Positions 1 through 64,000 of a DNA stretch of 64,000 nt are shown one piece after another; position 1 is the stretch's first letter; each line of letters begins with the position of its first letter. Both the position numbers and the translations under genes were made by a program. This DNA comes from Pycnococcus provasolii. Lineage: Eukaryota > Chlorophyta > Pseudoscourfieldiophyceae > Pseudoscourfieldiales > Pycnococcaceae. The notes under the pieces were generated by a model. That model was not told the origin of the DNA and did no database searches. It saw only the letters and a program-made list of their open reading frames with translations. The stretch covers positions 434,001-498,000 of the forward strand of contig OW568889.1 of NCBI GenBank assembly GCA_938743325.2. Direction: 5' to 3'.

Positions 1-2
1 GC

Positions 3-341
3 GCGCTTGGGCTGATTGCTATGGTAGCTATAGGTGGCGGTTATGCATACATCCGGCAGAAAAAACAGATCATTATCCCGCACGATCCTTTGCGAGCGCG
101 CGAGCTGGAAATGCAACCGACTGCCGGGACAGGGGGGCGGTACGTCCCAGGTGCTGGTTACGGAGTACAGATGGCCCAGGGTGGGCCGACGACGGCACCG
201 CTTTCGGACGTTGCCCTTACCGCGGAGGCGAAGGCTCAGAAAGCGGCCCAAGAGCGCGCGGAATTTGAAGAGATTCTTCGTCGACAGCAGGATTACATCG
301 CCAAGCGTCTTGGAAGAGGCGTCGCGAGTCCGTCTCTGTGA
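3..341 (+). CDS. C-terminal end of an unidentified membrane protein (partial)
   Basis: The reading frame is open at the left edge of the window, so only the last 112 codons are seen. The first visible residues form a hydrophobic helix rich in Gly, Ala and Ile (ALGLIAMVAIGGGYAYI), followed at once by a basic RQKK stop-transfer. This looks like the final transmembrane segment, with a soluble tail of about 90 residues. The tail is Gly/Ala-rich, then charged and helical (AKAQKAAQERAEFEEILRRQ), and ends in Ser-Pro. An in-frame ATG at 21 lies inside the helix and is probably not the start. A TGTAA sits 27 nt after the stop. The family is not recognised; it could be a single-pass or tail-anchored protein. 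Confidence 0.55.
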   Translation, partial: ALGLIAMVAIGGGYAYIRQKKQIIIPHDPLRARELEMQPTAGTGGRYVPGAGYGVQMAQGGPTTAPLSDVALTAEAKAQKAAQERAEFEEILRRQQDYIAKRLGRGVASPSL

Positions 342-367
342 ATCCCGCTCAATTCATTTTCAAAGAA

Positions 368-372
368 TGTAA
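368..372 (+). terminator. TGTAA poly(A) signal
   Basis: TGTAA lies 27 nt after the stop codon at 339-341. TGTAA is the usual polyadenylation signal of green algae. Confidence 0.5.
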
Positions 373-589
373 AACGCAATGAGGTTATTATTGAACAGGG
401 AACAGATATCAAATATACGTCGCGATCAAAACGGCGCCGTCTTGCGAAGGTAGAAGGCAGTCTACTGTAGTCTATGCTATGTAGCAAGAAGGTGTGCACG
501 TGCGCGCTGAACGGCGCAGCTTGCGTTGTGTGAATGGACGACGGCTGGACAGAGTAAACTGTATAACGTTACTGAATGACTGATGTTAG

Positions 590-1555
590 CTATGTGTATA
601 AGCCCCACGCCTCGAACGAGGTGATGGCTGCGGCGAACGCTTCGACGGGTGCCAGTGGTGCGATGCAGTCTAAGCTGTACCTGTGCTTGCGACTTTTTCC
701 AAACTGCAGGAGAACCTCCTCGCCGCTTTTCGCCGGTAGCACGAGCTGGAAGTTACGCACACTCGCCTGCTTGACTCGGTCGGTGAAGCTGCCCTCGTAT
801 CGGCCTTGGACGGGGTTCCAGCGCGGCGCCTTGGTGGCAAACGTGTTCAAGCCTTGCCATCTGCCCGCACGCAGAGCTTCCAGAAGACCCGATGCGTCGC
901 TTGAGCTCGTCGGCGTTGGTGTGTGTACTCTCCTACCCTTCTCGTCGAAGCCACGCGTGACGACAGTCAGTTTGCGCGGGCAGTCGCCGCGCAGGTTGCG
1001 CTCGTACGTGATTGCCGCGAGCTCCACCGGAGGTACGCCGTTCGAATAGCCGTTCCAAGCAGCCTTTCCCTTCGCGCCTTTCTCGTGCGCCTTTTCTGCG
1101 CCGCGAGGAAGGCCAAGAAGTCGAAACTCCGTTCGTGTGACGTTTGATCTGAGTACGGCAAAGTGGTTTGCGTTTCGCGGGTTATCCGCGAAGGTGGAGA
1201 TGAGGTAGTCGGCTCCCCTTCGTTTTGCGGACAACACGAGTTCGTCTGTTCCCGCTCGGTACAGCTTCATGCCGAGCTGCTCCGTTAGCCACGGCCCTGT
1301 GCCGAATCCGCCCCAGATTCGCTCGATGTCGAACGACACCATGCCAAACTCGCTCGGCACGGGGCAGAGCATGGCGTCTGAGGCGTCGGGTATGTCAACG
1401 ACGCACTCTTCGTTCGTCCTTCGCGGCGAGAGCCTGCTTGCTGTCGTCCCGTGCGACGAGGACACGAGCAGTTCATCCCTTCGCACACCCGACGCCGCGG
1501 TCTGCATCATGTCCACGGAAGTGCCTGGCCGCTGTGCCAGGGAGGTCACCGGCAT
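590..1555 (-). CDS. Tubby-like protein (TULP)
   Basis: The C-terminal two thirds is a Tubby domain. Family signatures in order are VLRSNVTRTEF, then ELAAITYERNLRGDCPRKL, then a stretch matching the Tub RVKQASVKNFQ block (DRVKQASVRNFQLV), then LQFGKSRKHRYSLD, and last the family C-terminal signature APVEAFAAAITSFE, which ends near the stop as usual. Tubby domains are 12-strand barrels around a helix that bind phosphoinositides, and TULPs bring membrane cargo into cilia with IFT-A. The ATG at 1555 is chosen because A is at -3. An in-frame extension to 1801 is possible, but it is Pro/Arg low-complexity encoded by a GA-rich repeat. About 321 residues, short for a TULP, mostly domain. Divergent from the JMJD4 gene. 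Confidence 0.82.
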   Translation of the reverse strand: MPVTSLAQRPGTSVDMMQTAASGVRRDELLVSSSHGTTASRLSPRRTNEECVVDIPDASDAMLCPVPSEFGMVSFDIERIWGGFGTGPWLTEQLGMKLYRAGTDELVLSAKRRGADYLISTFADNPRNANHFAVLRSNVTRTEFRLLGLPRGAEKAHEKGAKGKAAWNGYSNGVPPVELAAITYERNLRGDCPRKLTVVTRGFDEKGRRVHTPTPTSSSDASGLLEALRAGRWQGLNTFATKAPRWNPVQGRYEGSFTDRVKQASVRNFQLVLPAKSGEEVLLQFGKSRKHRYSLDCIAPLAPVEAFAAAITSFEAWGLYT

Positions 1556-2018
1556 ACTGTTTCCCACAGCACAGCACAGCCACAGCACGAGAGACACACC
1601 GGCCGAGACACACCAATAAAGGCTTAAGTGTGGTGGCCTAAGCGATCCCAAGGCAAGCAACTTTCGACGAGGACGAGGACGAGGACGAGGGAGGGGGAGG
1701 GAGGGAGGGAGGCCGGAGCGAGAGGGGGAGAAGGGGGGAGGGGGAGCGAGAACAGGGTACTTCCGTACTAGTACTAGGCATGCTTGCTTGCTTGAGCTCA
1801 TTCAATTCATTCTTTCATTCCTTCTTTCGAAGAAGAAGAAGAAGGGAAGGGGCCTCGAAGAAGGTTGCTTAGACTAGACTAAGTTCGTTCAAGGCCTCGG
1901 TGCCGGCCGGCGTCCTCATGGTTATGTATTACGGGACTACTACGGTGCTCTGTCGTTTTCGACTGTACTGTACCCCTAGGACCTTGGCGAGTGAGTTCTA
2001 CCTATGCACGTCTCGCTT

Positions 2019-2115
2019 TCGCTTTGGGCTTTCTTTCGCTTTGGGCTTTCGTTCTTTCGCTTTGGGCTTTGGGCTTTCTTTCGCTTTGGGCTTGCTTTCT
2101 TTCTTTCGCTCTTTC
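2019..2115. repeat. Pyrimidine minisatellite (TTTCGCTTTGGGC-like units)
   Basis: Six or so imperfect copies of a 13-19 bp unit containing CTTTGGGCTTTC, ending in plain TTTC repeats. Noncoding, in the Tubby/JMJD4 spacer. Confidence 0.75.
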
Positions 2116-2782
2116 GTTTCCCAGCCTCACACCTACCGGGTAGGGTAGGGTCTTCTTCCCTTCTTTCATGCGTCTCCCCTGCAGCTAGGCAGCTAGGCAG
2201 AACCGTGGTATGTACATACTGTATGTACTGTGCAGTGGAACCTATTCTTAGTTCTACTGTACTTGAATTCCGTCCTTCCGTCGTTCTACTGTACTTTCTA
2301 TTTGCACTTCGGAGCTCAACCTGGTGCCTGGCTGCAGGGGGGTCGTTCCCATCCCATCCCGCCGTCGTTCATCAGCACATCAGCCATGACCAGTGGTTCT
2401 CCAACTACAGTACTCGGCCGCTAGGGCTGAGGCTCGTACGCACCATGTGAGGCTGGAACATGCGAATTGCGAAGAAGAAAAGAACGACGAACTGGGTCCC
2501 TTGTTATTATTATAGGTAGCAGGTGTCCCTCGGCCTCGCGGAAGAAAACAACCACACCACGTTCTGTACCGGGTATGTTACCTAGGATAGTTCTTACGTG
2601 ACGACAGGTATGCTGCACGGTACGGTTTGGACTTTGGTGTGTGCATTGTGCATTGTGCGACTGTTAAACCTCTGTCAGTCTGTGCGAACCTCTGGGAGAC
2701 CACCACCTGGCAGCAGCACAAGGAATAACTAATAAGGAATGGAAAGGGGACACGCTACGATTGTTATGGAGCTCTCCTTTCT

Positions 2783-2817
2783 AAACCCTAATGACTTTAG
2801 GGTTAGGGCTTAGGGTT
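2783..2817. promoter_or_regulatory. Inverted telobox cluster upstream of JMJD4
   Basis: AAACCCTAA at 2783-2791 faces TTAGGGTTAGGG and TTAGGGTT at 2797-2817, so telobox words occur in both orientations within 35 bp. The cluster lies 114-148 nt before the JMJD4 ATG. In plants AAACCCTAA is a known promoter element of translation and growth genes; a role here is inferred. Confidence 0.5.
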
Positions 2818-2930
2818 ACTCCTCCCCCCCCTTTTCTTTTTCTCGTTTTCTTTTCCAAGTCGCTCGCCCTGGCCAGCAAGCGAGTACATAGCCTCCGGCA
2901 GTCCGGTAAGCAGCCCTATGATGGCCAAGC

Positions 2931-4145
2931 ATGGAGCAGCTGTACGCGCGCAGAAGGGAGGACACGGGACTCGCACTCGTACGCGGTGAACGGGCAAGAC
3001 GCGACGGCGAACGCATTAGTCCGCGACCAGCGCGCGAAGTCACACGCCTCGACGACGGCGATGGCGCGACGGCGATGGAGATGCTCGTCGCTGGCGAGCC
3101 GTTCGTAATACACCATCCCGCGTTCGTCGCGTCGTGGCGCGCCGCACGCGAAATTGTCACGGCGGACGGAACGGTCGACATCGACAAGCTTGAGGAGCTC
3201 TTTGGCCAAGCGGTCGTGCGCGTCGAGGAGGTGAGTGCGCGAGCCGATGATGACGAAGCAGTGGACGCGCAGGGTGCGTACGGCGAGAGGCCGACGAGGA
3301 GCATGCAAGTTTCCGAGTACGCGTCTTGGTGGCGTGACCGTGGAAAAGGCGCGCTACTTTATTTGAAGGACTGGCACCTCACCGCGGAGTTTCCTGACTT
3401 CAACGCATACACGCCGCCGGCTATTTTCAGCCCAGACTGGCTGAACGAGTGGTACGACCACAAGCGTGCTGGCAGCGACGACGTCACCGCGCGCGACTAC
3501 AGATTCGCCTACATCGGCCCTGCTGGCAGCTGGACATCTATGCACTCCGACGTGCTAAGAAGTAGTTCATGGAGCACGAACGTGTGTGGCGTGAAGCGGT
3601 GGACGCTTGTGCCACCCGATGCGACATGGGCGTTGACGAGTTCAACAGGACGCGGCATCGCGCCGCTGCTAAGGACAGGGTGCGGCGAGAGTGTGGATAG
3701 TGCCCAATTTTGCGCTCTTGACATTGCTCGGGCTGCATCTGTCGTGGTGATTCAGCAGCCTGGAGAAACCATCTACGTGCCACCGGGTTGGCATCACTCC
3801 GTGGAGAACTTGACGGACTGCCTGTCTATCAACCACAACTGGATCCATCCAAGCGGGGCGATCGATTCCGTGCGCCTGCTCCTTGCAGAGACGGAGGCGG
3901 CGGCAGCTCACATCGAAGACGTTCGTTTGATGGTCAGTGCTTCGGAGTTTGACGCACTCGTTGACAGGAATGTGGCGATGAATGCTGGCATGGGTTGTGC
4001 AGAGTTTCGAGACTTGCTGTCGCGAGCCGAAGAGCTTGCGAAGCATGCAGCTGAAAATGCTGGGAACGACGGTGACGACGGATTTGTGCATGAGCTACAC
4101 GCAAGATGGGCTCGGGAAGCTCGCGAGTTGCTACTTTCTTCGTAG
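2931..4145 (+). CDS. JMJD4: JmjC-domain 2-oxoglutarate oxygenase, JMJD4-like (eRF1 lysyl hydroxylase)
   Basis: 404 residues with one JmjC domain. The iron-binding facial triad is visible as H205-S-D207 (in WTSMHSDVLRS) and H288 (in PPGWHHSVENL). The blocks YIGPAGSWTSMHSDV, WSTNVCGVKRWTLVPP and CLSINHNWIHPS match JMJD4 rather than JMJD6 or FIH. Human JMJD4 hydroxylates a lysine in the NIKS motif of release factor eRF1 in the cytosol, using Fe(II), O2 and 2-oxoglutarate, which aids translation termination. The ATG has A at -3 and G at +4. A GTGAGT at 3231 could mimic a splice donor, but the frame and domain run through it intact. Convergent with the SKL2-like gene (49 bp gap). The eRF3 gene, encoding the partner of its likely substrate, starts 1.4 kb downstream. 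Confidence 0.88.
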   Translation: MEQLYARRREDTGLALVRGERARRDGERISPRPAREVTRLDDGDGATAMEMLVAGEPFVIHHPAFVASWRAAREIVTADGTVDIDKLEELFGQAVVRVEEVSARADDDEAVDAQGAYGERPTRSMQVSEYASWWRDRGKGALLYLKDWHLTAEFPDFNAYTPPAIFSPDWLNEWYDHKRAGSDDVTARDYRFAYIGPAGSWTSMHSDVLRSSSWSTNVCGVKRWTLVPPDATWALTSSTGRGIAPLLRTGCGESVDSAQFCALDIARAASVVVIQQPGETIYVPPGWHHSVENLTDCLSINHNWIHPSGAIDSVRLLLAETEAAAAHIEDVRLMVSASEFDALVDRNVAMNAGMGCAEFRDLLSRAEELAKHAAENAGNDGDDGFVHELHARWAREARELLLSS

Positions 4146-4194
4146 CGAACTTTGTATTTATGTTACTCTTTGTTTACTGTTTTGTCTCATTGAC

Positions 4195-4986
4195 TCACTC
4201 CGGTTGCCATTCTGGTGGCTGGATTTCCGGCCAATCGCCGCGTGCACCGAGCTTGACGTACAAGAGCTTCTTTGCCGCGAGGCTGCGCTGGCCTTCAGGC
4301 ATACCCTTTTTCTCCGACTCACGCTCAAAGTTTGTCATGAGTGCGATGAGAGCTTCTTCAACCTTTGGCACGATAGATTGTGTCGTGACCTCAACGTCGG
4401 TGCACGCCTCAAAAACCACCTTCACCTCGGCGAGGCTGTACGCTTCATCCTGTGGCAATACTTTGCGGTTCGCCTGCGGCTTTCCGTCGCGTCCGTCGAG
4501 CCAAACACCGATGCCACCGTGAATGTGGCGCCAGCAAGCACCTCTCGCGGCGGCTCCACCCCCGCCACCTCGACACGCGACTGCGGTGCGCACGAACGTG
4601 GACGCCGTCTCTAGCACAGCCGCCTCCGCGAGCGCCGCGGCGTCCTCGCCCTCGTCACGTGCGACGGCGTCGCCGTCCTCGACGCCGTTCATCTCACCCA
4701 CCACCTTGCTTGTTGAGAGCGGCGTGTATCCACGCAGCTGCTCTGCGAACGCCTCCGCAACCCGTTCGTTGACCTCGGTGTCGTCTCCGACGAAGAAGAG
4801 CGGGCATCCGTTGAGGAGTTTCCCGAGCGACGGTGTTTGCGCCTTCTCCCCCGGAGTCGTGTTGGTTCTGCCGTCTGCGAATCCCTTGCTTGCCGCCCGC
4901 GTTTTCGCTGCGCGTTTGCGGAGAACGAGCGCGGTGCGAGTATTGTGCGAGTACGACGCGAGTCTGCTGTGCGCACAGTGCGCCAT
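4195..4986 (-). CDS. Plastid shikimate kinase-like protein (SKL2-type), P-loop degenerate
   Basis: 263 residues from the ATG at 4986. The first 45 or so are Ser/Thr/Arg/Ala-rich with few acidic residues, as in a plastid transit peptide. Next comes a shikimate-kinase-like fold: strand FFVGDD (near residue 65) where the P-loop should be, then an Ala/Glu-rich helix, then CRGGGGGAAARG matching the shikimate-binding GGG block, then IGVWLDGRD. The Walker A lysine and Ser/Thr of GxxGxGK[ST] are absent (GDDTEVNERV instead), so shikimate kinase activity is unlikely. This matches the plant SKL2 branch, whose function is unclear. A longer frame to 5307 reads through pyrimidine-rich DNA that looks like leader, not protein. 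Divergent from eRF3. Confidence 0.68.
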   Translation of the reverse strand: MAHCAHSRLASYSHNTRTALVLRKRAAKTRAASKGFADGRTNTTPGEKAQTPSLGKLLNGCPLFFVGDDTEVNERVAEAFAEQLRGYTPLSTSKVVGEMNGVEDGDAVARDEGEDAAALAEAAVLETASTFVRTAVACRGGGGGAAARGACWRHIHGGIGVWLDGRDGKPQANRKVLPQDEAYSLAEVKVVFEACTDVEVTTQSIVPKVEEALIALMTNFERESEKKGMPEGQRSLAAKKLLYVKLGARGDWPEIQPPEWQPE

Positions 4987-5506
4987 GCTTTGAGCTGAAA
5001 CCCGTCTGATGAGAAACAGCCAAGCAGAGAGAAAAAGAAAAAGCGGAAAACGAGAAAGTGGATAAAAAAAAATGGAGGAGGAACAGGAGGAGGACCGAAG
5101 CAGAAGCAGGCGGGGCGGACAGTGGACAATGGTGGATCCCCTTGAGCAGAAAAACAACAAGGAAAAACAGCACAACAAACCAAACCAAGCGAGGCGAGGC
5201 GGGGCCCACCACGATTCCCCCGCCAAATTTCTCATGGGGATCCATCCCCCATTCCCCCCATGAGAAAAAACACAAGCGGTCCAAGGGTGTATCCCTCCGA
5301 AAAACAAAGTGTCAGCGGTAAAGAAGTCGTCCAGTCTTCGGAGCCGCCGCCCTTTCCCTTCCAGCCTTCCCTTCCCTCTGGTGTTAGGTTAGGTCTTGCG
5401 GTCCCCTCCCATCTCCCCTCCGCCTCAATAGTAGCCTCACCTCATCTCAACTGAGCGTTGTCTCGCGCTTCCGTTTCAAGCAAGGCAGTCAGTCAGGCGA
5501 CTAGTC
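4987..5506. promoter_or_regulatory. Divergent promoter region, SKL2-like / eRF3
   Basis: No gene seen. Purine-rich from 5030 to 5180, and CT-rich from 5340 to 5460, just before the eRF3 start, as is common for 5' leaders. No clear TATA box. Confidence 0.55.
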
Positions 5507-7789
5507 ATGGACGGCAACGCGCCCGACTCCTGGGAGGACCACTCGCAGCAGCAGCAGCAGCAGCAGGCGTACAACCCGAACGCATTCGCATTCAACCCAA
5601 ACACCGCAGCTTTCAACCCAAACGCGGGCGCATTCGTGCCTGGCGCGCAGCAGCAGGCAGGAGGAGGAGGAGGAGGAGGAGGGTATGCAGGAGGAATACC
5701 GCCACCGGGAGGATTTGGAGGAGGAGGGTACGGGTATGCTCAGCAGCCTTACCCCGGCATGCCGCCGCAAGGAGGATATGCTCAGCAGCAGTATGCGCAG
5801 CAGTATGGCGGAGGAGGCGGAGGCTACGGAGGATATGGGCAGCAGCAGCAGCAGCAGCAGCAATATCAGCAGCACCACCAGCAGCAGGGATACCACCACC
5901 AGCAGCAGGGATACCACCACCAGCAGCAGCAGGGATACCACCACCAGCAGCAACACCACCACCAGCAGCGCCAGCAAGCGTCGATGATCCCACCTCAACT
6001 CATGCCGCGAACAGCAAAGCAAGACACAGGGCCAAAGGTGACGTCGAACGCACTCCCGGAGAAAAAGCCGGTGGTGAACGTCCTGCCCAAGCCGAACAGC
6101 AGCGGTTTTGCCAAGCTTTCGATCGGCGGCGATGGTAAGGGCAAGGTGGAGGCGAAGAAAGAGGAACCAAAGCCAGCTGCTGCTGTGGTGATCAGCGCAA
6201 GCGGCGCGGTGGCATCGTCCTCCGAAGCGGCGTCCGCGTCCTCGTCGGCAGCAGCGGGCGCGGGTGACGAGCCGTCGTCGTCTGGTGCGGCAGCGGCGAC
6301 ACCACTGGCTTCTGACGACACCGCAATGACAGCAGCTACCGGGACACCACCGGCAGTGGTGATCGACTACGGTCCTCTTCCCGAAGCGGAGGACATTGAC
6401 ACGTCGGACATGGAGAAGGAGGACAACCGCGAGCACTTGAACCTCGTATTCATCGGGCACGTTGACGCCGGCAAATCAACCATCGGCGGCCAGATCTTGT
6501 TTCAAACAGGAAGCGTGGACCAACGCACGATTGAAAAGTACGAGCGAGAGGCGAAGGAAAAGAACCGTGAAAGCTGGTACATGGCGTACATCATGGACAC
6601 AAACGAGGAGGAGCGCGCCAAGGGCAAGACCGTGGAGGTTGGCCGGGCGCACTTCGAGACGTCCGTGAAGCGCTACACGGTTCTGGACGCACCGGGGCAC
6701 AAGAACTACGTGCCGAATATGATTGCCGGCGCGGCGCAGGCGGATGTTGGCGTTCTCGTGATTGCAGCGCGGAAGGGTGAGTTCGAGACGGGATTTGACC
6801 GAGGCGGCCAGACACGCGAGCACGCGCAGCTTGCCAAGACACTCGGTGTCGCCAAGCTTGTGGTTGTGGTGAACAAGATGGACGATCCCTCCATCTGCAA
6901 CGCGGACAAGACTTGGAGTCTGGAGCGTTTCAACGAGATTCACGGCAAGCTCGGGCCATTCCTGAAGCAAACTGGCTACAACCTCAAGAAGGATGTCTTC
7001 TGGGTTCCCATCAGCGGCTTGCACGGAACGAACATTAAGGATCCCGTCGATCCAGCTATGTGCAGCTGGTATGGCTCGCATCCCGGGATTCCAAATGCAG
7101 GCAAGAGCCTGTTCCATACTTTAGACACGCTCGAAGCGATTGACCGCGGCGATGCCAGCAGGCCATTCCGCATGCCCGTCATGGACAAGTACAAGGATAT
7201 GGGAACGATGGTGATGGGTAAGTCGGAGAGCGGCGTGGTGAAGAAGGACATGAAGTTGACGATGATGCCGAACCGTGTGACGGTGAAGGTGGACGCGGTA
7301 TACCGCGACGAAGTGGAGGCGATTGGCGCTTTCGCAGGTGAAAACCTCCGCCTTCGCATTTCTGGCATTGAGGAGGAGCAGGTTGGCGCAGGTTTTGTTC
7401 TATGCTCGCGCCATGATCTCACCCCCGTGGTGTCCAAGTTTGAGTGCCAGCTCGTGATCCTCGAGCTTCTCGAGCACAACCCGGTGTTCACAACCGGCTA
7501 CAAGGCTGTGATCCATGTGCACAGCGTTACGGAGGAGGTGGAGGTGACAGATCTGCTCGCGACGATCGACCCTAAGACGAGGACAAAGTCGAAGACTCGG
7601 CCAAAGTTTGTCAAGAGTGGCAGCATCGTCATGGCGCGCATCAGCATCGCGCAGCCAATCTGTGTCCAGCTTTTCTCAGAGTATCCACAGCTCGGCCGAT
7701 TCACCTTGCGTGACGAGGGCCGCACTATTGCCATTGGAAAGGTGACACGCCTTCCCAAGGAAGCTGGCAAGAGCGGCGCTTCTGCCTAA
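5507..7789 (+). CDS. eRF3: Eukaryotic release factor 3 (eRF3/Sup35) with Q/G/Y/H-rich N-domain
   Basis: 760 residues. eRF3 is the GTPase that binds eRF1 and drives peptide release at stop codons. The N-domain (1-165) is Gln/Gly/Tyr/His/Asn-rich, with GYHHQQQ repeats at about 128-150 and Gly tracts, much like the yeast Sup35 prion domain. A PAM2-type poly(A)-binding-protein motif is visible at 35-47 (AFNPNAGAFVPGA). A middle region (170-300) is Lys, then Ala/Ser-rich and acidic. The GTPase starts near 310 with G1 GHVDAGKST (317-325), the eRF3 hallmark KGKTVEVGRAHFET, G3 DAPGH and G4 NKMD, followed by the beta-barrel domains to the end. Starting ATG is preceded by in-frame stops. Complete, one exon. 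Confidence 0.96.
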   Translation: MDGNAPDSWEDHSQQQQQQQAYNPNAFAFNPNTAAFNPNAGAFVPGAQQQAGGGGGGGGYAGGIPPPGGFGGGGYGYAQQPYPGMPPQGGYAQQQYAQQYGGGGGGYGGYGQQQQQQQQYQQHHQQQGYHHQQQGYHHQQQQGYHHQQQHHHQQRQQASMIPPQLMPRTAKQDTGPKVTSNALPEKKPVVNVLPKPNSSGFAKLSIGGDGKGKVEAKKEEPKPAAAVVISASGAVASSSEAASASSSAAAGAGDEPSSSGAAAATPLASDDTAMTAATGTPPAVVIDYGPLPEAEDIDTSDMEKEDNREHLNLVFIGHVDAGKSTIGGQILFQTGSVDQRTIEKYEREAKEKNRESWYMAYIMDTNEEERAKGKTVEVGRAHFETSVKRYTVLDAPGHKNYVPNMIAGAAQADVGVLVIAARKGEFETGFDRGGQTREHAQLAKTLGVAKLVVVVNKMDDPSICNADKTWSLERFNEIHGKLGPFLKQTGYNLKKDVFWVPISGLHGTNIKDPVDPAMCSWYGSHPGIPNAGKSLFHTLDTLEAIDRGDASRPFRMPVMDKYKDMGTMVMGKSESGVVKKDMKLTMMPNRVTVKVDAVYRDEVEAIGAFAGENLRLRISGIEEEQVGAGFVLCSRHDLTPVVSKFECQLVILELLEHNPVFTTGYKAVIHVHSVTEEVEVTDLLATIDPKTRTKSKTRPKFVKSGSIVMARISIAQPICVQLFSEYPQLGRFTLRDEGRTIAIGKVTRLPKEAGKSGASA

Positions 7790-8257
7790 ACTTGTCTTAA
7801 AATTTAGGGTGTTATCAAAACCCATATCTACCTTGTGATTGCTCATTCAATATTCAAATGGTTCCCGGCGTGAGAGCTATCCACTTGCGACTTGTTGCTG
7901 CTGTTGTTGTTGTTTTCGTCGCCACCAACCGTGCATAAACTACATGACTTATGAGCCCTACGACCACGCTAAAATACTAATTCATCTAGACTCTCTCTCT
8001 CTCTCTCTCAAGGTGTGTCCCATTGCTGAGAATGAGTCACATACGTTCGTGTTTGTTTTCACCTTTCCGAGGAATCAAACTATGCTCTTATTACTGATCT
8101 AATGAAAAAGCTTGTTTATTTTTTCTGACCATCTTCCCCCTTCGGCATACCCGTGTTCTGATTCTTCAACATGAACATAAAACAAGAAAACAATATATCT
8201 CTAGCTCTCCCTGCCCTCTTCTTACCCTTCCTTTAAAACGGCATTATTGTAAAATTC
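7790..8257. other. Convergent 3' region, eRF3 / acyltransferase-kinase fusion
   Basis: AT-rich 3' flanking DNA shared by two convergent genes. It holds a CT dinucleotide run near 7990-8010. No gene or hairpin terminator is seen. Confidence 0.6.
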
Positions 8258-11200
8258 CTACTTCTTTGCCACGGCCTGCGCCTGGATACACGTGATGACA
8301 ACGGTGTTGACGATGTCATCCACAGTGCATCCGCGGGACAGATCGTTCACAGGCTTCTTCATGCCCTGCATGATTGGTCCCATGGCAATACATCCCGACG
8401 CCTGCTGCACAGCCTTGTAGGCGTTGTTACCGGCGTTGAGATCCGGGAACACGCACACAGTAGCCTTGCCGGCGACTGCGTTCTCCTTGCCCTTGAACTT
8501 CACCTTCGCAATCTCAGGATCCACGGCAGCGTCGAACTGGATCGGGCCCTCGTACGCCGCGCCCGTCTGGTCGAGCTCACGAGCCTTCGCTGTAGCTTCC
8601 TTCACCTTGTCAATGATCGCGCCCTTGTTCGAGTCTCCCGTGGCGTATGACAGCATCGCGACGCGCGGCGCAATGCCGAACGACTTTGCGGTAAGCGCCG
8701 ACGTTGCGGCAATCTCCGCCAGCTGGGCCGGATTTGGCTCGACGTTGATGGCGCAGTCGCCGTACACGAACACCTGGTGCGGGAGCAGCATGAAGAAAAT
8801 GGACGAGACAAGTGAGAAGCCCGGGGCAGTCTTGATCACCTGCAGCGCGGGACGCATCGTGTCCGCGGTTGTGTGGCAAGCTCCGGACACCATGCCATCG
8901 AGCGTTCCCACCGCCATGCGCATGGTTCCGTACCAGTTGAAGTCGCCTGCGATAAGATCGCGGGCCTTCTCCTCGGTCATGCCCTTCGCGCCACGGAGCT
9001 CCACGAGCTTCGCCACGAGCTCTTCGTAGTCGGGGGCATCCGGCGGGTTAATGATCTCGACTCCGGTAAGGTCCGCCTGGTGCGTCGCAGCGAGCTGCAG
9101 CACCTCTTCTGGCTTTCCGAGAACGGTGAGGTGGCACAGGTCGCGCTTCGCAAGATCCGCGGCGGCCATGACGACGCGCTTGTCCTCGCCCTCTGGGAGC
9201 ACGATTCGCATCTTCTCCGAGCGCGCCGCGGTGAAGATCTTGTACTGGAAGAGCTTCGGCGTCATGTGCATGATCTGCGACGATCCCATGATCTCCGTCA
9301 TGGACTCCTTGTCCACGGAGCTGTCCATCAGCGAGCTGATGACTTCGATCTTGGGGCTCTTGGCCGTAATCGCAATGTCCATGTTCTGCATGACCTTGAT
9401 CACCTTGTCGATGCGCATCGGCGACTGGAGAATGGGCACGGGCAGCTTGATGTGGCTCACCACCTCCTGCACCTCCTCGCCCAGCGGGTTGGAACCGATG
9501 AGCATGATGCCAGCAAGCGGCGGGATCGCCGGCGAGTTGGCGGCAAGCAGCGTGGAGAGCAGCACCGCACCCTGCGATGCGTTGATGATGATCATCGGCA
9601 TTTCCGACGACTTCCACGTGTTAATCAGGTCAGGCATGCTATCCAAGCCAACCATGATGTCATTCACGAGGCGTCCCTCGACGAGCTCAGCGCCGTACAG
9701 CGGGGTAGCGCTGCACTCGGCGGCGATCTGCGAGAGAGACTTGGATGCAATGCGCTTGTCGTGTGGGATCGTCGCAAGCACCTTGATGTCATCATCGGCG
9801 AACCTCTCGATGAGCGCCTTGCGCGTCTCTTCGTAGCCATCGGCGGGGATGCGGTTGACCATAACGCCAGCAAGATCGACGTTGTTGCCATCGACTGAGA
9901 GCTCAGCCCTCGACATCATCAGCTGCTGGTACACGGACTCAAGTGGGTTCTCGTCGCTCTTGTTCCAGTCAAGAAGCATTGCCATGGGAAGGTTGAGCAC
10001 GCCGCAGATCTTTGTGTTCCAGTCGTGCGACTCCGCGGGCAGCTCGGCACCACTCACGAGCACGAAGTCCTTTCCGGGGCTGTAGGCTTCGTACTTCGCC
10101 ACGATCTGGTCAATGAGCTCGTCTTCCTTGCCGTGAGCAAGGAGAGCCATGGCGTCGTCGATCGTCACGCCGTACATGGACTCGGCTGAGTCCGCAATGC
10201 CGTACAGCTCCTTGGCGAGCACGATCGCGTCGTCTGAGGCACCACCCTTGGCAAAGGGGCGGAAGTATCCGATTTTCGATACGGTGGTCATCGCCTGCGA
10301 GAGGATACCCACGTCGAAAATGATCTCGGATTCCGATCTGAGGACCTCAAGGTACAGGCCGTTCGTCACCTTGGCGTTCACGTCGAAGATGTTGTCAGCG
10401 CCCGGTAGGGAGGCAACCTCCATGCCACCCGAGGCCTCCACCTTGCTCACTGGCTTCGGCTTTGGCGCAACGCCCGCGACAGCAGTCGACTGCAGAGCGA
10501 TGGACAGCTCCTCGTTCGTCGGAACGATCATGATCTTCGTTCTCGACGCAGACGTCTGCAGCTGGTTAAGGCCACGCAGGGTATTGTTCTTACCCTCGTC
10601 GAGCTCAATGCCAATCGGGGCGAGGTCCTTGCACACCATTTCGCGGACAAGCTTCGCGTTCTCACCAATTCCGCCCGTGAAAACGATGGCATCACACTTT
10701 CCTCCAAGCTTCACGAGGAACGATCCCAGGTACTTGCGAACGCGGTGAACGAACACGCCAAGAGCATTTTTGTGATCCTCGCTGCCACCATCAGCACCCT
10801 CGATCACTTCGCGCATGTCGGGAGTTCCGCAGAGTCCTGCAAGGCCGGACTTCTTGTTCAGCATCGTGTCCACATCCTTCGGGGTCATTTCCTTCGCCTT
10901 GGTAAGGTGCGTGTAGATGCCACAGTCAACGTCACCGGAACGCGTTCCCATGACCAAGCCCTCGAGAGGGGTCATGCCCATCGTTGTGTCCAAGCATTTT
11001 CCCCCGGAAATGCACGCCATCGACGAGCCATTGCCAAGGTGGCACACGATCATGTTCGTGTCATCGACCTTCTTGCCAAGAGCCTCGGCGGTGGCCACCG
11101 AAACATAGGTGTACGACGTGCCGTGGAAGCCGTAACGGCGGATCTTGTCGGTCTTGTAGAGGTCGATCGGGAGCGCGTAGAGGAACGCCTCAGGTCCCAT

Positions 11201-13678
11201 CGTCATGTGGAAAGCCGTGTCAAACACGCCAACCTGTGCCACGGGGAAGAGCTTCTCGCAAACCTGAATGCCCATGAGGTTCGCCGGGTTGTGCAGCGGA
11301 GCGAGTGCAGCCGCCTCCTGGATTGCAGCCTTGGCCGCGTCATCGAGCAGCGCCGAGGCGGTGAACGTGTCTCCTCCGTGCACGACGCGGTGTCCAACCA
11401 CCTTGACATCAGCCTTGTCATTGATAACGCCTTCCAGCAGCAGCTCCACAACCTTTTCGAGACCAACGTCGTGAGTGGGGATCGGCATTTCAATCACCTG
11501 CTTAGGTTTGCCCTCCACCTCGTGCTTGATGGCGCCCGTTTCGAGGCCAATCTTCTCAACCAGGCCGCTCGCGAGAAGCGTTGCTTCCTCAGCCGAAATA
11601 ATCTCAAACACTCCGTACTTGAGCGACGAAGATCCGCAGTTGATGACGACGGCGAGCACCTTCTCCTCCGGCGGCTCGAAGCCAAGCTTCATGTCGTCGA
11701 GAGCCTTCTTCAGGGCGGCAGAAAAGTCGGCAGCCGTGTGTCCAGCAGACTTGAACGCAGACACGCACACGTCGATCTTGTTGCCTCCGATGAGGTATCC
11801 AAGTCCAAAGCCAGCGGCTGAGGTGGGTGCAAATCCGAAGAGGTCGAGGTGAGGCGCGGTGCCGTTCGACGTCGACATCGCCCACGTCTTCGACTTCACG
11901 AACGTCTCGTTCGAGAACAGCGGCACCTCAGTTCCCTTCGACTTGGCCATGGCTTCGAGCGCGTAAAGGTGACGGTCAATTCCGCCTCCCGTCACAGCAG
12001 CCTTCGTCAAGCCGGACTGCGTCTTAGCCGCCTTGAGAAGGAGATCCGTCGATCCCGGGCCATCCTTCCATGCCTCGCAGAACGCCTTGGAATCCGTCGA
12101 GCACGAGCGAATCGTCTCCGTGCGGCCGCAGAAGTACTTGCGCATTGCCGCGGCTTCGTACGTGCCACCAACCTCACCCTTCAGGCGGTAGTACGCAAGC
12201 TGGTAAGCCATCTGAACGGCGGCGTCGGGGGACAGGCCCCAAACCTTCGTGGAGTTCTTGCCCCATCCCTTGAAGGAGAGCACATTCAGATCAACGTCGT
12301 CCGCAAGCTTGGTGAACTCCGCGCCCTGCGCCTCCATCGCCGCCGTCGTGGACTCCGGGAGTGTGAACTCGAGCTTCGTCACTGGCGACTCACTCATCGC
12401 CTCGAACGTGGGCAGCGGCGACAGCGCGGGCTTGCCGGCCATGTCGGACATCACCTCGTTGATGAATCGGCCCCAGTTGGTTCCGTCGGAGTAGGAGTGC
12501 TCGAAGTTGAGCGCCATCGATCCAGCCTCCTTGAGCAGGATGAGCTGGTTCTTGTCGTACCAGCGCGACTTCATGTCACCCTTCAGGTAGGCGGCCGCCT
12601 TGTCCTCGATCGTCTCACACGGCGTGTTGTCGACGGCAATCACGATGATCGCCTTGTCGATCGTCTCGAGCGCAGTCTTGTTCGCCTCGTCGGCGATCAC
12701 CGCATCGCGCTCCGTAGCCCACACGTCACGGTCGGCTGAGGTCATCACGCAAAGCGTCGCCGCAGCAGGCTCGGAGGCGGCGCACTCGTCAATCGCCTTC
12801 GCGAGACCTGCCGCATCGAGCAGCTTCGCACCCGACTCGTCGAACACGTCGATAGAGTAGATGTTTCCGTTTGCGACGATGACGATGTTGCGCGCCGTCT
12901 TGTCCTGGTAGAACTCATCCATGTCCTTCTTCGGGATCTTCGCGGAGGAAAAGAGCTTTCCCATCACGGACATGCAAATCGGCGCCTTCGGCCAGCCATC
13001 CGGCTCCAACTTGCCATCGATCACCTTGCGCGACCACTTGGCGAAGCCGAGCGCGAACTTCGCCGCGTTCATCGTCGCGTCCTCTTTCGGGCCGTCCGCA
13101 ATCTTGAAGAACGGCGACACGTTGATGGGGTGCGAGCAGCGAAGGCCGTTGTACATGTCATCCCACAGCTTTTGGATGTAGCTGAACGGGAATCCCTCGT
13201 GCTTGTCACCCTCTTCGACGGCCGTCTGCAGCTCCTTGCCGACGCCCTCCGCGAACTCCTTCGCGGCCGCCTCGATGGCCGCGACTTCCTCGTCGGACGA
13301 AGCGACAGCCTTGCACGAGGCGACGAGCTTGGCGACGGTATCTTCCAGCTTCGGGATGGGCAGGCGTCCGAGGTTGAGGTAGTTCTCCGACGGCAGCGTG
13401 TCAAAGTTGTACGCCGGCGGTGGCGGCGGAGCGGTGGGCTTCTTCTCCGTGCTCGTGCGCTCCTTCGGCACGGACACGACCTTCTTGTCTATCGGCGCAG
13501 GCGCGGGTGCCGGTGCCGCCGCCTTGGCGGCAGGAGCGGGCGCGGGCGCGGGCGCGGGTGCCGGCGCCGCCGCCGCCGCCGCCTTAGCGGCAGGAGCGGG
13601 CGCGGGCGCGGGCGCAGGCGCAGGCGCAGGCGCCGCCGCCTTGGTGGCGGGCGCCTCCGTACTTGCTCCACATCCCAT
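8258..13678 (-). CDS. Trifunctional fusion: carnitine acyltransferase - acetate kinase - phosphate acetyltransferase, N-myristoylated
   Basis: 1,806 residues in one frame from ATG 13678. Residues 1-6 MGCGAS fit N-myristoylation at Gly2 plus palmitoylation at Cys3. Residues 9-62 form an Ala-Pro linker like those of pyruvate dehydrogenase E2. Residues 90-668 are a choline/carnitine acyltransferase closest to CPT2: catalytic His394 in NFEHSYSDG, GRTETIR (518-524), STS (602-604). Residues 673-1070 are acetate kinase: NCGSSSLKYG, GHRVVHGG, FDTAFH, FHGTS, GTRSGD, GGIGENA and the late NEEL Glu are all present. Residues 1107-1805 are a long-type phosphate acetyltransferase: P-loop-like domain without a clear Walker A, DRTGG-like domain, then the catalytic PTB domain (TMRPAL, ATGDSNKG, DLNAGNNAYK, GPIMQGMKKPVNDLSRG). 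Inferred net flow: acetyl-carnitine + Pi + ADP to carnitine + acetate + ATP, or the reverse. An upstream extension to 13885 reads repeat DNA and is rejected. Confidence 0.93.
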   Translation of the reverse strand: MGCGASTEAPATKAAAPAPAPAPAPAPAPAAKAAAAAAPAPAPAPAPAPAAKAAAPAPAPAPIDKKVVSVPKERTSTEKKPTAPPPPPAYNFDTLPSENYLNLGRLPIPKLEDTVAKLVASCKAVASSDEEVAAIEAAAKEFAEGVGKELQTAVEEGDKHEGFPFSYIQKLWDDMYNGLRCSHPINVSPFFKIADGPKEDATMNAAKFALGFAKWSRKVIDGKLEPDGWPKAPICMSVMGKLFSSAKIPKKDMDEFYQDKTARNIVIVANGNIYSIDVFDESGAKLLDAAGLAKAIDECAASEPAAATLCVMTSADRDVWATERDAVIADEANKTALETIDKAIIVIAVDNTPCETIEDKAAAYLKGDMKSRWYDKNQLILLKEAGSMALNFEHSYSDGTNWGRFINEVMSDMAGKPALSPLPTFEAMSESPVTKLEFTLPESTTAAMEAQGAEFTKLADDVDLNVLSFKGWGKNSTKVWGLSPDAAVQMAYQLAYYRLKGEVGGTYEAAAMRKYFCGRTETIRSCSTDSKAFCEAWKDGPGSTDLLLKAAKTQSGLTKAAVTGGGIDRHLYALEAMAKSKGTEVPLFSNETFVKSKTWAMSTSNGTAPHLDLFGFAPTSAAGFGLGYLIGGNKIDVCVSAFKSAGHTAADFSAALKKALDDMKLGFEPPEEKVLAVVINCGSSSLKYGVFEIISAEEATLLASGLVEKIGLETGAIKHEVEGKPKQVIEMPIPTHDVGLEKVVELLLEGVINDKADVKVVGHRVVHGGDTFTASALLDDAAKAAIQEAAALAPLHNPANLMGIQVCEKLFPVAQVGVFDTAFHMTMGPEAFLYALPIDLYKTDKIRRYGFHGTSYTYVSVATAEALGKKVDDTNMIVCHLGNGSSMACISGGKCLDTTMGMTPLEGLVMGTRSGDVDCGIYTHLTKAKEMTPKDVDTMLNKKSGLAGLCGTPDMREVIEGADGGSEDHKNALGVFVHRVRKYLGSFLVKLGGKCDAIVFTGGIGENAKLVREMVCKDLAPIGIELDEGKNNTLRGLNQLQTSASRTKIMIVPTNEELSIALQSTAVAGVAPKPKPVSKVEASGGMEVASLPGADNIFDVNAKVTNGLYLEVLRSESEIIFDVGILSQAMTTVSKIGYFRPFAKGGASDDAIVLAKELYGIADSAESMYGVTIDDAMALLAHGKEDELIDQIVAKYEAYSPGKDFVLVSGAELPAESHDWNTKICGVLNLPMAMLLDWNKSDENPLESVYQQLMMSRAELSVDGNNVDLAGVMVNRIPADGYEETRKALIERFADDDIKVLATIPHDKRIASKSLSQIAAECSATPLYGAELVEGRLVNDIMVGLDSMPDLINTWKSSEMPMIIINASQGAVLLSTLLAANSPAIPPLAGIMLIGSNPLGEEVQEVVSHIKLPVPILQSPMRIDKVIKVMQNMDIAITAKSPKIEVISSLMDSSVDKESMTEIMGSSQIMHMTPKLFQYKIFTAARSEKMRIVLPEGEDKRVVMAAADLAKRDLCHLTVLGKPEEVLQLAATHQADLTGVEIINPPDAPDYEELVAKLVELRGAKGMTEEKARDLIAGDFNWYGTMRMAVGTLDGMVSGACHTTADTMRPALQVIKTAPGFSLVSSIFFMLLPHQVFVYGDCAINVEPNPAQLAEIAATSALTAKSFGIAPRVAMLSYATGDSNKGAIIDKVKEATAKARELDQTGAAYEGPIQFDAAVDPEIAKVKFKGKENAVAGKATVCVFPDLNAGNNAYKAVQQASGCIAMGPIMQGMKKPVNDLSRGCTVDDIVNTVVITCIQAQAVAKK

Positions 13679-14102
13679 GTTGAGTAGCTTATTACTTGCT
13701 AAGCCTATATAAGTACATATATGTATTCGTTTGTGTGTGTCGTGTCGTGTCGTGTCGTGTTGTGAGAGACGTGAGTGCTTATCTGTTTTTCGTGGTGTGG
13801 ACATATGTGTGATGATGACCATGGGCACCCCCCCCCCCCCCCCTTGGAGGCTTGATCTCATTCCCTTCCCTTCCCTTCCCCTCACGAGACTCAGTCCTGA
13901 ACGCCGTGAGCCACGAGCGCATTCTGATCGCGAACCAAAAAGTAAAAGGGTAAAAGGGTATCAAAAGAAACAGGCGACAGTGACGAACACAACTCATGAC
14001 TGATGGATCGCACACAGACGCGAGTCTCTTGACAAGACTCATCACCAGTGGGGGCCCAACAAGACGACCACAGTACACAACAACCATCAAAACACACACA
14101 GA

Positions 14103-14190
<88 letters not shown>

Positions 14191-15357
14191 ACGAAGACGA
14201 AGACGAAGACCCCCCCTTAAGGGACCGACCTTAAGGGACCCTTAAGGCGCCATCACTCACCCGTTCAGACGTACCTGAGGCTCCGTCGCAGAGGAGAGTG
14301 GGAGCGCGACGGGTACTTTAGGGCGGGAGGTTGAACAGCGAGACCAGAACAGGGGCGTTCGAGGAGAGCGTTGAGCCTGTGGGGAGTAGAGTGGAGGGGA
14401 CCCGTGGTGTGCAAGCCAATAATCATGAGTGTTCCCAGCACTGAGCCAAGGCAGCCAGCCGGTTGGTTGGTTGCCCCCTGAGGTACCCTAGTCTATGTAC
14501 CTGGTTAATAGGGCCACGCACGCAAAGCACGTTGTTTCTTGCATGCAACCCACTTTCAAGTGAAAGAAACCCTTGTTCAAAGAGAACAAGCTTGCTTTGT
14601 TGAGGTTCCACGTCCACGTCCGGCCGTCCCGTCCACCTACCGTAAAGGGTTCGCTGGTATATCACCTTAGGGAGCTCGCAAGTCGCAAGTCGCCTGTGGG
14701 GATCCAGCAACACGCACGCACGCACGCACATATCCCTTCCCAAGAAACAGCCAAACAAACGCCCAAGGGTGTGCACTGTATTTCTCAACTTCGGTTGCTT
14801 GCGTTGTTCGGACTTCGGAGCCTCGTGTTGTTCGGTGCTGTTTTCTTGGGACTTGCTGTTTCTTTGAAATCCGATGCATCCACCCTCATGGACCCAAGTT
14901 CAACGTCCTTTATTCTTACCGGTATAGGTACCTAGGAACAATACAACGTTAACGTGGTAGGTACACGTGCAGTGCAGAACTGGGGTACTGTACAGTACAG
15001 AACGTATTCTGTATGTGGGACAACCACCTAGGGGGATGACCGGTCTCTCGAGGACGACTCCCAGGTTCCCCTCCCACTAGTCTATGATACGCACCAGTTC
15101 AAGGCTGAATTCAAGCACGCCCATTAGACTATTTTCCTCGCAAAGCCATGCAGGGCAAACATGGCGCAACGTTCGGTCGACACAACACACACAACACACA
15201 GCACACAAAACAAGAACAAGACGAGCTGAGAACCTCGATCGTAAGTACTACGGTAGTGGGTGTCTGGGGATCCACACGTTGCGCCTTCCGGCCGCGCCCT
15301 TCTCCTCACCGCCAATTGGGGGTGTGCGCGCCCCCCCACCCATTTTTCGTCGTGTCC
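13679..15357. promoter_or_regulatory. Divergent intergenic region with simple repeats
   Basis: 1.7 kb with no supported gene. It contains GTGTC repeats (13737-13760), a run of 16 C (13828-13843), a long AC tract, CTTAAGG words (14213-14245) and GTAC palindromes (14980-15000). Long Cys/Val ORFs here are only translations of the AC tract. Confidence 0.6.
14104..14187. repeat. (AC)42 microsatellite
   Basis: An uninterrupted AC dinucleotide run of 84 bp, followed by GACGAA triplets and a short C run. Confidence 0.97.
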
Positions 15358-18300
15358 ATGGAGGCGTCGTCGGGTGTCGTCGTCGTGCAAACGCACCGGC
15401 GCAGCCTCGGCCTCGGCTGGCACGCGCTTTCGTTTCTTGCTCTGGCTTGGGTGCACACAGCAAAAGCACTCAGCCAGCCGGCGTGCTCGCTCAACTATGC
15501 ACTCGACGTCGCGGACACGCACCTAAGCAAGGCGCAGACGGCGATAGCGAGGTGCCAGAACCATACCGCACAAGGCGCCGCGTGCGTTGCGGCGTGCCAG
15601 GCGTTCGCGCTCGCCGAAACGTTCCCTTCGTGTCAGGAAAAAACGAGTTTCAGCGAGAAGCCAAAGCCGCCGTGCAGGGCACTCTGTACGCAGTACGCGA
15701 ACGCGTGTGGACAACTCGATACCGCACTCTCGTGCCAAGCTCTTCCAACCGACTCAGGGGAGTGCACACTTGGACCCGCCGCGCTCGACGAAGTCACGCG
15801 AAGAAAGCTTGCTTCGCCATCTGACGTCGAAATATCTGCCGAGTGGAGTCCTGCAGCGGTCGAAACGTACAAGGCACACGCGCAGACGTGCGAGCCAGGC
15901 TTGCGTGCATCGCTCTTCCACGCCGGAACGCCGTACACGCTATGCCCGTCTAAGACAGACGTGGACTGTGGCACCGTCGACACGCCGCCAGCAGCGTCAA
16001 CTAGTAAGTGCGGCATCTGGCTGCGATCGCTCACAACTATGCGTGGCGGCCTCTGGGAGTCGGTTTGGCGGGTCCCGCTCTCGAAAACTGTGCTGCTATC
16101 CTTCATCAACGCAGGGGTGACGGACGATTCGGCGTTGGTCAAGGCTCTACCAGCCGGAACAGCGGTGTGCGCGTTTGGCCGCCTCTACGATTTGCCTAAG
16201 CGTCTTCTCGAGCGCCTGTCGGCAGAGGACGTGCTGAATGAGCAAGGGCTCTCTCAGCTGGTGGTTCGCTCGCCCAAGTACGAAGGCTCTATGTTCGACG
16301 CGGCTCAGGTCATCGTCAAACGGTTCAGCTACTCCACCTTCGTCCCGCACGCCAGCGGTGGTCCCTGCGCGAGCTCAGCTGCGCCGGGCGCCAGAGCAGA
16401 CAAGCCGATCGTGCGCCCCACGCCTCAGCTGATACCGGCGCGAGACATGACGTATTACAACGCCTGGGGGTTCCGCTGGCTCTCCATGTCCGCAAGCTGG
16501 CCTGGTGGCCGCGTCGCGCACTACCCCTTCCATGGCTGCGAGCAGTTCGGCTCGTCGGCGGGGAGCGTGAATTCCAACATCACGTGTGCTTCGCCGCCCT
16601 TTCGCATGATGCTTTCAAACGGAAAGGCGGGACCTTTCCACTACAACCTGTTCCTCACCACATCGCACGCGCGCGCGGGACAGACGTCGCTGAAGGCGTC
16701 CAACGACAAGGAGGGAATATCGCTGACGCTGAATGCCGAGGCAGCCCCAGGTGCTAAGGTGGCTCTGAACACCACGGCGTCGGCAAGCGCTGGTAGCGAC
16801 GGTAAAGTCGCCGTCGCCGTTTCACTGCCCGCGCTGCTTAAGGGCGGTGGAGTCGACGGGGTTGAGATTACTGTTGATGGGATTATCTACCGCGTCACTG
16901 TGCACTACCGGCCTCCCGAACGTTCGCTGCCCTTTGGCGCTTTCTGCCAGCATGACAAGGAGTGTATTAGCGATCAGTGCGACAGTGAAACGCACGCGTG
17001 CGTGGCTGGTGGTTTCGGCACAGCGTGCGGAGGTGACTTCATGTGCCAATCGACGCGCTGTGATCAGTTCGACGGCCCAGTCGCGCAGGCGCTCGCAAAG
17101 CGTGAGCGCATCCTGCTTGATTCCGAGGACGCCCATCACAGTGTTGACGAGTACAAGCAGTCATATGCACTTCGTCGCAGGTGGCTGCAGACAAGCACGG
17201 GAGTGCGCACGTCGGTTGCAGCTGCGACAGTCATCTCGATCGCCGCGCTCGGCTACAACGGCACCTGCGGGCCTGCACCAATCAACTTTGCATGTTCTAA
17301 GAACGAACACTGCCTAAGCTCGCGTTGCGCCAACGGAAAGTGCGTTTCGGCCATTCTGGGGATGCCTTGCACGACAGATTCGGACTGCATTTCGCTGAAG
17401 TGCAATGCATCGGCAGTTTGCGACCGTGCGCCACTGAATGGCGTTTGCGACTTTCAGTTTGGCGGACGAGATTGCATAACTGACAGCTGCGTGGACGTGA
17501 CATTCAAGCAGGCGAAGCCAAGTGACGGGGAATCTATCACCACCGCATTCGCATGCGGCCCAGCGGAAATCGGCTATCGATGCGCGTCGGACGAGGAGTG
17601 TATGAGCGGGAACTGCGGGAATAGTGTCGTGAGGAGGTGCGAGGAAGGGGCATTCGGCGCACACTGCACAGAGCATGTACAATGTCAGAGCTTGAATTGC
17701 AATCTTGCCCAGCGTCAGTGCAGCAAAGTGATTTTTGGCGGCGAGTGCGAGAATGACTCGGAATGCATCAGCGCGCATTGCGTCATGAATGAGACGAGAG
17801 GTAAAAAAACGTGCGAGAAGTCTAAGCGGAATGGCCCGTGCCTAGGAAATTCGGACTGCTTCTCGAACGCTGACGGTACGCGCTTTACGACGTGCATCCT
17901 CTCAGAGCAGGGGTCGGGCGTGTGTGGCCCGAGTCCGTTCGGCCTATTCTGCGAAATCGATGCCGACTGCATTACGGGGAATTGTGATTCGGGCATATGC
18001 TCGCAGGGTCGCTACGGCGCTTACTGTGAGGGTGGTGAGGAGTGCATGAGCGGGTCATGCGGCGAGAACGGTTCCTGTGGCCCGTCAGGCGTGGGTAACG
18101 AGTGCTCTTTAAATGCCGGGTGCACAAGCAACTACTGCGACTTGCAGGCGGACTCCGGGCCGGTGTGTTCTCTTGCACCATACAAAAACGCGTGTACGGG
18201 CAACGACCAGTGCATGAGCACAGTATGTGATATCAAGACGTCAACCTGCGGCGCGGGTCCGGTTGGCGTGCCATGTTCTTCAAACGAAATGTGCATGTCA

Positions 18301-18909
18301 GGCCGTTGCAGCGAAGCAAATCTGAAGTGTTCCACGAAGCCTTACAACTCGCTATGCACTGAAGATGGCGAGTGTCGCTCACAAAATTGCGACTTAACGC
18401 GAGGTGCGATTGCTAGCTATCCAGCTGGCACCGGATTGTGTGGACTCTCGCTTCCTGGCCGTGACTGCAAGGACGATGCGGAATGCACGACGGACGTCTG
18501 CTCGACGAAAGGTGCGGCCACGCCGCTAGCTCGCGACGCAAATCTCACCTCCGCACCTCCGATCACGAGCTGCGAAGGCATCGAGTGCATGGGTATGTGT
18601 GATGTTCGCACGAGATTTGGCAGTGAATGCAGCAAGAATGCCGACTGCCTCTCACACGAGTGTGACACGACGCGTCGCACGTGCTCGCAGTCTGCTCCCG
18701 GCTATCCCTGCCGTCGTGATTTCGACTGCGTGACGGACTCTTGTTTGGCAGATGGCACATGCGCGCTGCGAGGCTTTGGCACAGTTTGCGCCGCTCACGA
18801 CGAGTGCATGGGCGGCAACTGCATGCTTGAGACTAACACGTCGGACGTTCAGCGGTGTGCGCCGCCAAATGCTACGAATACCACCACGACAACCACTTTG
18901 TTCTTGTAA
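15358..18909 (+). CDS. Secreted cysteine-rich modular protein with Frizzled-like N-terminal domain
   Basis: 1,183 residues from ATG 15358. A hydrophobic stretch at about 20-38 (WHALSFLALAWVHTAKA) is a signal peptide or anchor. Residues 43-135 have cysteine spacing like a Frizzled CRD (CVAACQAF...FPSC...PPCRALC...AC). Residues about 180-510 lack tandem modules and are not recognised (contains FHGCEQFGSSAGS). Residues 520-1170 are about 19 tandem modules of 30-45 residues with the pattern Gly-x-x-Cys-x5-Cys-x-Ser/Thr-x2-Cys-x4-9-Cys, for example FACSKNEHCLSSRCANGKC. These resemble short disulfide-knot repeats such as Dickkopf-like or EGF-like ones, without an exact family match. The tail is NATNTTTTTTLFL, with N-glycosylation sites. 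The stop codon overlaps a TGTAA. Possible cell-surface or adhesion protein; function unknown. A longer frame to 15148 is less likely. Confidence 0.75.
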   Translation: MEASSGVVVVQTHRRSLGLGWHALSFLALAWVHTAKALSQPACSLNYALDVADTHLSKAQTAIARCQNHTAQGAACVAACQAFALAETFPSCQEKTSFSEKPKPPCRALCTQYANACGQLDTALSCQALPTDSGECTLGPAALDEVTRRKLASPSDVEISAEWSPAAVETYKAHAQTCEPGLRASLFHAGTPYTLCPSKTDVDCGTVDTPPAASTSKCGIWLRSLTTMRGGLWESVWRVPLSKTVLLSFINAGVTDDSALVKALPAGTAVCAFGRLYDLPKRLLERLSAEDVLNEQGLSQLVVRSPKYEGSMFDAAQVIVKRFSYSTFVPHASGGPCASSAAPGARADKPIVRPTPQLIPARDMTYYNAWGFRWLSMSASWPGGRVAHYPFHGCEQFGSSAGSVNSNITCASPPFRMMLSNGKAGPFHYNLFLTTSHARAGQTSLKASNDKEGISLTLNAEAAPGAKVALNTTASASAGSDGKVAVAVSLPALLKGGGVDGVEITVDGIIYRVTVHYRPPERSLPFGAFCQHDKECISDQCDSETHACVAGGFGTACGGDFMCQSTRCDQFDGPVAQALAKRERILLDSEDAHHSVDEYKQSYALRRRWLQTSTGVRTSVAAATVISIAALGYNGTCGPAPINFACSKNEHCLSSRCANGKCVSAILGMPCTTDSDCISLKCNASAVCDRAPLNGVCDFQFGGRDCITDSCVDVTFKQAKPSDGESITTAFACGPAEIGYRCASDEECMSGNCGNSVVRRCEEGAFGAHCTEHVQCQSLNCNLAQRQCSKVIFGGECENDSECISAHCVMNETRGKKTCEKSKRNGPCLGNSDCFSNADGTRFTTCILSEQGSGVCGPSPFGLFCEIDADCITGNCDSGICSQGRYGAYCEGGEECMSGSCGENGSCGPSGVGNECSLNAGCTSNYCDLQADSGPVCSLAPYKNACTGNDQCMSTVCDIKTSTCGAGPVGVPCSSNEMCMSGRCSEANLKCSTKPYNSLCTEDGECRSQNCDLTRGAIASYPAGTGLCGLSLPGRDCKDDAECTTDVCSTKGAATPLARDANLTSAPPITSCEGIECMGMCDVRTRFGSECSKNADCLSHECDTTRRTCSQSAPGYPCRRDFDCVTDSCLADGTCALRGFGTVCAAHDECMGGNCMLETNTSDVQRCAPPNATNTTTTTTLFL
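18905..18909 (+). terminator. TGTAA overlapping the stop codon
   Basis: The TAA stop at 18907-18909 is part of TGTAA. The first A-rich stretch follows within 30 nt. Confidence 0.4.
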
Positions 18910-19058
18910 ATTTAGAAACCAACTGAAAAACACAACTTTTCCTTCAACTTTCGTCGTACAAAAACGTCGATGAAGGGGTGGAAGTTTTTCTTTTTCCCTT
19001 CCTACACTGGTAAAAGGTCAACTACGATATAGACTAGTCTAGTTACTCTAAATGTTTT

Positions 19059-20216
19059 TTACTTCGACTTCTTCCTCGCGCTTTCGAATCCTCCGTCCAA
19101 CACGCGCAACGTGCTCGGCATCACCTGAAAGCTGCCCATGACCTCGTCGTAGGCAAGCTCAAATCCCACCATCGAACAGTTAGCCATTTTTGACTCGCAC
19201 GCGCGAGCGATGAGGCTGTTCTTGTCGTCACGGTCCGACTCGCGTGTGAAAAGGTTGAAGAATTCGCGGAAGTAAAGTGAGTGTCCGACGGCAATCACCA
19301 CCTCCTCGTCACACTTCATCGCCCAACGTGCGAACGCCTCCATGCGCAGCCGTCCGTTGGAGCGCAATGTCTTCATGCCTCGACACTCCGAAGCGTCGAA
19401 GTACTGCTCGAGTGGCCCAGGCTGGTGCAGTTGGCTCGCGTTCTTGGCTGTGAGCATCTGCGGCTTGAGGTTGCGTCCCAGACTTGGCGGCAGGCTCGCG
19501 GGTTCGAGTGCCATTGCAACGCAGTCAACGTTGCGTGACATTTCCTGCAGGTCCGTGGTAACGTGCGCCTTGCTTGCGTTACGCGGCTTGCTCGCGTGTC
19601 CGGTGGGGCAGATTCGCGATCGCAGTGCGACGAGTGCCGTGAGCATGCACCTCCTTAGGTTGGAGCACGCGACTGTGGACGTGGGTGCGTTTTCGTCGCG
19701 TGCGAGCACGCCTCTGAGCAGAAAGCGCGCGTAGTCGTCGTGCTCTCCTTCCGGGTTCAGGCATATTTCCGGGCTTTCTATGTACTTCGCGAGTTGCTCC
19801 GCTTGTGCAATTCCTCGCTGACTGAGAGGAGAGTCAAGTGCGAGGCTGGCGTGCGTAGCGACACTGACAAGTTCAACGAGCAGCGCCTTGAGGAATCTCC
19901 AAAGCAGCATGTGTGGATAGAGTGCAAACTTGTCGTCCGGTCGTTTCTTCGGGTTGAAGACGACGTTCCACTCCGACTCGCCGTGTCGTATGAACACGAG
20001 GTGTTTGCGGTGAGACAGCGACGAGGGCGTGAGCGTTTTCTTCGTGTATTTGCGGTCCTTCGACAGGAGCATGTGTTTCACTCCCACACCTGCCAGTACG
20101 AGTTTGCGCCGGTATGCCCGCGAAGACAAATACAAAAGGACGTTTATTAACAGAACGACCATGACAAAGAACAACAACAACAGGTGCGAGGAGAACGGTG
20201 AAGGCGACATAGACAT
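19059..20216 (-). CDS. Membrane-anchored histidine phosphatase (phosphoglycerate mutase-like)
   Basis: 385 residues from ATG 20216. An N-terminal transmembrane helix (about residues 12-32, LLLLFFVMVVLLINVLLYL) is followed by basic residues. The catalytic core of the histidine phosphatase superfamily has the phospho-acceptor His in FIRHGESEWN (near 77), LSQRGIAQAEQLAKY, SNLRRCMLTA (phosphate-pocket Arg) and the second His in VIAVGHSLYFREFF (near 320). Substrate cannot be told; membrane-tethered members in protists act on small phosphoesters or proteins. Convergent with the secreted Cys-rich gene (149 bp). A frame extension to 20420 reads the telomere-like repeat and is not used. Confidence 0.8.
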   Translation of the reverse strand: MSMSPSPFSSHLLLLFFVMVVLLINVLLYLSSRAYRRKLVLAGVGVKHMLLSKDRKYTKKTLTPSSLSHRKHLVFIRHGESEWNVVFNPKKRPDDKFALYPHMLLWRFLKALLVELVSVATHASLALDSPLSQRGIAQAEQLAKYIESPEICLNPEGEHDDYARFLLRGVLARDENAPTSTVACSNLRRCMLTALVALRSRICPTGHASKPRNASKAHVTTDLQEMSRNVDCVAMALEPASLPPSLGRNLKPQMLTAKNASQLHQPGPLEQYFDASECRGMKTLRSNGRLRMEAFARWAMKCDEEVVIAVGHSLYFREFFNLFTRESDRDDKNSLIARACESKMANCSMVGFELAYDEVMGSFQVMPSTLRVLDGGFESARKKSK

Positions 20217-21361
20217 GGGCAGATGCAGTAGATGGAGCCTCCACGCGAACGAATGAAACTTCGGACAACAGAACACTGGAGGGGAGGCTGGGAGGGAGAA
20301 AACGCACGAACCCGAAACCCTAACCCTAACCCTAACCCTTGTGCTGAACCCTAACCCCTTATGCTGAACCCTCTGAGTCCGCGGGCCCTTCTCAAACCCA
20401 ATCATCCATCCCCTTTCCAAGTCAGATCTGTGTCGTCATGCTTGCCTTGCCTTGCCTGCCTTTGTGAGTTCACTGGAGTTGGTGTCGCATGATGCCATGA
20501 TGGCGTTGCGTTGCGTTGTTGGGGATAGCCTGATAGACTAGGTATGGCGTTGCCCCTTCCTTCTCTTCTCTTCAGTCTTTCATGAGATCCTCGCTTGGAT
20601 TCGTTCTCTGGCGAATCCCTTTACGCGACTCCCTTTTCCAGTCTGCCAGTCGTGAGTCGTGACAGTGCGTCTGCGGCGTGCCGTGCGGGATTTTTTTCCA
20701 TGTAAAAGGTATGCGGAAAAAGAACGGGGCCGAGCGGAAAAGAAAAAGAAAAAGAAAATGAAAATGAAAAAGAAAAAGAAGGGAAGGCACGAGGAGGTGG
20801 CACGAGGCACGAGCCACCGACACCGGACCAGGTCACAAGGCGGCCTTGATGTCGAACCCGGCGGCGTCAAACACAAGGTGGTCCACAAGGTCGTCCACAA
20901 GGTCGTCGACATCATGCCATGCCATGCCATGCCATGCCCATCCGAATAATACATAGAGCGACCTGCATGAGTACGAAGGACGGAGGAGTGAGCCTGGGAG
21001 AGAACAGAGAGCCAATCACTCCGGCTGTGCGGGTATTCCGGATACTGTACACACATACTTCCGGATAGGAAGGGTAGTTCTTATGTAGTGCAAACTTCCT
21101 ACCCTGGCGGACGCGACTGCACGGCCGCAGAGACGCCTTCGGAGGGCCTTGATTGTTCTCACGGAGTCGTCTGGGGGCGACTCCGGAGCACACAACAACA
21201 CACTGTGCTTCCTACTTTCCTGTTCTCCAGATACCTTCTCCAGACCAAGATGGTGTGGCCCGAACCATCTGCCCGAACCCCTTTCACCTGTTCCTGTTCC
21301 TTCTCCGGTCCCGGTCCTTTTCGGTCGGGGACACACGCCTATCATCTGAGATCTCTAGAGC
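20217..21361. promoter_or_regulatory. Divergent promoter region, histidine phosphatase / PKS
   Basis: 1.1 kb without a supported gene. It contains the telomere-like array near the phosphatase start, an A/G-rich tract (20730-20785), repeated GTGGTCCACAAGGTCGTC-like units (20877-20910) and an ATGCC run (20912-20938). Confidence 0.55.
20315..20375. promoter_or_regulatory. Telomere-like AACCCT array upstream of the histidine phosphatase
   Basis: AAACCCTAACCCTAACCCTAACCC at its left end, followed by two GCTGAACCCT units. It lies about 100-160 nt upstream of the ATG at 20216 on the minus strand, where the motif reads TTAGGG. Confidence 0.55.
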
Positions 21362-24300
21362 ATGCCGGGTTCCCAGGTCATGATGGCTCCTTCTTCCATC
21401 AAGCTCCACGCCATCAACGCTTTAGCGCGTGACTGTAGTGTAAACCTCTTCTGCTTCCCGTACGGAGGAGGAAACGCGCGTGCTTACGACGAAGCATGGG
21501 CACAATCCCTCCCTCCTCACATACAGGCGTACGCGTTCGAACTGCCTGGTCGAGGATCCCTCTCCAACGCGCCTACCATCAACGACATTAACGTGCTCGT
21601 GAAAGCTGCGGCGGCAGCCATGAGAGAACACCTGGACAGGCCGTTCGCCATATTTGGACACAGCGTCGGCGCCGTCATGGCGTGGGCGCTTGCAAGACAC
21701 CTCGAAACGAGAGGGGATCACCACACGCCGATCGTCACAATTTGCAGCGGGCACACGGCGCCGAGTCAACCTACCACGCAAATGCACAAGTGGTCGACCG
21801 ACGAACTTGCAAATGAAATGAGAGGATGGGGAAACGTTGACGAGGAAGTGCTCTCGGACCCCGACGTCGTCGAGTTCCTGTGCAAAACACTACGTTCCGA
21901 CTTTGAAATCACAGAGACGTTCTGTGGAACGACAGAAGCTCTGAACATGGAAAGACTACGCTGTCGTCTTGTCGTGTGCGGCGGCGACGCGGACCCGCTC
22001 GTGTCCAGCGAAGAACTCAGAATATGGCACGAAGAGTGCGCGGAGACGACGACGACGACGTCCTCCTCGACACGAGTGTACGCTGGTGACCACTTCTACC
22101 TCACGCACGAAGACAACGCCGCGGACTTCGTCAGACATATGGCTGCTGATATTGACATGGCGCTGGAAGAACAAATCGCGCACGCGGATGCCCTTTACCG
22201 TGGAGAGCAGTGGACGGCTGGCTCGGAGCCTTGGCCAACGGAAAGCCTCGTGCACACGCTGTGCCTTTTCCACGACGGCGAGCCATTTGCAAACGAACTT
22301 GCCGTGTCTGGTTACCGCCGCATCTCGTCGGCGGACGGCGACGGTGATGGCGACGCGGCGGAGGAGCGCATCGCGCTCACGTTCACCGAGCTGCGCGCAC
22401 GTGCCGCGATCGTTGCTACGACGCTACGGGCACGTTACGGAGCTTCGCAAGAAAAAGTCGTCGCACTGCTCATGGAGCGCGGCGTGGACTTCACAGTTGC
22501 TCTTTTCGGCATTCTGTCGTCCGGTGCGGCATACCTTGAGCTGTTTGGCAGCTCTCCGAAGGGCGTTCTTGCGGAACAACTCGAGGCTGCATCCGCGTTG
22601 GCTACTTTGACAAATCGTGCCAACGTGCACAAGGTGCCAGATACCATCGCATCGTGCCCAGTGGTGCTGCTCGAGGATGCACTTGCCAATGATGCGATCG
22701 TGTCCGCCTCAGCCGCCGCAGACACCTTGCGCAACGAGGTGTGGAATCACATGAGCGGTGACTCGCTGTGCTTCATCGTGCTGTCGAGCGGAACGACGGG
22801 CAAGCCCAAGCTGATGATGGACCCACATCGCCTGTCGACGCACAGCTACTACTTTCGCAACAAGCGCTTCCCACTCGGACCAGGCGACACGTGCGGCATA
22901 TACGTGTTTGCCATCTGGGAGATTTTCCGACCGCTGCTCGCCGGTGCGCACGCCCTATGCATTCCCGACTCGGTACTCTTCGACATGGAGAGCCTCTGCC
23001 ACTTTGTTGGCGAAGCGGGCATCACGCAAATTCTCTTCACGCCAAGCCTGTGCGCTCAGATCTTCTCGGACAATGCATCAGTCCATCTCGCGAGCGTGTG
23101 GAGCTCGTTGAAGACGCTGCTTCTGTGCGGAGAGGTCATCACGCAGGATCTCCTGGCGACGTGCAGAGAGCGCCTGCCCCACACGGAGGTGCTCTCAGAG
23201 TACAGCATCTCCGAATGTGGAACGGTGACGCTCGGCGACGTGCGTAACACGCACCCAATGGCTCCGTACTCGCATGCCGGAACCGGTGACCCGAATGTGC
23301 GCATCTACATCCTCGACGACGACCTGAGACCTTGCCCCATCGGCTGTGTCGGAGAGCTGTACGTGGGTGGACCATGCCTTTCGAACGGGTATTCGAACGA
23401 GGAGATCACGCGAGAGCGCTTCGTTCCCGACCCTTTCGTCTCAGGTGCGGAGGCAGGCGGCGACGCGATGCCGCTCATGTTCCGAACGGGCGACGCTGGT
23501 CGGTTTGTCGACGCCGACGGTGAGCTGGCGGTAGAGTTGCACGGCCGTGTCGCGTTCATGATCAAGCTGCGCGGTTACTCGATCGTACCAGGCAACGTCG
23601 AGGCTGCCATTCTTTCGCACGACGCAATCGACAACTGCTGCGTGAAGGGAAACACGGATAAGGGAAATACCGATTTTCTCATCGCGTACAGCGTGGTGGT
23701 GAAGAACGCAACCCAGCCCACGGATGCGGAAATGAAGGAATTTCTTAAGCCACTGCTGCCACACTACTGTGTTCCATCAGTGTTCGTGTACCTCGAAGAA
23801 ATGCCTATCAACGAGAACACCGGCAAGCTTGATCGCAAGCGTTTGCCAGCGGTGAAGGCGCCAACGCACGATGCGGCACCAGATTCTGCAGCGGGACCCT
23901 CCAATGCTCCACAGCGTAAGTTTATTGTCACGGCGACAGAGAAGCGTGTCGCAGATGCGTGGTGTGCAGTTCTACCCGCTCTTGCCTCCGCGGCGGCTAG
24001 TTCCTGCACGTCTTCTAGAGAAAGCGTGGTTGACCCGTCGTCGTCCTTCTTTGACGCGGGTGGAAACTCGCTGCTCGTGACGCGCGCCATCAAGGCAATG
24101 GCTTCGGAGACGGGTGTGAAACTTGCTGTGCACGAGTTCTTCGAAAACGCGACTGTCTCGAAGATTGCAGAAGTGATTGACCGGCGTACAAAGTCAGCCT
24201 CCTCACCGCTCATCACGAGCAATGATGACGGTGGCGCTGCCTTGGTATCGAGCGCGGAGATGCCACTACCGCTTCCATTCGCCGGGTATGACAGTGCCGC

Positions 24301-27300
24301 GACTCAATCGCGTGATGTGGCCCTGCTTACTTGTGCTTTCGAACTGCCGGGAGCCAGCACAGAAACCGAGTACTGGAGTAATCTGGTGCATGCCAAGGAA
24401 TGTATCACATTCCTCACGCGTGATCAGCTCCTTGAGACTGGACTGCCTGCATCTCTCGTGGACAGCCCCGAGTACGTGCCGGCGTGTGGAATGCTGCAGC
24501 GAAGTGTTTACGGGTTTGACAACGCGTACTTCTCCATTTCCCGCCGCGAGGCGTGCATTATGGACCCTCAGCAGAGATTATTCCTTGAGTCGTGCCGAGA
24601 ATCTCTCGAGCTGTCCGGCTACGCCAATCAGCGCTACGTCCCACGCTTCGACGGCAAGCTTCCGACGGAGATGGACGATCCGTCACTACTGGACACGATC
24701 GGTTGCTACGGCGGTGTCTTCATGCCGCTGTACGGAAGACGGATGACCGCCGATCCTGAGGACCCTTCGCACGAGCTTCTCGTGGAAACGGGGTGCGACA
24801 AGGACTACACCTCGATGCGCGTGGGCTTCATGCTAAATCTCAAGGGGCCGTGCATGACGATTCAGACGTCGTGTTCGACATCGCTGGCGAATGTTGCTTC
24901 CGCCTGCAGTGGAACGTTGTCTGGTGACTGCACGATGGCACTTGCGGGAGCTTCGAGTCTGATTTTCCCGCAGCACGCAGGCTACATGTACATGGACGGC
25001 ATGCCCGTTTCACCGGATGGTCGATGCCGGCCATTCGACATCGACGCTGCAGGCACTGTGTTTTCCGATGGCGTTGGCACCGTATTCCTGAAGCACATGG
25101 GCGCCGCGAAGCGGGATCGTGACACCGTGAAGGCTGTCGTGCGCGGATGGGCGGTGAACAACGATGGCTCTTCGAAGTCGAACTTCACCGCTCCATCAAG
25201 CCAGGGGCAGCGCCTGGTTGTGCTCAAGGCACTGCGCACGGCTCGCCTGAATCCACAGGCTATCAGCTATGTCGAGGCACACGGAACGGCGACCAAGCTC
25301 GGCGATCCGATTGAGGTTGCGGCGCTCATCGAAGCATTCGGTGCGACGACTGCCAGTCATGGCGGGTCGTCTCCATCGGCGTCCAAGGCGTGGTGCGCCA
25401 TCGGGTCGGCGAAAGGTGGCATCGGCCATGCGAACATCGCGAGTGGAATGGCTGGGCTCATCAAGCTTATGCTGGTGATCCGCAATCGCCAGAATGTTCC
25501 GGTGGTGCACTTCCGGTCACCCAACCCTCTCATCCCTTTCGATGGCAGTCCCTTTAAGATGCCCATCGGACCTGAGGAGGCGGCGAAGAGCGGGCCGTCA
25601 TGCTTTGCCTTCGAGACAAATGGCAAGGATCTGATCGCCGGCATATCGAATCTTGGAGTTGGTGGCACGAACGTGCACGTGATTGTCGGAGAGGCGCCCG
25701 ACTTCAATGCCGGAGATGCGAATCACAAGTTGACCCAACTTCAGCCTAAGGCATGCGTCGTGCGCAATTTTGGCCAGCCCATTATTGTCTCAGCGTCGAG
25801 TTCTGCGTCGTGCAACGCGCTCTGCCGCCGCTTAGCCGACGTGTTGGAGAATGATTCCCGATTTGATTCGGCGGAAGCTTTCGACGATGTCGCGTACACG
25901 CTCCGCGTTGGTCGTCGCGAGCTCTCACATCGTGTGTCTGTGATAGCGACGAACGCGGCAGATGCGGCAAAAAAGCTTCGTGCGAGCTCAGCCGGCGACG
26001 AGGCAAAGAAGCCTGCCGGTATCGTGTTCCTCTTTCCCGGACAAGGTTCCCAGTACGTGAACATGGGACGCGATCTCTACGAACAGATTCCCGACGGCCA
26101 GTTCCGCCACTGGATGGACCGCTGCTTCGAGCTATTCCGTGAAGAGCTTGGCGTGGATTTGAAATCGATCGTGTACCCGTCTTCCGATGCCGATACGAGC
26201 AGCGCATCTGACATGCTCAATGACACAATCAATTCGCAGCCGGCACTGTTCAGTGTGGAATATGCGATGGCAAAGCACTTGGAAAGCCTAGGCATTCGAC
26301 CTCACGCGCTTGCTGGTCACAGCATTGGCGAGGTCGTGGCAGCTGCGCTCGCCGGTGTCTTCCCGTCCCTTGAGGTGGCGGTCAAGGTTGTATCCGCACG
26401 TGCTCGCGCAATGCAGATGGCACCTGCTGGTGCAATGCTCAGCGTGGGAATGAGTGCCGTGGAGCTAACTGCCATCATCAAGGGAGCGGGTCTTGAGAAA
26501 TCTTGCCACGTGGCGTGCGCAAACTCGCCAACGAGCTCCATCGCATGCGGCACGGATAGTGCGGTTGAGAAATTGGAATATGTGCTACCGGAGAGCGCGG
26601 CTCGAAGGCGTTTGCATGTGAAAAAAGCATTCCACAGCCCCGCACTCTCCGGTGCTGCCGAGGACCTCGTGAAAACGGTCGAGAGCATCTCCGCGTCGCT
26701 CGCAGAGCCGAAGTATCAGTTGATGAGCAATGTGACCGGTACCATGCTCATGCAAGACGACGCCGTGCGCGCACGGTACTGGGGTGATCACATCACGTCG
26801 ACAGTTCGTTTTGAGGAGAATGTCGACTTCTTGCTACAGGAAGGATACGACGCGTTTGTTGAGGTGGGGCCGATGAACACGCTAACGCGTCTGCTTCGAG
26901 AGAATATTAGCGGAAGCGCTCGATCGATTGTGCCGAGAACCGTCAACACCATGCGGCACCCGAAGGACACATCTGTTTCTGACGTGGACGCGCTCACGGC
27001 TGCTGTTTGCGCGCATTGGCGTGACGGTGGCGTGGTCGATCTCGCCTCGCCATCGTGGAATATGCTCGTTAGTTCAGCACAGGTGCTGGCACCACGTCGC
27101 ATTGAACTTTGCGCTCCCGTGCCTGACAGAAAGGAGTTCGAGCAAAAGGAGACAGCTGCCCCTGCTGCCACGGCGGTTCCGTGCTGCGATGGTAAGTTGA
27201 AAGATGTCTCAAGTTGGATCTGCGTCCCGTCGTTTGCACAGAGACCTCCATCGATGGGGAAGGCAGTAAATGATGCGAGCAACTCACGCGGCCGCGTTCT

Positions 27301-29368
27301 TCTCTTCGCGGACTGCGACGCTGCACCACTTTCTGGTGCACTAGAGAACGATGGCTGGGATGTCGCGACGTGCGCGGTGGTTGATGAGAATAAACCAGAG
27401 CACACGGGCGCCTTGACCGTGCGTAGCGGTGAGGATGAGCTGGAGGGGGATCTTGGGGCAGTTCTAGAAGCACAGAGCAGGGACTCTGGTGGTCTTCCAT
27501 CGAAGGTGGTAGTGCTTTCTAGCGGACTGAGCGATGAAGAACTCCGCGAAGATGGTTCGGTGCATGCGTACAGCTACAGTGGCTGGGTTCTGCTTCGCAA
27601 CTTGTCAGTGGCTCTGTCGCGTTATCCGGATGTCGAGGTGACAGTACATGTCGTCGCCGCCGGACTGGTGGCGGTGTCGGAGGGCGAAAAGATTCGCCCG
27701 TCGGCGTCGCTGCTGACTGGCCCGGCCATTGTGGCGCCGCAGGAATATCCCAACATATCTGTTCAGCTCGTTGACGTGCCGCTTGGCGCTGCCATGCTTG
27801 CGTCGCGCACTGTCGCCGCAATTGCCGCCGAGCTGCGTTTGCCAACTCTCGAGCCTGCGGACAAGATTATTGCAATACGCAGAAATCGAACGTGGCGCCT
27901 GTCGTACGAGCCTGCGTTCGCAGCAGCGCCGTCGCACAGCTCTGTCGCGGATGCCGCCCTCGCTCGTGGTATGGACGAGCTTGGCGCTGGCGGTAGCTAT
28001 CTGCTAACGGGCGGTCTCGGGCGCATTGGGTTGAAGCTTGCGAGAAGCATTGCCGCGGCGGTTGCAGCGCGAGGAACGAGTGCGACGTTGTACATGCAGA
28101 CGCGCTCAGGCTTCCCAGAGCGTGACGCATGGCAAGCCGCCGCTTCGTGCCCGAGCGCGGAGAGACATGCCGTGTGCATTGCGCTGCTCGACATCGAGGC
28201 GGCTGGCGAAGGCGCTGTGACAGTGCACGTGATTCGCGCGAACATTGCAGATCGTGTTGAGGTGGATGCCATGCTTCGTACCATCTCCGAGACGACGGCC
28301 ACCACGCAACTGACTGGACTGCTGCATCTTGCCGGCGATATGGACCTCCGTTACCTTGCCGACTGCACGAGCAAGTCGCTGCGGCGCCTGGCCGAGCCAA
28401 AGGTGGCATCGTTGCACAATCTCGTTGATGGTGCTCGCGTGGTGTTCTCCTCGATTTCATTTGCGGCGACGTTCTCATCCATGGCGGGTGTGCTCGGTGG
28501 GTATCAGATGGGTGCATACACGAGTGCAAACTCTTACATGGATGCATACAGCCACGCCGTCTCCTTCGACGATGACAACTGCATCGCAAGGCGGTGGGTA
28601 AGCGTTTGCTGGGACGACTGGAAGCAGGAGTACGCGGCGAATGAGCAGAATGCCGCATACGCGCTTAACAATCATGACAGATTTGCCATCGATGCCGACG
28701 AGGGATTCCGAGCGCTTGCGTATGCAATTGGCATGGAAAGCGAGCCTCAGATTCTCGTTTCGACGCGTCCTGTTCAAGGCCGTATGGAGCGATGGTGGTA
28801 TCACCGTTCGTCATCGCTAGGCAGCTCTTCGAGCGACGATGGCGAGGATTCCTCCATGTCGGGTCACTCTGACGGCGCCAGTGAGTCTTACGGCGGTGTA
28901 CTTGGAATCTGCTGCGCTGCCTATGCGACGGTTCTAGGGCTTGGGCGCGCCTCGACGGTATCTCCGAGTGATAGCTTCTACGCGCTTGGCGGTGACAGCT
29001 TGCTGACAGCCAAGGTGCTGAGCACGCTAAGAAAGTCGCTACCGTCGGAGTACGCATCCAGCCTTCGTCTGGAGAATGTGATTTCGAATCCAACGCCGTC
29101 ATCGCTTGCGGAGTGCATCGAGGGGTTAGAAAAGACAACGTCTTCCGCCGCGGAGAAGAATGGCCGGTCATTACCGCGGAATGAGAGCGCGATGTCTGCT
29201 GGCGGCATGTACGACAGTGCGGGCAGCAGGCCTCGCAAGCGCCGCGGCGCCGCCGCCCCTGCGTCAACGCGGTCGAGCACATCAGGCTCGAATCGTGGAC
29301 AGGAGAGCGACGACAGCTTGCTCGGTGAAAGCGCGGAATTCCAGCTGGATGACCACATCGTTTTGTAG
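21362..29368 (+). CDS. Hybrid NRPS/PKS megasynthase: TE-A-PCP-KS-AT-KR-ACP
   Basis: 2,668 residues in one exon. Residues 25-265 are a type II-like thioesterase at the unusual N-terminal position (FCFPYGGGNA, nucleophile S101 in GHSVG, D211, GDHFYLTHE). Residues 300-830 are an adenylation domain (SGTTGKPK, FRTGD, catalytic K822 in NTGKLDRK). In its A4 motif V515 replaces the Asp that holds an alpha-amino group. Residues 853-940 are a carrier (S903 in GGNS). Residues 984-1440 are a ketosynthase (C1171, H1307, H1356). Residues 1553-1860 are an acyltransferase (S1654 in GHSIGE, KAFHSP, malonyl-like). Residues about 2205-2480 are a ketoreductase (TGGLGRIG, Ser and Tyr of FSSIS...AYTSAN). A last carrier has Ser near 2545 in GGDS. 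There is no condensation, dehydratase or C-terminal release domain. Expected product: starter acid extended once and reduced to a 3-hydroxy acid, released by the TE. See findings for the gonyol proposal. Confidence 0.94.
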   Translation: MPGSQVMMAPSSIKLHAINALARDCSVNLFCFPYGGGNARAYDEAWAQSLPPHIQAYAFELPGRGSLSNAPTINDINVLVKAAAAAMREHLDRPFAIFGHSVGAVMAWALARHLETRGDHHTPIVTICSGHTAPSQPTTQMHKWSTDELANEMRGWGNVDEEVLSDPDVVEFLCKTLRSDFEITETFCGTTEALNMERLRCRLVVCGGDADPLVSSEELRIWHEECAETTTTTSSSTRVYAGDHFYLTHEDNAADFVRHMAADIDMALEEQIAHADALYRGEQWTAGSEPWPTESLVHTLCLFHDGEPFANELAVSGYRRISSADGDGDGDAAEERIALTFTELRARAAIVATTLRARYGASQEKVVALLMERGVDFTVALFGILSSGAAYLELFGSSPKGVLAEQLEAASALATLTNRANVHKVPDTIASCPVVLLEDALANDAIVSASAAADTLRNEVWNHMSGDSLCFIVLSSGTTGKPKLMMDPHRLSTHSYYFRNKRFPLGPGDTCGIYVFAIWEIFRPLLAGAHALCIPDSVLFDMESLCHFVGEAGITQILFTPSLCAQIFSDNASVHLASVWSSLKTLLLCGEVITQDLLATCRERLPHTEVLSEYSISECGTVTLGDVRNTHPMAPYSHAGTGDPNVRIYILDDDLRPCPIGCVGELYVGGPCLSNGYSNEEITRERFVPDPFVSGAEAGGDAMPLMFRTGDAGRFVDADGELAVELHGRVAFMIKLRGYSIVPGNVEAAILSHDAIDNCCVKGNTDKGNTDFLIAYSVVVKNATQPTDAEMKEFLKPLLPHYCVPSVFVYLEEMPINENTGKLDRKRLPAVKAPTHDAAPDSAAGPSNAPQRKFIVTATEKRVADAWCAVLPALASAAASSCTSSRESVVDPSSSFFDAGGNSLLVTRAIKAMASETGVKLAVHEFFENATVSKIAEVIDRRTKSASSPLITSNDDGGAALVSSAEMPLPLPFAGYDSAATQSRDVALLTCAFELPGASTETEYWSNLVHAKECITFLTRDQLLETGLPASLVDSPEYVPACGMLQRSVYGFDNAYFSISRREACIMDPQQRLFLESCRESLELSGYANQRYVPRFDGKLPTEMDDPSLLDTIGCYGGVFMPLYGRRMTADPEDPSHELLVETGCDKDYTSMRVGFMLNLKGPCMTIQTSCSTSLANVASACSGTLSGDCTMALAGASSLIFPQHAGYMYMDGMPVSPDGRCRPFDIDAAGTVFSDGVGTVFLKHMGAAKRDRDTVKAVVRGWAVNNDGSSKSNFTAPSSQGQRLVVLKALRTARLNPQAISYVEAHGTATKLGDPIEVAALIEAFGATTASHGGSSPSASKAWCAIGSAKGGIGHANIASGMAGLIKLMLVIRNRQNVPVVHFRSPNPLIPFDGSPFKMPIGPEEAAKSGPSCFAFETNGKDLIAGISNLGVGGTNVHVIVGEAPDFNAGDANHKLTQLQPKACVVRNFGQPIIVSASSSASCNALCRRLADVLENDSRFDSAEAFDDVAYTLRVGRRELSHRVSVIATNAADAAKKLRASSAGDEAKKPAGIVFLFPGQGSQYVNMGRDLYEQIPDGQFRHWMDRCFELFREELGVDLKSIVYPSSDADTSSASDMLNDTINSQPALFSVEYAMAKHLESLGIRPHALAGHSIGEVVAAALAGVFPSLEVAVKVVSARARAMQMAPAGAMLSVGMSAVELTAIIKGAGLEKSCHVACANSPTSSIACGTDSAVEKLEYVLPESAARRRLHVKKAFHSPALSGAAEDLVKTVESISASLAEPKYQLMSNVTGTMLMQDDAVRARYWGDHITSTVRFEENVDFLLQEGYDAFVEVGPMNTLTRLLRENISGSARSIVPRTVNTMRHPKDTSVSDVDALTAAVCAHWRDGGVVDLASPSWNMLVSSAQVLAPRRIELCAPVPDRKEFEQKETAAPAATAVPCCDGKLKDVSSWICVPSFAQRPPSMGKAVNDASNSRGRVLLFADCDAAPLSGALENDGWDVATCAVVDENKPEHTGALTVRSGEDELEGDLGAVLEAQSRDSGGLPSKVVVLSSGLSDEELREDGSVHAYSYSGWVLLRNLSVALSRYPDVEVTVHVVAAGLVAVSEGEKIRPSASLLTGPAIVAPQEYPNISVQLVDVPLGAAMLASRTVAAIAAELRLPTLEPADKIIAIRRNRTWRLSYEPAFAAAPSHSSVADAALARGMDELGAGGSYLLTGGLGRIGLKLARSIAAAVAARGTSATLYMQTRSGFPERDAWQAAASCPSAERHAVCIALLDIEAAGEGAVTVHVIRANIADRVEVDAMLRTISETTATTQLTGLLHLAGDMDLRYLADCTSKSLRRLAEPKVASLHNLVDGARVVFSSISFAATFSSMAGVLGGYQMGAYTSANSYMDAYSHAVSFDDDNCIARRWVSVCWDDWKQEYAANEQNAAYALNNHDRFAIDADEGFRALAYAIGMESEPQILVSTRPVQGRMERWWYHRSSSLGSSSSDDGEDSSMSGHSDGASESYGGVLGICCAAYATVLGLGRASTVSPSDSFYALGGDSLLTAKVLSTLRKSLPSEYASSLRLENVISNPTPSSLAECIEGLEKTTSSAAEKNGRSLPRNESAMSAGGMYDSAGSRPRKRRGAAAPASTRSSTSGSNRGQESDDSLLGESAEFQLDDHIVL

Positions 29369-29758
29369 TCAGCGTCCATATGATCATCGATGCCATCGTC
29401 TTGGACAATCGCTTCGAACTAACCATAACTACGTTACGTTAAATTAAGGGGCCATTTCCTGAAAACAAACAAAAGGGCAAAATCCAAATATTGACCCATC
29501 AATGCTAAATACATACTCGTTTAAACTTATTGCTGATTTTTTTCAAAAATATCTTCTTGAATGTTACTTTAACTTATTTTTTCGTGAAAAAACAAACTCA
29601 TTTTTCGACCGTACGTACGTGCACCACTTACTCACTCACTCACTGTACTGTCGTCGTCTCCACTCACCACCAGAAGATAGGCAGAGACACCACCACCAGG
29701 CCTGCACGAGCGAGAAAGAAGTGACAAACTAAAACTAAGGTTAGCATAGCTTTGTTAG

Positions 29759-29869
29759 TTTTTGGATCCCCTATTCGGGGAGCGCCTCCATCAGATTGTG
29801 TTTGTTGCGGATGAGCGCAAGGAGATTTACGACAACAACGACGAGCAGAACTACACGGTGCGGCTGTAG
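29759..29869 (+). pseudogene. Relic of a starch-binding (CBM20/21/25/53-like) domain C-terminus
   Basis: A short frame ending in TAG at 29867 encodes FVADERKEIYDNNDEQNYTV and then RL. The pattern of a strand, a Tyr/Trp-Asp-Asn-Asn turn and an Asn-Tyr strand is the typical last part of starch-binding domains such as CBM21 and CBM25/53. No start codon, signal or upstream coding frame is visible, so this is probably the remains of a gene end. A terminal exon spliced to something unseen is the alternative. Confidence 0.35.
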
Positions 29870-30148
29870 TAGTACGTTACCGTAGCTTCTCATTTCAGAG
29901 GTACCCTTAACTTCATTTTTCTTTCTTTACATTTTTTTTGGAAAGACAAATTCAGTTCCCATATGGTTAACGCCGTACAGACTCCTAACCCCTATGGTTC
30001 CCCGGGGAAGTCCCCGGGGATAGCCGCCTTAGGAGTGGTTGTCCTTGTTTGTACTGACGTGTAACCTTTACCTTTCGGTTTACCTTAAGTTCTCCTTCGT
30101 CTGTTTACGCGCGGCAGAGCGTAACGCGGCACTCGAAGGCGCCACCTG

Positions 30149-30303
30149 CCACAACCACACCGTATTTACGTATATATATAAACAAAGTTCACCAAGCCAC
30201 ACCAGCACGAGCTCCACAATGTCAACCACGTGTACACACCACACCTTAAACACACCTCACAACTACTCCTTAAGCTCCACTTCTCCACACTTTTGGCTCA
30301 CGC
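30149..30303 (+). repeat. Dispersed 155-bp repeat, copy 1
   Basis: Matches the reverse complement of 51070-51227 at roughly 80 percent. Shared blocks in order are CAACCACACCGTATT, TATATAAACAAAG, CACGAGCTCCACAA, GTGTACACACCACACC, CCTCACAAC and AAGCTCCACTTCTCCAC. The copies diverge at both ends, so this is a unit of about 155 bp. It carries a TATATAAA box and no ORF of note. Confidence 0.7.
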
Positions 30304-30705
30304 CTTCTTAAGCGGATGTTGTCCACGCACGGCCCGAGTATCTTAACTCTTTTAAGAGAGCCACCTGGGAGGAGCAAATATTCCTTCAGGAGTCCTACCT
30401 AACCGGCTAACTAAAGGGCGTCAACTCCCTCTGCTCGAGCGGACTGCACCCGCTGCCTCGAGATCCCTCTCCGCGTGTTGTTGGGATACAACAGGATACG
30501 AAGTACGAAGTACAACAAGCAAGGTGTTGAACATTGTTGTATGTAATGTTGTTGGGACTTGGGAATAACATTCCTCCCCCGAACGAATCCCTTCTTCCCC
30601 CCCAATTCACAAACCCCGAATTCACCATTCCCCTTCTTCCCCCGGCCGCGGCCGCGCCCCTTAAGGTTCCAGCACACTGAAACACGGATCGAAGAACGTC
30701 TTGCC

Positions 30706-33054
30706 ATGTCCGTCAGTTCAAGGCGCATGTACCTTGCCCCTCCCCTGAAGTCATCTTCGTCGTCGTTTTCAAGAAGCCATCGCAATGTTCTTCTTATGTT
30801 ATTAATAGTAAACGCGGTATTACTACACTTCATGTACACGTTGGGCATATTTGGTGTGCGTTCTTCTCTTATTGGGGGTGGGTTTTCTTACCTTTGGTGG
30901 CAAGCACCCACGCTCGAGCAAAGGGAAGCGTCCAAGGAACAAACACGGAAGACGTGGTGGGAACAAGTACGTGCGGAAAACCTTAGAAGAAGAGAACGTA
31001 GGAAAAATCAAATGATACAACAAGGCATATATGCGGAGGATGGTGACAGTAAGCCGGTGCGAAGTAAGAGTGTCATCAGACGCGAGTTCCCGGACCTCAG
31101 GGGGAAGGCGCTCAAGAGAGCTTCGCGGAGGCAGCCTGTCGAAGTTGCAAATAGCGACGCGTTGGGGGAACTCGACCCAGAGACGTTCGACTCAGCACGT
31201 GCGACGGGAATACGAGCAGACTCGCCGCCTCTCGGTGCCAGCGTACTCTGGCGACGGTTCGTACACAGGAGGGAGGACGTAACCGGCGCGCCGGCAACGG
31301 GCAGAGTCACCGCAGCGTGGGCCAAAGAGCTGCTCGTCGCTGTGTTCGAACTGCGTGACGAGAAGATGGGAAAGTCAGTCCTGCACGTCGTACGAAGATC
31401 AGCCGCAAACGGACTCGAAGAAAACGTCGGTGCCGAAGATGGCGCGACGGCCACACCTTCGTGGTCACGTTCCAACCTGGTGGTGCCATCCCTTCCGCAG
31501 CAGCTGAAACGACGCATGGATACACGGCGCGAACAAGTGCTGAAAGCGGCGAAACGCAAGGATGCTAGCCAGTTCAAGTACAAGGTTGCGAACCACGGCG
31601 AGTTCATCGAGGAGGCGGCCGCAGCTGGCGCATTCGAGGGTTCCGACAGCTCGCTCAGCGAGGCTGATCGAGATGCGCTGCTGTACGTGAAGGAGCACGG
31701 CGGCAGCCACCACACCACTCCTATCCTTCACTACCATGAGGAGTTGGACGTACTTCACCTCTTCTACGTCGTTGTGAAGCCCACCGCGCCCGCGTGCGCG
31801 ACGGAGGCAGCCACAGCGCGCGCCGCCGCACGCACGAGAGGCGGTGCGGTGTTCGTCATCACGTCGTCGGACAGAGGGAGGTCGTGGACATACCCTCCTC
31901 GGAGCCTGCAGGACGACACGCTGTGGATGCAAGGCCTCGGTGCGCTCAACGATGGCATGCGCCTTGGTGCAAGCATGCTGGTGCAGCCTCCCACGCGACG
32001 GGGAGGGCACGATAAGCTGCCGGAGACTTGGATGCTTCCGTTCGTGCGCGATGCGGATACGTGCACCAATACCGAGGCGTACTCGAGCATTGGGACGCTG
32101 TACAGCGAGGACAAAGGATCGAGCTGGCGCATTTTAAATCCGCCTCCAGCCACGGACCTTGAGCGTGGCGCCGGCAAACCTGGCTCGGGCATGCATTTCA
32201 CGGACCCGCAGCTGCTGGAGGTGACGATCCCACTTCTCGGCACGGGCTTGACGCAGAATTGGATCCTAGGCTTGTATCGTGGCACTGCCCCAGTCACGAA
32301 CAGGGAGAAGCGCAGCGTCGCGGCGCCTTCGGCACTGCCATCGCCTCCGTCAACACAGGCGGAGGTGCACGCGCATCTCTACTGGTCGAAGAGCTATGAC
32401 AATGGCCGACAGTGGGAGCCAAGCAATCGCGTCAGCATTGAAAATGTGCCGTATTCTCTGCGCGACCTTGGCTTCATGGGAGGATCGCCGTTCTTCGCGC
32501 TCACATCGCGCGTGGGATATGGCGATGCTGCGAGCGACGTTCTGCTTATAGCACATAACGACCACGCCGGCGGCTCCGCACTCTGCGAGCAGTGCCGCAC
32601 GCGCCTTCGGCTCAGTGCGGTTCGTGACATCGGCATTGGAATGCGCGATGCAAGCCGGGAGTTTGGCACGCTTGGTCATGGTGCGATGGGCACACCTGGC
32701 GCTGGTGGCCCATTCGTGCAGTCGCAACTCGTTCAGCTCGAGGCTCGTCGAGAGGCTGGTCTTCGCATAGACCACCCGATTATGGTTCACGCCGCAAAGC
32801 GACTTCCGAATGGCCGTATGGACGCCCCTCAGGACTCGAGTGGGTGCATTCGAGTTTTGGTATTGTACTCTGTGGCGTACAATCGCACGGAGAGTGTGTT
32901 TGTTCGGGAGGGTGACCACGGCAAGGGCGCATTGAACGCGCGCTTCGGGCGTGCGCACGAGGATCTCGAGCAAGTTTGGCTCGCCGAGCCTGAGGGTATC
33001 AAGGAAGCGCTTGTGAAGGTGTGTGACACTCCTGAATATGTGCAGAATGGATAG
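30706..33054 (+). CDS. Sialidase-like (BNR/Asp-box) type II membrane protein
   Basis: 782 residues from ATG 30706. An N-terminal signal anchor (VLLMLLIVNAVLLHFMYTLGIF, near residues 25-46) suggests a Golgi or surface type II protein. A charged stem of about 250 residues follows. The C-terminal half is a six-bladed-propeller-like sialidase domain with three Asp boxes (SSDRGRSW, SEDKGSSW, SYDNGRQW). Other landmarks are HTTPILHY, GMHFTDPQL, LIAHNDH and SGCIRVLVLYS. Exo-sialidases use an Arg triad, a Tyr/Glu pair and an Asp; these cannot be placed with certainty, so it may act on another acidic sugar. The gene is convergent with a carbohydrate-type sulfotransferase 97 bp away. An in-frame extension upstream to 30559 lacks an ATG. 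Confidence 0.72.
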   Translation: MSVSSRRMYLAPPLKSSSSSFSRSHRNVLLMLLIVNAVLLHFMYTLGIFGVRSSLIGGGFSYLWWQAPTLEQREASKEQTRKTWWEQVRAENLRRRERRKNQMIQQGIYAEDGDSKPVRSKSVIRREFPDLRGKALKRASRRQPVEVANSDALGELDPETFDSARATGIRADSPPLGASVLWRRFVHRREDVTGAPATGRVTAAWAKELLVAVFELRDEKMGKSVLHVVRRSAANGLEENVGAEDGATATPSWSRSNLVVPSLPQQLKRRMDTRREQVLKAAKRKDASQFKYKVANHGEFIEEAAAAGAFEGSDSSLSEADRDALLYVKEHGGSHHTTPILHYHEELDVLHLFYVVVKPTAPACATEAATARAAARTRGGAVFVITSSDRGRSWTYPPRSLQDDTLWMQGLGALNDGMRLGASMLVQPPTRRGGHDKLPETWMLPFVRDADTCTNTEAYSSIGTLYSEDKGSSWRILNPPPATDLERGAGKPGSGMHFTDPQLLEVTIPLLGTGLTQNWILGLYRGTAPVTNREKRSVAAPSALPSPPSTQAEVHAHLYWSKSYDNGRQWEPSNRVSIENVPYSLRDLGFMGGSPFFALTSRVGYGDAASDVLLIAHNDHAGGSALCEQCRTRLRLSAVRDIGIGMRDASREFGTLGHGAMGTPGAGGPFVQSQLVQLEARREAGLRIDHPIMVHAAKRLPNGRMDAPQDSSGCIRVLVLYSVAYNRTESVFVREGDHGKGALNARFGRAHEDLEQVWLAEPEGIKEALVKVCDTPEYVQNG

Positions 33055-33151
33055 CTTAAAGTTTACCTATTTGTTGTTAATATGAAAATACTGTATCTGA
33101 TTTATCTTTCTAAAGCAAAGCACAGCCACAGCCACTGCCACTGCCGCCAAC

Positions 33152-34375
33152 TTACTCGGTGATCTCGCACAGCCTCTTCTCGGCATCCGCGTCGAGTCGA
33201 ATGGGCATGGACGAGTACGACGACCGCGCGAGCTGGACTCTCCGCTCGATGGGGCCTTTCGCCTGCTCCCACGAGTCGATGCCCAGCTCCTCGTAGATCC
33301 TCCGCAGCGTGCCCACCGTGTCCGCCATGAACTCCTGGAACGGCACCACCACGAGCTGGCCGGGCGGGATGAGGTGCCTGTCTCGCTCGAAGCTCTCGAT
33401 CAGCTCCTTGTAGCACTGCGCCGTTTCCTCGACGTTGCGCAGGTGGCTGATGGGGCGGTGCAGACCGAGCAAGACGCCGAGCTTCTCCTTGACGATCACG
33501 AGCGACCGGACCGAGTCTCTCGCCCTGCGCTCGAGGAACACGAAGCGCGCGCCTGGAAAGATCTCCATCAGCGCCTGGATCCGCGCCGTGTGCGCCGAGT
33601 TTTTGATGAGAAGCTGCGTCTTCCCTGCGCCGTCGTACAGCCACGTGAGCTGCGCGTATCGTACTAACGCGCGCCTGAAGGCGCGGGTGGTATTCGTCAC
33701 GCAACGTCGAAAGTGCGGGACGTAGTCGTGGCAAAACACGACGCCCGCCATGTTCGTGTCTAAGCAGTTCCTGCAAATGCCGTACTCGTCCTCCTGCGGG
33801 TCGTCTCCGTCCCACGCAACGTGGTCGATGGGCCGAAACTTCTGAAAGATGCACGCGACGTACCAGCGCAAGAGCGTCTTGCAGATGAGCGATATCTGCG
33901 GAGCTATTGTTTGGCTGTTGCGCGTCGTGGCCATGGTGGGGTCGCAGGCGAGGAGCTGGTGCATGTACGTCGTGCCGCTCCTCCAGTGCCCGATGATGAT
34001 GACAGGATTTCGCGGGAAGGTTTGCTGTCTGAGCCAGTACCAGTACAGCACGTCCTGCAGTATTGCCAGTGGTTCGATGAGCAGGCCCGTGAAAAACAGC
34101 GAGAGCACGGTCAGGTACTTCGAAGGGTGCGGCAAGCCCCACAGTAGGCCAGTGAGCAGGGCGAGCGGCCTAACGAACACGGCGACGCTCAACGCGTCAC
34201 CAAGCTTTCCGAAGCACGATTGTCTTGCATAGTACCACTGGTTGTCGTCGTTCTTCTGAAGGTGTGCATCGTTTGCGGCACCTCCTCCTCCTCCTTCGAC
34301 GTCCGTTGCGTCCGTTGCATCCGTCGCATCGGCCTCGGCTGGCTTCACTTCATATGGCTTCACCTTACCCACCAT
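33152..34375 (-). CDS. Sulfotransferase family protein (PF13469-like)
   Basis: 407 residues. The PAPS 5'-phosphosulfate loop is HWRSGTTYMHQLL (near residue 132), following strand PVIIIG, and the 3'-phosphate site is FPGARFVFLERRARDSVRS (near 280). Hydrophobic segments at about 60-105 (LALLTGLLWGLP, LTVLSLFFTGLLIEPL) suggest a membrane anchor. These enzymes move sulfate from PAPS to glycans or lipids in the Golgi. The N-terminus is acidic with repeated DAT (ADATDATDATD). The ATG at 34375 is the first in frame. Convergent with the sialidase-like gene, so both may work on the same acidic surface glycans (inference). Confidence 0.85.
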   Translation of the reverse strand: MVGKVKPYEVKPAEADATDATDATDVEGGGGGAANDAHLQKNDDNQWYYARQSCFGKLGDALSVAVFVRPLALLTGLLWGLPHPSKYLTVLSLFFTGLLIEPLAILQDVLYWYWLRQQTFPRNPVIIIGHWRSGTTYMHQLLACDPTMATTRNSQTIAPQISLICKTLLRWYVACIFQKFRPIDHVAWDGDDPQEDEYGICRNCLDTNMAGVVFCHDYVPHFRRCVTNTTRAFRRALVRYAQLTWLYDGAGKTQLLIKNSAHTARIQALMEIFPGARFVFLERRARDSVRSLVIVKEKLGVLLGLHRPISHLRNVEETAQCYKELIESFERDRHLIPPGQLVVVPFQEFMADTVGTLRRIYEELGIDSWEQAKGPIERRVQLARSSYSSMPIRLDADAEKRLCEITE

Positions 34376-35369
34376 GATAAGCCGCCGCTATTGGCTAGCA
34401 CACGAGCACACAGAGAGCACACAGAGAGAGAGCACACGGTAAGCACGGCCTCCCCTAACTTACCAAACTAAAAACGTTACTACGATAAAAACCTTTAAGA
34501 ACGTCTTAAGAATGAAAAACTCAGAAAAAAACGAAAAAACGAAAAAACGAAAAAACGAAAAAGTTGGGAATGAAAAAAAAACAGGATGAATTCGAGGTGA
34601 CACCGAGAAAACAAAAAGACGCGGCAGTCAGTCAAGAGACCTCTCTCGTACTCCAGACGTGGCTGAGCAAACGAGTCACTCGACTTGTTAGCGTTTACAG
34701 TATGTTCACCGTACGGTACAGCTCAACGGTTCATCTCAACGGTACAGCTCACGTGATCACCTCTCGTGACCACCTCTCGTGACCAATCCTGGGACAACCT
34801 TAACCTTGGTCGACGAGGCGCTCGTCAGATACTCAGATGGAGTCAGACAGACGGTCAAGACACCTCGTGCCTGGTGGTCAAGACACCTGGTGCGCGCTCT
34901 AAAAAGTATGTAAACTTTTACCAGGTGGCGCAACTACGATAAAATTCCTCTGCAAGATTCACCACCCATCGTACTGTTGGAAGAGAGAGAGATGCATGGA
35001 TCCAAGTGGCAGCAAGTGCCAAGTGGCGCCGCCTGTGCCCTGCGTCCTGCGTCCTGCGATGCATGGGGATGCCGTTGGCCGTTGCCGGAGGCAAATAATA
35101 GAAAGGCGGCGTTGCTCGCTTGCTTGGGAGTTGCTTGGGACCCACAGGCCTGTTCGACCTCTGGAGGGGGAACGGGAAAGTGACCACCTCCGCAAGTGGC
35201 AAGTGGCAACTGGCAGACTGGCAGACTGGCAGAGTGGTCATGGGATATAGCCCTTTATGTAGCAAACTTTATTGTGAAAAGCTCGCCTAGGGGCTGCCTG
35301 GGCTTGATGAAGAAGAATATTCTCATTTATTACAGCATGCGTTAAGTTACAAAACTATAAAACGATTCG
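34376..35369. other. Intergenic region between sulfotransferase and PEX2 genes
   Basis: About 1 kb. It holds ACGAAAAA repeats (34525-34563), TCTCGTGACCACC duplications (34760-34785), a GTGGTCAAGACACCT duplication near 34850-34890 and CTGGCAGA repeats (35210-35235). ORFs of 65-115 codons here match nothing known and lack coding composition. Confidence 0.5.
35347..35351 (-). terminator. TGTAA poly(A) signal of PEX2
   Basis: TTACA on the plus strand (TGTAA on the coding strand), 19 nt after the PEX2 stop codon. Confidence 0.5.
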
Positions 35370-36698
35370 TCAGAACAGCGGCACGATCGACTCCACCTTT
35401 TCGCCGCATGCCGCACAGCGCGCAAACCCGTCATGCCACAGACCACGCTTTGAGTGTGCGCGCAGACATCGCGTCGCGAGGCAAAAGTAGCAGTACGAGC
35501 AGCCGCACGGCGCGGCGACGTACGGGCGCACAGGCTCCGCGCAACCACACTGTGCGCACGGCTCGTCGAGTGTGGGCAGGTCGTCGACGTCCGACGACGG
35601 AGCTTTCGCTGCAGGAGGCAACGAGGCGGACGGCGCGGCGTTGCGATCTGACGCCAGCAGTCGCAGTAGTCGCGTTTTGGCCGCATCCTTGCGCGTCGCG
35701 CTGACGCGTCGACGAATCCACGCCGGCGGGTCAATGAGCACACTGAAGAGCGGGTAGAGTGCGACGAAGAGCTCGCTCATCTCGTAGAATGCTAGCTCTC
35801 GGTTCAGATAGCTAGCATCCACGCGCGCAGAAGTGGCGGGTGCACTCGGCGACGTCGTTGGCGCGGATGTGGCTGCAGCTGCGGCGCCGGCGGCAGCCGT
35901 TTGCGTTCGGCTCGCGTCCACGACGCGCAGTCCGCAGAGCACGTGCGCGAGCGTCGCCTGTCCGCGTGACCCTCCTGCGAGGAAGAGCGCGAGGTGCACG
36001 ACGGACACGACGCGTCCCGCCGCGTCTGCGCGGTCGAACCACCTCTGGTGCTGCAGCGCCTGCGTGAGTCGTTCTTGTGCGCCCGTGTTCGTTCTTGTGC
36101 TGTCAGCTGCAGCGACGCGCGCTCTTCTCCTCGCGTCGGCAACGCGCGTGTTGACGAGGTCCCCGAGCATCCTCCATGCGTACGACGACGCGACACTCAC
36201 GAGAACGAGCGAGGCGCACCTGAAGATGACTTTTGACGAGACTGAGGACTTTGGACTTCCTCCCGACCCTCCTGCTCCTCCTCCTGCTCCTCCTCCTGTG
36301 AAGCTGGAACCCAAACCCGTCGGTTGAACTTTCAGGTTGAACAGTCTCATTCCAGGTGTGGCAGAGATTGCGGAGTTGCAGAGTCCCATGAATGCTAGAA
36401 TAGAAGCAATGGCAGTTTTCACTTCTGAGCTGTATCCTAGTAGAGATGCCCTTGACGACGGAAAGTACACTAAAATACTCACGAGGTTATCAAGAAGCAG
36501 ACGTGCGATTTCGTCATCGACGCGTGATGCGTCTAACAGGAGAACACGACTCGGACCAGGAGGAGGAGTTAAAGATGAAGATGAAGACAAAGATGAAGAT
36601 GAAGGACCGGTTATACGAGGATACGAAGATGATGAAGATGAAGGTGACGAAGATGAAGGTAGAGCATCAGCATCAGGTTCAGAAGCTGAAGAGGACAT
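35370..36698 (-). CDS. PEX2: Peroxin 2 (peroxisomal RING E3 ubiquitin ligase)
   Basis: 442 residues. Residues 1-50 are a Ser/Pro-rich acidic leader. The Pex2/Pex12 N-terminal region starts at about 55 with RVDDEIARLLLDNL and includes the family mark TPGMRLFNLKV (near 113). Several helices follow, interrupted by Gly- and Ala-rich insertions. The C-terminal RING (about 385-440) has CAQCGCAEPV, CGCSYCYFCLATRC and CAACGEKV, so a full zinc-ligand series is visible. PEX2 forms a retro-translocation channel with PEX10 and PEX12 and ubiquitinates PEX5. Divergent from the DUF819 gene. Confidence 0.85.
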   Translation of the reverse strand: MSSSASEPDADALPSSSSPSSSSSSYPRITGPSSSSLSSSSSLTPPPGPSRVLLLDASRVDDEIARLLLDNLVSILVYFPSSRASLLGYSSEVKTAIASILAFMGLCNSAISATPGMRLFNLKVQPTGLGSSFTGGGAGGGAGGSGGSPKSSVSSKVIFRCASLVLVSVASSYAWRMLGDLVNTRVADARRRARVAAADSTRTNTGAQERLTQALQHQRWFDRADAAGRVVSVVHLALFLAGGSRGQATLAHVLCGLRVVDASRTQTAAAGAAAAATSAPTTSPSAPATSARVDASYLNRELAFYEMSELFVALYPLFSVLIDPPAWIRRRVSATRKDAAKTRLLRLLASDRNAAPSASLPPAAKAPSSDVDDLPTLDEPCAQCGCAEPVRPYVAAPCGCSYCYFCLATRCLRAHSKRGLWHDGFARCAACGEKVESIVPLF

Positions 36699-37042
36699 TA
36701 TATGCCAACGCTCGGCCGAAAGAACGGCGGAAATGAAAGAAAGAAAAGAGTTTGGCGAAAAGTCTCCCCGGGGGCCGGGGGAAGGCGTTCAACGGGATTG
36801 GGAATCGCCTAACCAAACCCCTACTCTTATTTAAAAAGAAACCCAAACCCCTACTCTTATTAAAAAATCCTTTAACAAACCCCTAAACGGGAAAACCTAC
36901 CCTAATACCCTACCCTGTGAACCCGTTGTCCTCGCATTGTCATCGTGGATATCATGTTTCCCACATTTCGTGCATAGCAAGCAACGCACGCAGCACGTCA
37001 CACACTCATACTGAACATTGTTCAAAGTGATTTGTCGTAGAG
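36699..37042. promoter_or_regulatory. Divergent promoter region, PEX2 / DUF819
   Basis: 344 bp. It contains CCCCGGGGGCCGGGGG (36767-36782), two direct copies of AAACCCCTACTCTTAT (36815-36860) and further AAACCCCTAAAC words, which are variants of the telobox. Confidence 0.5.
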
Positions 37043-38344
37043 ATGAATATGCGTGTTTGTCATACATGTATCTACATGAGAAATAGTCTTAACTTGGGGT
37101 TTCACGGTGGTCGTTCTTCGCGTGTGCATCGTGTGAATCGTGTGAATCGTGTGCATCGTTCGCGTGTTCCAGTCTTTAGGGGTCCATCAGCGGCAGCGGC
37201 GTCCTTGGGGACTTGCTTTCAGGCGTGTGGAAGTGGTCTGGAAGTCGTCGCACTTGCCGCCGCTTCACTCGCGTCCCAGAAACTCGCGCAAACGACAAAA
37301 GGGGCACTGCTGGGCGCGCCTGTCATCGCATTGGCACTTGGAGCGGCTTTCACTTCAATAGGCGTGCCCGCAGGAAGCGCGTTCGCCAACGCTGTCGTAT
37401 TCGACGCGTGCCTGCCCATGGCGGTCGCGCTCGTCCTTCTTGGTGCAGATGTGCGCGACTTTGAACGAGCCGAAGTGACGCGCGCTATGGGAACGTTCGC
37501 GGTGGGCGCAGTTGGAACTGTCGTCGGCACACTTGTCGCCTGGAAGGTTGTGGGACATGCAATGGGAACACTCGGCGCCATGATCGCGTCGTGCCTGTGC
37601 GCCTCGTACGTCGGAGGTTCGCTCAACTTTGCGGCATGCGCACAGTGCGTCGGTCTCGAGGCGACGGAACAAGGAGGGGCGATCGTCGCCGCCGCGATGG
37701 CGGCTGACAACATATGCATGGCAGCTTTTTTCGTCATCCTTGGACTCATACCGTGCTCCGACGAAGCAACGAAGCAAGACGACGCGCCCTCGAATTCGAA
37801 CACAGACTTCGACGAAAATAAGACAACCTGGAAATCCGTCGGCACTGCCGTACTGCTCGCCATTGGTGTTAGCTTGATGAGCAAAACTCTTGCCGACGCC
37901 GCAGGCTTAGGCGCGGCGTCGCTCGCCATCTCAGCATTCGTCGCCGGCGCAGTTGCCGCAGCCTGCGCGCACTTCAACGTGAGTCTCAGCGGAGGTGCTC
38001 CAATCGGCGACGCACTTATGCTTGTCTTCTTCGCTGCGCTGGGCGCTGCGGCGGATGTGCGCCGCGTGGCCGCGGCGGGAAGCGCGCTGATTCTATTCAT
38101 CGTGATCCAACTGCTCGTTCACCTCGCGTGCACGCTCGCCGTCGGAACTTGGCTTCGCATGCCTCGACGTCATTTGCTCCTGGCTTCCAACGCCAACGTC
38201 GGCGGTCCAGCAACTGCCGCGGCGTTCGCGAGCGCACGCCGCTGGCCTAGTCTAGTTCGCGTCGGTGTTTTCATGGGCACAATGGGCTACATGCTTGGTA
38301 CGCCAGTTGGTGTGGCTGTGTATAATATCTTTGTAAATAAATGA
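37043..38344 (+). CDS. Plastid multi-pass membrane protein, DUF819 family
   Basis: 433 residues. The first 50 are Arg/Ser/Val-rich with almost no acids, including RVHRVNRVNRVHRSR made by a 9-bp repeat, as expected of a plastid transit peptide. About ten hydrophobic helices follow. Family features include FDACLPMAVALVLLGAD, ASYVGGSLNFAACA, AAAMAADNICMAAFF and, near the end, ASNANVGGPATAAAFA. The duplicated Gly-Gly-x-x-N-x-A pattern is typical of a two-repeat transporter. DUF819 proteins occur in bacteria and plant plastid envelopes; the substrate is unknown. The end of the gene carries TGTAA at 38332. Convergent with PIG-P (49 bp). Confidence 0.82.
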   Translation: MNMRVCHTCIYMRNSLNLGFHGGRSSRVHRVNRVNRVHRSRVPVFRGPSAAAASLGTCFQACGSGLEVVALAAASLASQKLAQTTKGALLGAPVIALALGAAFTSIGVPAGSAFANAVVFDACLPMAVALVLLGADVRDFERAEVTRAMGTFAVGAVGTVVGTLVAWKVVGHAMGTLGAMIASCLCASYVGGSLNFAACAQCVGLEATEQGGAIVAAAMAADNICMAAFFVILGLIPCSDEATKQDDAPSNSNTDFDENKTTWKSVGTAVLLAIGVSLMSKTLADAAGLGAASLAISAFVAGAVAAACAHFNVSLSGGAPIGDALMLVFFAALGAAADVRRVAAAGSALILFIVIQLLVHLACTLAVGTWLRMPRRHLLLASNANVGGPATAAAFASARRWPSLVRVGVFMGTMGYMLGTPVGVAVYNIFVNK

Positions 38345-38393
38345 TCACTCACATTTGTATAATTACTAGTACAGGTAATGTACTTTACACGCT

Positions 38394-38849
38394 TTACTTG
38401 TCGCTTTGCTGCTTGCCGTATAATACACGGCACACATGTCTCATGTCCAGGTCCACGAGCGAGGGTATGCTCCGTTCACTCGGTTTATCCGGTTCTCCGA
38501 CATTTGCGAACGCGTCAGAGATTTGCGCGCCGTGACTAGGCGAGAGCACGAACGCCCGGTTCAAGCCGTCGTACATCCAGTAGAAGAGCACGACGGAGAC
38601 GCAGAGTTGGCACGGCAGTGCGATTGCCCAGTACTTGGCCGGATAGTACGCGACGCCAACGGCGACGAGCCAGGAGTCTGGCGTGATTGCCCAGAGGAAC
38701 CAGAGGACGGTGACGACCGCGGACGAGCACCACCCGACGAAGCCGTACACTTCACGCGCATTCACGCCCGTTCGCCCATTCGTCGCGCTGGCAAGCTCCC
38801 AATTGGGCGCGGCGAGGCCGTCTGGTCTCGCTTCAGCGGGCGAGGCCAT
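38394..38849 (-). CDS. PIGP: PIG-P subunit of GPI-GlcNAc transferase
   Basis: 151 residues from ATG 38849. PIG-P is a small ER membrane subunit of the complex that makes GlcNAc-PI, the first step of GPI anchor synthesis. Two helices are seen: VYGFVGWCSSAVVTVLWFLW (near 33-52) and ALPCQLCVSVVLFYWMYDG (near 77-95). Between them lies the family block TPDSWLVAVGVAYYPAKYWA. A hydrophilic tail follows. TTACA (TGTAA on the coding strand) lies 5 nt after the stop codon. An upstream frame to 39056 crosses the telobox DNA and is not used. Confidence 0.88.
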   Translation of the reverse strand: MASPAEARPDGLAAPNWELASATNGRTGVNAREVYGFVGWCSSAVVTVLWFLWAITPDSWLVAVGVAYYPAKYWAIALPCQLCVSVVLFYWMYDGLNRAFVLSPSHGAQISDAFANVGEPDKPSERSIPSLVDLDMRHVCRVLYGKQQSDK

Positions 38850-38923
38850 GACGCCCCTTCGGAAAAAACAAGGTCCGAGAGGTCTGCCAGAGAAAAGCCG
38901 AGGGGGACCTGGGGGAGGGAGGA

Positions 38924-38937
38924 TTAGGGTTAGGGTT
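38924..38937 (-). promoter_or_regulatory. Telobox pair upstream of PIG-P
   Basis: TTAGGGTTAGGGTT on the plus strand, AACCCTAACCCTAA in the sense of PIG-P, 75-88 nt before its ATG. A GGGGTTTGG-rich tract follows (38950-38985). Confidence 0.5.
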
Positions 38938-39083
38938 ACGCAACCTTGTTTGGGGTTTGGTTTGGGGTTGGGGTTTGGTTGGGACGCCATGTCTCTTGTG
39001 TGCTTTTGCCCTTCGAAGCTTTTGGCTTTTGCTTGTTGTCTTGTCAAGTCTGTCAACTGAAACGTGTCCTGAAGTTCTTCTGA

Positions 39084-39598
39084 TTACAACATCGGCACGG
39101 CCAGTTGCAAAAACTGCACGAGCACGTCACCGCACGCCTCGAGACCGACGTAACTCACCAAACTCAACAGCAGCGCAGCACCGGGGAGGCCCGCGGCGAC
39201 GAATACCGCGAGACCCGCCTTAATCCCAGCCTCGTTCTTCTTGAGGTGCTGCATCGTCGGACTGCGCAGAAATGTCTGAACCTGGGGCTCCAGCTTGTTG
39301 AATCCCTCCTTAACAGCCGCTCGCGTCCTGTGCAAGGTGTGTGTTCAAGTCATGTCAGTGCAAGTTGTTTATATAATGTGTGCCCGTGCGTGCCTTACGT
39401 GGCTTAAGGTGAGTCGACTTACTGCTCGGACGCCGCGGCGAACTGCGCCTGGTACTTGGGCATTTCGGCGTCGATAGTCGTACGCGCTTTGGTAGCTTGT
39501 TCGTTCGCGACCAAAGCGGCCTTGGATGCTGCAGCTGACGCCGCTGACGACGCAGACGACGCCGCAGACGACGCCGCAGACTTCGCCTTCTGGAACAT
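39084..39598 (-). CDS. Small Ala-rich protein with hydrophobic C-terminus (two exons)
   Basis: Two exons, 39423-39598 and 39084-39327, joined across a 95-nt GTAAGT..CACAG intron, give 139 residues. Residues 1-58 are an amphipathic Ala/Ser/Lys helix (MFQKAKSAASSAASS...). The centre has NKLEPQVQTFLRSPTMQHLKKNE written as two helices, and residues about 97-125 are hydrophobic (AGLAVFVAAGLPGAALLLSL). The N-terminal Ala-rich part could be a membrane-lying amphipathic helix, as in lipid-droplet or plastid-envelope proteins. The family is not recognised. The stop codon overlaps TGTAA on the coding strand. Shares a 138-bp divergent spacer with the next gene. Confidence 0.7.
39328..39422 (-). other. 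95-nt GT-AG intron
   Basis: The donor reads GAGCA|GTAAGT and the acceptor TTGCACAG|GACG on the minus strand. Splicing keeps frame and gives a continuous helical sequence (ASEQ|TRAAVKEG). Confidence 0.8.
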
Positions 39599-39644
39599 GA
39601 AAACTGAGGAAGAGAGAAAGAATCAAAGAAAAAGCCGAACCCCT

Positions 39645-39688
39645 GATAAAACCCTAATTCTTCAGAATTCAGAAGTTAGGGTTTTATC
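39645..39688. promoter_or_regulatory. 44-bp palindrome of two teloboxes in a divergent promoter
   Basis: The 13-bp arm GATAAAACCCTAA is exactly mirrored by TTAGGGTTTTATC. The 18-bp centre, TTCTTCAGAATTCAGAAG, is itself nearly palindromic around GAATTC. It lies 47 nt from the left gene's ATG and 49 nt from the right gene's ATG. Confidence 0.65.
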
Positions 39689-39736
39689 ATCCGACGCCGC
39701 CGCATTTCGCCTCATTTGACAAATATTTGGACACGT

Positions 39737-41347
39737 ATGGCGTCTCCAAGAACGTGGTTTGACATGCGGGCTGCTCCCCATGGACCCAGTCGCGTGCTCC
39801 CAGTTTCTCGCTCTCGCTCTCGAAGTTGTTTCCATGGTGGTGGTCACGGTACTCTTAGTCGCTTGTCTTCTTCTTCGTCTTGTTCACTTTCTCGTGTGTC
39901 ACTTTCTCGTGTGTCACTTTCTCGTCATTCAAGAAGCCGTCTTCGTGGTTCTTCTTCTGCCTTTAGGGGGTCGGGTGTGGTGGCAGCAGGTGGTGAGGGT
40001 GGTGGTGATCTCTCTCCTTCTTCATCTTCATCTTCATCTTCAGACTCACCCCAGGGTATGGTTGGTCTCCAAGGTCCTCGTCGTGTTCTGGGACAAGCCG
40101 CACCTCTTAAACTGGTCGCGCCGAAGTCAGGTGTGCCGCCCGCATGGACGATCGAGTTTCAAAACTATCTCACGGATATTACGAGAGGGAACCTCAGAGG
40201 ACGACTTGACCTGTTTGAGACGTCAGCCAAGTCTGCGGCGAGCGCGTACGACGTCATCGCGGAGAGTGAGAAAAGTTGGAGTGTGTACGAACAAACTGTC
40301 GCTAGTGCACCGCCGAACGTGCCGCCACCACCACCTCCTCCTCCCAAGAGAGGGTCCGCGAGCTGGTGCGATCTCATGCTGCTGACAGACGCGTACCTAA
40401 GCGTGGCAGCCAACAAGGGATGGCTCGCACCCATCGCAAACGTTAACGAAGAAACGCCGACGTGGTGGACGAGGCTGCCGCGACCCATACGTGAAAAGTG
40501 CATACAAGGGCCGGAAGGGGATATCGTCGCCGCACCATACCGTCTCACGCACGTCGCAATCCTCACAAAACCTTCGTCTGTCAAGAGGCTACTCGGCGAC
40601 GACGCGCCCGACTCCGTGGACATGAACACGCTGCTCGACCCGCGAATGAAGCGGCGCGTCATCCTTCCCGCAGCACCAGCCATATGGAGGGACATTGCAC
40701 AGCGTGCGATGGCAGGAAGGGCGGGCGATCCGTCCAAGCCTCTGCGCGAAACGACGCGCGTCGAGCGCGCGGTGCTTACAACAGCCATCGGCGCACTACG
40801 TGCCAACTCGCTCGTTGCACCGTACCCCAAGGTGGACAAGGCTGACGGCAAGAAAGGCGCAGACACCGCGGCACGTGCTGCGATGGCCAAGTACGACGCT
40901 GAGCTTGCTCGAAGCCTTCTTTCTGGCGACGCCGTGGCCGCAGTGCTCGACGCAAGCACCGCGGTGGCTCTATCTCGTCGCTACCCCGGCCTGCAGGTGG
41001 AGCCAGCAAGCGAGTCGCTCGGATCGCTGCTTTGCATGGACGCGTGGGTACGGCCTCGCTGTGCTCGGTCGCGTCTCGGCGATTTGACCGAGCCGTGGCT
41101 TGACTTCTTGTCAGAGCCGCAGAGGTGCACGGCAGCCGGTCGCTTTCGCGGGTCGGCGGCGGCGCAGAAGGAGTTCGCCACCGCGTTGTCGCCGTACGCA
41201 GTGGGATGGGGCACACGCTCGCCTCCAGGAGGCGTAGACAAGACGGAACTTTGGGTTCCTACTGCCGCGGCATTGGAGAAGTCCTGCCTTGCGCCCGCGA
41301 ACACGGCGGAAGATGCCGAAGCTTGGCGCGAGGTGCTGCAAGTCTAA
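39737..41347 (+). CDS. Plastid-targeted solute-binding-like protein (putrescine-binding-related)
   Basis: 536 residues from ATG 39737; no earlier in-frame ATG. The first 100 residues are Ser/Arg-rich (RSRSRSCF, repeated LSRVS), a strong plastid transit peptide. A long Ser tract follows. The mature part resembles bacterial extracellular solute-binding proteins of the PotD type and the plant putrescine-binding-related protein: WCDLMLLTDAYLSVAANKGW, then GPEGDIVAAPYRLTHVAIL, RRVILPAAPAIWRDIAQRAM, and a C-terminal FLSEPQR block. A Pro8 hinge precedes it. It may bind a small ligand in the stroma or envelope space; whether it binds polyamines is not shown. Convergent with CDC50 (97 bp). Confidence 0.62.
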   Translation: MASPRTWFDMRAAPHGPSRVLPVSRSRSRSCFHGGGHGTLSRLSSSSSCSLSRVSLSRVSLSRHSRSRLRGSSSAFRGSGVVAAGGEGGGDLSPSSSSSSSSDSPQGMVGLQGPRRVLGQAAPLKLVAPKSGVPPAWTIEFQNYLTDITRGNLRGRLDLFETSAKSAASAYDVIAESEKSWSVYEQTVASAPPNVPPPPPPPPKRGSASWCDLMLLTDAYLSVAANKGWLAPIANVNEETPTWWTRLPRPIREKCIQGPEGDIVAAPYRLTHVAILTKPSSVKRLLGDDAPDSVDMNTLLDPRMKRRVILPAAPAIWRDIAQRAMAGRAGDPSKPLRETTRVERAVLTTAIGALRANSLVAPYPKVDKADGKKGADTAARAAMAKYDAELARSLLSGDAVAAVLDASTAVALSRRYPGLQVEPASESLGSLLCMDAWVRPRCARSRLGDLTEPWLDFLSEPQRCTAAGRFRGSAAAQKEFATALSPYAVGWGTRSPPGGVDKTELWVPTAAALEKSCLAPANTAEDAEAWREVLQV

Positions 41348-41444
41348 GTTTGCTCAATCATTTAGTAAATGGAATGTGTACTTTACTCGTCTCTCCCCAC
41401 ACGACATCCACGACAGCAGAAAAGCACCTTTTGTTTTCTTTTCG

Positions 41445-42722
41445 CTAGCCCTGTGCGCCCTTCGCAGCGACCCAGCTGAGACGGTTGAGGTCGCCAAATT
41501 CGCGGCGCTGCGAGACGAAGAGCACGACGAAGGCGCCGGCGGCGACGTAGCAGAAGGCGCCGACGACGATGTACGCCAAGCCCAGGAAGGGGTTCTTACC
41601 ACCGAGCCATGACGACGTGGACAGCACGATCGCCTTCTCTCCGCCATAGCCGTAGCTGTTGTACCTGTTGTTGACTTGCACGGTGATCTCTTCGCCCTTG
41701 TTGAAGGACCGGTCGATCTTGCCCCACAGCTTGCGGAACGTGGGCAACGCAGCCGTGCGCATCCAGATGACGAACCTCTCGTCTTCTTTGATGGAGCCGT
41801 TGATGGTGCCTCCCATGCGGAACTGCGGCACCGTGTTGAAGTGCTTTGCCTCCTTGCTCGTGTACTTGGTGTCCACGTCCGTTTTGAAGGCGATTCCCTT
41901 GTCGCTCACGGCGACGGGGGACCCGCCAACCTGGAGCGCGTACGAGTCGTTGAAGTACGTGGCAGCTCGCAGGCCACACGGCAGCACCTCCTCCTTGTTG
42001 GTCAACGTTTTGTTGTTGTCGATGTAGAGTGCCGGCTCGCACTCGTTTTCCTCGAGTACGTCGCCACCTCGCAGTTGCGTGGAGGACAAGCTCTTCGAGA
42101 TGCGTCGGTGGTTCTGGTAGAAGTTGGTGAGCTCGTAGTACACGAACACGGGCGCGTCGAGTTTTTCGTTCACCTTGAGTGTGAGCGTGCACGCCGTTCC
42201 TTCGGTGCCTGCGTCCCAGAGCGCCTGTTGCCGATCAGAGTTTTTGGTTGTGCTGGCTACTGGGCCTGCGCACAGGTGGTCGTACCTCTGTTTGATTTCG
42301 ACGACGCTCGTGGACGCGACGAGCGCGGCGATTCCGATGGGAATGAATATGGTTCCAATGACGACGAGCACGACGACGACGCGTCCAGGCGTGAGCAGCG
42401 GCCTGCACGCGGGAAGTTCTTGCTGCGTGAACCTCGAGTACCTCGGCTCCTTGGATCGTTCTGAGGCTTTTTCTGATCCCGCAGGCGACTTCGGCGTCTC
42501 AGGTGGCGACGCACCGTGACCTGCTGCGGACTCGACGACGGGTCCCGCTCTGTTGTTATTTTCTGCAGCAGAGGAGACAATACCCGCAACACCGGAGGAG
42601 GCGACACCAGATGCTGCTGCTCTGGTATTCGGCGACTCAAGGATGAGTGCACCGTCGTTCCTCGAAGACATGGCCAAGTTGTGCGTTTCAGGCTGTCCCG
42701 AAGAAGAAGCGGCCTGGCCCAT
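41445..42722 (-). CDS. CDC50/LEM3 family beta subunit of P4-ATPase lipid flippases
   Basis: 425 residues. A 100-residue Ser/Ala/Glu-rich cytosolic head ends in FTQQELPACRPLLTPG, the family's pre-helix block. TM1 is VVVVLVVIGTIFIPIGIAAL (near 121-140). A large lumenal domain contains YYELTNFYQNHRRISKS, CEPALYIDNN, PCGLRAATYFNDSY, RMGGTIN and LPTFRKLWGKID, with conserved Cys pairs and N-glycosylation sites. TM2 is at the end (PFLGLAYIVVGAFCYVAAGAF). CDC50 proteins are needed for ER exit and activity of P4-ATPases that flip aminophospholipids. Complete, one exon, divergent from the copper transporter. Confidence 0.93.
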   Translation of the reverse strand: MGQAASSSGQPETHNLAMSSRNDGALILESPNTRAAASGVASSGVAGIVSSAAENNNRAGPVVESAAGHGASPPETPKSPAGSEKASERSKEPRYSRFTQQELPACRPLLTPGRVVVVLVVIGTIFIPIGIAALVASTSVVEIKQRYDHLCAGPVASTTKNSDRQQALWDAGTEGTACTLTLKVNEKLDAPVFVYYELTNFYQNHRRISKSLSSTQLRGGDVLEENECEPALYIDNNKTLTNKEEVLPCGLRAATYFNDSYALQVGGSPVAVSDKGIAFKTDVDTKYTSKEAKHFNTVPQFRMGGTINGSIKEDERFVIWMRTAALPTFRKLWGKIDRSFNKGEEITVQVNNRYNSYGYGGEKAIVLSTSSWLGGKNPFLGLAYIVVGAFCYVAAGAFVVLFVSQRREFGDLNRLSWVAAKGAQG

Positions 42723-42757
42723 GTTGAAAGCAGCCTTAACTTAACTTAACTGCGACG

Positions 42758-42792
<35 letters not shown>

Positions 42793-43472
42793 TGTGCTGT
42801 GCTGTGCGTGTATACTTACTTACTTACTTATGCAGTGCAGTGCAGCGCGCGTACTTGTATCCACCACACCACACCGTATTTTATTTTATATATGCGCTGC
42901 AGGTGCTGTTCGTTTTCTAAATGTGCGGATGACACACACTTTTCAGAGGCGCGGTGAGTGACGGTTCGACGTTCGGTTTGAGTTTCAATAGTTTATTTTA
43001 TTTTATTTTTATTTTATTTTATTTTAGAATGAGTCCACGACCATTTCCTTCGACCGAATCTTCATTTTTAAATATAGTCTAATTTATTCCTTTTCCACGA
43101 CCATTTCCTTCGACCGAATCTTCATTTTTAAAAATAGTCATTTAATTTATTCCTTTTCCACGACCATTTCCGTCGACCGAATAATATTAAAATAAAGAAT
43201 CATTGATTCCTTTTATTCCTTTTCCACGTCCATTTCCTTCGACCATTTATTCATTTTAAAATATAGTCTAATTTATTCCTTTTTCACGACCATTTCCTTC
43301 GACCCAATAATATTAAAAAATAAAGAATCATTTATTCCCTTTTATTCCTTTTCCACGACCATTTCCTTGGACCCAATATTCCTTTAAATATAGTCTAATT
43401 TATTCCTTTTCCACGACCTGTTATCACGGAAGTTTCCGACGATCAAACAGGACCAAAAAAAAGGAAAAAAAC
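42723..43472. promoter_or_regulatory. Divergent region, CDC50 / copper transporter
   Basis: 750 bp, much more AT-rich than the surroundings. It contains a TA run (42762-42788), TACT repeats (42815-42830), ATTTT repeats (42995-43025) and a seven-copy tandem repeat. Confidence 0.7.
43034..43425. repeat. AT-rich tandem repeat, seven copies, before the copper transporter gene
   Basis: The core CCACGACCATTTCCTTCGAC recurs at about 43035, 43095, 43158, 43223, 43284, 43352 and 43410, with a period of 58-68 bp. Spacers are of two kinds: TTTAAATATAGTCTAATTTA and AATATTAAAATAAAGAATCA. The last copy ends 50 nt before the copper transporter ATG. Confidence 0.85.
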
Positions 43473-43985
43473 ATGCCCGTACTGTCGGCAACTTCCCCAT
43501 TATTTTCAAGTATGGCGCCGCTGTGCGATGCGGGCAAGATGCCGACGGCGATGCGTATGGGTGGGTTCCAGTGGTTTCATCCGCAAGAGCCGTGCGTCGT
43601 TTTCTTCGCCACGAACGTGTTCGTCGTCGACACAAACGCGCGGCTCGCTGGAGCGATAGCACTCACGCTGCTCATGGGTGCGATGACAGGAATATGCGTG
43701 TACTTGAGAAGCAGAGTCAGAACCACCGTGGCTTCCAGAACACTCGCGTCGACGCTATCCGCAAGCCTGTTTGGAATTCAAGTCACCACGGGATATCTGC
43801 TCATGCTGCTGGTGATGACGTACCAACTCGAGCTCTTCATAGCGGTCGTCGTTGCTGTTGTGCTGGGCTTTGTCATTGCCGAGGTGGCGTGGTTGCCTGC
43901 CGTCGACTGCTGCACGACAACGTCGCACAACACGCACGAGAACGGCGACGTGCTCGACTCGCTCTTAGTCCATGAGAGTCACTAA
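43473..43985 (+). CDS. Ctr-family copper transporter
   Basis: 170 residues. The N-terminus has Met/Cys/His residues suited to Cu(I) (MAPLCDAGKM, AMRMGGFQWF). TM1 is at about 57-72 after VVFFATNVFVVD. TM2 carries the family signature GYLLMLLVMTYQ with the MxxxM copper filter. TM3 follows at once (LFIAVVVAVVLGFVIAE). A Cys/His tail (CCTTTSHNTH) can bind copper. Ctr proteins are trimers that import Cu(I) across the plasma membrane. Another Met at 43512 is possible as start. Confidence 0.85.
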   Translation: MPVLSATSPLFSSMAPLCDAGKMPTAMRMGGFQWFHPQEPCVVFFATNVFVVDTNARLAGAIALTLLMGAMTGICVYLRSRVRTTVASRTLASTLSASLFGIQVTTGYLLMLLVMTYQLELFIAVVVAVVLGFVIAEVAWLPAVDCCTTTSHNTHENGDVLDSLLVHESH

Positions 43986-44121
43986 AGCCAGACTTTTTTG
44001 TTACAGTAGTTATTTTATGTTGTTTTTCTTCTCTGTTTTTTTTCAATCATGAGGATGGTACGGTGTCGTGAGACACGAACCGCCTCGACTCGACTCGACT
44101 CGACTTGACTTGACGTAAATC

Positions 44122-44442
44122 CTATGTCTCTTTCTTAGCTTCAGCCGAGGAAGCTGCGGGCGCGGGTGGTGGAGCAGACGCTGCAGACTTCGTCGATGTT
44201 GGGAGCGTGCACACACCGTTCGCACAGCACATTCCTTCACTTTCTGTGTTCTCGTCATGTTTTTTCGGAATGCCGATAACTTTCTCCCTCGGTTTTTGCA
44301 GGCCAACGAGTTCCAGGTAAAAGCGGAGCGTGACCCACTCGCGCTTGATGAATCGCAGGTACCCTCGCTGGTGCATGAACGCCAAAAAAACCGGCAGGAG
44401 CTGCCAGAGCGGGAAGCAGCACGGGCCGATGCACAGGATCAT
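44122..44442 (-). CDS. Small protein with N-terminal membrane segment, family unknown
   Basis: 106 residues. It starts with a hydrophobic Cys/Pro-rich segment (MILCIGPCCFPLWQLLPVFLAF), then a basic amphipathic stretch (HQRGYLRFIKREWVTLRF), then a Cys pair near 71 and an Ala/Pro/Lys tail. The plan, a short Cys-containing hairpin plus tail, recalls small ER or lipid-droplet proteins such as UPF0729, but sequence similarity is weak. Possibly palmitoylated. Confidence 0.5.
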   Translation of the reverse strand: MILCIGPCCFPLWQLLPVFLAFMHQRGYLRFIKREWVTLRFYLELVGLQKPREKVIGIPKKHDENTESEGMCCANGVCTLPTSTKSAASAPPPAPAASSAEAKKET

Positions 44443-44446
44443 TATT

Positions 44447-44485
<39 letters not shown>

Positions 44486-44644
44486 AATTCAAATATATAT
44501 AAGCAAAGAGAAAGAGAACCACTGGCCACGAAGCACCAAGAAGGTTGAGCACCACTGGAGTACTGGAGTACGACAATCGGATGCAAAGAAAATAAAATCA
44601 AGGAAAGGGCAGGCGAATGGGAACACGCCACTGCGCCCGCCCGC

Positions 44645-44694
44645 CAACCCTAACCCGAACCCTAACCCTAACCCTAACCCTAGCCCTAACCCTA
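44645..44694. repeat. Interstitial telomere-like CCCTAA array
   Basis: Eight CCCTAA-like units with two variants (CCCGAA and CCCTAG). It lies about 200 nt upstream of the small membrane-protein gene (minus strand). Confidence 0.85.
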
Positions 44695-45461
44695 CTACTC
44701 TCCTGTCTCAGTTTTATACACGACGACGGACGGGTCCCACGGGTTGTTTGGGCGTGGTTATGCAGTGGTTATTATTTGTCTATGAGCACAGGGAGGAAGC
44801 CTTCCCAGCACTCCTGATGGCCACCTTGCTGGTTGACGTTGTGACGTTGTGACGGAGGCATCAGGCTTAACTGTGTGCGCACAGAGCCACTGTGTTCGCA
44901 AGCATGGGAGCAGCGCAGGAGGCCGCAGGAGACCGCAGGAGTTGAGCCTGTGATGAAGCTGTCGTCCAACCAACCTGTTGTACAGGTACTGTACCGGGTA
45001 CGGATCGACAAAGATGTTTGCCAAACAACTTTTGGCAACATCGCTATAAACTACCATCCTACCACCGGACCTGATGGGCCGTGTAGTCGCCTGGTCAACA
45101 TTGGACGCAATCATGTAGACAAGCGTGTATAACTACTGTATAAGTGTATAGTATTATAGTCGCCATACATATGTGGTTCGTCGCCATGGTACTCGCCAAT
45201 TGTCTCTTCGTCTCGTCTCGTTAATCGTTGGCCTTATAAAAAAATATTAAAATAACACCTCCATCATCGTCGCTCATCCGTCATCGTCGCTCATTCGTCA
45301 ACGTCTTCAGAAGTCATCGTCGCCGTTTTCCGAGATCGTCTTACATAACTCTCGAGCTCTTCTTCGCCAAACTCTTCGGCCAACCTCCTTCTCCCTTCTC
45401 CCTTCTCGCGAGCCTTGGGACGTCTCCGGCTGCCCGAGGGAGTGGTGTTTGTCGCGACATT

Positions 45462-45543
45462 GGGCGAGAACGGCGTAGCCGGGCGAGTCTTGTAGAAATT
45501 ACACTCGGGCGAGAACGGCGTAGCCGGGCGAGTCTTGTAGAAA
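45462..45543. repeat. 37-bp direct duplication
   Basis: GGGCGAGAACGGCGTAGCCG plus 17 further bases occurs at 45462-45498 and again at 45507-45543 without change. Noncoding, function unknown. Confidence 0.85.
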
Positions 45544-45846
45544 ATAGGCTTAGCGCTAGGCTCAGCGAAGGTGAGTCTCAGCGCTCAGCTCTCAGCGCTC
45601 AGCGTCTAGCGGGCTTCACAAAGCACTTGTTTGTTGTTGGCGCTCACGCTCTCAGCAGCGCTCAGCTTCTCAGCGGAGTCTCCAGAGTTCGTACCAACCA
45701 GAGTTCGTCGCATACAGCTCGCTCAACAACAACTTCTTGGTAAGGTTAAGGGTAAGGGTAAGGGTAAGGTTAAGGTTAAGTTGAGTTGAGTTGAGTGTTT
45801 CTTTGACACTGGTGGGTGATATCATATTTCATATTTTGCATATAAT

Positions 45847-47283
45847 ATGTCCAAGCCGAACAGCGCGGGTCAAGGCAATGCCGCCCCTGGAGGGGCTTCT
45901 ATGTTGGGTGACGCGTCGCAGATTGTGCGCGAGGACCTGTCAAGCACGCAGTATGTCATCTTGTCGGAAAACCAGCGCAAGAAAAAAGCTCTCTTCGACA
46001 CCAAGCAGAAGTACAACGCGCTGCTGCAGGAAAACAAGATGCTTCTGGAAGAGCGCGAGGCGAACCAGCTCGAAACGTACGAAGTCACGGAGTTTCTTCG
46101 CAAGGAAATCCTGCGAAAGAACGAACGCATCGTCGCACTCGAGGAACACCTCGCGCAGAGAGAAGAGCACTTCGCGCAGGAACTCGCATCCACAAAGGCG
46201 GAAGCGGCCGAAAAGTTAAAGAACGCGCAGGATGCCTGGCACAACCAGGAACTCGAGTTTCAGCACGAAATCGTCGGCCTGCAGAGAGAGCTCAGGAGCA
46301 TACGAGACTTCAAGGAGAGGCAGCAGGAGGTGGAGTCGGAGATGGCGCGGCTGCGGGAGGAAAACGAGGACCTCAGGCAGAGCCAGGAGGCGCGCGCCGC
46401 TGAGCTCGAGAGGAGGTTCATCGAGCAGAACACCAAGCAGAAGAAGGAGTACGAAAGGAGGCTCGAGGAGCTCAAAAAGGCGTCCGAGGAGGATGTCGAC
46501 GAACGCCTCGACGCGAGCGTGAAGCGCATCCTGCAGCAGAACCGTCGCATGGCGGAGGAGCTGCGCCTCCACGTGCAGGAGACGGACGGGCTAACGCGAG
46601 AGCGGCGCATGCTCGAGGAGGAGAACACGCGGCTGACGCGCGAGCTCACGCTGCGACGAGAGGTGGAGGAGCAGTTCGCGAAACGAGGGTCGAAGCAGGC
46701 GCGAGACATCAAGGATGCGCGCGCACGCGTCGAGAGCCTGGAGAAGAGCCTTGGCCAGATGGCGCGAGACTTTGACAGCGAGAGAACGGAGAGGTCGGAG
46801 AACCACATGCGCGCGATCGCAGACAAGGACACGGACGTCGAAGGCCTTCGGCGGCTCGTCAAGCTGCGCACGCGCGAGCTGAAGAACATACGCCGCCTCG
46901 CGCAGCAGGTTGTGGACCAGCGCAGCGAGGTGGAGGCGTTCCTGATCGACTCGATCGCGCACGTGAAGGAGCAGAAGGCGGCGGAGGGCGGGCGGTCAGG
47001 ACGTCTGCCCAGCCTCGGCGCCGGCCCTGCGCGCCCCTCGGACGCGTCGAGCCGCGTGGACGTGCGCGACCTCGCGTGGGAAGATCGCGAGAAGGTGCTG
47101 CGCATTCTGTTCGGCAAGGTGAACGCCGCATCTCCGCAGGCGTACTACGCCAGCCTGCCCGCGCACTCGTTCGGCAGTGCGGCGATGATGACGCCCGGCG
47201 GCGGAATGGCGATGCGAACGCCCGCGACGGCATCGACGATGGCGGGTACGGGCAGTGCGGAGGGTCCTCACGCGCCTGTGTAA
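45847..47283 (+). CDS. BBOF1: Basal body-orientation factor 1-like coiled-coil protein (BBOF1/CCDC176)
   Basis: 478 residues, coiled coil almost throughout (about 40-380). The DUF4515-like N-terminal block is clear: REDLSSTQYVILSENQ, then NALLQENKMLLEEREANQ and YEVTEFLRKEI. The C-terminal signature after the coil, LAWEDREKVLRILFGKVN (near 405), also fits BBOF1. In animals BBOF1 acts at basal bodies and axonemes of motile cilia. Its presence supports a flagellated host, as does Tubby in the same window. The stop codon overlaps TGTAA (47279-47283). Confidence 0.82.
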   Translation: MSKPNSAGQGNAAPGGASMLGDASQIVREDLSSTQYVILSENQRKKKALFDTKQKYNALLQENKMLLEEREANQLETYEVTEFLRKEILRKNERIVALEEHLAQREEHFAQELASTKAEAAEKLKNAQDAWHNQELEFQHEIVGLQRELRSIRDFKERQQEVESEMARLREENEDLRQSQEARAAELERRFIEQNTKQKKEYERRLEELKKASEEDVDERLDASVKRILQQNRRMAEELRLHVQETDGLTRERRMLEEENTRLTRELTLRREVEEQFAKRGSKQARDIKDARARVESLEKSLGQMARDFDSERTERSENHMRAIADKDTDVEGLRRLVKLRTRELKNIRRLAQQVVDQRSEVEAFLIDSIAHVKEQKAAEGGRSGRLPSLGAGPARPSDASSRVDVRDLAWEDREKVLRILFGKVNAASPQAYYASLPAHSFGSAAMMTPGGGMAMRTPATASTMAGTGSAEGPHAPV

Positions 47284-47791
47284 CAAGTCTTCATTCTCTC
47301 TGCACGATTACAACGCCGCCGCGCCTACTCGTCGACGGCAAGAGCGGGTGCGGCAGGAATGCGCGCATGCGCAACCCAGTCCACGCACGACGTTCACAGC
47401 CGGCCAGTCGGCGGTGTACCTAGCCATTTCCTCCGACCAAATCGCTCGCCCAAATCCAATCAATACCAGCACCAGTATGTACCAGTAGGAGAACTCTATG
47501 TAATCAGGTAAAACTACACGGTTGACGGACGGGGTCCCCTGCTAACCCCTAACCTGCTAACCCCTAACCTGCTAACCCCTAAACTGCTAACCCCTAACCT
47601 GCTAACCCCTAACCTGCTAACCCCTAAACTGACGAGTTTCAATCTAATCTGAGTGAAAGGCTCATCAATCAGGGAGTGGTTCCCATCACTAACTCTAAGG
47701 TGTTCGTTGTTATTTTATCCACAAGAAGATCAGTTGTTGATCAGTGTGTGATCAGTGTGTGATCATACAACTTTATTAGATTATATTATAG
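47284..47791. promoter_or_regulatory. Intergenic region with a 15-bp minisatellite
   Basis: 508 bp between two plus-strand genes. The main landmark is the minisatellite at 47539-47628. GATCAGTGTGT is duplicated at 47736-47761 just before the next start. No gene seen. Confidence 0.6.
47539..47628. repeat. Six 15-bp telobox-like units with a three-unit higher order
   Basis: CTGCTAACCCCTAAC is repeated six times. The third and sixth copies end in AAA, not AAC, so the true period is 45 bp. It ends 163 nt before the DUF2214 gene ATG. Confidence 0.9.
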
Positions 47792-48804
47792 ATGTGCTCG
47801 ATGAATATGGCATCGATGACATTGCCTCGCAGAAGTTTGGGTTTGGGTTTGGATGGTGGGAGGATTACTTCTAGAGTTTCTAAGTCTTCATCCTCTTCAT
47901 CCACCTTTAGGCGTACTTCGTCGTCGGCGTCGTCGGCGTCATCCTTTCAGGCATTTCAGAGAATGTCAGCACATGGTTCCACGCAAGATGAGGGTGATGT
48001 GGATCGTTGTGCTCATGCCAGTGCTGGTGGTGGTGGTGGTGCAACTACAGGTACAGGGACCGCGATGAGTGCAGCCATCGCACTCGCGCTGTTGGCGACG
48101 CCGCAACCTGCATTGGCGGAGACCGTTGCCGTGGGAGGGGTCGCGTCGGCGTTCGCGGCGTACGGACACTACGCGTCACTGTTCACGATCGCTGGCGCGC
48201 TCGCCGTCGAACGCGTCACCGTGACCGCGAAGCCGACGAAGGAACAGCTTGATCGACTCGTCGCGGCGGACTCCATCTACGGTATCGCAGGCGTCATATT
48301 GCTTGGAACGGGGTACATGCGCGCCAAGTACTACGGAAAAGGTCTTGAATGGAACCTGTTCCCACCTTTTGCCAATTCTTTGCACAACAACAAAACTAAC
48401 TCAACAATTATCCACACACGTCGCTCGCACGCGCAGGCTGGGAATTTTACGCGCACTCGCCCGTTTTCTGGGTGAAGCTGGCGCTCTTCGCAGTCGCCGG
48501 CGCCTCCTCGCTGCTCGTCACGACGAAGGTTGTGCAAGCGGCTATCGCGGACAACAAGAGCGAGGACGGCGACGTGCCGGAGTTTGGAGATGCACTCTCG
48601 CAGCGCATGATCAAAGTCATCAACGCAGAACTGCTCGCCTTCGGCGCCATCCCGCTCACCGCGAGCTTGATGGCACGCGGCGTCGGGTACAACCAGGACT
48701 TCCCGTGGCAAGCGGGCGCCGCTCTTGTCGCGCTTCCCGCCGTCGGTCTCTCAGCGAAGTACCTCAAGGAGGCGTTTGACACGAAAGGCGAGTGGGAGAA
48801 GTGA
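47792..48804 (+). CDS. Plastid/thylakoid DUF2214 membrane protein (two exons)
   Basis: Exons 47792-48341 and 48437-48804 encode 305 residues. The N-terminus is a Ser/Arg-rich transit peptide, then a hydrophobic stretch ending in ATPQPALAE, a thylakoid-type processing site. The mature part has four helices. Splicing joins AKYYGKG to WEFYAHSPVFWVKLALF, restoring the DUF2214 block (tyrosine/glycine-rich loop, then His/Asn and FWxK). DUF2214 proteins occur in bacteria, cyanobacteria and algae; function unknown, with some resemblance to redox membrane proteins. Without splicing the frame reads on to a stop at 48475 and loses the family half. Confidence 0.78.
48342..48436 (+). other. 95-nt GT-AG intron
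   Basis: The donor reads GAAAAG|GTCTTG and the acceptor CGCGCAG|GCTGG. The join restores the DUF2214 consensus. The same length as the other intron in the window. Confidence 0.75.
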
Positions 48805-49017
48805 AAAAGTGACGGACGGCGCGAGCGCGCGCGCGCGCGTGTGTGTGAAGTTGGTATGTAACTAACTTCACTAACTAACTAGCACGTCTCTCAGCCTCTT
48901 AGGGACGACATTTGGCCGTGCATTTCGCGCATTCAGATGCATCGAGTTGGCGGGACTTATGGGTCCGGCACTGTGACATATGATTTACACCGTGTTGTAA
49001 TTTACTGGAAAATTTAT

Positions 49018-50169
49018 TTATCCGCCGCGTGGACGCTTCGCCTGTTTGCGACGGCGTGCGTCCTCGTCCTCGTCATCTTCATCTTGCTCATCCTTTTCGT
49101 CGTTGTCTGCGTCGTTCTGCAACGCCCGCAGACCCGCCACGGCAGCGTTGCGCTTATACGCGCCAGTCACTTTGCCTCCCGCGTATCCGAGGAAGTCTCC
49201 AAGAGATAGCCAGCCGGATGTCTTGTACACAACGTCAGGTCTGCCTGGAATGTCGTGCGGTCGCTTGCCTGACGAACTCCACGCATTCCACTCCTCCTTT
49301 CTCTTCAGATCGAGCGTACGCACGTACGTGCGCGCGCCTTCGAACGAGCGAAACGAGCCACGCGCACCTTGGCCCTCCGCATATCCCAGGAAGTCGCCGT
49401 AAGATAGCCAGCCCGATGACGCGTACTTCACATCAGGTTTGCTCGGTATGTCTTGCGGCCTCGCGCCTGACGCCTCCCACGCCTCCCACTCCTTCTGACT
49501 TTTCAGACCGAGCGTGCGCACGTAAGCACGCGCATCCTCGAACGTGCGAAACGAGCAAGCCCCCTTGCCAACCGCGTATCCGAGGAAGTCGCCGTACGAT
49601 GTCCAACCCGTTGACGCGTACGTCACATTAGGATTTGCCGGAATGTCGTGCGGTCGCTTGCCTGACGAACTCCACGCCTCCCACTCCTTCTTGCTCTTCA
49701 GACCGAGCGTGCGCACGTACGCGCGCGCATCCTCGAACGAGCGAAACGAGCCGGCCACCTTGCCGTCCGCGTATCCGAGGAAGTCGCCGTACGATGTCCA
49801 ACCCGAGGACTTGTACATCCTCGCAGGAGTGCTCGGAATGTCGTACGGTCGCGCATCTGTCTTATACCACGCCTCCCACTTCTTCTTGCTCTTCAGACCG
49901 AGCGTGCGCACGTACGCGCGCGCATCCTCGAAGCTGCGAAACGAGCGAGTCACCTTGCCGCTGATCGCCGTGGAAGGTTCGGCCGGTATGGTTGCGGCTT
50001 GCGACTCGGTGACTGTGACTGGCGTGTACCGTTCGTCGTCGTCGTCGTCTTGCATGAGGTCGAGGACGTCTGCAGTTGAGTTGCGGACCACAGCGCCAGC
50101 GGAGTGAGCAGGAGTGGCAGGAGCGAGAGTCACGCGAGCAAGATGATTACGCAAAAAAGACACGTCCAT
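49018..50169 (-). CDS. Nuclear protein of four PHINT-type (phage integrase) repeats
   Basis: 383 residues from ATG 50169 (a frame to 50340 is possible). Four tandem units of about 62 residues each run: SFRSFEDARAYVRTLGLKS, then EWEAW, GKRPHDIPxxP, Tyr, SGWxSYGDFLGY. This is the integrase repeat unit (PHINT_rpt), known from phage integrases, giant viruses and algal nuclear genes, and thought to be a small DNA- or protein-binding helical fold. There is no Arg-His-Arg-Tyr recombinase core. The C-terminus is acidic (DEKDEQDEDDEDED), then a basic nuclear-localisation-type run RRRKQAKRPRGG. Convergent with the DUF2214 gene. Confidence 0.72.
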   Translation of the reverse strand: MDVSFLRNHLARVTLAPATPAHSAGAVVRNSTADVLDLMQDDDDDERYTPVTVTESQAATIPAEPSTAISGKVTRSFRSFEDARAYVRTLGLKSKKKWEAWYKTDARPYDIPSTPARMYKSSGWTSYGDFLGYADGKVAGSFRSFEDARAYVRTLGLKSKKEWEAWSSSGKRPHDIPANPNVTYASTGWTSYGDFLGYAVGKGACSFRTFEDARAYVRTLGLKSQKEWEAWEASGARPQDIPSKPDVKYASSGWLSYGDFLGYAEGQGARGSFRSFEGARTYVRTLDLKRKEEWNAWSSSGKRPHDIPGRPDVVYKTSGWLSLGDFLGYAGGKVTGAYKRNAAVAGLRALQNDADNDEKDEQDEDDEDEDARRRKQAKRPRGG

Positions 50170-50430
50170 GCGGCCGACGATCCAGATGGCCGTTGAAGAA
50201 TGAAAGGCCGAGTGAGGAGCTCGAGGAGCCTTCCTTCCGAAGCAAACGAACGAACAGCCTTCCAAGGCTGATCGCGCATGACAGCATGATGTCACATCAC
50301 GTCGTCGATGCATGATGTACGTCTGATTCTCACTTGCCAAAGCATCCTACCAACCTTGGTACTTAAAGTTTTACCTTGCACGTCCTAATATTGGGTAGTT
50401 TGTCGGGTTACGAGGCCGCGGGTGCAGGAG

Positions 50431-50735
50431 ACCTGAGGAGCCCCCTGGTCATAGTGAATGTGCAACTCTGTCATAGTGAAAACAACCTGGGTTTAGGTCG
50501 GGGGCCTAACTTAGACCAAGAAATAGGTTCCATGACGGATCCCCACTGGTCGGTATCACAGGTCGAGTGGTGTTGGCTGGTTATAAACCTACCCAACTAG
50601 CTTTGGGACGGGTGCCCTAACCTTTGGGCAGTCACTCGACTTTGGGCAGTCAATCGACTTTGCCCCGACCTAAACCCAGGTTGTTTTCACTATGACAGAG
50701 TTGCACATTCACTATGACCAGGGGGCTCCTTAGGT
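50431..50735. mobile_element. MITE, Mutator-like (MULE) type
   Basis: 305 bp with 73-bp terminal inverted repeats (50431-50503 and 50663-50735) that differ at one position and begin ACCT[G/A]AGGAGCCCCCTGG. The element is flanked by exact 9-bp duplications GTGCAGGAG (50422-50430 and 50736-50744). A 9-bp target duplication with long inverted ends is typical of MULEs. The core holds a short direct repeat (GGGCAGTCA[C/A]TCGACTTTG, 50620-50652) and no ORF, so it would depend on a transposase elsewhere. Near-identical ends suggest a recent insertion. Confidence 0.88.
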
Positions 50736-51069
50736 GTGCAGGAGGGCGTTGGGGTTTTGGTTGTCCCCCTTCTTGCATGGTGCGGTGAGTGGGTGTTTTG
50801 ATTGGTGTTGGTTAGTGAGCGAGAAGGTTGAGGTGTGGGATACCTCTTATGTGAAGGTGCTCAAGGATTCGGTTGGATAAGTGTCGGTGACGGCCCGAGG
50901 GTTTCCCGGCCCGAGTGACGTACCTCCCTTTTGTTGCGGTGCGCTCTTTTAGTTGTCGACGCGTTTTTATATACGTTTGAGTATATAGTTGGCAAGGTGT
51001 GGCGTGGTGTGGCGAGGTGTGGTTGTTTTACACTTGTTACAACTTACCTTTACTTCAACTTACCCTTAC

Positions 51070-51227
51070 CTTGAGGTGTGAGCCAAAAGAGTGGAGAAGT
51101 GGAGCTTGAGGAGTGGTTGTGAGGTGTATTTTGGTGTGGTGTGTACACGAAGTTACCGTTGTGGAGCTCGTGTTTGGCGTGACTTGGTGTTCTTTGTTTA
51201 TATAAAAACGTGAATACGGTGTGGTTG
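51070..51227 (-). repeat. Dispersed 155-bp repeat, copy 2 (inverted)
   Basis: Reverse-complement relative of 30149-30303. Beyond its 3' side (50980-51065) lie further GGTGTGG and TACCTT words that may be degenerate extensions. See copy 1. Confidence 0.7.
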
Positions 51228-51680
51228 GTTAAGCTAAGGAGTAGCGGAGCGGGAGAAGGACGTTAGAGGTGCTAGTTGTGGGCGCCATTGGGTAGTTTTT
51301 AGGAAAGTAAGAATGATTGTTACTTAGGTCAAAAAGTAGAGCGCGCCGCCAGCGAGCCGCCAGCGAGCCGCCAGTAGGGCGCGTCATAAGCTGGTAGAGC
51401 GCGTCAGAAAACGTCTTGAAACGTCTTGATGTGATGCCATGGTAGTGGCGGCAAGTCAAGACGTGATGAACGTCTTGAAAGTCGGTTTAGAAGATTATTC
51501 TGATGATTTAGGGGTTAGAAACCAAAGATGGGGGTTCGCAACCAATGACCAACGGTCATACTAACCTTAAGGTATTCTTAACTGCCTTAAGGTTAGGAGG
51601 TCCCATACTTTTTGTGACTTGCCTCCCCTCCATTTAAAGCGATCCATCCCAAAAGGTTCATGCCCGGCGTTTCTTCATGA

Positions 51681-53423
51681 ATGATGGCCGGCTTTTCATC
51701 TTCATCAAGCAATCATCCACAACATCAAAGACCGTCTTGGCTTCCCATGGCGGCTTGCTGCTCATGTTTATTAATTGCACTTAGCCTCTTTTTAGGGGTC
51801 ATCTCAGTTAACAACAACAACGGATCTCGACCTTACAGACCCTTGGCCTTGGAGGGATATAGAGGAGTCACGCGTGATTCTGATTCTGATGATGTTCAAA
51901 GTGACAAGATGGATGTTCAACGGGGTGGTGCCTCATCTTCAATCCAGCTTGGGCTTGGGGACGGCCAGATTCAGACTCAACAACTTGGACGTGCGAGCTT
52001 CCATAAAAGCACAGGAGGATCAAGGGCGTCGGAGGACGAGGACAGGCAAGGGGGGGAAGGGAACGGGCACGTGCAGCAATTCGAAGGAGACACCAGCTTT
52101 GGCTTGGTGGAGAAAAGAAGTGTCGTGGAAGTCAGCAAGTTTGCCACAGAGACCGCGGACGGCACAAACAACCAAACGCACGCGTTCGAACAAGCCTTAA
52201 ATGAGTGCGCAGAACTCTCAAAACAACACGGGTGCGTACTCGTCGTTCCAGAAGGACGATGGCTCACGCAGCCGCTGCGCTTGCCTAGCCGGTGCACGCT
52301 GCGTCTGCTGCCTGGGAGTGTGCTCGTCGCACCCCAAGTGGAGGACAGCTGGCTAACGCTTCCTTGGATGACACACCCTCTGCCACCTTCCACCGGCCCA
52401 AAAGAAACGTTCGTCGGATTCGTGTACACGCCGCCTGGAACGGTGGGCGTGATCATCGAAGGAGGGGGAACCATAGACGGCGGCGGCGGGCACTGGTGGC
52501 ACCAAAAGCATTCCGCGCACAAAGTTCCGCATCTCGTGCACCTTGTTGGGTCGAAGAACGTCGTCGTGCGCGACGTGACTCTCATCAACTCGCCGAGCTG
52601 GACTGTGCACCCGCACATGAGCGAGGACGTTACGGTCGAGCGCATCAAGATTCAAAATCCGCCAAAGGACGATCACGGCACGAATGGCGTCGTGTTCGAC
52701 AGCTGCGTGAGGTGCGTGCTGCGCGACAGCGTCGTCGAAACGGGATACAAAGAGGACGCGGTCGCAGTGAAGAGCGGCGAGGATGAGCACGGACTTCTTG
52801 CGAACAGGCCCAGCCGCGACATTCTCGTCGAGAGGGTGACGATCAAGTGCGGACACGCAATCTCCGTTGGATCGGAGATGTCCGGCGGCGTGTTCAATGT
52901 GACGTTCCGCGGAATCACCTTCGACGGCCATCACGGCAAGGAAGGTGCGGCGGGATCGCTGCGCATCAAGTCGGCGCGAGGGCGAGGGGGCGTGGTGAGC
53001 GGCATCGTCTTCGAGAACATACGCGGCCATGATGCTCTCTACGGCATCGAGTTCTACATGTACTACTCCAAGGACGAGAACAGGCCGCCGACGAACAATG
53101 CGACGACGACACCTGTGGTGAAAGACATCGTTGTGCGAGACGTTCAGCTGAAGGGAATTCACCGCGAAGGTTTCATCATCGCCGGTCTGCCCGAGAGTCC
53201 GTTTGCGAACCTGGTGTTTGAGAATGTGCACTTGAGCGGCATCGACGGCGACAACTGGAAGTGCAATAAATTCAAGCAGTGCTCGTACCCTGGCGGCGGG
53301 TGCGCGACTGTGGCATCCATCGTCAACGTGTCGCCGCCTCCACCGAAGAACTGCCTGCTCAGCGCGCCGCCCGAAGGCACGAACTTGTCTCCTGCATGGG
53401 TGCAAGCCGTGCAACACGGATAA
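51681..53423 (+). CDS. GH28 (polygalacturonase-like) type II membrane or secreted protein
   Basis: 580 residues. A signal anchor lies at about 25-42 (ACCSCLLIALSLFLGVISV). A 130-residue linker precedes a right-handed beta-helix of glycoside hydrolase family 28: GGTIDGGGGHWW, LINSPSWTVHP, VVFDSC, EDAVAVKSG, CGHAISVGSEMSGG, LRIKS. GH28 enzymes cut galacturonan or rhamnogalacturonan. Key sites differ from the usual ones: the NTD block is GTNG, and the catalytic Asp-Asp is Glu-Asp, while the His of GHG and the RIK pair are kept. It may use another glycan or be weakly active. Start ATG at 51681 is in an ATGATG pair. Convergent with bL28m. Confidence 0.85.
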   Translation: MMAGFSSSSSNHPQHQRPSWLPMAACCSCLLIALSLFLGVISVNNNNGSRPYRPLALEGYRGVTRDSDSDDVQSDKMDVQRGGASSSIQLGLGDGQIQTQQLGRASFHKSTGGSRASEDEDRQGGEGNGHVQQFEGDTSFGLVEKRSVVEVSKFATETADGTNNQTHAFEQALNECAELSKQHGCVLVVPEGRWLTQPLRLPSRCTLRLLPGSVLVAPQVEDSWLTLPWMTHPLPPSTGPKETFVGFVYTPPGTVGVIIEGGGTIDGGGGHWWHQKHSAHKVPHLVHLVGSKNVVVRDVTLINSPSWTVHPHMSEDVTVERIKIQNPPKDDHGTNGVVFDSCVRCVLRDSVVETGYKEDAVAVKSGEDEHGLLANRPSRDILVERVTIKCGHAISVGSEMSGGVFNVTFRGITFDGHHGKEGAAGSLRIKSARGRGGVVSGIVFENIRGHDALYGIEFYMYYSKDENRPPTNNATTTPVVKDIVVRDVQLKGIHREGFIIAGLPESPFANLVFENVHLSGIDGDNWKCNKFKQCSYPGGGCATVASIVNVSPPPPKNCLLSAPPEGTNLSPAWVQAVQHG

Positions 53424-53539
53424 TGCGTTGATTGTGCTGTATGTTAGTCTATGTATGTACATGGTATGTAACTTTCTGACTACGATAAATAAACTAGTTT
53501 GAATTCCGAAAGGGTCGAAAGAAACATCTCTTTATGTTA

Positions 53540-54340
53540 CTACAACTCCACCTCGTAGCCGTCAAGCCTAGCGGAGACGCGGTTGCGCACAGCCATGGCG
53601 CTGTGCATGTTGCGCAGCTTCCACGCTCGCTTCTCCGGAGCGCGTATCCTCGGCGTGTATCCCTCCACCTCGTTGATGACGATGGGTCGTTTGTACTCGA
53701 CACGGTGATCGTCTGGCACGTTTCCTTGCGTGATCTCGGCATCCTCGATCCATGCAATCTGTTTCTCAGTGAGTTCTTCTCCCTTGTTTCGCTTGGCGAT
53801 GACGCGTGCCATGTTCAAGCCCAGGACTTTTTTCGCCTGTATGTGCGGGTCGAGCGCGAGCCATGCGCGTTCGACGTCTGCGAGTTTCCCGGTCCTGGCT
53901 TCTTTTTGCGCAAGATTTTCTCTCTTTCGTTCGGCTCTCTTGACTCCTAAAGTGTTCATGAGTTCGAGTTTCAGACGGCTTCCGACGTCGCTCTGCATGA
54001 TTCTGTGCGGTCTTTTGAGTATGTACTCGTCGATCCCACCCGCGTGGTCGATATCTTTCATGACGGAGGTTGCGATTTTGATTTTGACTGATTTTTCTAA
54101 AAGAGGGCTGTAGAGTCGTTTTGTGACGGCGTTAGGTTTCCACGACCGACGTGTTTTCGAGTTATTCGGCATGGAGATCTTATTCCCAAACTTGATATGT
54201 TTCCCTCCAAAGAGACCACGACGACCACGCTTGAACGTGTGCACTTTATAGGGAAACGCACGAGGAAGGACGGCATCCCTCCAGAGCACTTTACTTATAG
54301 AGCCAGACTGACGGTAGATCTTCTCCCCTTTTCCTGACAT
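53540..54340 (-). CDS. Mitochondrial large-subunit ribosomal protein bL28m
   Basis: 266 residues. The bL28 core spans about 38-115: GRRGLFGGKHIKFGNKIS, NNSKTRRSWKPN, LYSPLLEKSVKIKIATSVM, then DIDHAGGIDEYIL. Mitochondrial L28 proteins extend the bacterial 78-residue core on both sides, as here, with a charged helical C-terminus. The N-terminal 37 residues are basic and may target mitochondria. One exon; upstream DNA holds inverted telobox words, in line with the known link between teloboxes and ribosomal genes in plants. Confidence 0.88.
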   Translation of the reverse strand: MSGKGEKIYRQSGSISKVLWRDAVLPRAFPYKVHTFKRGRRGLFGGKHIKFGNKISMPNNSKTRRSWKPNAVTKRLYSPLLEKSVKIKIATSVMKDIDHAGGIDEYILKRPHRIMQSDVGSRLKLELMNTLGVKRAERKRENLAQKEARTGKLADVERAWLALDPHIQAKKVLGLNMARVIAKRNKGEELTEKQIAWIEDAEITQGNVPDDHRVEYKRPIVINEVEGYTPRIRAPEKRAWKLRNMHSAMAVRNRVSARLDGYEVEL

Positions 54341-54460
54341 ACTGCAGTGACAATGACACCAGATGACACTTCACGACAAACACACAACACAGGCACGGAC
54401 GACACGACGCGAGGAACGCGCAATGGCCGCCAGAGGTATCGTAGTGCAGGAGGGCTGGGA

Positions 54461-54529
54461 AAACCCCTAAACCCCTATCGTAAGGGTAAACTGCTAACCC
54501 CTAACACCCTACGATACCTTTAGGGTTAG
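54461..54529. promoter_or_regulatory. Telobox-like cluster upstream of bL28m
   Basis: AAACCCCTAAACCCCTA, GCTAACCCCTAAC and, inverted, TTTAGGGTTAG within 70 bp, 121-189 nt before the ATG. GGTATCGTAG (54435-54444) and CTACGATACC (54509-54518) form flanking inverted arms. Confidence 0.5.
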
Positions 54530-54721
54530 AGGAAGTCGCTTGGTTGGGGATCCCGGTCGTGCAACCAGGCGGAATACCTCCCACGAACGCTGGTTGGGAT
54601 GGGCCTGGCGGAGCCCTGCAGTTGGGGATCTCTCCGAGCGGGCGGATCCTAAGCTTAGGATAGGAAGGAAGCTATTTCATTCCTTCCTGGATCCGACTAC
54701 GACGACGACGACGGACGAAAC

Positions 54722-55006
54722 ATGGCGTCTTCGGGAGCGCGTCGCCACTCCCGTCGGGGGTCGCAGTCCTCGTCTGTGACGCCACGCCCAACGCCGCCGC
54801 CACTCGGAGCATCGCCTCAACTTTGCCTTTGGATTGAGGCGCTCAACTTTCCTGATATTGCTCTGCCTTTCCGCCTCGCAAAATTCGTGATTCACTCTAT
54901 AAAACGGCCTACAGATTATGGATACCCTTCAACATATCTCGAGAAAGTTAAGGCTCCTACTCCTGTGTCGACGCGCAACCAAGTGATGACGGCGTACCTA
55001 CGATAG
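54722..55006 (+). CDS. Doubtful 94-codon ORF
   Basis: ATG at 54722 opens a frame with an Arg/Ser/Pro-rich start (SGARRHSRRGSQSSSVTPRP) and a mixed hydrophobic second half. No family is recognised. It could be a broken gene start or chance. Kept only as a candidate because its first half has coding-like composition. Confidence 0.2.
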   Translation: MASSGARRHSRRGSQSSSVTPRPTPPPLGASPQLCLWIEALNFPDIALPFRLAKFVIHSIKRPTDYGYPSTYLEKVKAPTPVSTRNQVMTAYLR

Positions 55007-55135
55007 AAGAGCCCTAGAAGAGCTCGTCATAGAAGTCAAGATTGGAACCCGGTTCGTCTTGATTAACTTCTTCTAAATTACGCCATAGCTGACGGCTATA
55101 GCATAGTAGCCCTACCACCCATCGTCATACCTCGT

Positions 55136-55162
55136 AACCCTAACGTGCATGCATTAGGGTTT
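55136..55162. promoter_or_regulatory. Inverted telobox pair around GTGCATGC
   Basis: AACCCTAACGTGCATGCATT followed by AGGGTTT is a near-perfect palindrome with one telobox per arm, 67-93 nt before the ATG at 55229. Confidence 0.5.
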
Positions 55163-55228
55163 CTGATATCGTTGGTGTTGGCGCCTAATATTATCCTATA
55201 TTTTGCCCCTAAACTTGAAGATAAATAA

Positions 55229-57769
55229 ATGTCCGCGCAGTGGGAAGTGTCCTCCGAAGTTGGTTTAGAAGAAGGTGGAGGTGACTTCAGTGACTTCACT
55301 CCAAGCGTGTTGCAAGCTGGTGGTGGTGGTGGTGGTGGTGGTGGTGGTGATGGTGGTGACGTCCTTATGATGATGAATTCACCCTATGGTGGTAGTGCTC
55401 ATGCTGAAGTTGATGTTGATGTTGATGTTGATGTTGATGTTGACAATGTGTTGAAGTTACAAGCTTTGTTAACAAACTCGGAAGATGTCAATGCGCAATT
55501 AAAAAAAGAAGTGCGTGAACTGCGTGATGTGCAAAAAACACATAAACGTATGCTCATGGCGTCGAGCTGCATGGAACAGTCCGAACAGACTAGAAATAAA
55601 AAAGCACAAACTGCTTTGCGAGCTATGGAAAAGGACTTGCTCGCGGCGCAAAAGGCGAGAAACGACGCAGAGGACGCCGCCAAGGAGGTGGAACGAAATA
55701 TGCAAGAGGCCATCAAGCAGCGCGACGACGCCATGAAACGCGCAGAAAAAGAACAATCGCAAGCGAGAGAGCGAGTCGCAGCGGCCGAGACGACGGCAAG
55801 CGAGCGCGTGCAAAGCGCCGAGACGACGGCAAGCGAGCGCGTGCAAAGCGCCGAGACGACGGCAAGCGAGCGCGTGCAAAGCGCTGAGACGACGGCAAGC
55901 GAGCGCGTGCAAAGCGCCGAGGCACAGGCAAGGCGGTGCCTAGAGCTTCAGGCGGAGGCGGATGCACGCGTCGGGTCGCTCGAAGCTGAGCGCGACGGGG
56001 CGACGCGACGCGCGGAGGCTCTCGCGGCGGAGGTGAGCCGGCTCAGTGCGGAAAGCACGAAGGTCGCGGCGGAGGCGGAGGCGCGCGTCGAGGCGATCGA
56101 GAGGGATGCGGCCAACCTTCGTGACATGAACGCGAGGCTCGAAGTACGGCGCAGCGATGCCCAGGCAGAGTGCGAGCAAGCTCGCGCGTCAACCGCCGCT
56201 GCATGCGTGGAAAGGGATGCGGCGAAGTCGAGCGCAGCCAAGAGCGCGGAAAATCTGGAGCACTTGAAATCCATTCGCAACGCAATCGAAAAGAGCCTCA
56301 CCGAGGCGAACGAATCTCTTGCGTCAGCTCGTGCGGAAGCTGCCTCAGCCAGCGCGGAGCGAGATGCCATATCAAGGCGCGCAAGTGCAGCCGAGGAACG
56401 GCTATTTGCGACGTACACGGAGTCGCACGGTGTTCGCGAAAGCTTGGAGGCGGCGAAGGAGCAGGCGCGCATCTCACAGCAGCGAGTGCAGAGCCTCGCG
56501 GAGGAACGTGACGAACTTCTCGCGCGTGTGCAGGCGTCTGAGACGCAAGTTCCACAGCTCGAGCACGAGCTCGCCGCCGCAAAAGAGGAGGCGCGATTTG
56601 CACGTGAGAGCATGGAGCGCCTTACGGCTTCGGCGGCCGATCTCGGTGCGGAGCTGCAGGCGGTACGCGCAAGCGCCGCAGCCGCCGAGACTGTGGCAGC
56701 CGAGGCAAAGCAGGCCGCATCGGCGGCGAGTGAGTTGCAGCGGCAGCTCGAGCAGGCGGAAGATAAGCTGAAGTTTGACGCAAACGAGCGAGCGATTCTC
56801 CTTTCGCGTGCACAGGCAGGAGAAGAGGCGGCCGCCGTTGCCCAGGCAAAGGCAACCGCGTCAAACCGACGGGCGGAGGAGATCGCAGGAAGGATGGAAC
56901 AGCTCACGAAGCGAGTATTAAGTGCAGAGGAGACGGCGTCGAAGGATCGCGAAAATCTTGCGCGGGAAAGAGTTCGAGCGGATGGTCTCGAGAAAAAGCT
57001 CGCAAGCGCGGAGGAAAGGCAATTTGCAGCATACGCGGAGGCTCATGAGTGCAGCGAAAAAATGTTAACTGCACAGGAGGCGGAAGCGCAGGCAAGGAGC
57101 GAGCTTCAAGTTGGAAAGCTCGCGGAGAGCGAGGTGGAAGCAGCTCGTAAGATTGCGGAGGAAAAGGGAGCCAAGCTCAAACGACTCGTGGATATGCACT
57201 CGCGACGAGGTGAGATGATCGCGAGAGTCATTGACAACTCAGTAAAGCGCAGCGCGAGGAGGGCAACATTTGGCACTTGGAGAGGCTTCGTGTTAATGAT
57301 GACTTCACGTCGACATCGCGAGGAAGCTTTGCTCTCGGACAGCATCGCATCCGCTCGGCGAGCGGGCGCTCTTCAGGCACTCAACATTTTGCAGCCCGCC
57401 GCGCGACGAAAAGTTGGACGTCTCCTGCTTGAGCGGTGCCTGACGCGTTGGCAGCTGGCAATCCGTGGAGATTGGAATACGGTGTGCGCCGCAAAGCCGA
57501 TAGCTACCCCACCGCCCGACGACGTCCCGCGCCAGTCGCCAATGCCTACGACACCAGCTGCCGCCTCTCAAGATACCACGCCCAAGGCATCCTCTCGTGG
57601 ACGTATGATCCGAGCGTCGATGCGTGCCGACATCTTGCCATCACCATCCATCTCCCCAAAGCTCACGCCGAAGAGGAGACTGAAAGCGCGTTCGTCATCG
57701 CTGAGACAATCGCATTCTGCGTCCACGACAAGAGTAAAATCGCCGTGGGATTCGAGCCGGCTGATTTGA
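55229..57769 (+). CDS. Long coiled-coil protein with hendecad repeats and a Sfi1-like segment
   Basis: 846 residues. An acidic, Gly-tract-containing head (1-75, with repeated Val-Asp) leads into a coiled coil from about 75 to 660. Within it, four identical 11-residue units AETTASERVQS (residues about 186-229) come from a 33-bp DNA repeat; 11-residue periods suit nearly straight coils. Near 670-740 two short stretches (RRATFGTWRGFVLMMTSRRH and LLERCLTRWQLAIRG) resemble centrin-binding Sfi1 repeats. The Ser/Pro/Arg tail may be disordered. Could be a centrosomal, basal-body or cytoskeletal scaffold; no family is recognised with certainty. TGTAA lies 23 nt after the stop. Confidence 0.72.
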   Translation: MSAQWEVSSEVGLEEGGGDFSDFTPSVLQAGGGGGGGGGGDGGDVLMMMNSPYGGSAHAEVDVDVDVDVDVDNVLKLQALLTNSEDVNAQLKKEVRELRDVQKTHKRMLMASSCMEQSEQTRNKKAQTALRAMEKDLLAAQKARNDAEDAAKEVERNMQEAIKQRDDAMKRAEKEQSQARERVAAAETTASERVQSAETTASERVQSAETTASERVQSAETTASERVQSAEAQARRCLELQAEADARVGSLEAERDGATRRAEALAAEVSRLSAESTKVAAEAEARVEAIERDAANLRDMNARLEVRRSDAQAECEQARASTAAACVERDAAKSSAAKSAENLEHLKSIRNAIEKSLTEANESLASARAEAASASAERDAISRRASAAEERLFATYTESHGVRESLEAAKEQARISQQRVQSLAEERDELLARVQASETQVPQLEHELAAAKEEARFARESMERLTASAADLGAELQAVRASAAAAETVAAEAKQAASAASELQRQLEQAEDKLKFDANERAILLSRAQAGEEAAAVAQAKATASNRRAEEIAGRMEQLTKRVLSAEETASKDRENLARERVRADGLEKKLASAEERQFAAYAEAHECSEKMLTAQEAEAQARSELQVGKLAESEVEAARKIAEEKGAKLKRLVDMHSRRGEMIARVIDNSVKRSARRATFGTWRGFVLMMTSRRHREEALLSDSIASARRAGALQALNILQPAARRKVGRLLLERCLTRWQLAIRGDWNTVCAAKPIATPPPDDVPRQSPMPTTPAAASQDTTPKASSRGRMIRASMRADILPSPSISPKLTPKRRLKARSSSLRQSHSASTTRVKSPWDSSRLI
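55784..55915. repeat. 33-bp coding tandem repeat, four copies
   Basis: GCCGAGACGACGGCAAGCGA plus 13 bases, repeated at 55784, 55817, 55850 and 55883 with one or two silent changes. It encodes an 11-residue hendecad, so copy changes keep the frame. Confidence 0.92.
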
Positions 57770-57791
57770 ACCGATAGAAAGTACCATAACA

Positions 57792-57796
57792 TGTAA
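57792..57796 (+). terminator. TGTAA poly(A) signal
   Basis: TGTAA 23 nt after the stop of the coiled-coil gene. Confidence 0.5.
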
Positions 57797-57879
57797 TCTG
57801 TTATATATCAGGCATATACTAATACATTCGATGTTGTTTTACTGCAAAATTTACGGGATAAAGTATTGAACAATATATT

Positions 57880-57884
57880 TTACA
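57880..57884 (-). terminator. TGTAA poly(A) signal of Urb2
   Basis: TTACA on the plus strand, 13 nt after the stop of the minus-strand gene. Confidence 0.5.
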
Positions 57885-57896
57885 AACATACAAACA

Positions 57897-60800
57897 TCAA
57901 CCTCGAAATGCGTACTCCTGGTCGCACATCGAACGCCACCGCGCCAGCGTACTTCGGTTCGTGCCTCCGTCCCGTCGACCTAACGAGAGATACGCGCTGT
58001 CGTAGTCGCATCCGTCGATAAGTGCGTATGTGCCCTCCTTCAAATTGCGCAAGATCAAGGCACCCGCACGCTCATGCGCACCCGCAAGATCTACGGGCGT
58101 CAGCACATCATGCACCAGGTCCACGACGAGAAGCGACAGATTGAATGGCCACTGCGCCGCGTCTTTCTTGGTCGATGCACTGCCGTCATTGTGAGACTTC
58201 GATGCTACCGCGATCACCTCAAACATACGGCCAAGACTCATGGACATTCGATCGAGAGACTGAAGCGCATCTAGATCTGGCACGCCGTTGGCGGCATTAC
58301 GATCGAATGCATATCGAAGAGCTTGGCACATGTGTCGACAGCTATGGACGATGCAGTGAAAGGCGAGCGCACACGCTTTGTGCTTTGTACGAATCATCTG
58401 TGTGACGATGCTGCACGAGGCATCGAAGAGGCGGAGTGGTGAAGCGGCTGCCACGACCACGCCGTGGGCAAGGGATGGCAAGGCAAGCACGGACGCGACG
58501 TGAGACGCGGTGATTGCCTTCGTTCGTCCATGGTTCGCGACCAAGGCTAGAGTAGCCTCGAAGAGGTATTCCGTTGTGTTCAGCCTGTCGGAACGAACGG
58601 CGCAGGCGCAAGTGGCGTCGAGGAGCGCGTTAAGCATGCCATGAATCTGGCTTTCCGTGGGATGCCAGCGCATGTCACGTTCGGCAGGTGAAGCTGTCTT
58701 GACCATCGCCGTCACCATTTGGACCGTGCAAATGGTTCCCGCGCCCACATCATCGTCTGCGTTCATGGCATCCGTCGCAGATAATCGGCGGATTTCATCA
58801 TGCGCATCGTCAAAAGCCTGCGATAAAACCTCGGCACAACTGTCAGTACAGCACGCAGCGTGCAGAGCAGCGCATCGAAGGGCATCGTCGCAGTTCGTCC
58901 GCATAAGGCGAAGAAAGATGCGGCGACTGGATGCGTCACTCAAGCCGTGAATCTCAATGAAATTAGGGATGCACCTATGCATGACTCGCACACGTGTAAT
59001 ATCCGCATCGGATCGCATGTCGAGCAAGTCGCACTGAGCGAGACCTTCCTCGATCGCACTGTGCATTGCGCGCATTGGCCAAGCCACGGAATCGCTCTTC
59101 TTCTGAAACGCGATTGAGCTTAGAAAAATGGCTGAAGCCACTCCTTTACCCAGGCGACGATTTACAAGTGCGACGCCGTGCACATCATCTGCAGCTGAGA
59201 GCATGTCAGCCATGTCGCGAATTTCCTTGTCAGGCACACGGAATTTCCAGCCGAAGTTTTCATGGCTGAGCTTCAGGCTGAAGAAGATGGACTGTACGAG
59301 AACGCTCGTTGAGGCTGTCGCGGTTGCGTTACCCTGTGCGCCAATCAAGGTGCGCAGGAGGCGAACGCAGCATCCGGCACACTGCTTAAAGAGCTTCTTC
59401 GACGCGCAGGCGGAAATTAGGAGATTCACAGTGGATGCCGCAAATGCATCGTGGCTTATAGTGTCGCAGAGAAAGATGCCCGAATCGAAATTTGGAATAG
59501 CAATCTCGAGGAAGTCGAGCAGACGCGCGGCAACCTTCTCCGCGTGAAGAAGCCGCGACGATGCTGATAGTCTCTGAAGCAAATCAATGCAGCGCACGAA
59601 AACGCTTCTGCATGCACCACAGATTTCCTCACTAGGCCTCGCAGTCATAGCTGTGGCGTAAAGCACGGTAACTCGAATGGTGCGAAAAACGGCACCGGCC
59701 AAGCGCTCGATATGGGCGTTTGCGTCGTTCGTACCGATGATGTGATAAGCCGATGGCAGAAATTGCAAGACGTCCAGAACCCGATCTGCACATCGCATTC
59801 GCTCTTCCAAGTTTGTTTGCCATCCTGACGAATTGTCAAATTTTGTCTGCATCTCCGTGCAAACATCTCCAATTGCCTTTGCATTGATGCACTCGCGATC
59901 TGCGAAGGACGCATCGTCTATTGTCAGCAATTCCACAGACACATTTACGAACTCCTTTTCCCAGTCTGCGCTCTCGAGCCAGTCAATGAAGAGGCGTGCA
60001 TTTATCACCGCAGACTTCGTGGTTGCGCGATGCTTTGAGTGCACGGTAATAGGACAGGACTTCTCGTCTTCTCCTGGCGCAGGCTTAATCGCGAATTCCA
60101 CCGAAGCGCATGTGTGCAATACAATCGACGCAAGTGTCCTGCGGCGCTCCTCGCCGAGCAGATCTAGCCATACCGGCATGAGGGGCTGGTCAAGCAACTG
60201 TTGAAGCCACGTGCTCGCTAGATCATGAACCGGAGCATGTGAGGACATCATGAGCGTACTTGCCCCAACGTCGAACATTGCACGAGCGATTTGCCCCGCT
60301 TTGTCGGAAATCTCCGCGTCGAGTTTGTCCGGGCGCGCAAACGCTGGCTGGCAAGCGTTCAGCACATAGGTGCACGACGCAATGCACTGTGATGCGGCTG
60401 AAGTCGTCAGATGAACGTCGCACAGCGCCAAGGTGTAGGGATCCTGGCTCTCCTTCCCCTGGTCACCGCGAGCGAGCGCCTCCACATGAGCACAATACGC
60501 TCTGCATGTGCTTGTGAGCGTATTTTGCAACACTTGCAGTATGTCTACGCACGGCGCGATTCGCCGTGTATCCACAAAGGCTGCGATGCTGCTATCTACC
60601 TGAGAAGTGCTCATGCCACCAGATACGCTCGTCGCGAGAATTCCGCGAAAGCGATGCAAAGCAGTGTAGAGGCATATTGCTGTCGTATCGCATAATAGCA
60701 GCTGGACTGCCGACGTGGAAAGCACATCTTTTTGACTCTTTGAAACTCTGCGCTTCTTACTCGCACGCACTACGACGTCGGTATGCACATCGCGGCCGCC

Positions 60801-62447
60801 TTCCTGCGCGTGCAGCACGTGTTGCACCGCCTCGCTCGTCTCCAAGGCTAGACGTTGTAAACTGTTCGCCTGTGCATCAGAAAGGTTTGCGAGCGATATG
60901 CCCGTGCCCTTGCGCAGAGCATTCTCGCTCGAGGCTGCTAGAGTTTCAAGCACCTCGGAAACGACCAATCCAATCAGGCGCCACTTGGCTACGTCTTTCA
61001 CGCACCTCTCTTCCTTCGCCGTAGCCCGTGGAATCACAAAGCTCCGTGCAAGCGATGTTATGAGCGCCTGGCATTGTCCCACGGGAAGAATTTCCACAAG
61101 CTCTGCGATGGTCTTGGCGATCCGAAACGACTGGGCCAGTGCGAGAATGCCTCCATTGCTTCCGTCGACATGGCACACCGCCTCCAGAGTCGCTTCCAGC
61201 GTTTTTGGAAATGCACGAAGCTTTCCACTCTCACGCAGTAGCGTGCAAATCACCTCGCATGCTTCATCACGCAGAGCTGGTGGATTGGACGACGGCACGT
61301 CTTGCGAGTGAGTCAGCGTATCAAGCGACCGTACCACCGCGTGCACGACTTCGGTGAGGATGGAATCAGCCTCGCTGTCCGAGGATTCGATGAACAGACG
61401 CAGGTCCATGCATGCCATGTAGCGAAGGCATTCGAGCGACAGTTCGCACGCGCGACGGCCGCTGCTCGAAGTCGAGCTCACGGCATTTGCATGGAACCCG
61501 ATCAGATTCCGCGCCAAAGTTCTCAGGTGATTTGCGCCCGTACCATCATCATCCTCCTGTGGCTGATAAACACCCAAATCACGAGCCTCGCGCGTGAGCC
61601 GCGCCAGCGCTCGCATGGCGTTGATCCCACTGACACCAGAGCTGGCCGCCACAGTAGTAAGGTCATTGGATAATAATAACCACAAGTCGAACAAGGGAAA
61701 GGATTCAATTTTCGCGCACGCTGAGAGCATACCTGCGGCGGCGGCGAAGTTGTCATCTGACGCTGTCAAGTCGCTGAGCTGCACGAGGAAGGTGTGCGCG
61801 CATGCGACTGGCTTTGTTCTCTTCTTGTTCGCCTCTAGAGCTCGCCTCGATGATGTTGCGTACTGCGAGTAGTTTTCGACGTGCGTTGCGTGCATAGTCG
61901 TGCAAGACAGGACTTCGTCGACAAGGCTTCGGTTTCCCTCGGCGTAGTGGTGGAGCCACGTCGCCATGGCTGGCTGAGCCGCCTCGAAGACTTTTTTTGC
62001 CGAAGGTTGGCTCTTCGCCACCTTGGCAAGTGCGAGACATGCGCACTGCATCATCTCCCGCAGGTTGTTTGTATATTCGTTCTGTGGAGCATCGTTTCCT
62101 ATCATCACCGCTCTATTATATGCGTGCGTCGCTTTCCTTGCTAAGTTAGCAACGACGTCAAGAGGTACATCACTCCACGCCGAGGTACTCTTCTCCTGCT
62201 TTTCTTTCATAGCGACGAGAAGCATATGCATGTCTTGCACATGATGACGCACGGATGATGATGCTTGCAAGGATCCCTGCAACAAGGATCCCTGCAACAA
62301 GGATCCCTGCAAGGAGGAAGGAGACGTCTCGTCCTCGAAAAGGGCAAGAGCACGCTGACACAAAGAGAGCGAACACGACACGCTTGACGAGCTTGAGGAG
62401 GCACCCCCATGGCGTGGGTTCCCGGGAGCCCACAAGAGGCTGGCCAT
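57897..62447 (-). CDS. URB2: Urb2/Npa2-like nucleolar pre-ribosome assembly factor
   Basis: 1,516 residues, helical-repeat composition throughout. The diagnostic part is the C-terminus: ILRNLKEGTYALIDGCDYDS, then TLARWRSMCDQEYAFRG, which fits the end of the plant and animal Urb2/Npa2 C-terminal domain (Leu-x-Glu-Gly-x-Tyr-x-Leu-Leu/Ile-Asp-x-Cys, and a late Leu...Tyr block). Urb2 acts with Npa1 in early steps of the 60S pre-ribosome (27S pre-rRNA). The middle is poorly conserved, as in the family. Residues about 45-61 carry LQGSL repeats from a 15-bp unit. One exon; ATG 62447. Confidence 0.72.
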   Translation of the reverse strand: MASLLWAPGNPRHGGASSSSSSVSCSLSLCQRALALFEDETSPSSLQGSLLQGSLLQGSLQASSSVRHHVQDMHMLLVAMKEKQEKSTSAWSDVPLDVVANLARKATHAYNRAVMIGNDAPQNEYTNNLREMMQCACLALAKVAKSQPSAKKVFEAAQPAMATWLHHYAEGNRSLVDEVLSCTTMHATHVENYSQYATSSRRALEANKKRTKPVACAHTFLVQLSDLTASDDNFAAAAGMLSACAKIESFPLFDLWLLLSNDLTTVAASSGVSGINAMRALARLTREARDLGVYQPQEDDDGTGANHLRTLARNLIGFHANAVSSTSSSGRRACELSLECLRYMACMDLRLFIESSDSEADSILTEVVHAVVRSLDTLTHSQDVPSSNPPALRDEACEVICTLLRESGKLRAFPKTLEATLEAVCHVDGSNGGILALAQSFRIAKTIAELVEILPVGQCQALITSLARSFVIPRATAKEERCVKDVAKWRLIGLVVSEVLETLAASSENALRKGTGISLANLSDAQANSLQRLALETSEAVQHVLHAQEGGRDVHTDVVVRASKKRRVSKSQKDVLSTSAVQLLLCDTTAICLYTALHRFRGILATSVSGGMSTSQVDSSIAAFVDTRRIAPCVDILQVLQNTLTSTCRAYCAHVEALARGDQGKESQDPYTLALCDVHLTTSAASQCIASCTYVLNACQPAFARPDKLDAEISDKAGQIARAMFDVGASTLMMSSHAPVHDLASTWLQQLLDQPLMPVWLDLLGEERRRTLASIVLHTCASVEFAIKPAPGEDEKSCPITVHSKHRATTKSAVINARLFIDWLESADWEKEFVNVSVELLTIDDASFADRECINAKAIGDVCTEMQTKFDNSSGWQTNLEERMRCADRVLDVLQFLPSAYHIIGTNDANAHIERLAGAVFRTIRVTVLYATAMTARPSEEICGACRSVFVRCIDLLQRLSASSRLLHAEKVAARLLDFLEIAIPNFDSGIFLCDTISHDAFAASTVNLLISACASKKLFKQCAGCCVRLLRTLIGAQGNATATASTSVLVQSIFFSLKLSHENFGWKFRVPDKEIRDMADMLSAADDVHGVALVNRRLGKGVASAIFLSSIAFQKKSDSVAWPMRAMHSAIEEGLAQCDLLDMRSDADITRVRVMHRCIPNFIEIHGLSDASSRRIFLRLMRTNCDDALRCAALHAACCTDSCAEVLSQAFDDAHDEIRRLSATDAMNADDDVGAGTICTVQMVTAMVKTASPAERDMRWHPTESQIHGMLNALLDATCACAVRSDRLNTTEYLFEATLALVANHGRTKAITASHVASVLALPSLAHGVVVAAASPLRLFDASCSIVTQMIRTKHKACALAFHCIVHSCRHMCQALRYAFDRNAANGVPDLDALQSLDRMSMSLGRMFEVIAVASKSHNDGSASTKKDAAQWPFNLSLLVVDLVHDVLTPVDLAGAHERAGALILRNLKEGTYALIDGCDYDSAYLSLGRRDGGTNRSTLARWRSMCDQEYAFRG
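62268..62315. repeat. 15-bp coding repeat in Urb2 N-terminus
   Basis: CAAGGATCCCTGCAA-type units occur three to four times in a row and encode LQGSL. The repeat keeps the frame. Confidence 0.85.
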
Positions 62448-62540
62448 GTTTGTGACAAATGCGGCAAATGGCGGCGGCGCCGGAACGTCACCCCTGGGGC
62501 CGAGGACTCAGAAAACCCCGAGGGGCGAGGAACGCTTTTT

Positions 62541-62577
62541 TTAATTAGGGGTTGGGGAACAACTCCACCCCTAATTT
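62541..62577. promoter_or_regulatory. Inverted TTAGGGG / CCCCTAA pair upstream of Urb2
   Basis: AATTAGGGGTTGGGG faces CACCCCTAATT, 94-130 nt from the Urb2 ATG on the minus strand. A G-rich variant of the telobox. Confidence 0.45.
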
Positions 62578-62626
62578 TCTTCGACCTATTCCCACTCCAC
62601 CCGCGGGGCCCCAACCGCCTCACCCC

Positions 62627-62755
62627 AAGGTCCCTTTATACCACCTCCCCCGCCCGCCTCACCTCAAGGCTCAAGGTCCCTTTATACCACCTCCCCCGCC
62701 CGCCTCACCTCAAGGCTCAAGGTCCCTTTATACCACCTCCCCCTCCTCCCCCTTG
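62627..62755. repeat. 46-bp tandem repeat, nearly three copies
   Basis: Copies start with AAGGTCCCTTTATACCACCT at 62627, 62673 and 62719. Each copy carries TTTATA. The third is shortened. Confidence 0.88.
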
Positions 62756-63462
62756 GAGGGACGGGACCCCCTCTTCCTTCCTCCCTTTTTTTCTTTTTCT
62801 GTAGTTTCCTCACCCTACCGGGTACCCTCTGGCAGTCTGGCTGCCTGCCTGCCTGGGCATGAAAAACGACTTGTCGACTGGTCAGGTAAATTTTTTAAAC
62901 TTATGGTTAGGTGTCTTTCATAATGAAGGCTGGCATACGTAGTCTATGTATACCCGGCCGGGACCCGGGTACTGTATAGTAAGTTACTTTTATGTAGTAC
63001 TACTTCAAAATCAGAAAGCCTTGTGCTTGGATGGTCCTTCACTCAGACAGACTCACGGGTAAGACGCGTAAGTTCATCTATCTTAATTTATTATGTGGTA
63101 CCGTAGGGCCTAGGGGAATCAAAAGTGGGTGTTGCCATACATGTACTGTATGTATTCCAAGACAAGATCTTGATTCGTGTGACCGTTTACAGCTTTATAA
63201 ATATGAAAAATACGACAATTAATAACCTGCGAATCCATGAAATGTATCGCACGAAACTCATTAGACTATGTAAGGTACAAACATAGTAGATGTAACGTGC
63301 GAGAATGGAGTCTTGACATGACATAAACACAAAAACGATCTGCGAAGTGGAGGAGCGCAGGGACTTTTCAAAATCCTCTTCATGCTGCTTCCTCCGCGCA
63401 TATGCATTTCATGTGCGTGTCACGCATATCTCCGCGGATTGCGCGCTGTTCAGATCTTTGCT

Positions 63463-64000
63463 CTAGGAACTTGGAGAGATGGCCGACTTGTCATTAGCCA
63501 TTTTGGGGCTCAAAAGAGCCGCGCGGCGGAATGTCCCCTCGACCGTCGTCACGATGGACGACAGCGCGGACTCATCGAGAGCATCGCCGCCTCGTAGACG
63601 CACGGTGAACACCCAATCGCCGCCATTCGACGCTCCCCTGTCGACTCGGCTCAAAATCTCAATCGACGATGAGGATGTGTCAGTAGTGCCATCGGTTGAT
63701 TCTAGCGCCGATCGAGGCGACGACAATGACCGGCTTTTGCCTAATGCTGCAATATCATCCTCAACCATTGGATTTGATAGACGTAGCTCACCAACGTCAA
63801 CAAATGGAACGACTGTCGATCCCACCTTGCGACGCGAAACAACAGTAATTCGGACATAAGCGGCACCCATGTGTGGCACGGATATTGTCATAATGTCATC
63901 AAAGGACAAGGCGTGAAGTTGAGCATTTCCAGATGTCACCATCTGATGAGGAATCAACGAATAATCCAAATCGGCCTCTGACCCATCATCGGTCATCAAT
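63463..64000 (-). CDS. C-terminal part of an unknown protein (partial)
   Basis: The frame is open at the right edge, so at least 178 residues are seen; the ATG at 63996 need not be the start. The visible part begins acidic (MTDDGSEADLDYSLIPHQM), has beta-rich stretches (ITVVSRRKVGSTVVPFVDVG), then a Ser/Thr-rich segment (STDGTTDTSSSSIEIL) and a last beta/alpha part ending SPKMANDKSAISPSS. The family is not recognised. TTACA-type poly(A) signals are not obvious. Confidence 0.5.
   Translation of the reverse strand, partial: LMTDDGSEADLDYSLIPHQMVTSGNAQLHALSFDDIMTISVPHMGAAYVRITVVSRRKVGSTVVPFVDVGELRLSNPMVEDDIAALGKSRSLSSPRSALESTDGTTDTSSSSIEILSRVDRGASNGGDWVFTVRLRGGDALDESALSSIVTTVEGTFRRAALLSPKMANDKSAISPSS

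Follow-up and report, generated by a model that had tools for sequence, protein, structure and literature searches.

A single open reading frame on the minus strand of the window (the whole 64,000-nucleotide stretch of Pycnococcus provasolii DNA that was analyzed) joins a carnitine acyltransferase, an acetate kinase (AckA), and a phosphate acetyltransferase (Pta) in one polypeptide of 1806 amino acids. The nuclear gene would encode a trifunctional enzyme, in which a short-chain (acetyl) carnitine acyltransferase precedes an AckA-Pta fusion like those of many algae. The best reading, with a probability slightly above one half (about 0.55), is a membrane-tethered enzyme that converts acetyl-carnitine to ATP and mainly runs in the ATP-forming direction. 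One polypeptide would then link acetyl groups carried by carnitine to ATP formation at the substrate level. If the enzyme is active, ATP could be drawn from acetyl-carnitine outside mitochondria, and carnitine would have a role in such algae. The parts are familiar and the three-enzyme combination looks undescribed. No description of an acyltransferase-AckA-Pta fusion was found in the titles and abstract openings of the openly licensed PMC papers that were listed, in line with the initial annotation, whose author knew of no protein with all three domains.

Domain architecture

The coding sequence (8258..13678, minus strand) runs over 1806 codons from an ATG at 13678 to a TAG at 8260-8258 and contains no internal stop, both domain junctions included. 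The uninterrupted three-enzyme frame that was initially claimed is thus present, and all three enzyme domains are matched with E-values of 2e-111 or better. E-values of this size in such a long frame exclude chance. The carnitine acyltransferase domain PF00755 (residues 106-657; 11708..13363, minus) is covered from position 1 to 573 of the 574-position profile (E 3e-144, 482 bits). Only 18 residues separate this Pfam match from that of the acetate kinase domain PF00871 (residues 676-1061; 10496..11653, minus; E 6e-141), and the AckA part additionally scores 461.9 bits with TIGR00016 (cut-off 293.4). The class II Pta N-terminal region (9410..10306, minus) is made up of AAA_26 (residues 1125-1311, E 2e-8) and DRTGG (residues 1318-1423, under its Pfam cut-off), and is followed by the Pta catalytic domain PF01515 (PTA_PTB, residues 1477-1797; 8288..9250, minus; E 2e-111). 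The NCBIfam phosphate acetyltransferase profile PRK05632 spans residues 1122-1803 above its cut-off (profile positions 20-706 of 708), which together with the N-terminal region marks the Pta part as a complete enzyme of class II.

The AckA and Pta motifs, described as complete in the initial annotation, are indeed complete when compared with solved structures. In alignments with these structures, the acetate kinase domain has all ten equivalents of Methanosarcina N7, S10, S12, K14, R91, H123, D148, H180, R241, and E384, and the Pta part retains the equivalents of R87, R133, S309, R310, and D316 (5/5). We take the listed residues of both enzymes to have their usual catalytic roles.

Proposed reaction and its direction

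The three activities share CoA, acetyl-CoA, and acetyl phosphate, a connection that had been pointed out before and is supported here. The reaction would start in the acyltransferase domain, where acetyl-carnitine and CoA yield carnitine and acetyl-CoA. Subsequently, the Pta part would convert acetyl-CoA and Pi to acetyl phosphate and CoA, and AckA would transfer the phosphate to ADP, releasing acetate and ATP. The sum, acetyl-carnitine + Pi + ADP to carnitine + acetate + ATP, would be reversible and near equilibrium. CoA would cycle between the first and the last domain, and as the CoA freed by Pta can be reused by the acyltransferase, catalytic amounts should suffice. A direct test is feasible, as the entire reaction should be performed by a single purified protein. 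The coupling of the three activities is a prediction from the sequence, and the direction of flux is a proposal.

The Pta step costs about +9 kJ/mol and the AckA step yields about -13 kJ/mol. For carnitine acetyl transfer, the accessible part of one source describes a reversible reaction with -1.1 kJ/mol towards acetyl-carnitine (PMC4959659). Taken together, these values make the sum slightly favorable towards ATP, and the net direction is set by concentrations, not by the sequence. The supply of acetyl units was approached through the genome (32.3 Mb, 46 contigs), in which profiles were searched frame by frame, so that intron-split genes can escape. Acetyl-CoA synthetase has two matches above cut-off. 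Phosphoketolase has no match in the genome with a profile that is positive in 4 of 14 controls, and the glycyl-radical domain of pyruvate formate-lyase was likewise not found (positive in 3 of 14 controls). Acetyl units would therefore come from elsewhere, most likely from mitochondria. Since the two acetyl-CoA synthetases cover acetate activation and the phosphoketolase and the glycyl-radical enzyme are unmatched, the reading leans to ATP formation. The main flux would then be towards ATP, and the protein would supply or buffer ATP locally, fed by acetyl-carnitine from mitochondria.

The same protein might instead work mainly in reverse, activating acetate with ATP and loading it on carnitine for transport into mitochondria or for storage as acetyl-carnitine; this is unlikely, though credible. 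Against it stand the low affinity for acetate that is typical of AckA and the two acetyl-CoA synthetases that already serve this purpose. On the other side, the acyltransferase equilibrium slightly favors acetyl-carnitine (PMC4959659), and the AckA/Pta route of Chlamydomonas is described, in the part of the source at hand, as reversible and as assimilating acetate in air (PMC12924338). The separate acetate kinase (ACK) and phosphate acetyltransferase (PAT) of green algae such as Chlamydomonas and Leontynka perform the same reversible acetyl-CoA/acetate chemistry as proposed for this protein. They differ from it in being encoded by separate genes and located in the plastid or mitochondrion, and a carnitine domain is not mentioned in the accessible parts of these reports (PMC3660698, PMC12924338).

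Acyl specificity of the first domain

The acyltransferase domain carries the core residues H394, K474, K478, S602, and S604, which presumably represent the marks of PF00755, namely the catalytic histidine, the CoA-binding lysine pair, and the STS motif. The catalytic His394 (12497..12499, minus) lies in NFEHSYSDG, just where it had been reported. T520 and R569 occupy the positions of Thr465 and Arg518 in carnitine acetyltransferase (CrAT), which we take to be carnitine-binding, and point to carnitine rather than choline as acceptor.

The initial annotation called this domain CPT2-like. This holds for the best PDB sequence score, which is that of mitochondrial CPT2, but the features that distinguish CPT2 are lacking. 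The CPT2 insert is missing: this protein has four residues (query 140-143) where CPT2 has 35, with query 139 to 144 facing chain 145 to 181 of 2h4t. Phe614 (11837..11839, minus) is aligned with Met564 of CrAT, whose chains have Met there, and with a Gly in CPT2. A bulky residue at CrAT position 564 is assumed to limit the acyl pocket, and the small Gly to open the long-acyl tunnel of CPT2. A mitochondrial presequence is also absent from this protein, as judged by eye. CPT2 identity was rejected on the basis of Phe614 and the missing insert.

For the pocket column, 46 rows were aligned, 42 of them picked from 120 listed matches and four added. The column is readable in 44 rows, of which 28 have Phe and 16 have Gly. 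The Phe rows include this domain, its relatives P0002 and P0036, both paralogs from the genome, and a fungal row named yat1. Every animal CPT2 row has Gly. Phe614 and the missing insert favor acetyl transfer, although they serve as a proxy, and Phe/Gly is an imperfect guide, because Gly also occurs in P0145 (Trichosporon) and its sister P0149, the latter of which is named carnitine O-acetyltransferase by its source. The acyl-pocket residue is that of fungal Yat1 and not that of CPT2, which helps the acetyl reading. The Yat1-type protein P0124 (named yat1) has its Phe within FGFGPV; it differs in being unfused, is 30% identical, and sits on a separate tree branch. For yeast Yat1, a location at the outer membrane of mitochondria is reported (PMC4959659, accessible part). 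Overall, the alignments suggest a domain that would be specific for acetyl groups.

Quite unlikely is a genuine fusion whose acyltransferase acts on medium-chain or other acyl groups, or only returns CoA to Pta, so that no pathway from acetyl-carnitine to ATP exists. The CPT2 sequence matches and the imperfect Phe/Gly guide speak for it, and so does the lack of a recognized carnitine-biosynthesis gene. The carnitine-biosynthesis profile TIGR02410 has no match in the genome, and matched no control either. The TauD family has four genome matches, and the three that were scanned include no recognized carnitine-biosynthesis gene; their only link to carnitine is a 19-bit match of one (L105) to gamma-butyrobetaine dioxygenase, with a cut-off of 415. 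Phe at the pocket and the missing CPT2 insert argue against this reading, as does the action of the partner domains AckA and Pta on acetyl or propionyl groups.

As a side observation, a single frame (L104:298-2403, minus) combines a TauD-type dioxygenase region with a cyanuric acid amidohydrolase, for which the AtzD equivalog profile scores above its cut-off.

Amino terminus and predicted membrane attachment

The protein starts with MGCGAS (13661..13678, minus), in which Met-Gly-Cys is followed by small residues. The start matches the MGC pattern of dual acylation, so that N-myristoylation of Gly2 and possibly palmitoylation of Cys3 are predicted. The acylation-type head noted earlier is therefore confirmed at the level of sequence. 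Further in-frame ATGs precede this start by 42, 48, and 61 codons, and an ATG in another frame precedes it by 40 bases. An upstream start was rejected by a coding score, for which ten of the other long frames in the window served as training set: the in-frame score is negative (-0.09 to -0.28) in five scoring intervals starting at most 300 bases upstream of the MGCGAS ATG, and positive (+0.14 to +0.63) in intervals from this ATG onward, whose context is AACATGG. A promoter/terminator scan, of a type not intended for eukaryotes, found nothing. The genome contains an N-myristoyltransferase (NMT) gene. The nearest acyltransferase relative, P0036, also has a myristoylation-like start (MGSVFS), and P0002 has no MGC start.

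Residues 7-90 (13409..13660, minus) form a spacer with 34 Ala and 25 Pro. The Ala/Pro-rich stretch had been taken for a linker similar to that of E2, which would let the enzymes swing. The stretch itself exists, but it sits before the first enzyme and not between enzymes, and the acyltransferase and AckA matches lie close together. Its position between MGCGAS and the acyltransferase supports a membrane spacer and not a swinging arm. MGCGAS and the Ala-Pro spacer probably anchor the protein at a membrane, on its cytosolic side.

Two energy enzymes, the flagellar arginine kinase AK3 from Trypanosoma brucei and the sperm hexokinase HK1S, are known to be relocated to a membrane through acylation of their N-terminus. 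In the accessible part of PMC4517888, an alignment of calflagins and AK3 shows acylated Gly and Cys followed by Ser, Gly, or Ala at positions 4-6, a pattern that MGCGAS fits, here by its sequence. Dual-acylated HK1S is described as requiring Gly2 and Cys5 (PMC4736023). Both enzymes are unrelated to this protein, and AK3 acts on a phosphagen. The flagellar arginine kinase is described as a possible ATP buffer, acylation alone is reported as insufficient for the flagellum, and a phosphagen shuttle of flagellated protists is stated to lack direct evidence, all in the same partly accessible source (PMC4517888). By analogy, acetyl-carnitine might itself serve as a phosphagen: made in mitochondria, it would diffuse to the lipid-anchored protein on the plasma membrane or the flagellar membrane, where ATP would be regenerated and acetate and carnitine released. 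This extension is rather doubtful. If true, the cell would have an energy shuttle that bears no relation to creatine phosphate or arginine phosphate.

Relatives and origin of the fusion

Each of the following two protein searches scored the ~8000 candidates that share most words with the query. A search with residues 90-1806 gave 33 matches, of which 29 (P0003-P0031) are AckA-Pta fusions without an acyltransferase, and two (P0001 and P0002) have the acyltransferase. The remaining two are giant proteins that also bear AckA. When the acyltransferase region was searched among proteins of ~990-3160 amino acids, four matches were obtained: P0001, P0002, and a pair of fungal proteins that lack AckA. 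The added acyltransferase is thus seen only here, in P0001, and in P0002 among the candidates scored.

P0001 is a gene call from ENA that is 99% identical with few residues different. It covers residues 71-168 and 882-1806 and skips residues 169-881, so elsewhere, too, a single gene call holds both ends of the protein. P0002 comes from a set of eukaryote proteins, is 45% identical, and has the acyltransferase and AckA in the same order according to its Pfam listing. By alignment, it continues into the Pta N-terminal region and ends opposite residue 1394, without the Pta catalytic domain. An assembly join, which the initial annotation had named as a possible refutation, was rejected as unlikely, since the frame is open through the junctions and P0001 and P0002 keep the domain order. 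That neighboring genes were read as one through a gene-model or assembly artifact is highly improbable: both P0001 and P0002 are incomplete and no second full-length copy is among the proteins found, but the stop-free frame across both junctions, the shared order in both relatives, and the fusion of the AckA-Pta part in 29 other proteins stand against it.

Without the acyltransferase, AckA-Pta fusions are common (29 of 33 matches). The order AckA then Pta in one chain is shared by all 29 proteins according to their Pfam listings, and the checked catalytic residues agree with this protein in the four that were compared; their difference is the missing carnitine acyltransferase. Organism names are available for 9 of the 29, all of them algae: Rhodomonas lens, Prymnesium parvum (twice), Chrysophaeum taylorii, Pseudo-nitzschia arenysensis, Aureoumbra lagunensis, Seminavis robusta, Chlorarachnion reptans, and Triparma verrucosa. 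Among six sequences inspected by eye, some have an organelle-like leader and some start almost directly with AckA. The Rhodomonas lens fusion (P0004) carries EF-hand domains, located by eye in the Pta N-terminal region, which suggests calcium control. The two giants, whose domain names are presumed from Pfam accessions, are P0032 (2440 amino acids, with Armadillo/HEAT-type repeats) and P0033 from Omnitrophica (2679 amino acids, with Pta, PF00294, and PF01182). Among the best 80 of 319 relatives on prokaryote contigs, no match range extends below residue 645, which leaves the acyltransferase uncovered. Viral contigs gave two pattern matches, none of them confirmed.

In an AckA-Pta tree of 29 rows without the long-branched P0030 and P0031, this protein and P0002 are sisters (100/99); in a quick tree that includes these two, the pair is not exclusive. 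The nearest acyltransferase is P0036, which is 51-52% identical, has 643 amino acids, and lacks AckA. It may be cut short, as its source contigs have at most 2100 bases. An acyltransferase tree of 22 chosen rows joins P0036 and this domain at 100/100, and groups them with P0002 weakly (46/69 in the best tree). An exclusive sister pair of this domain and P0002 is rejected (p-AU 4e-53). Because P0036 lacks AckA and the sister pairing is rejected, a single fusion event is not established. The trees are compatible with one fusion followed by a later split, or with one fusion and a truncated P0036; there may also have been two separate fusion events.

Genomic context

In the frame-by-frame search, AckA and Pta have one match each in the genome, both in this gene, and carnitine acyltransferase has three. 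Of the other two acyltransferase genes, L001 ends in a C-terminal hydrophobic tail with the stop seen, and L003 has a presequence-like start, both judged by eye; these features would fit a shuttle.

Several side observations were made in the genome searches. A pyruvate formate-lyase N-terminal piece (G000:C22:482806-483339, minus; profile 12-195 of 744) is directly followed, in another frame, by a match to the C-terminal part of the pyruvate formate-lyase-activating protein (94-234 of 235). Open frames of 17190 codons (G000:C30, near 53803-64350) and 13856 codons (C5, near 1096681) have below-cut-off matches to AMP-forming acetyl-CoA ligase and perhaps encode giant polyketide or peptide synthases. 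The light-harvesting family has 51 matches; for two compared with the PDB, the best-named proteins are the chlorophyll a/b-binding Lhca3 and CP29. Such proteins mark the green lineage, so the genome probably belongs to a green alga, or less likely to an alga whose plastid is green-derived.

The neighbors in the window are ordinary eukaryotic genes, including Tub, a cupin/JmjC protein, an EF1A-type GTPase, and CDC50, together with a Pex2/Pex12-like protein, a sulfotransferase, and a polyketide synthase. A Cys-rich frame of 1253 amino acids (15148-18909, plus) has many short C..D.CMSG.C repeats and no Pfam match at E 0.001. A frame of 2668 amino acids (21362-29368, plus) combines an N-terminal thioesterase with AMP-binding, ketosynthase, acyltransferase, ketoreductase, and carrier domains.
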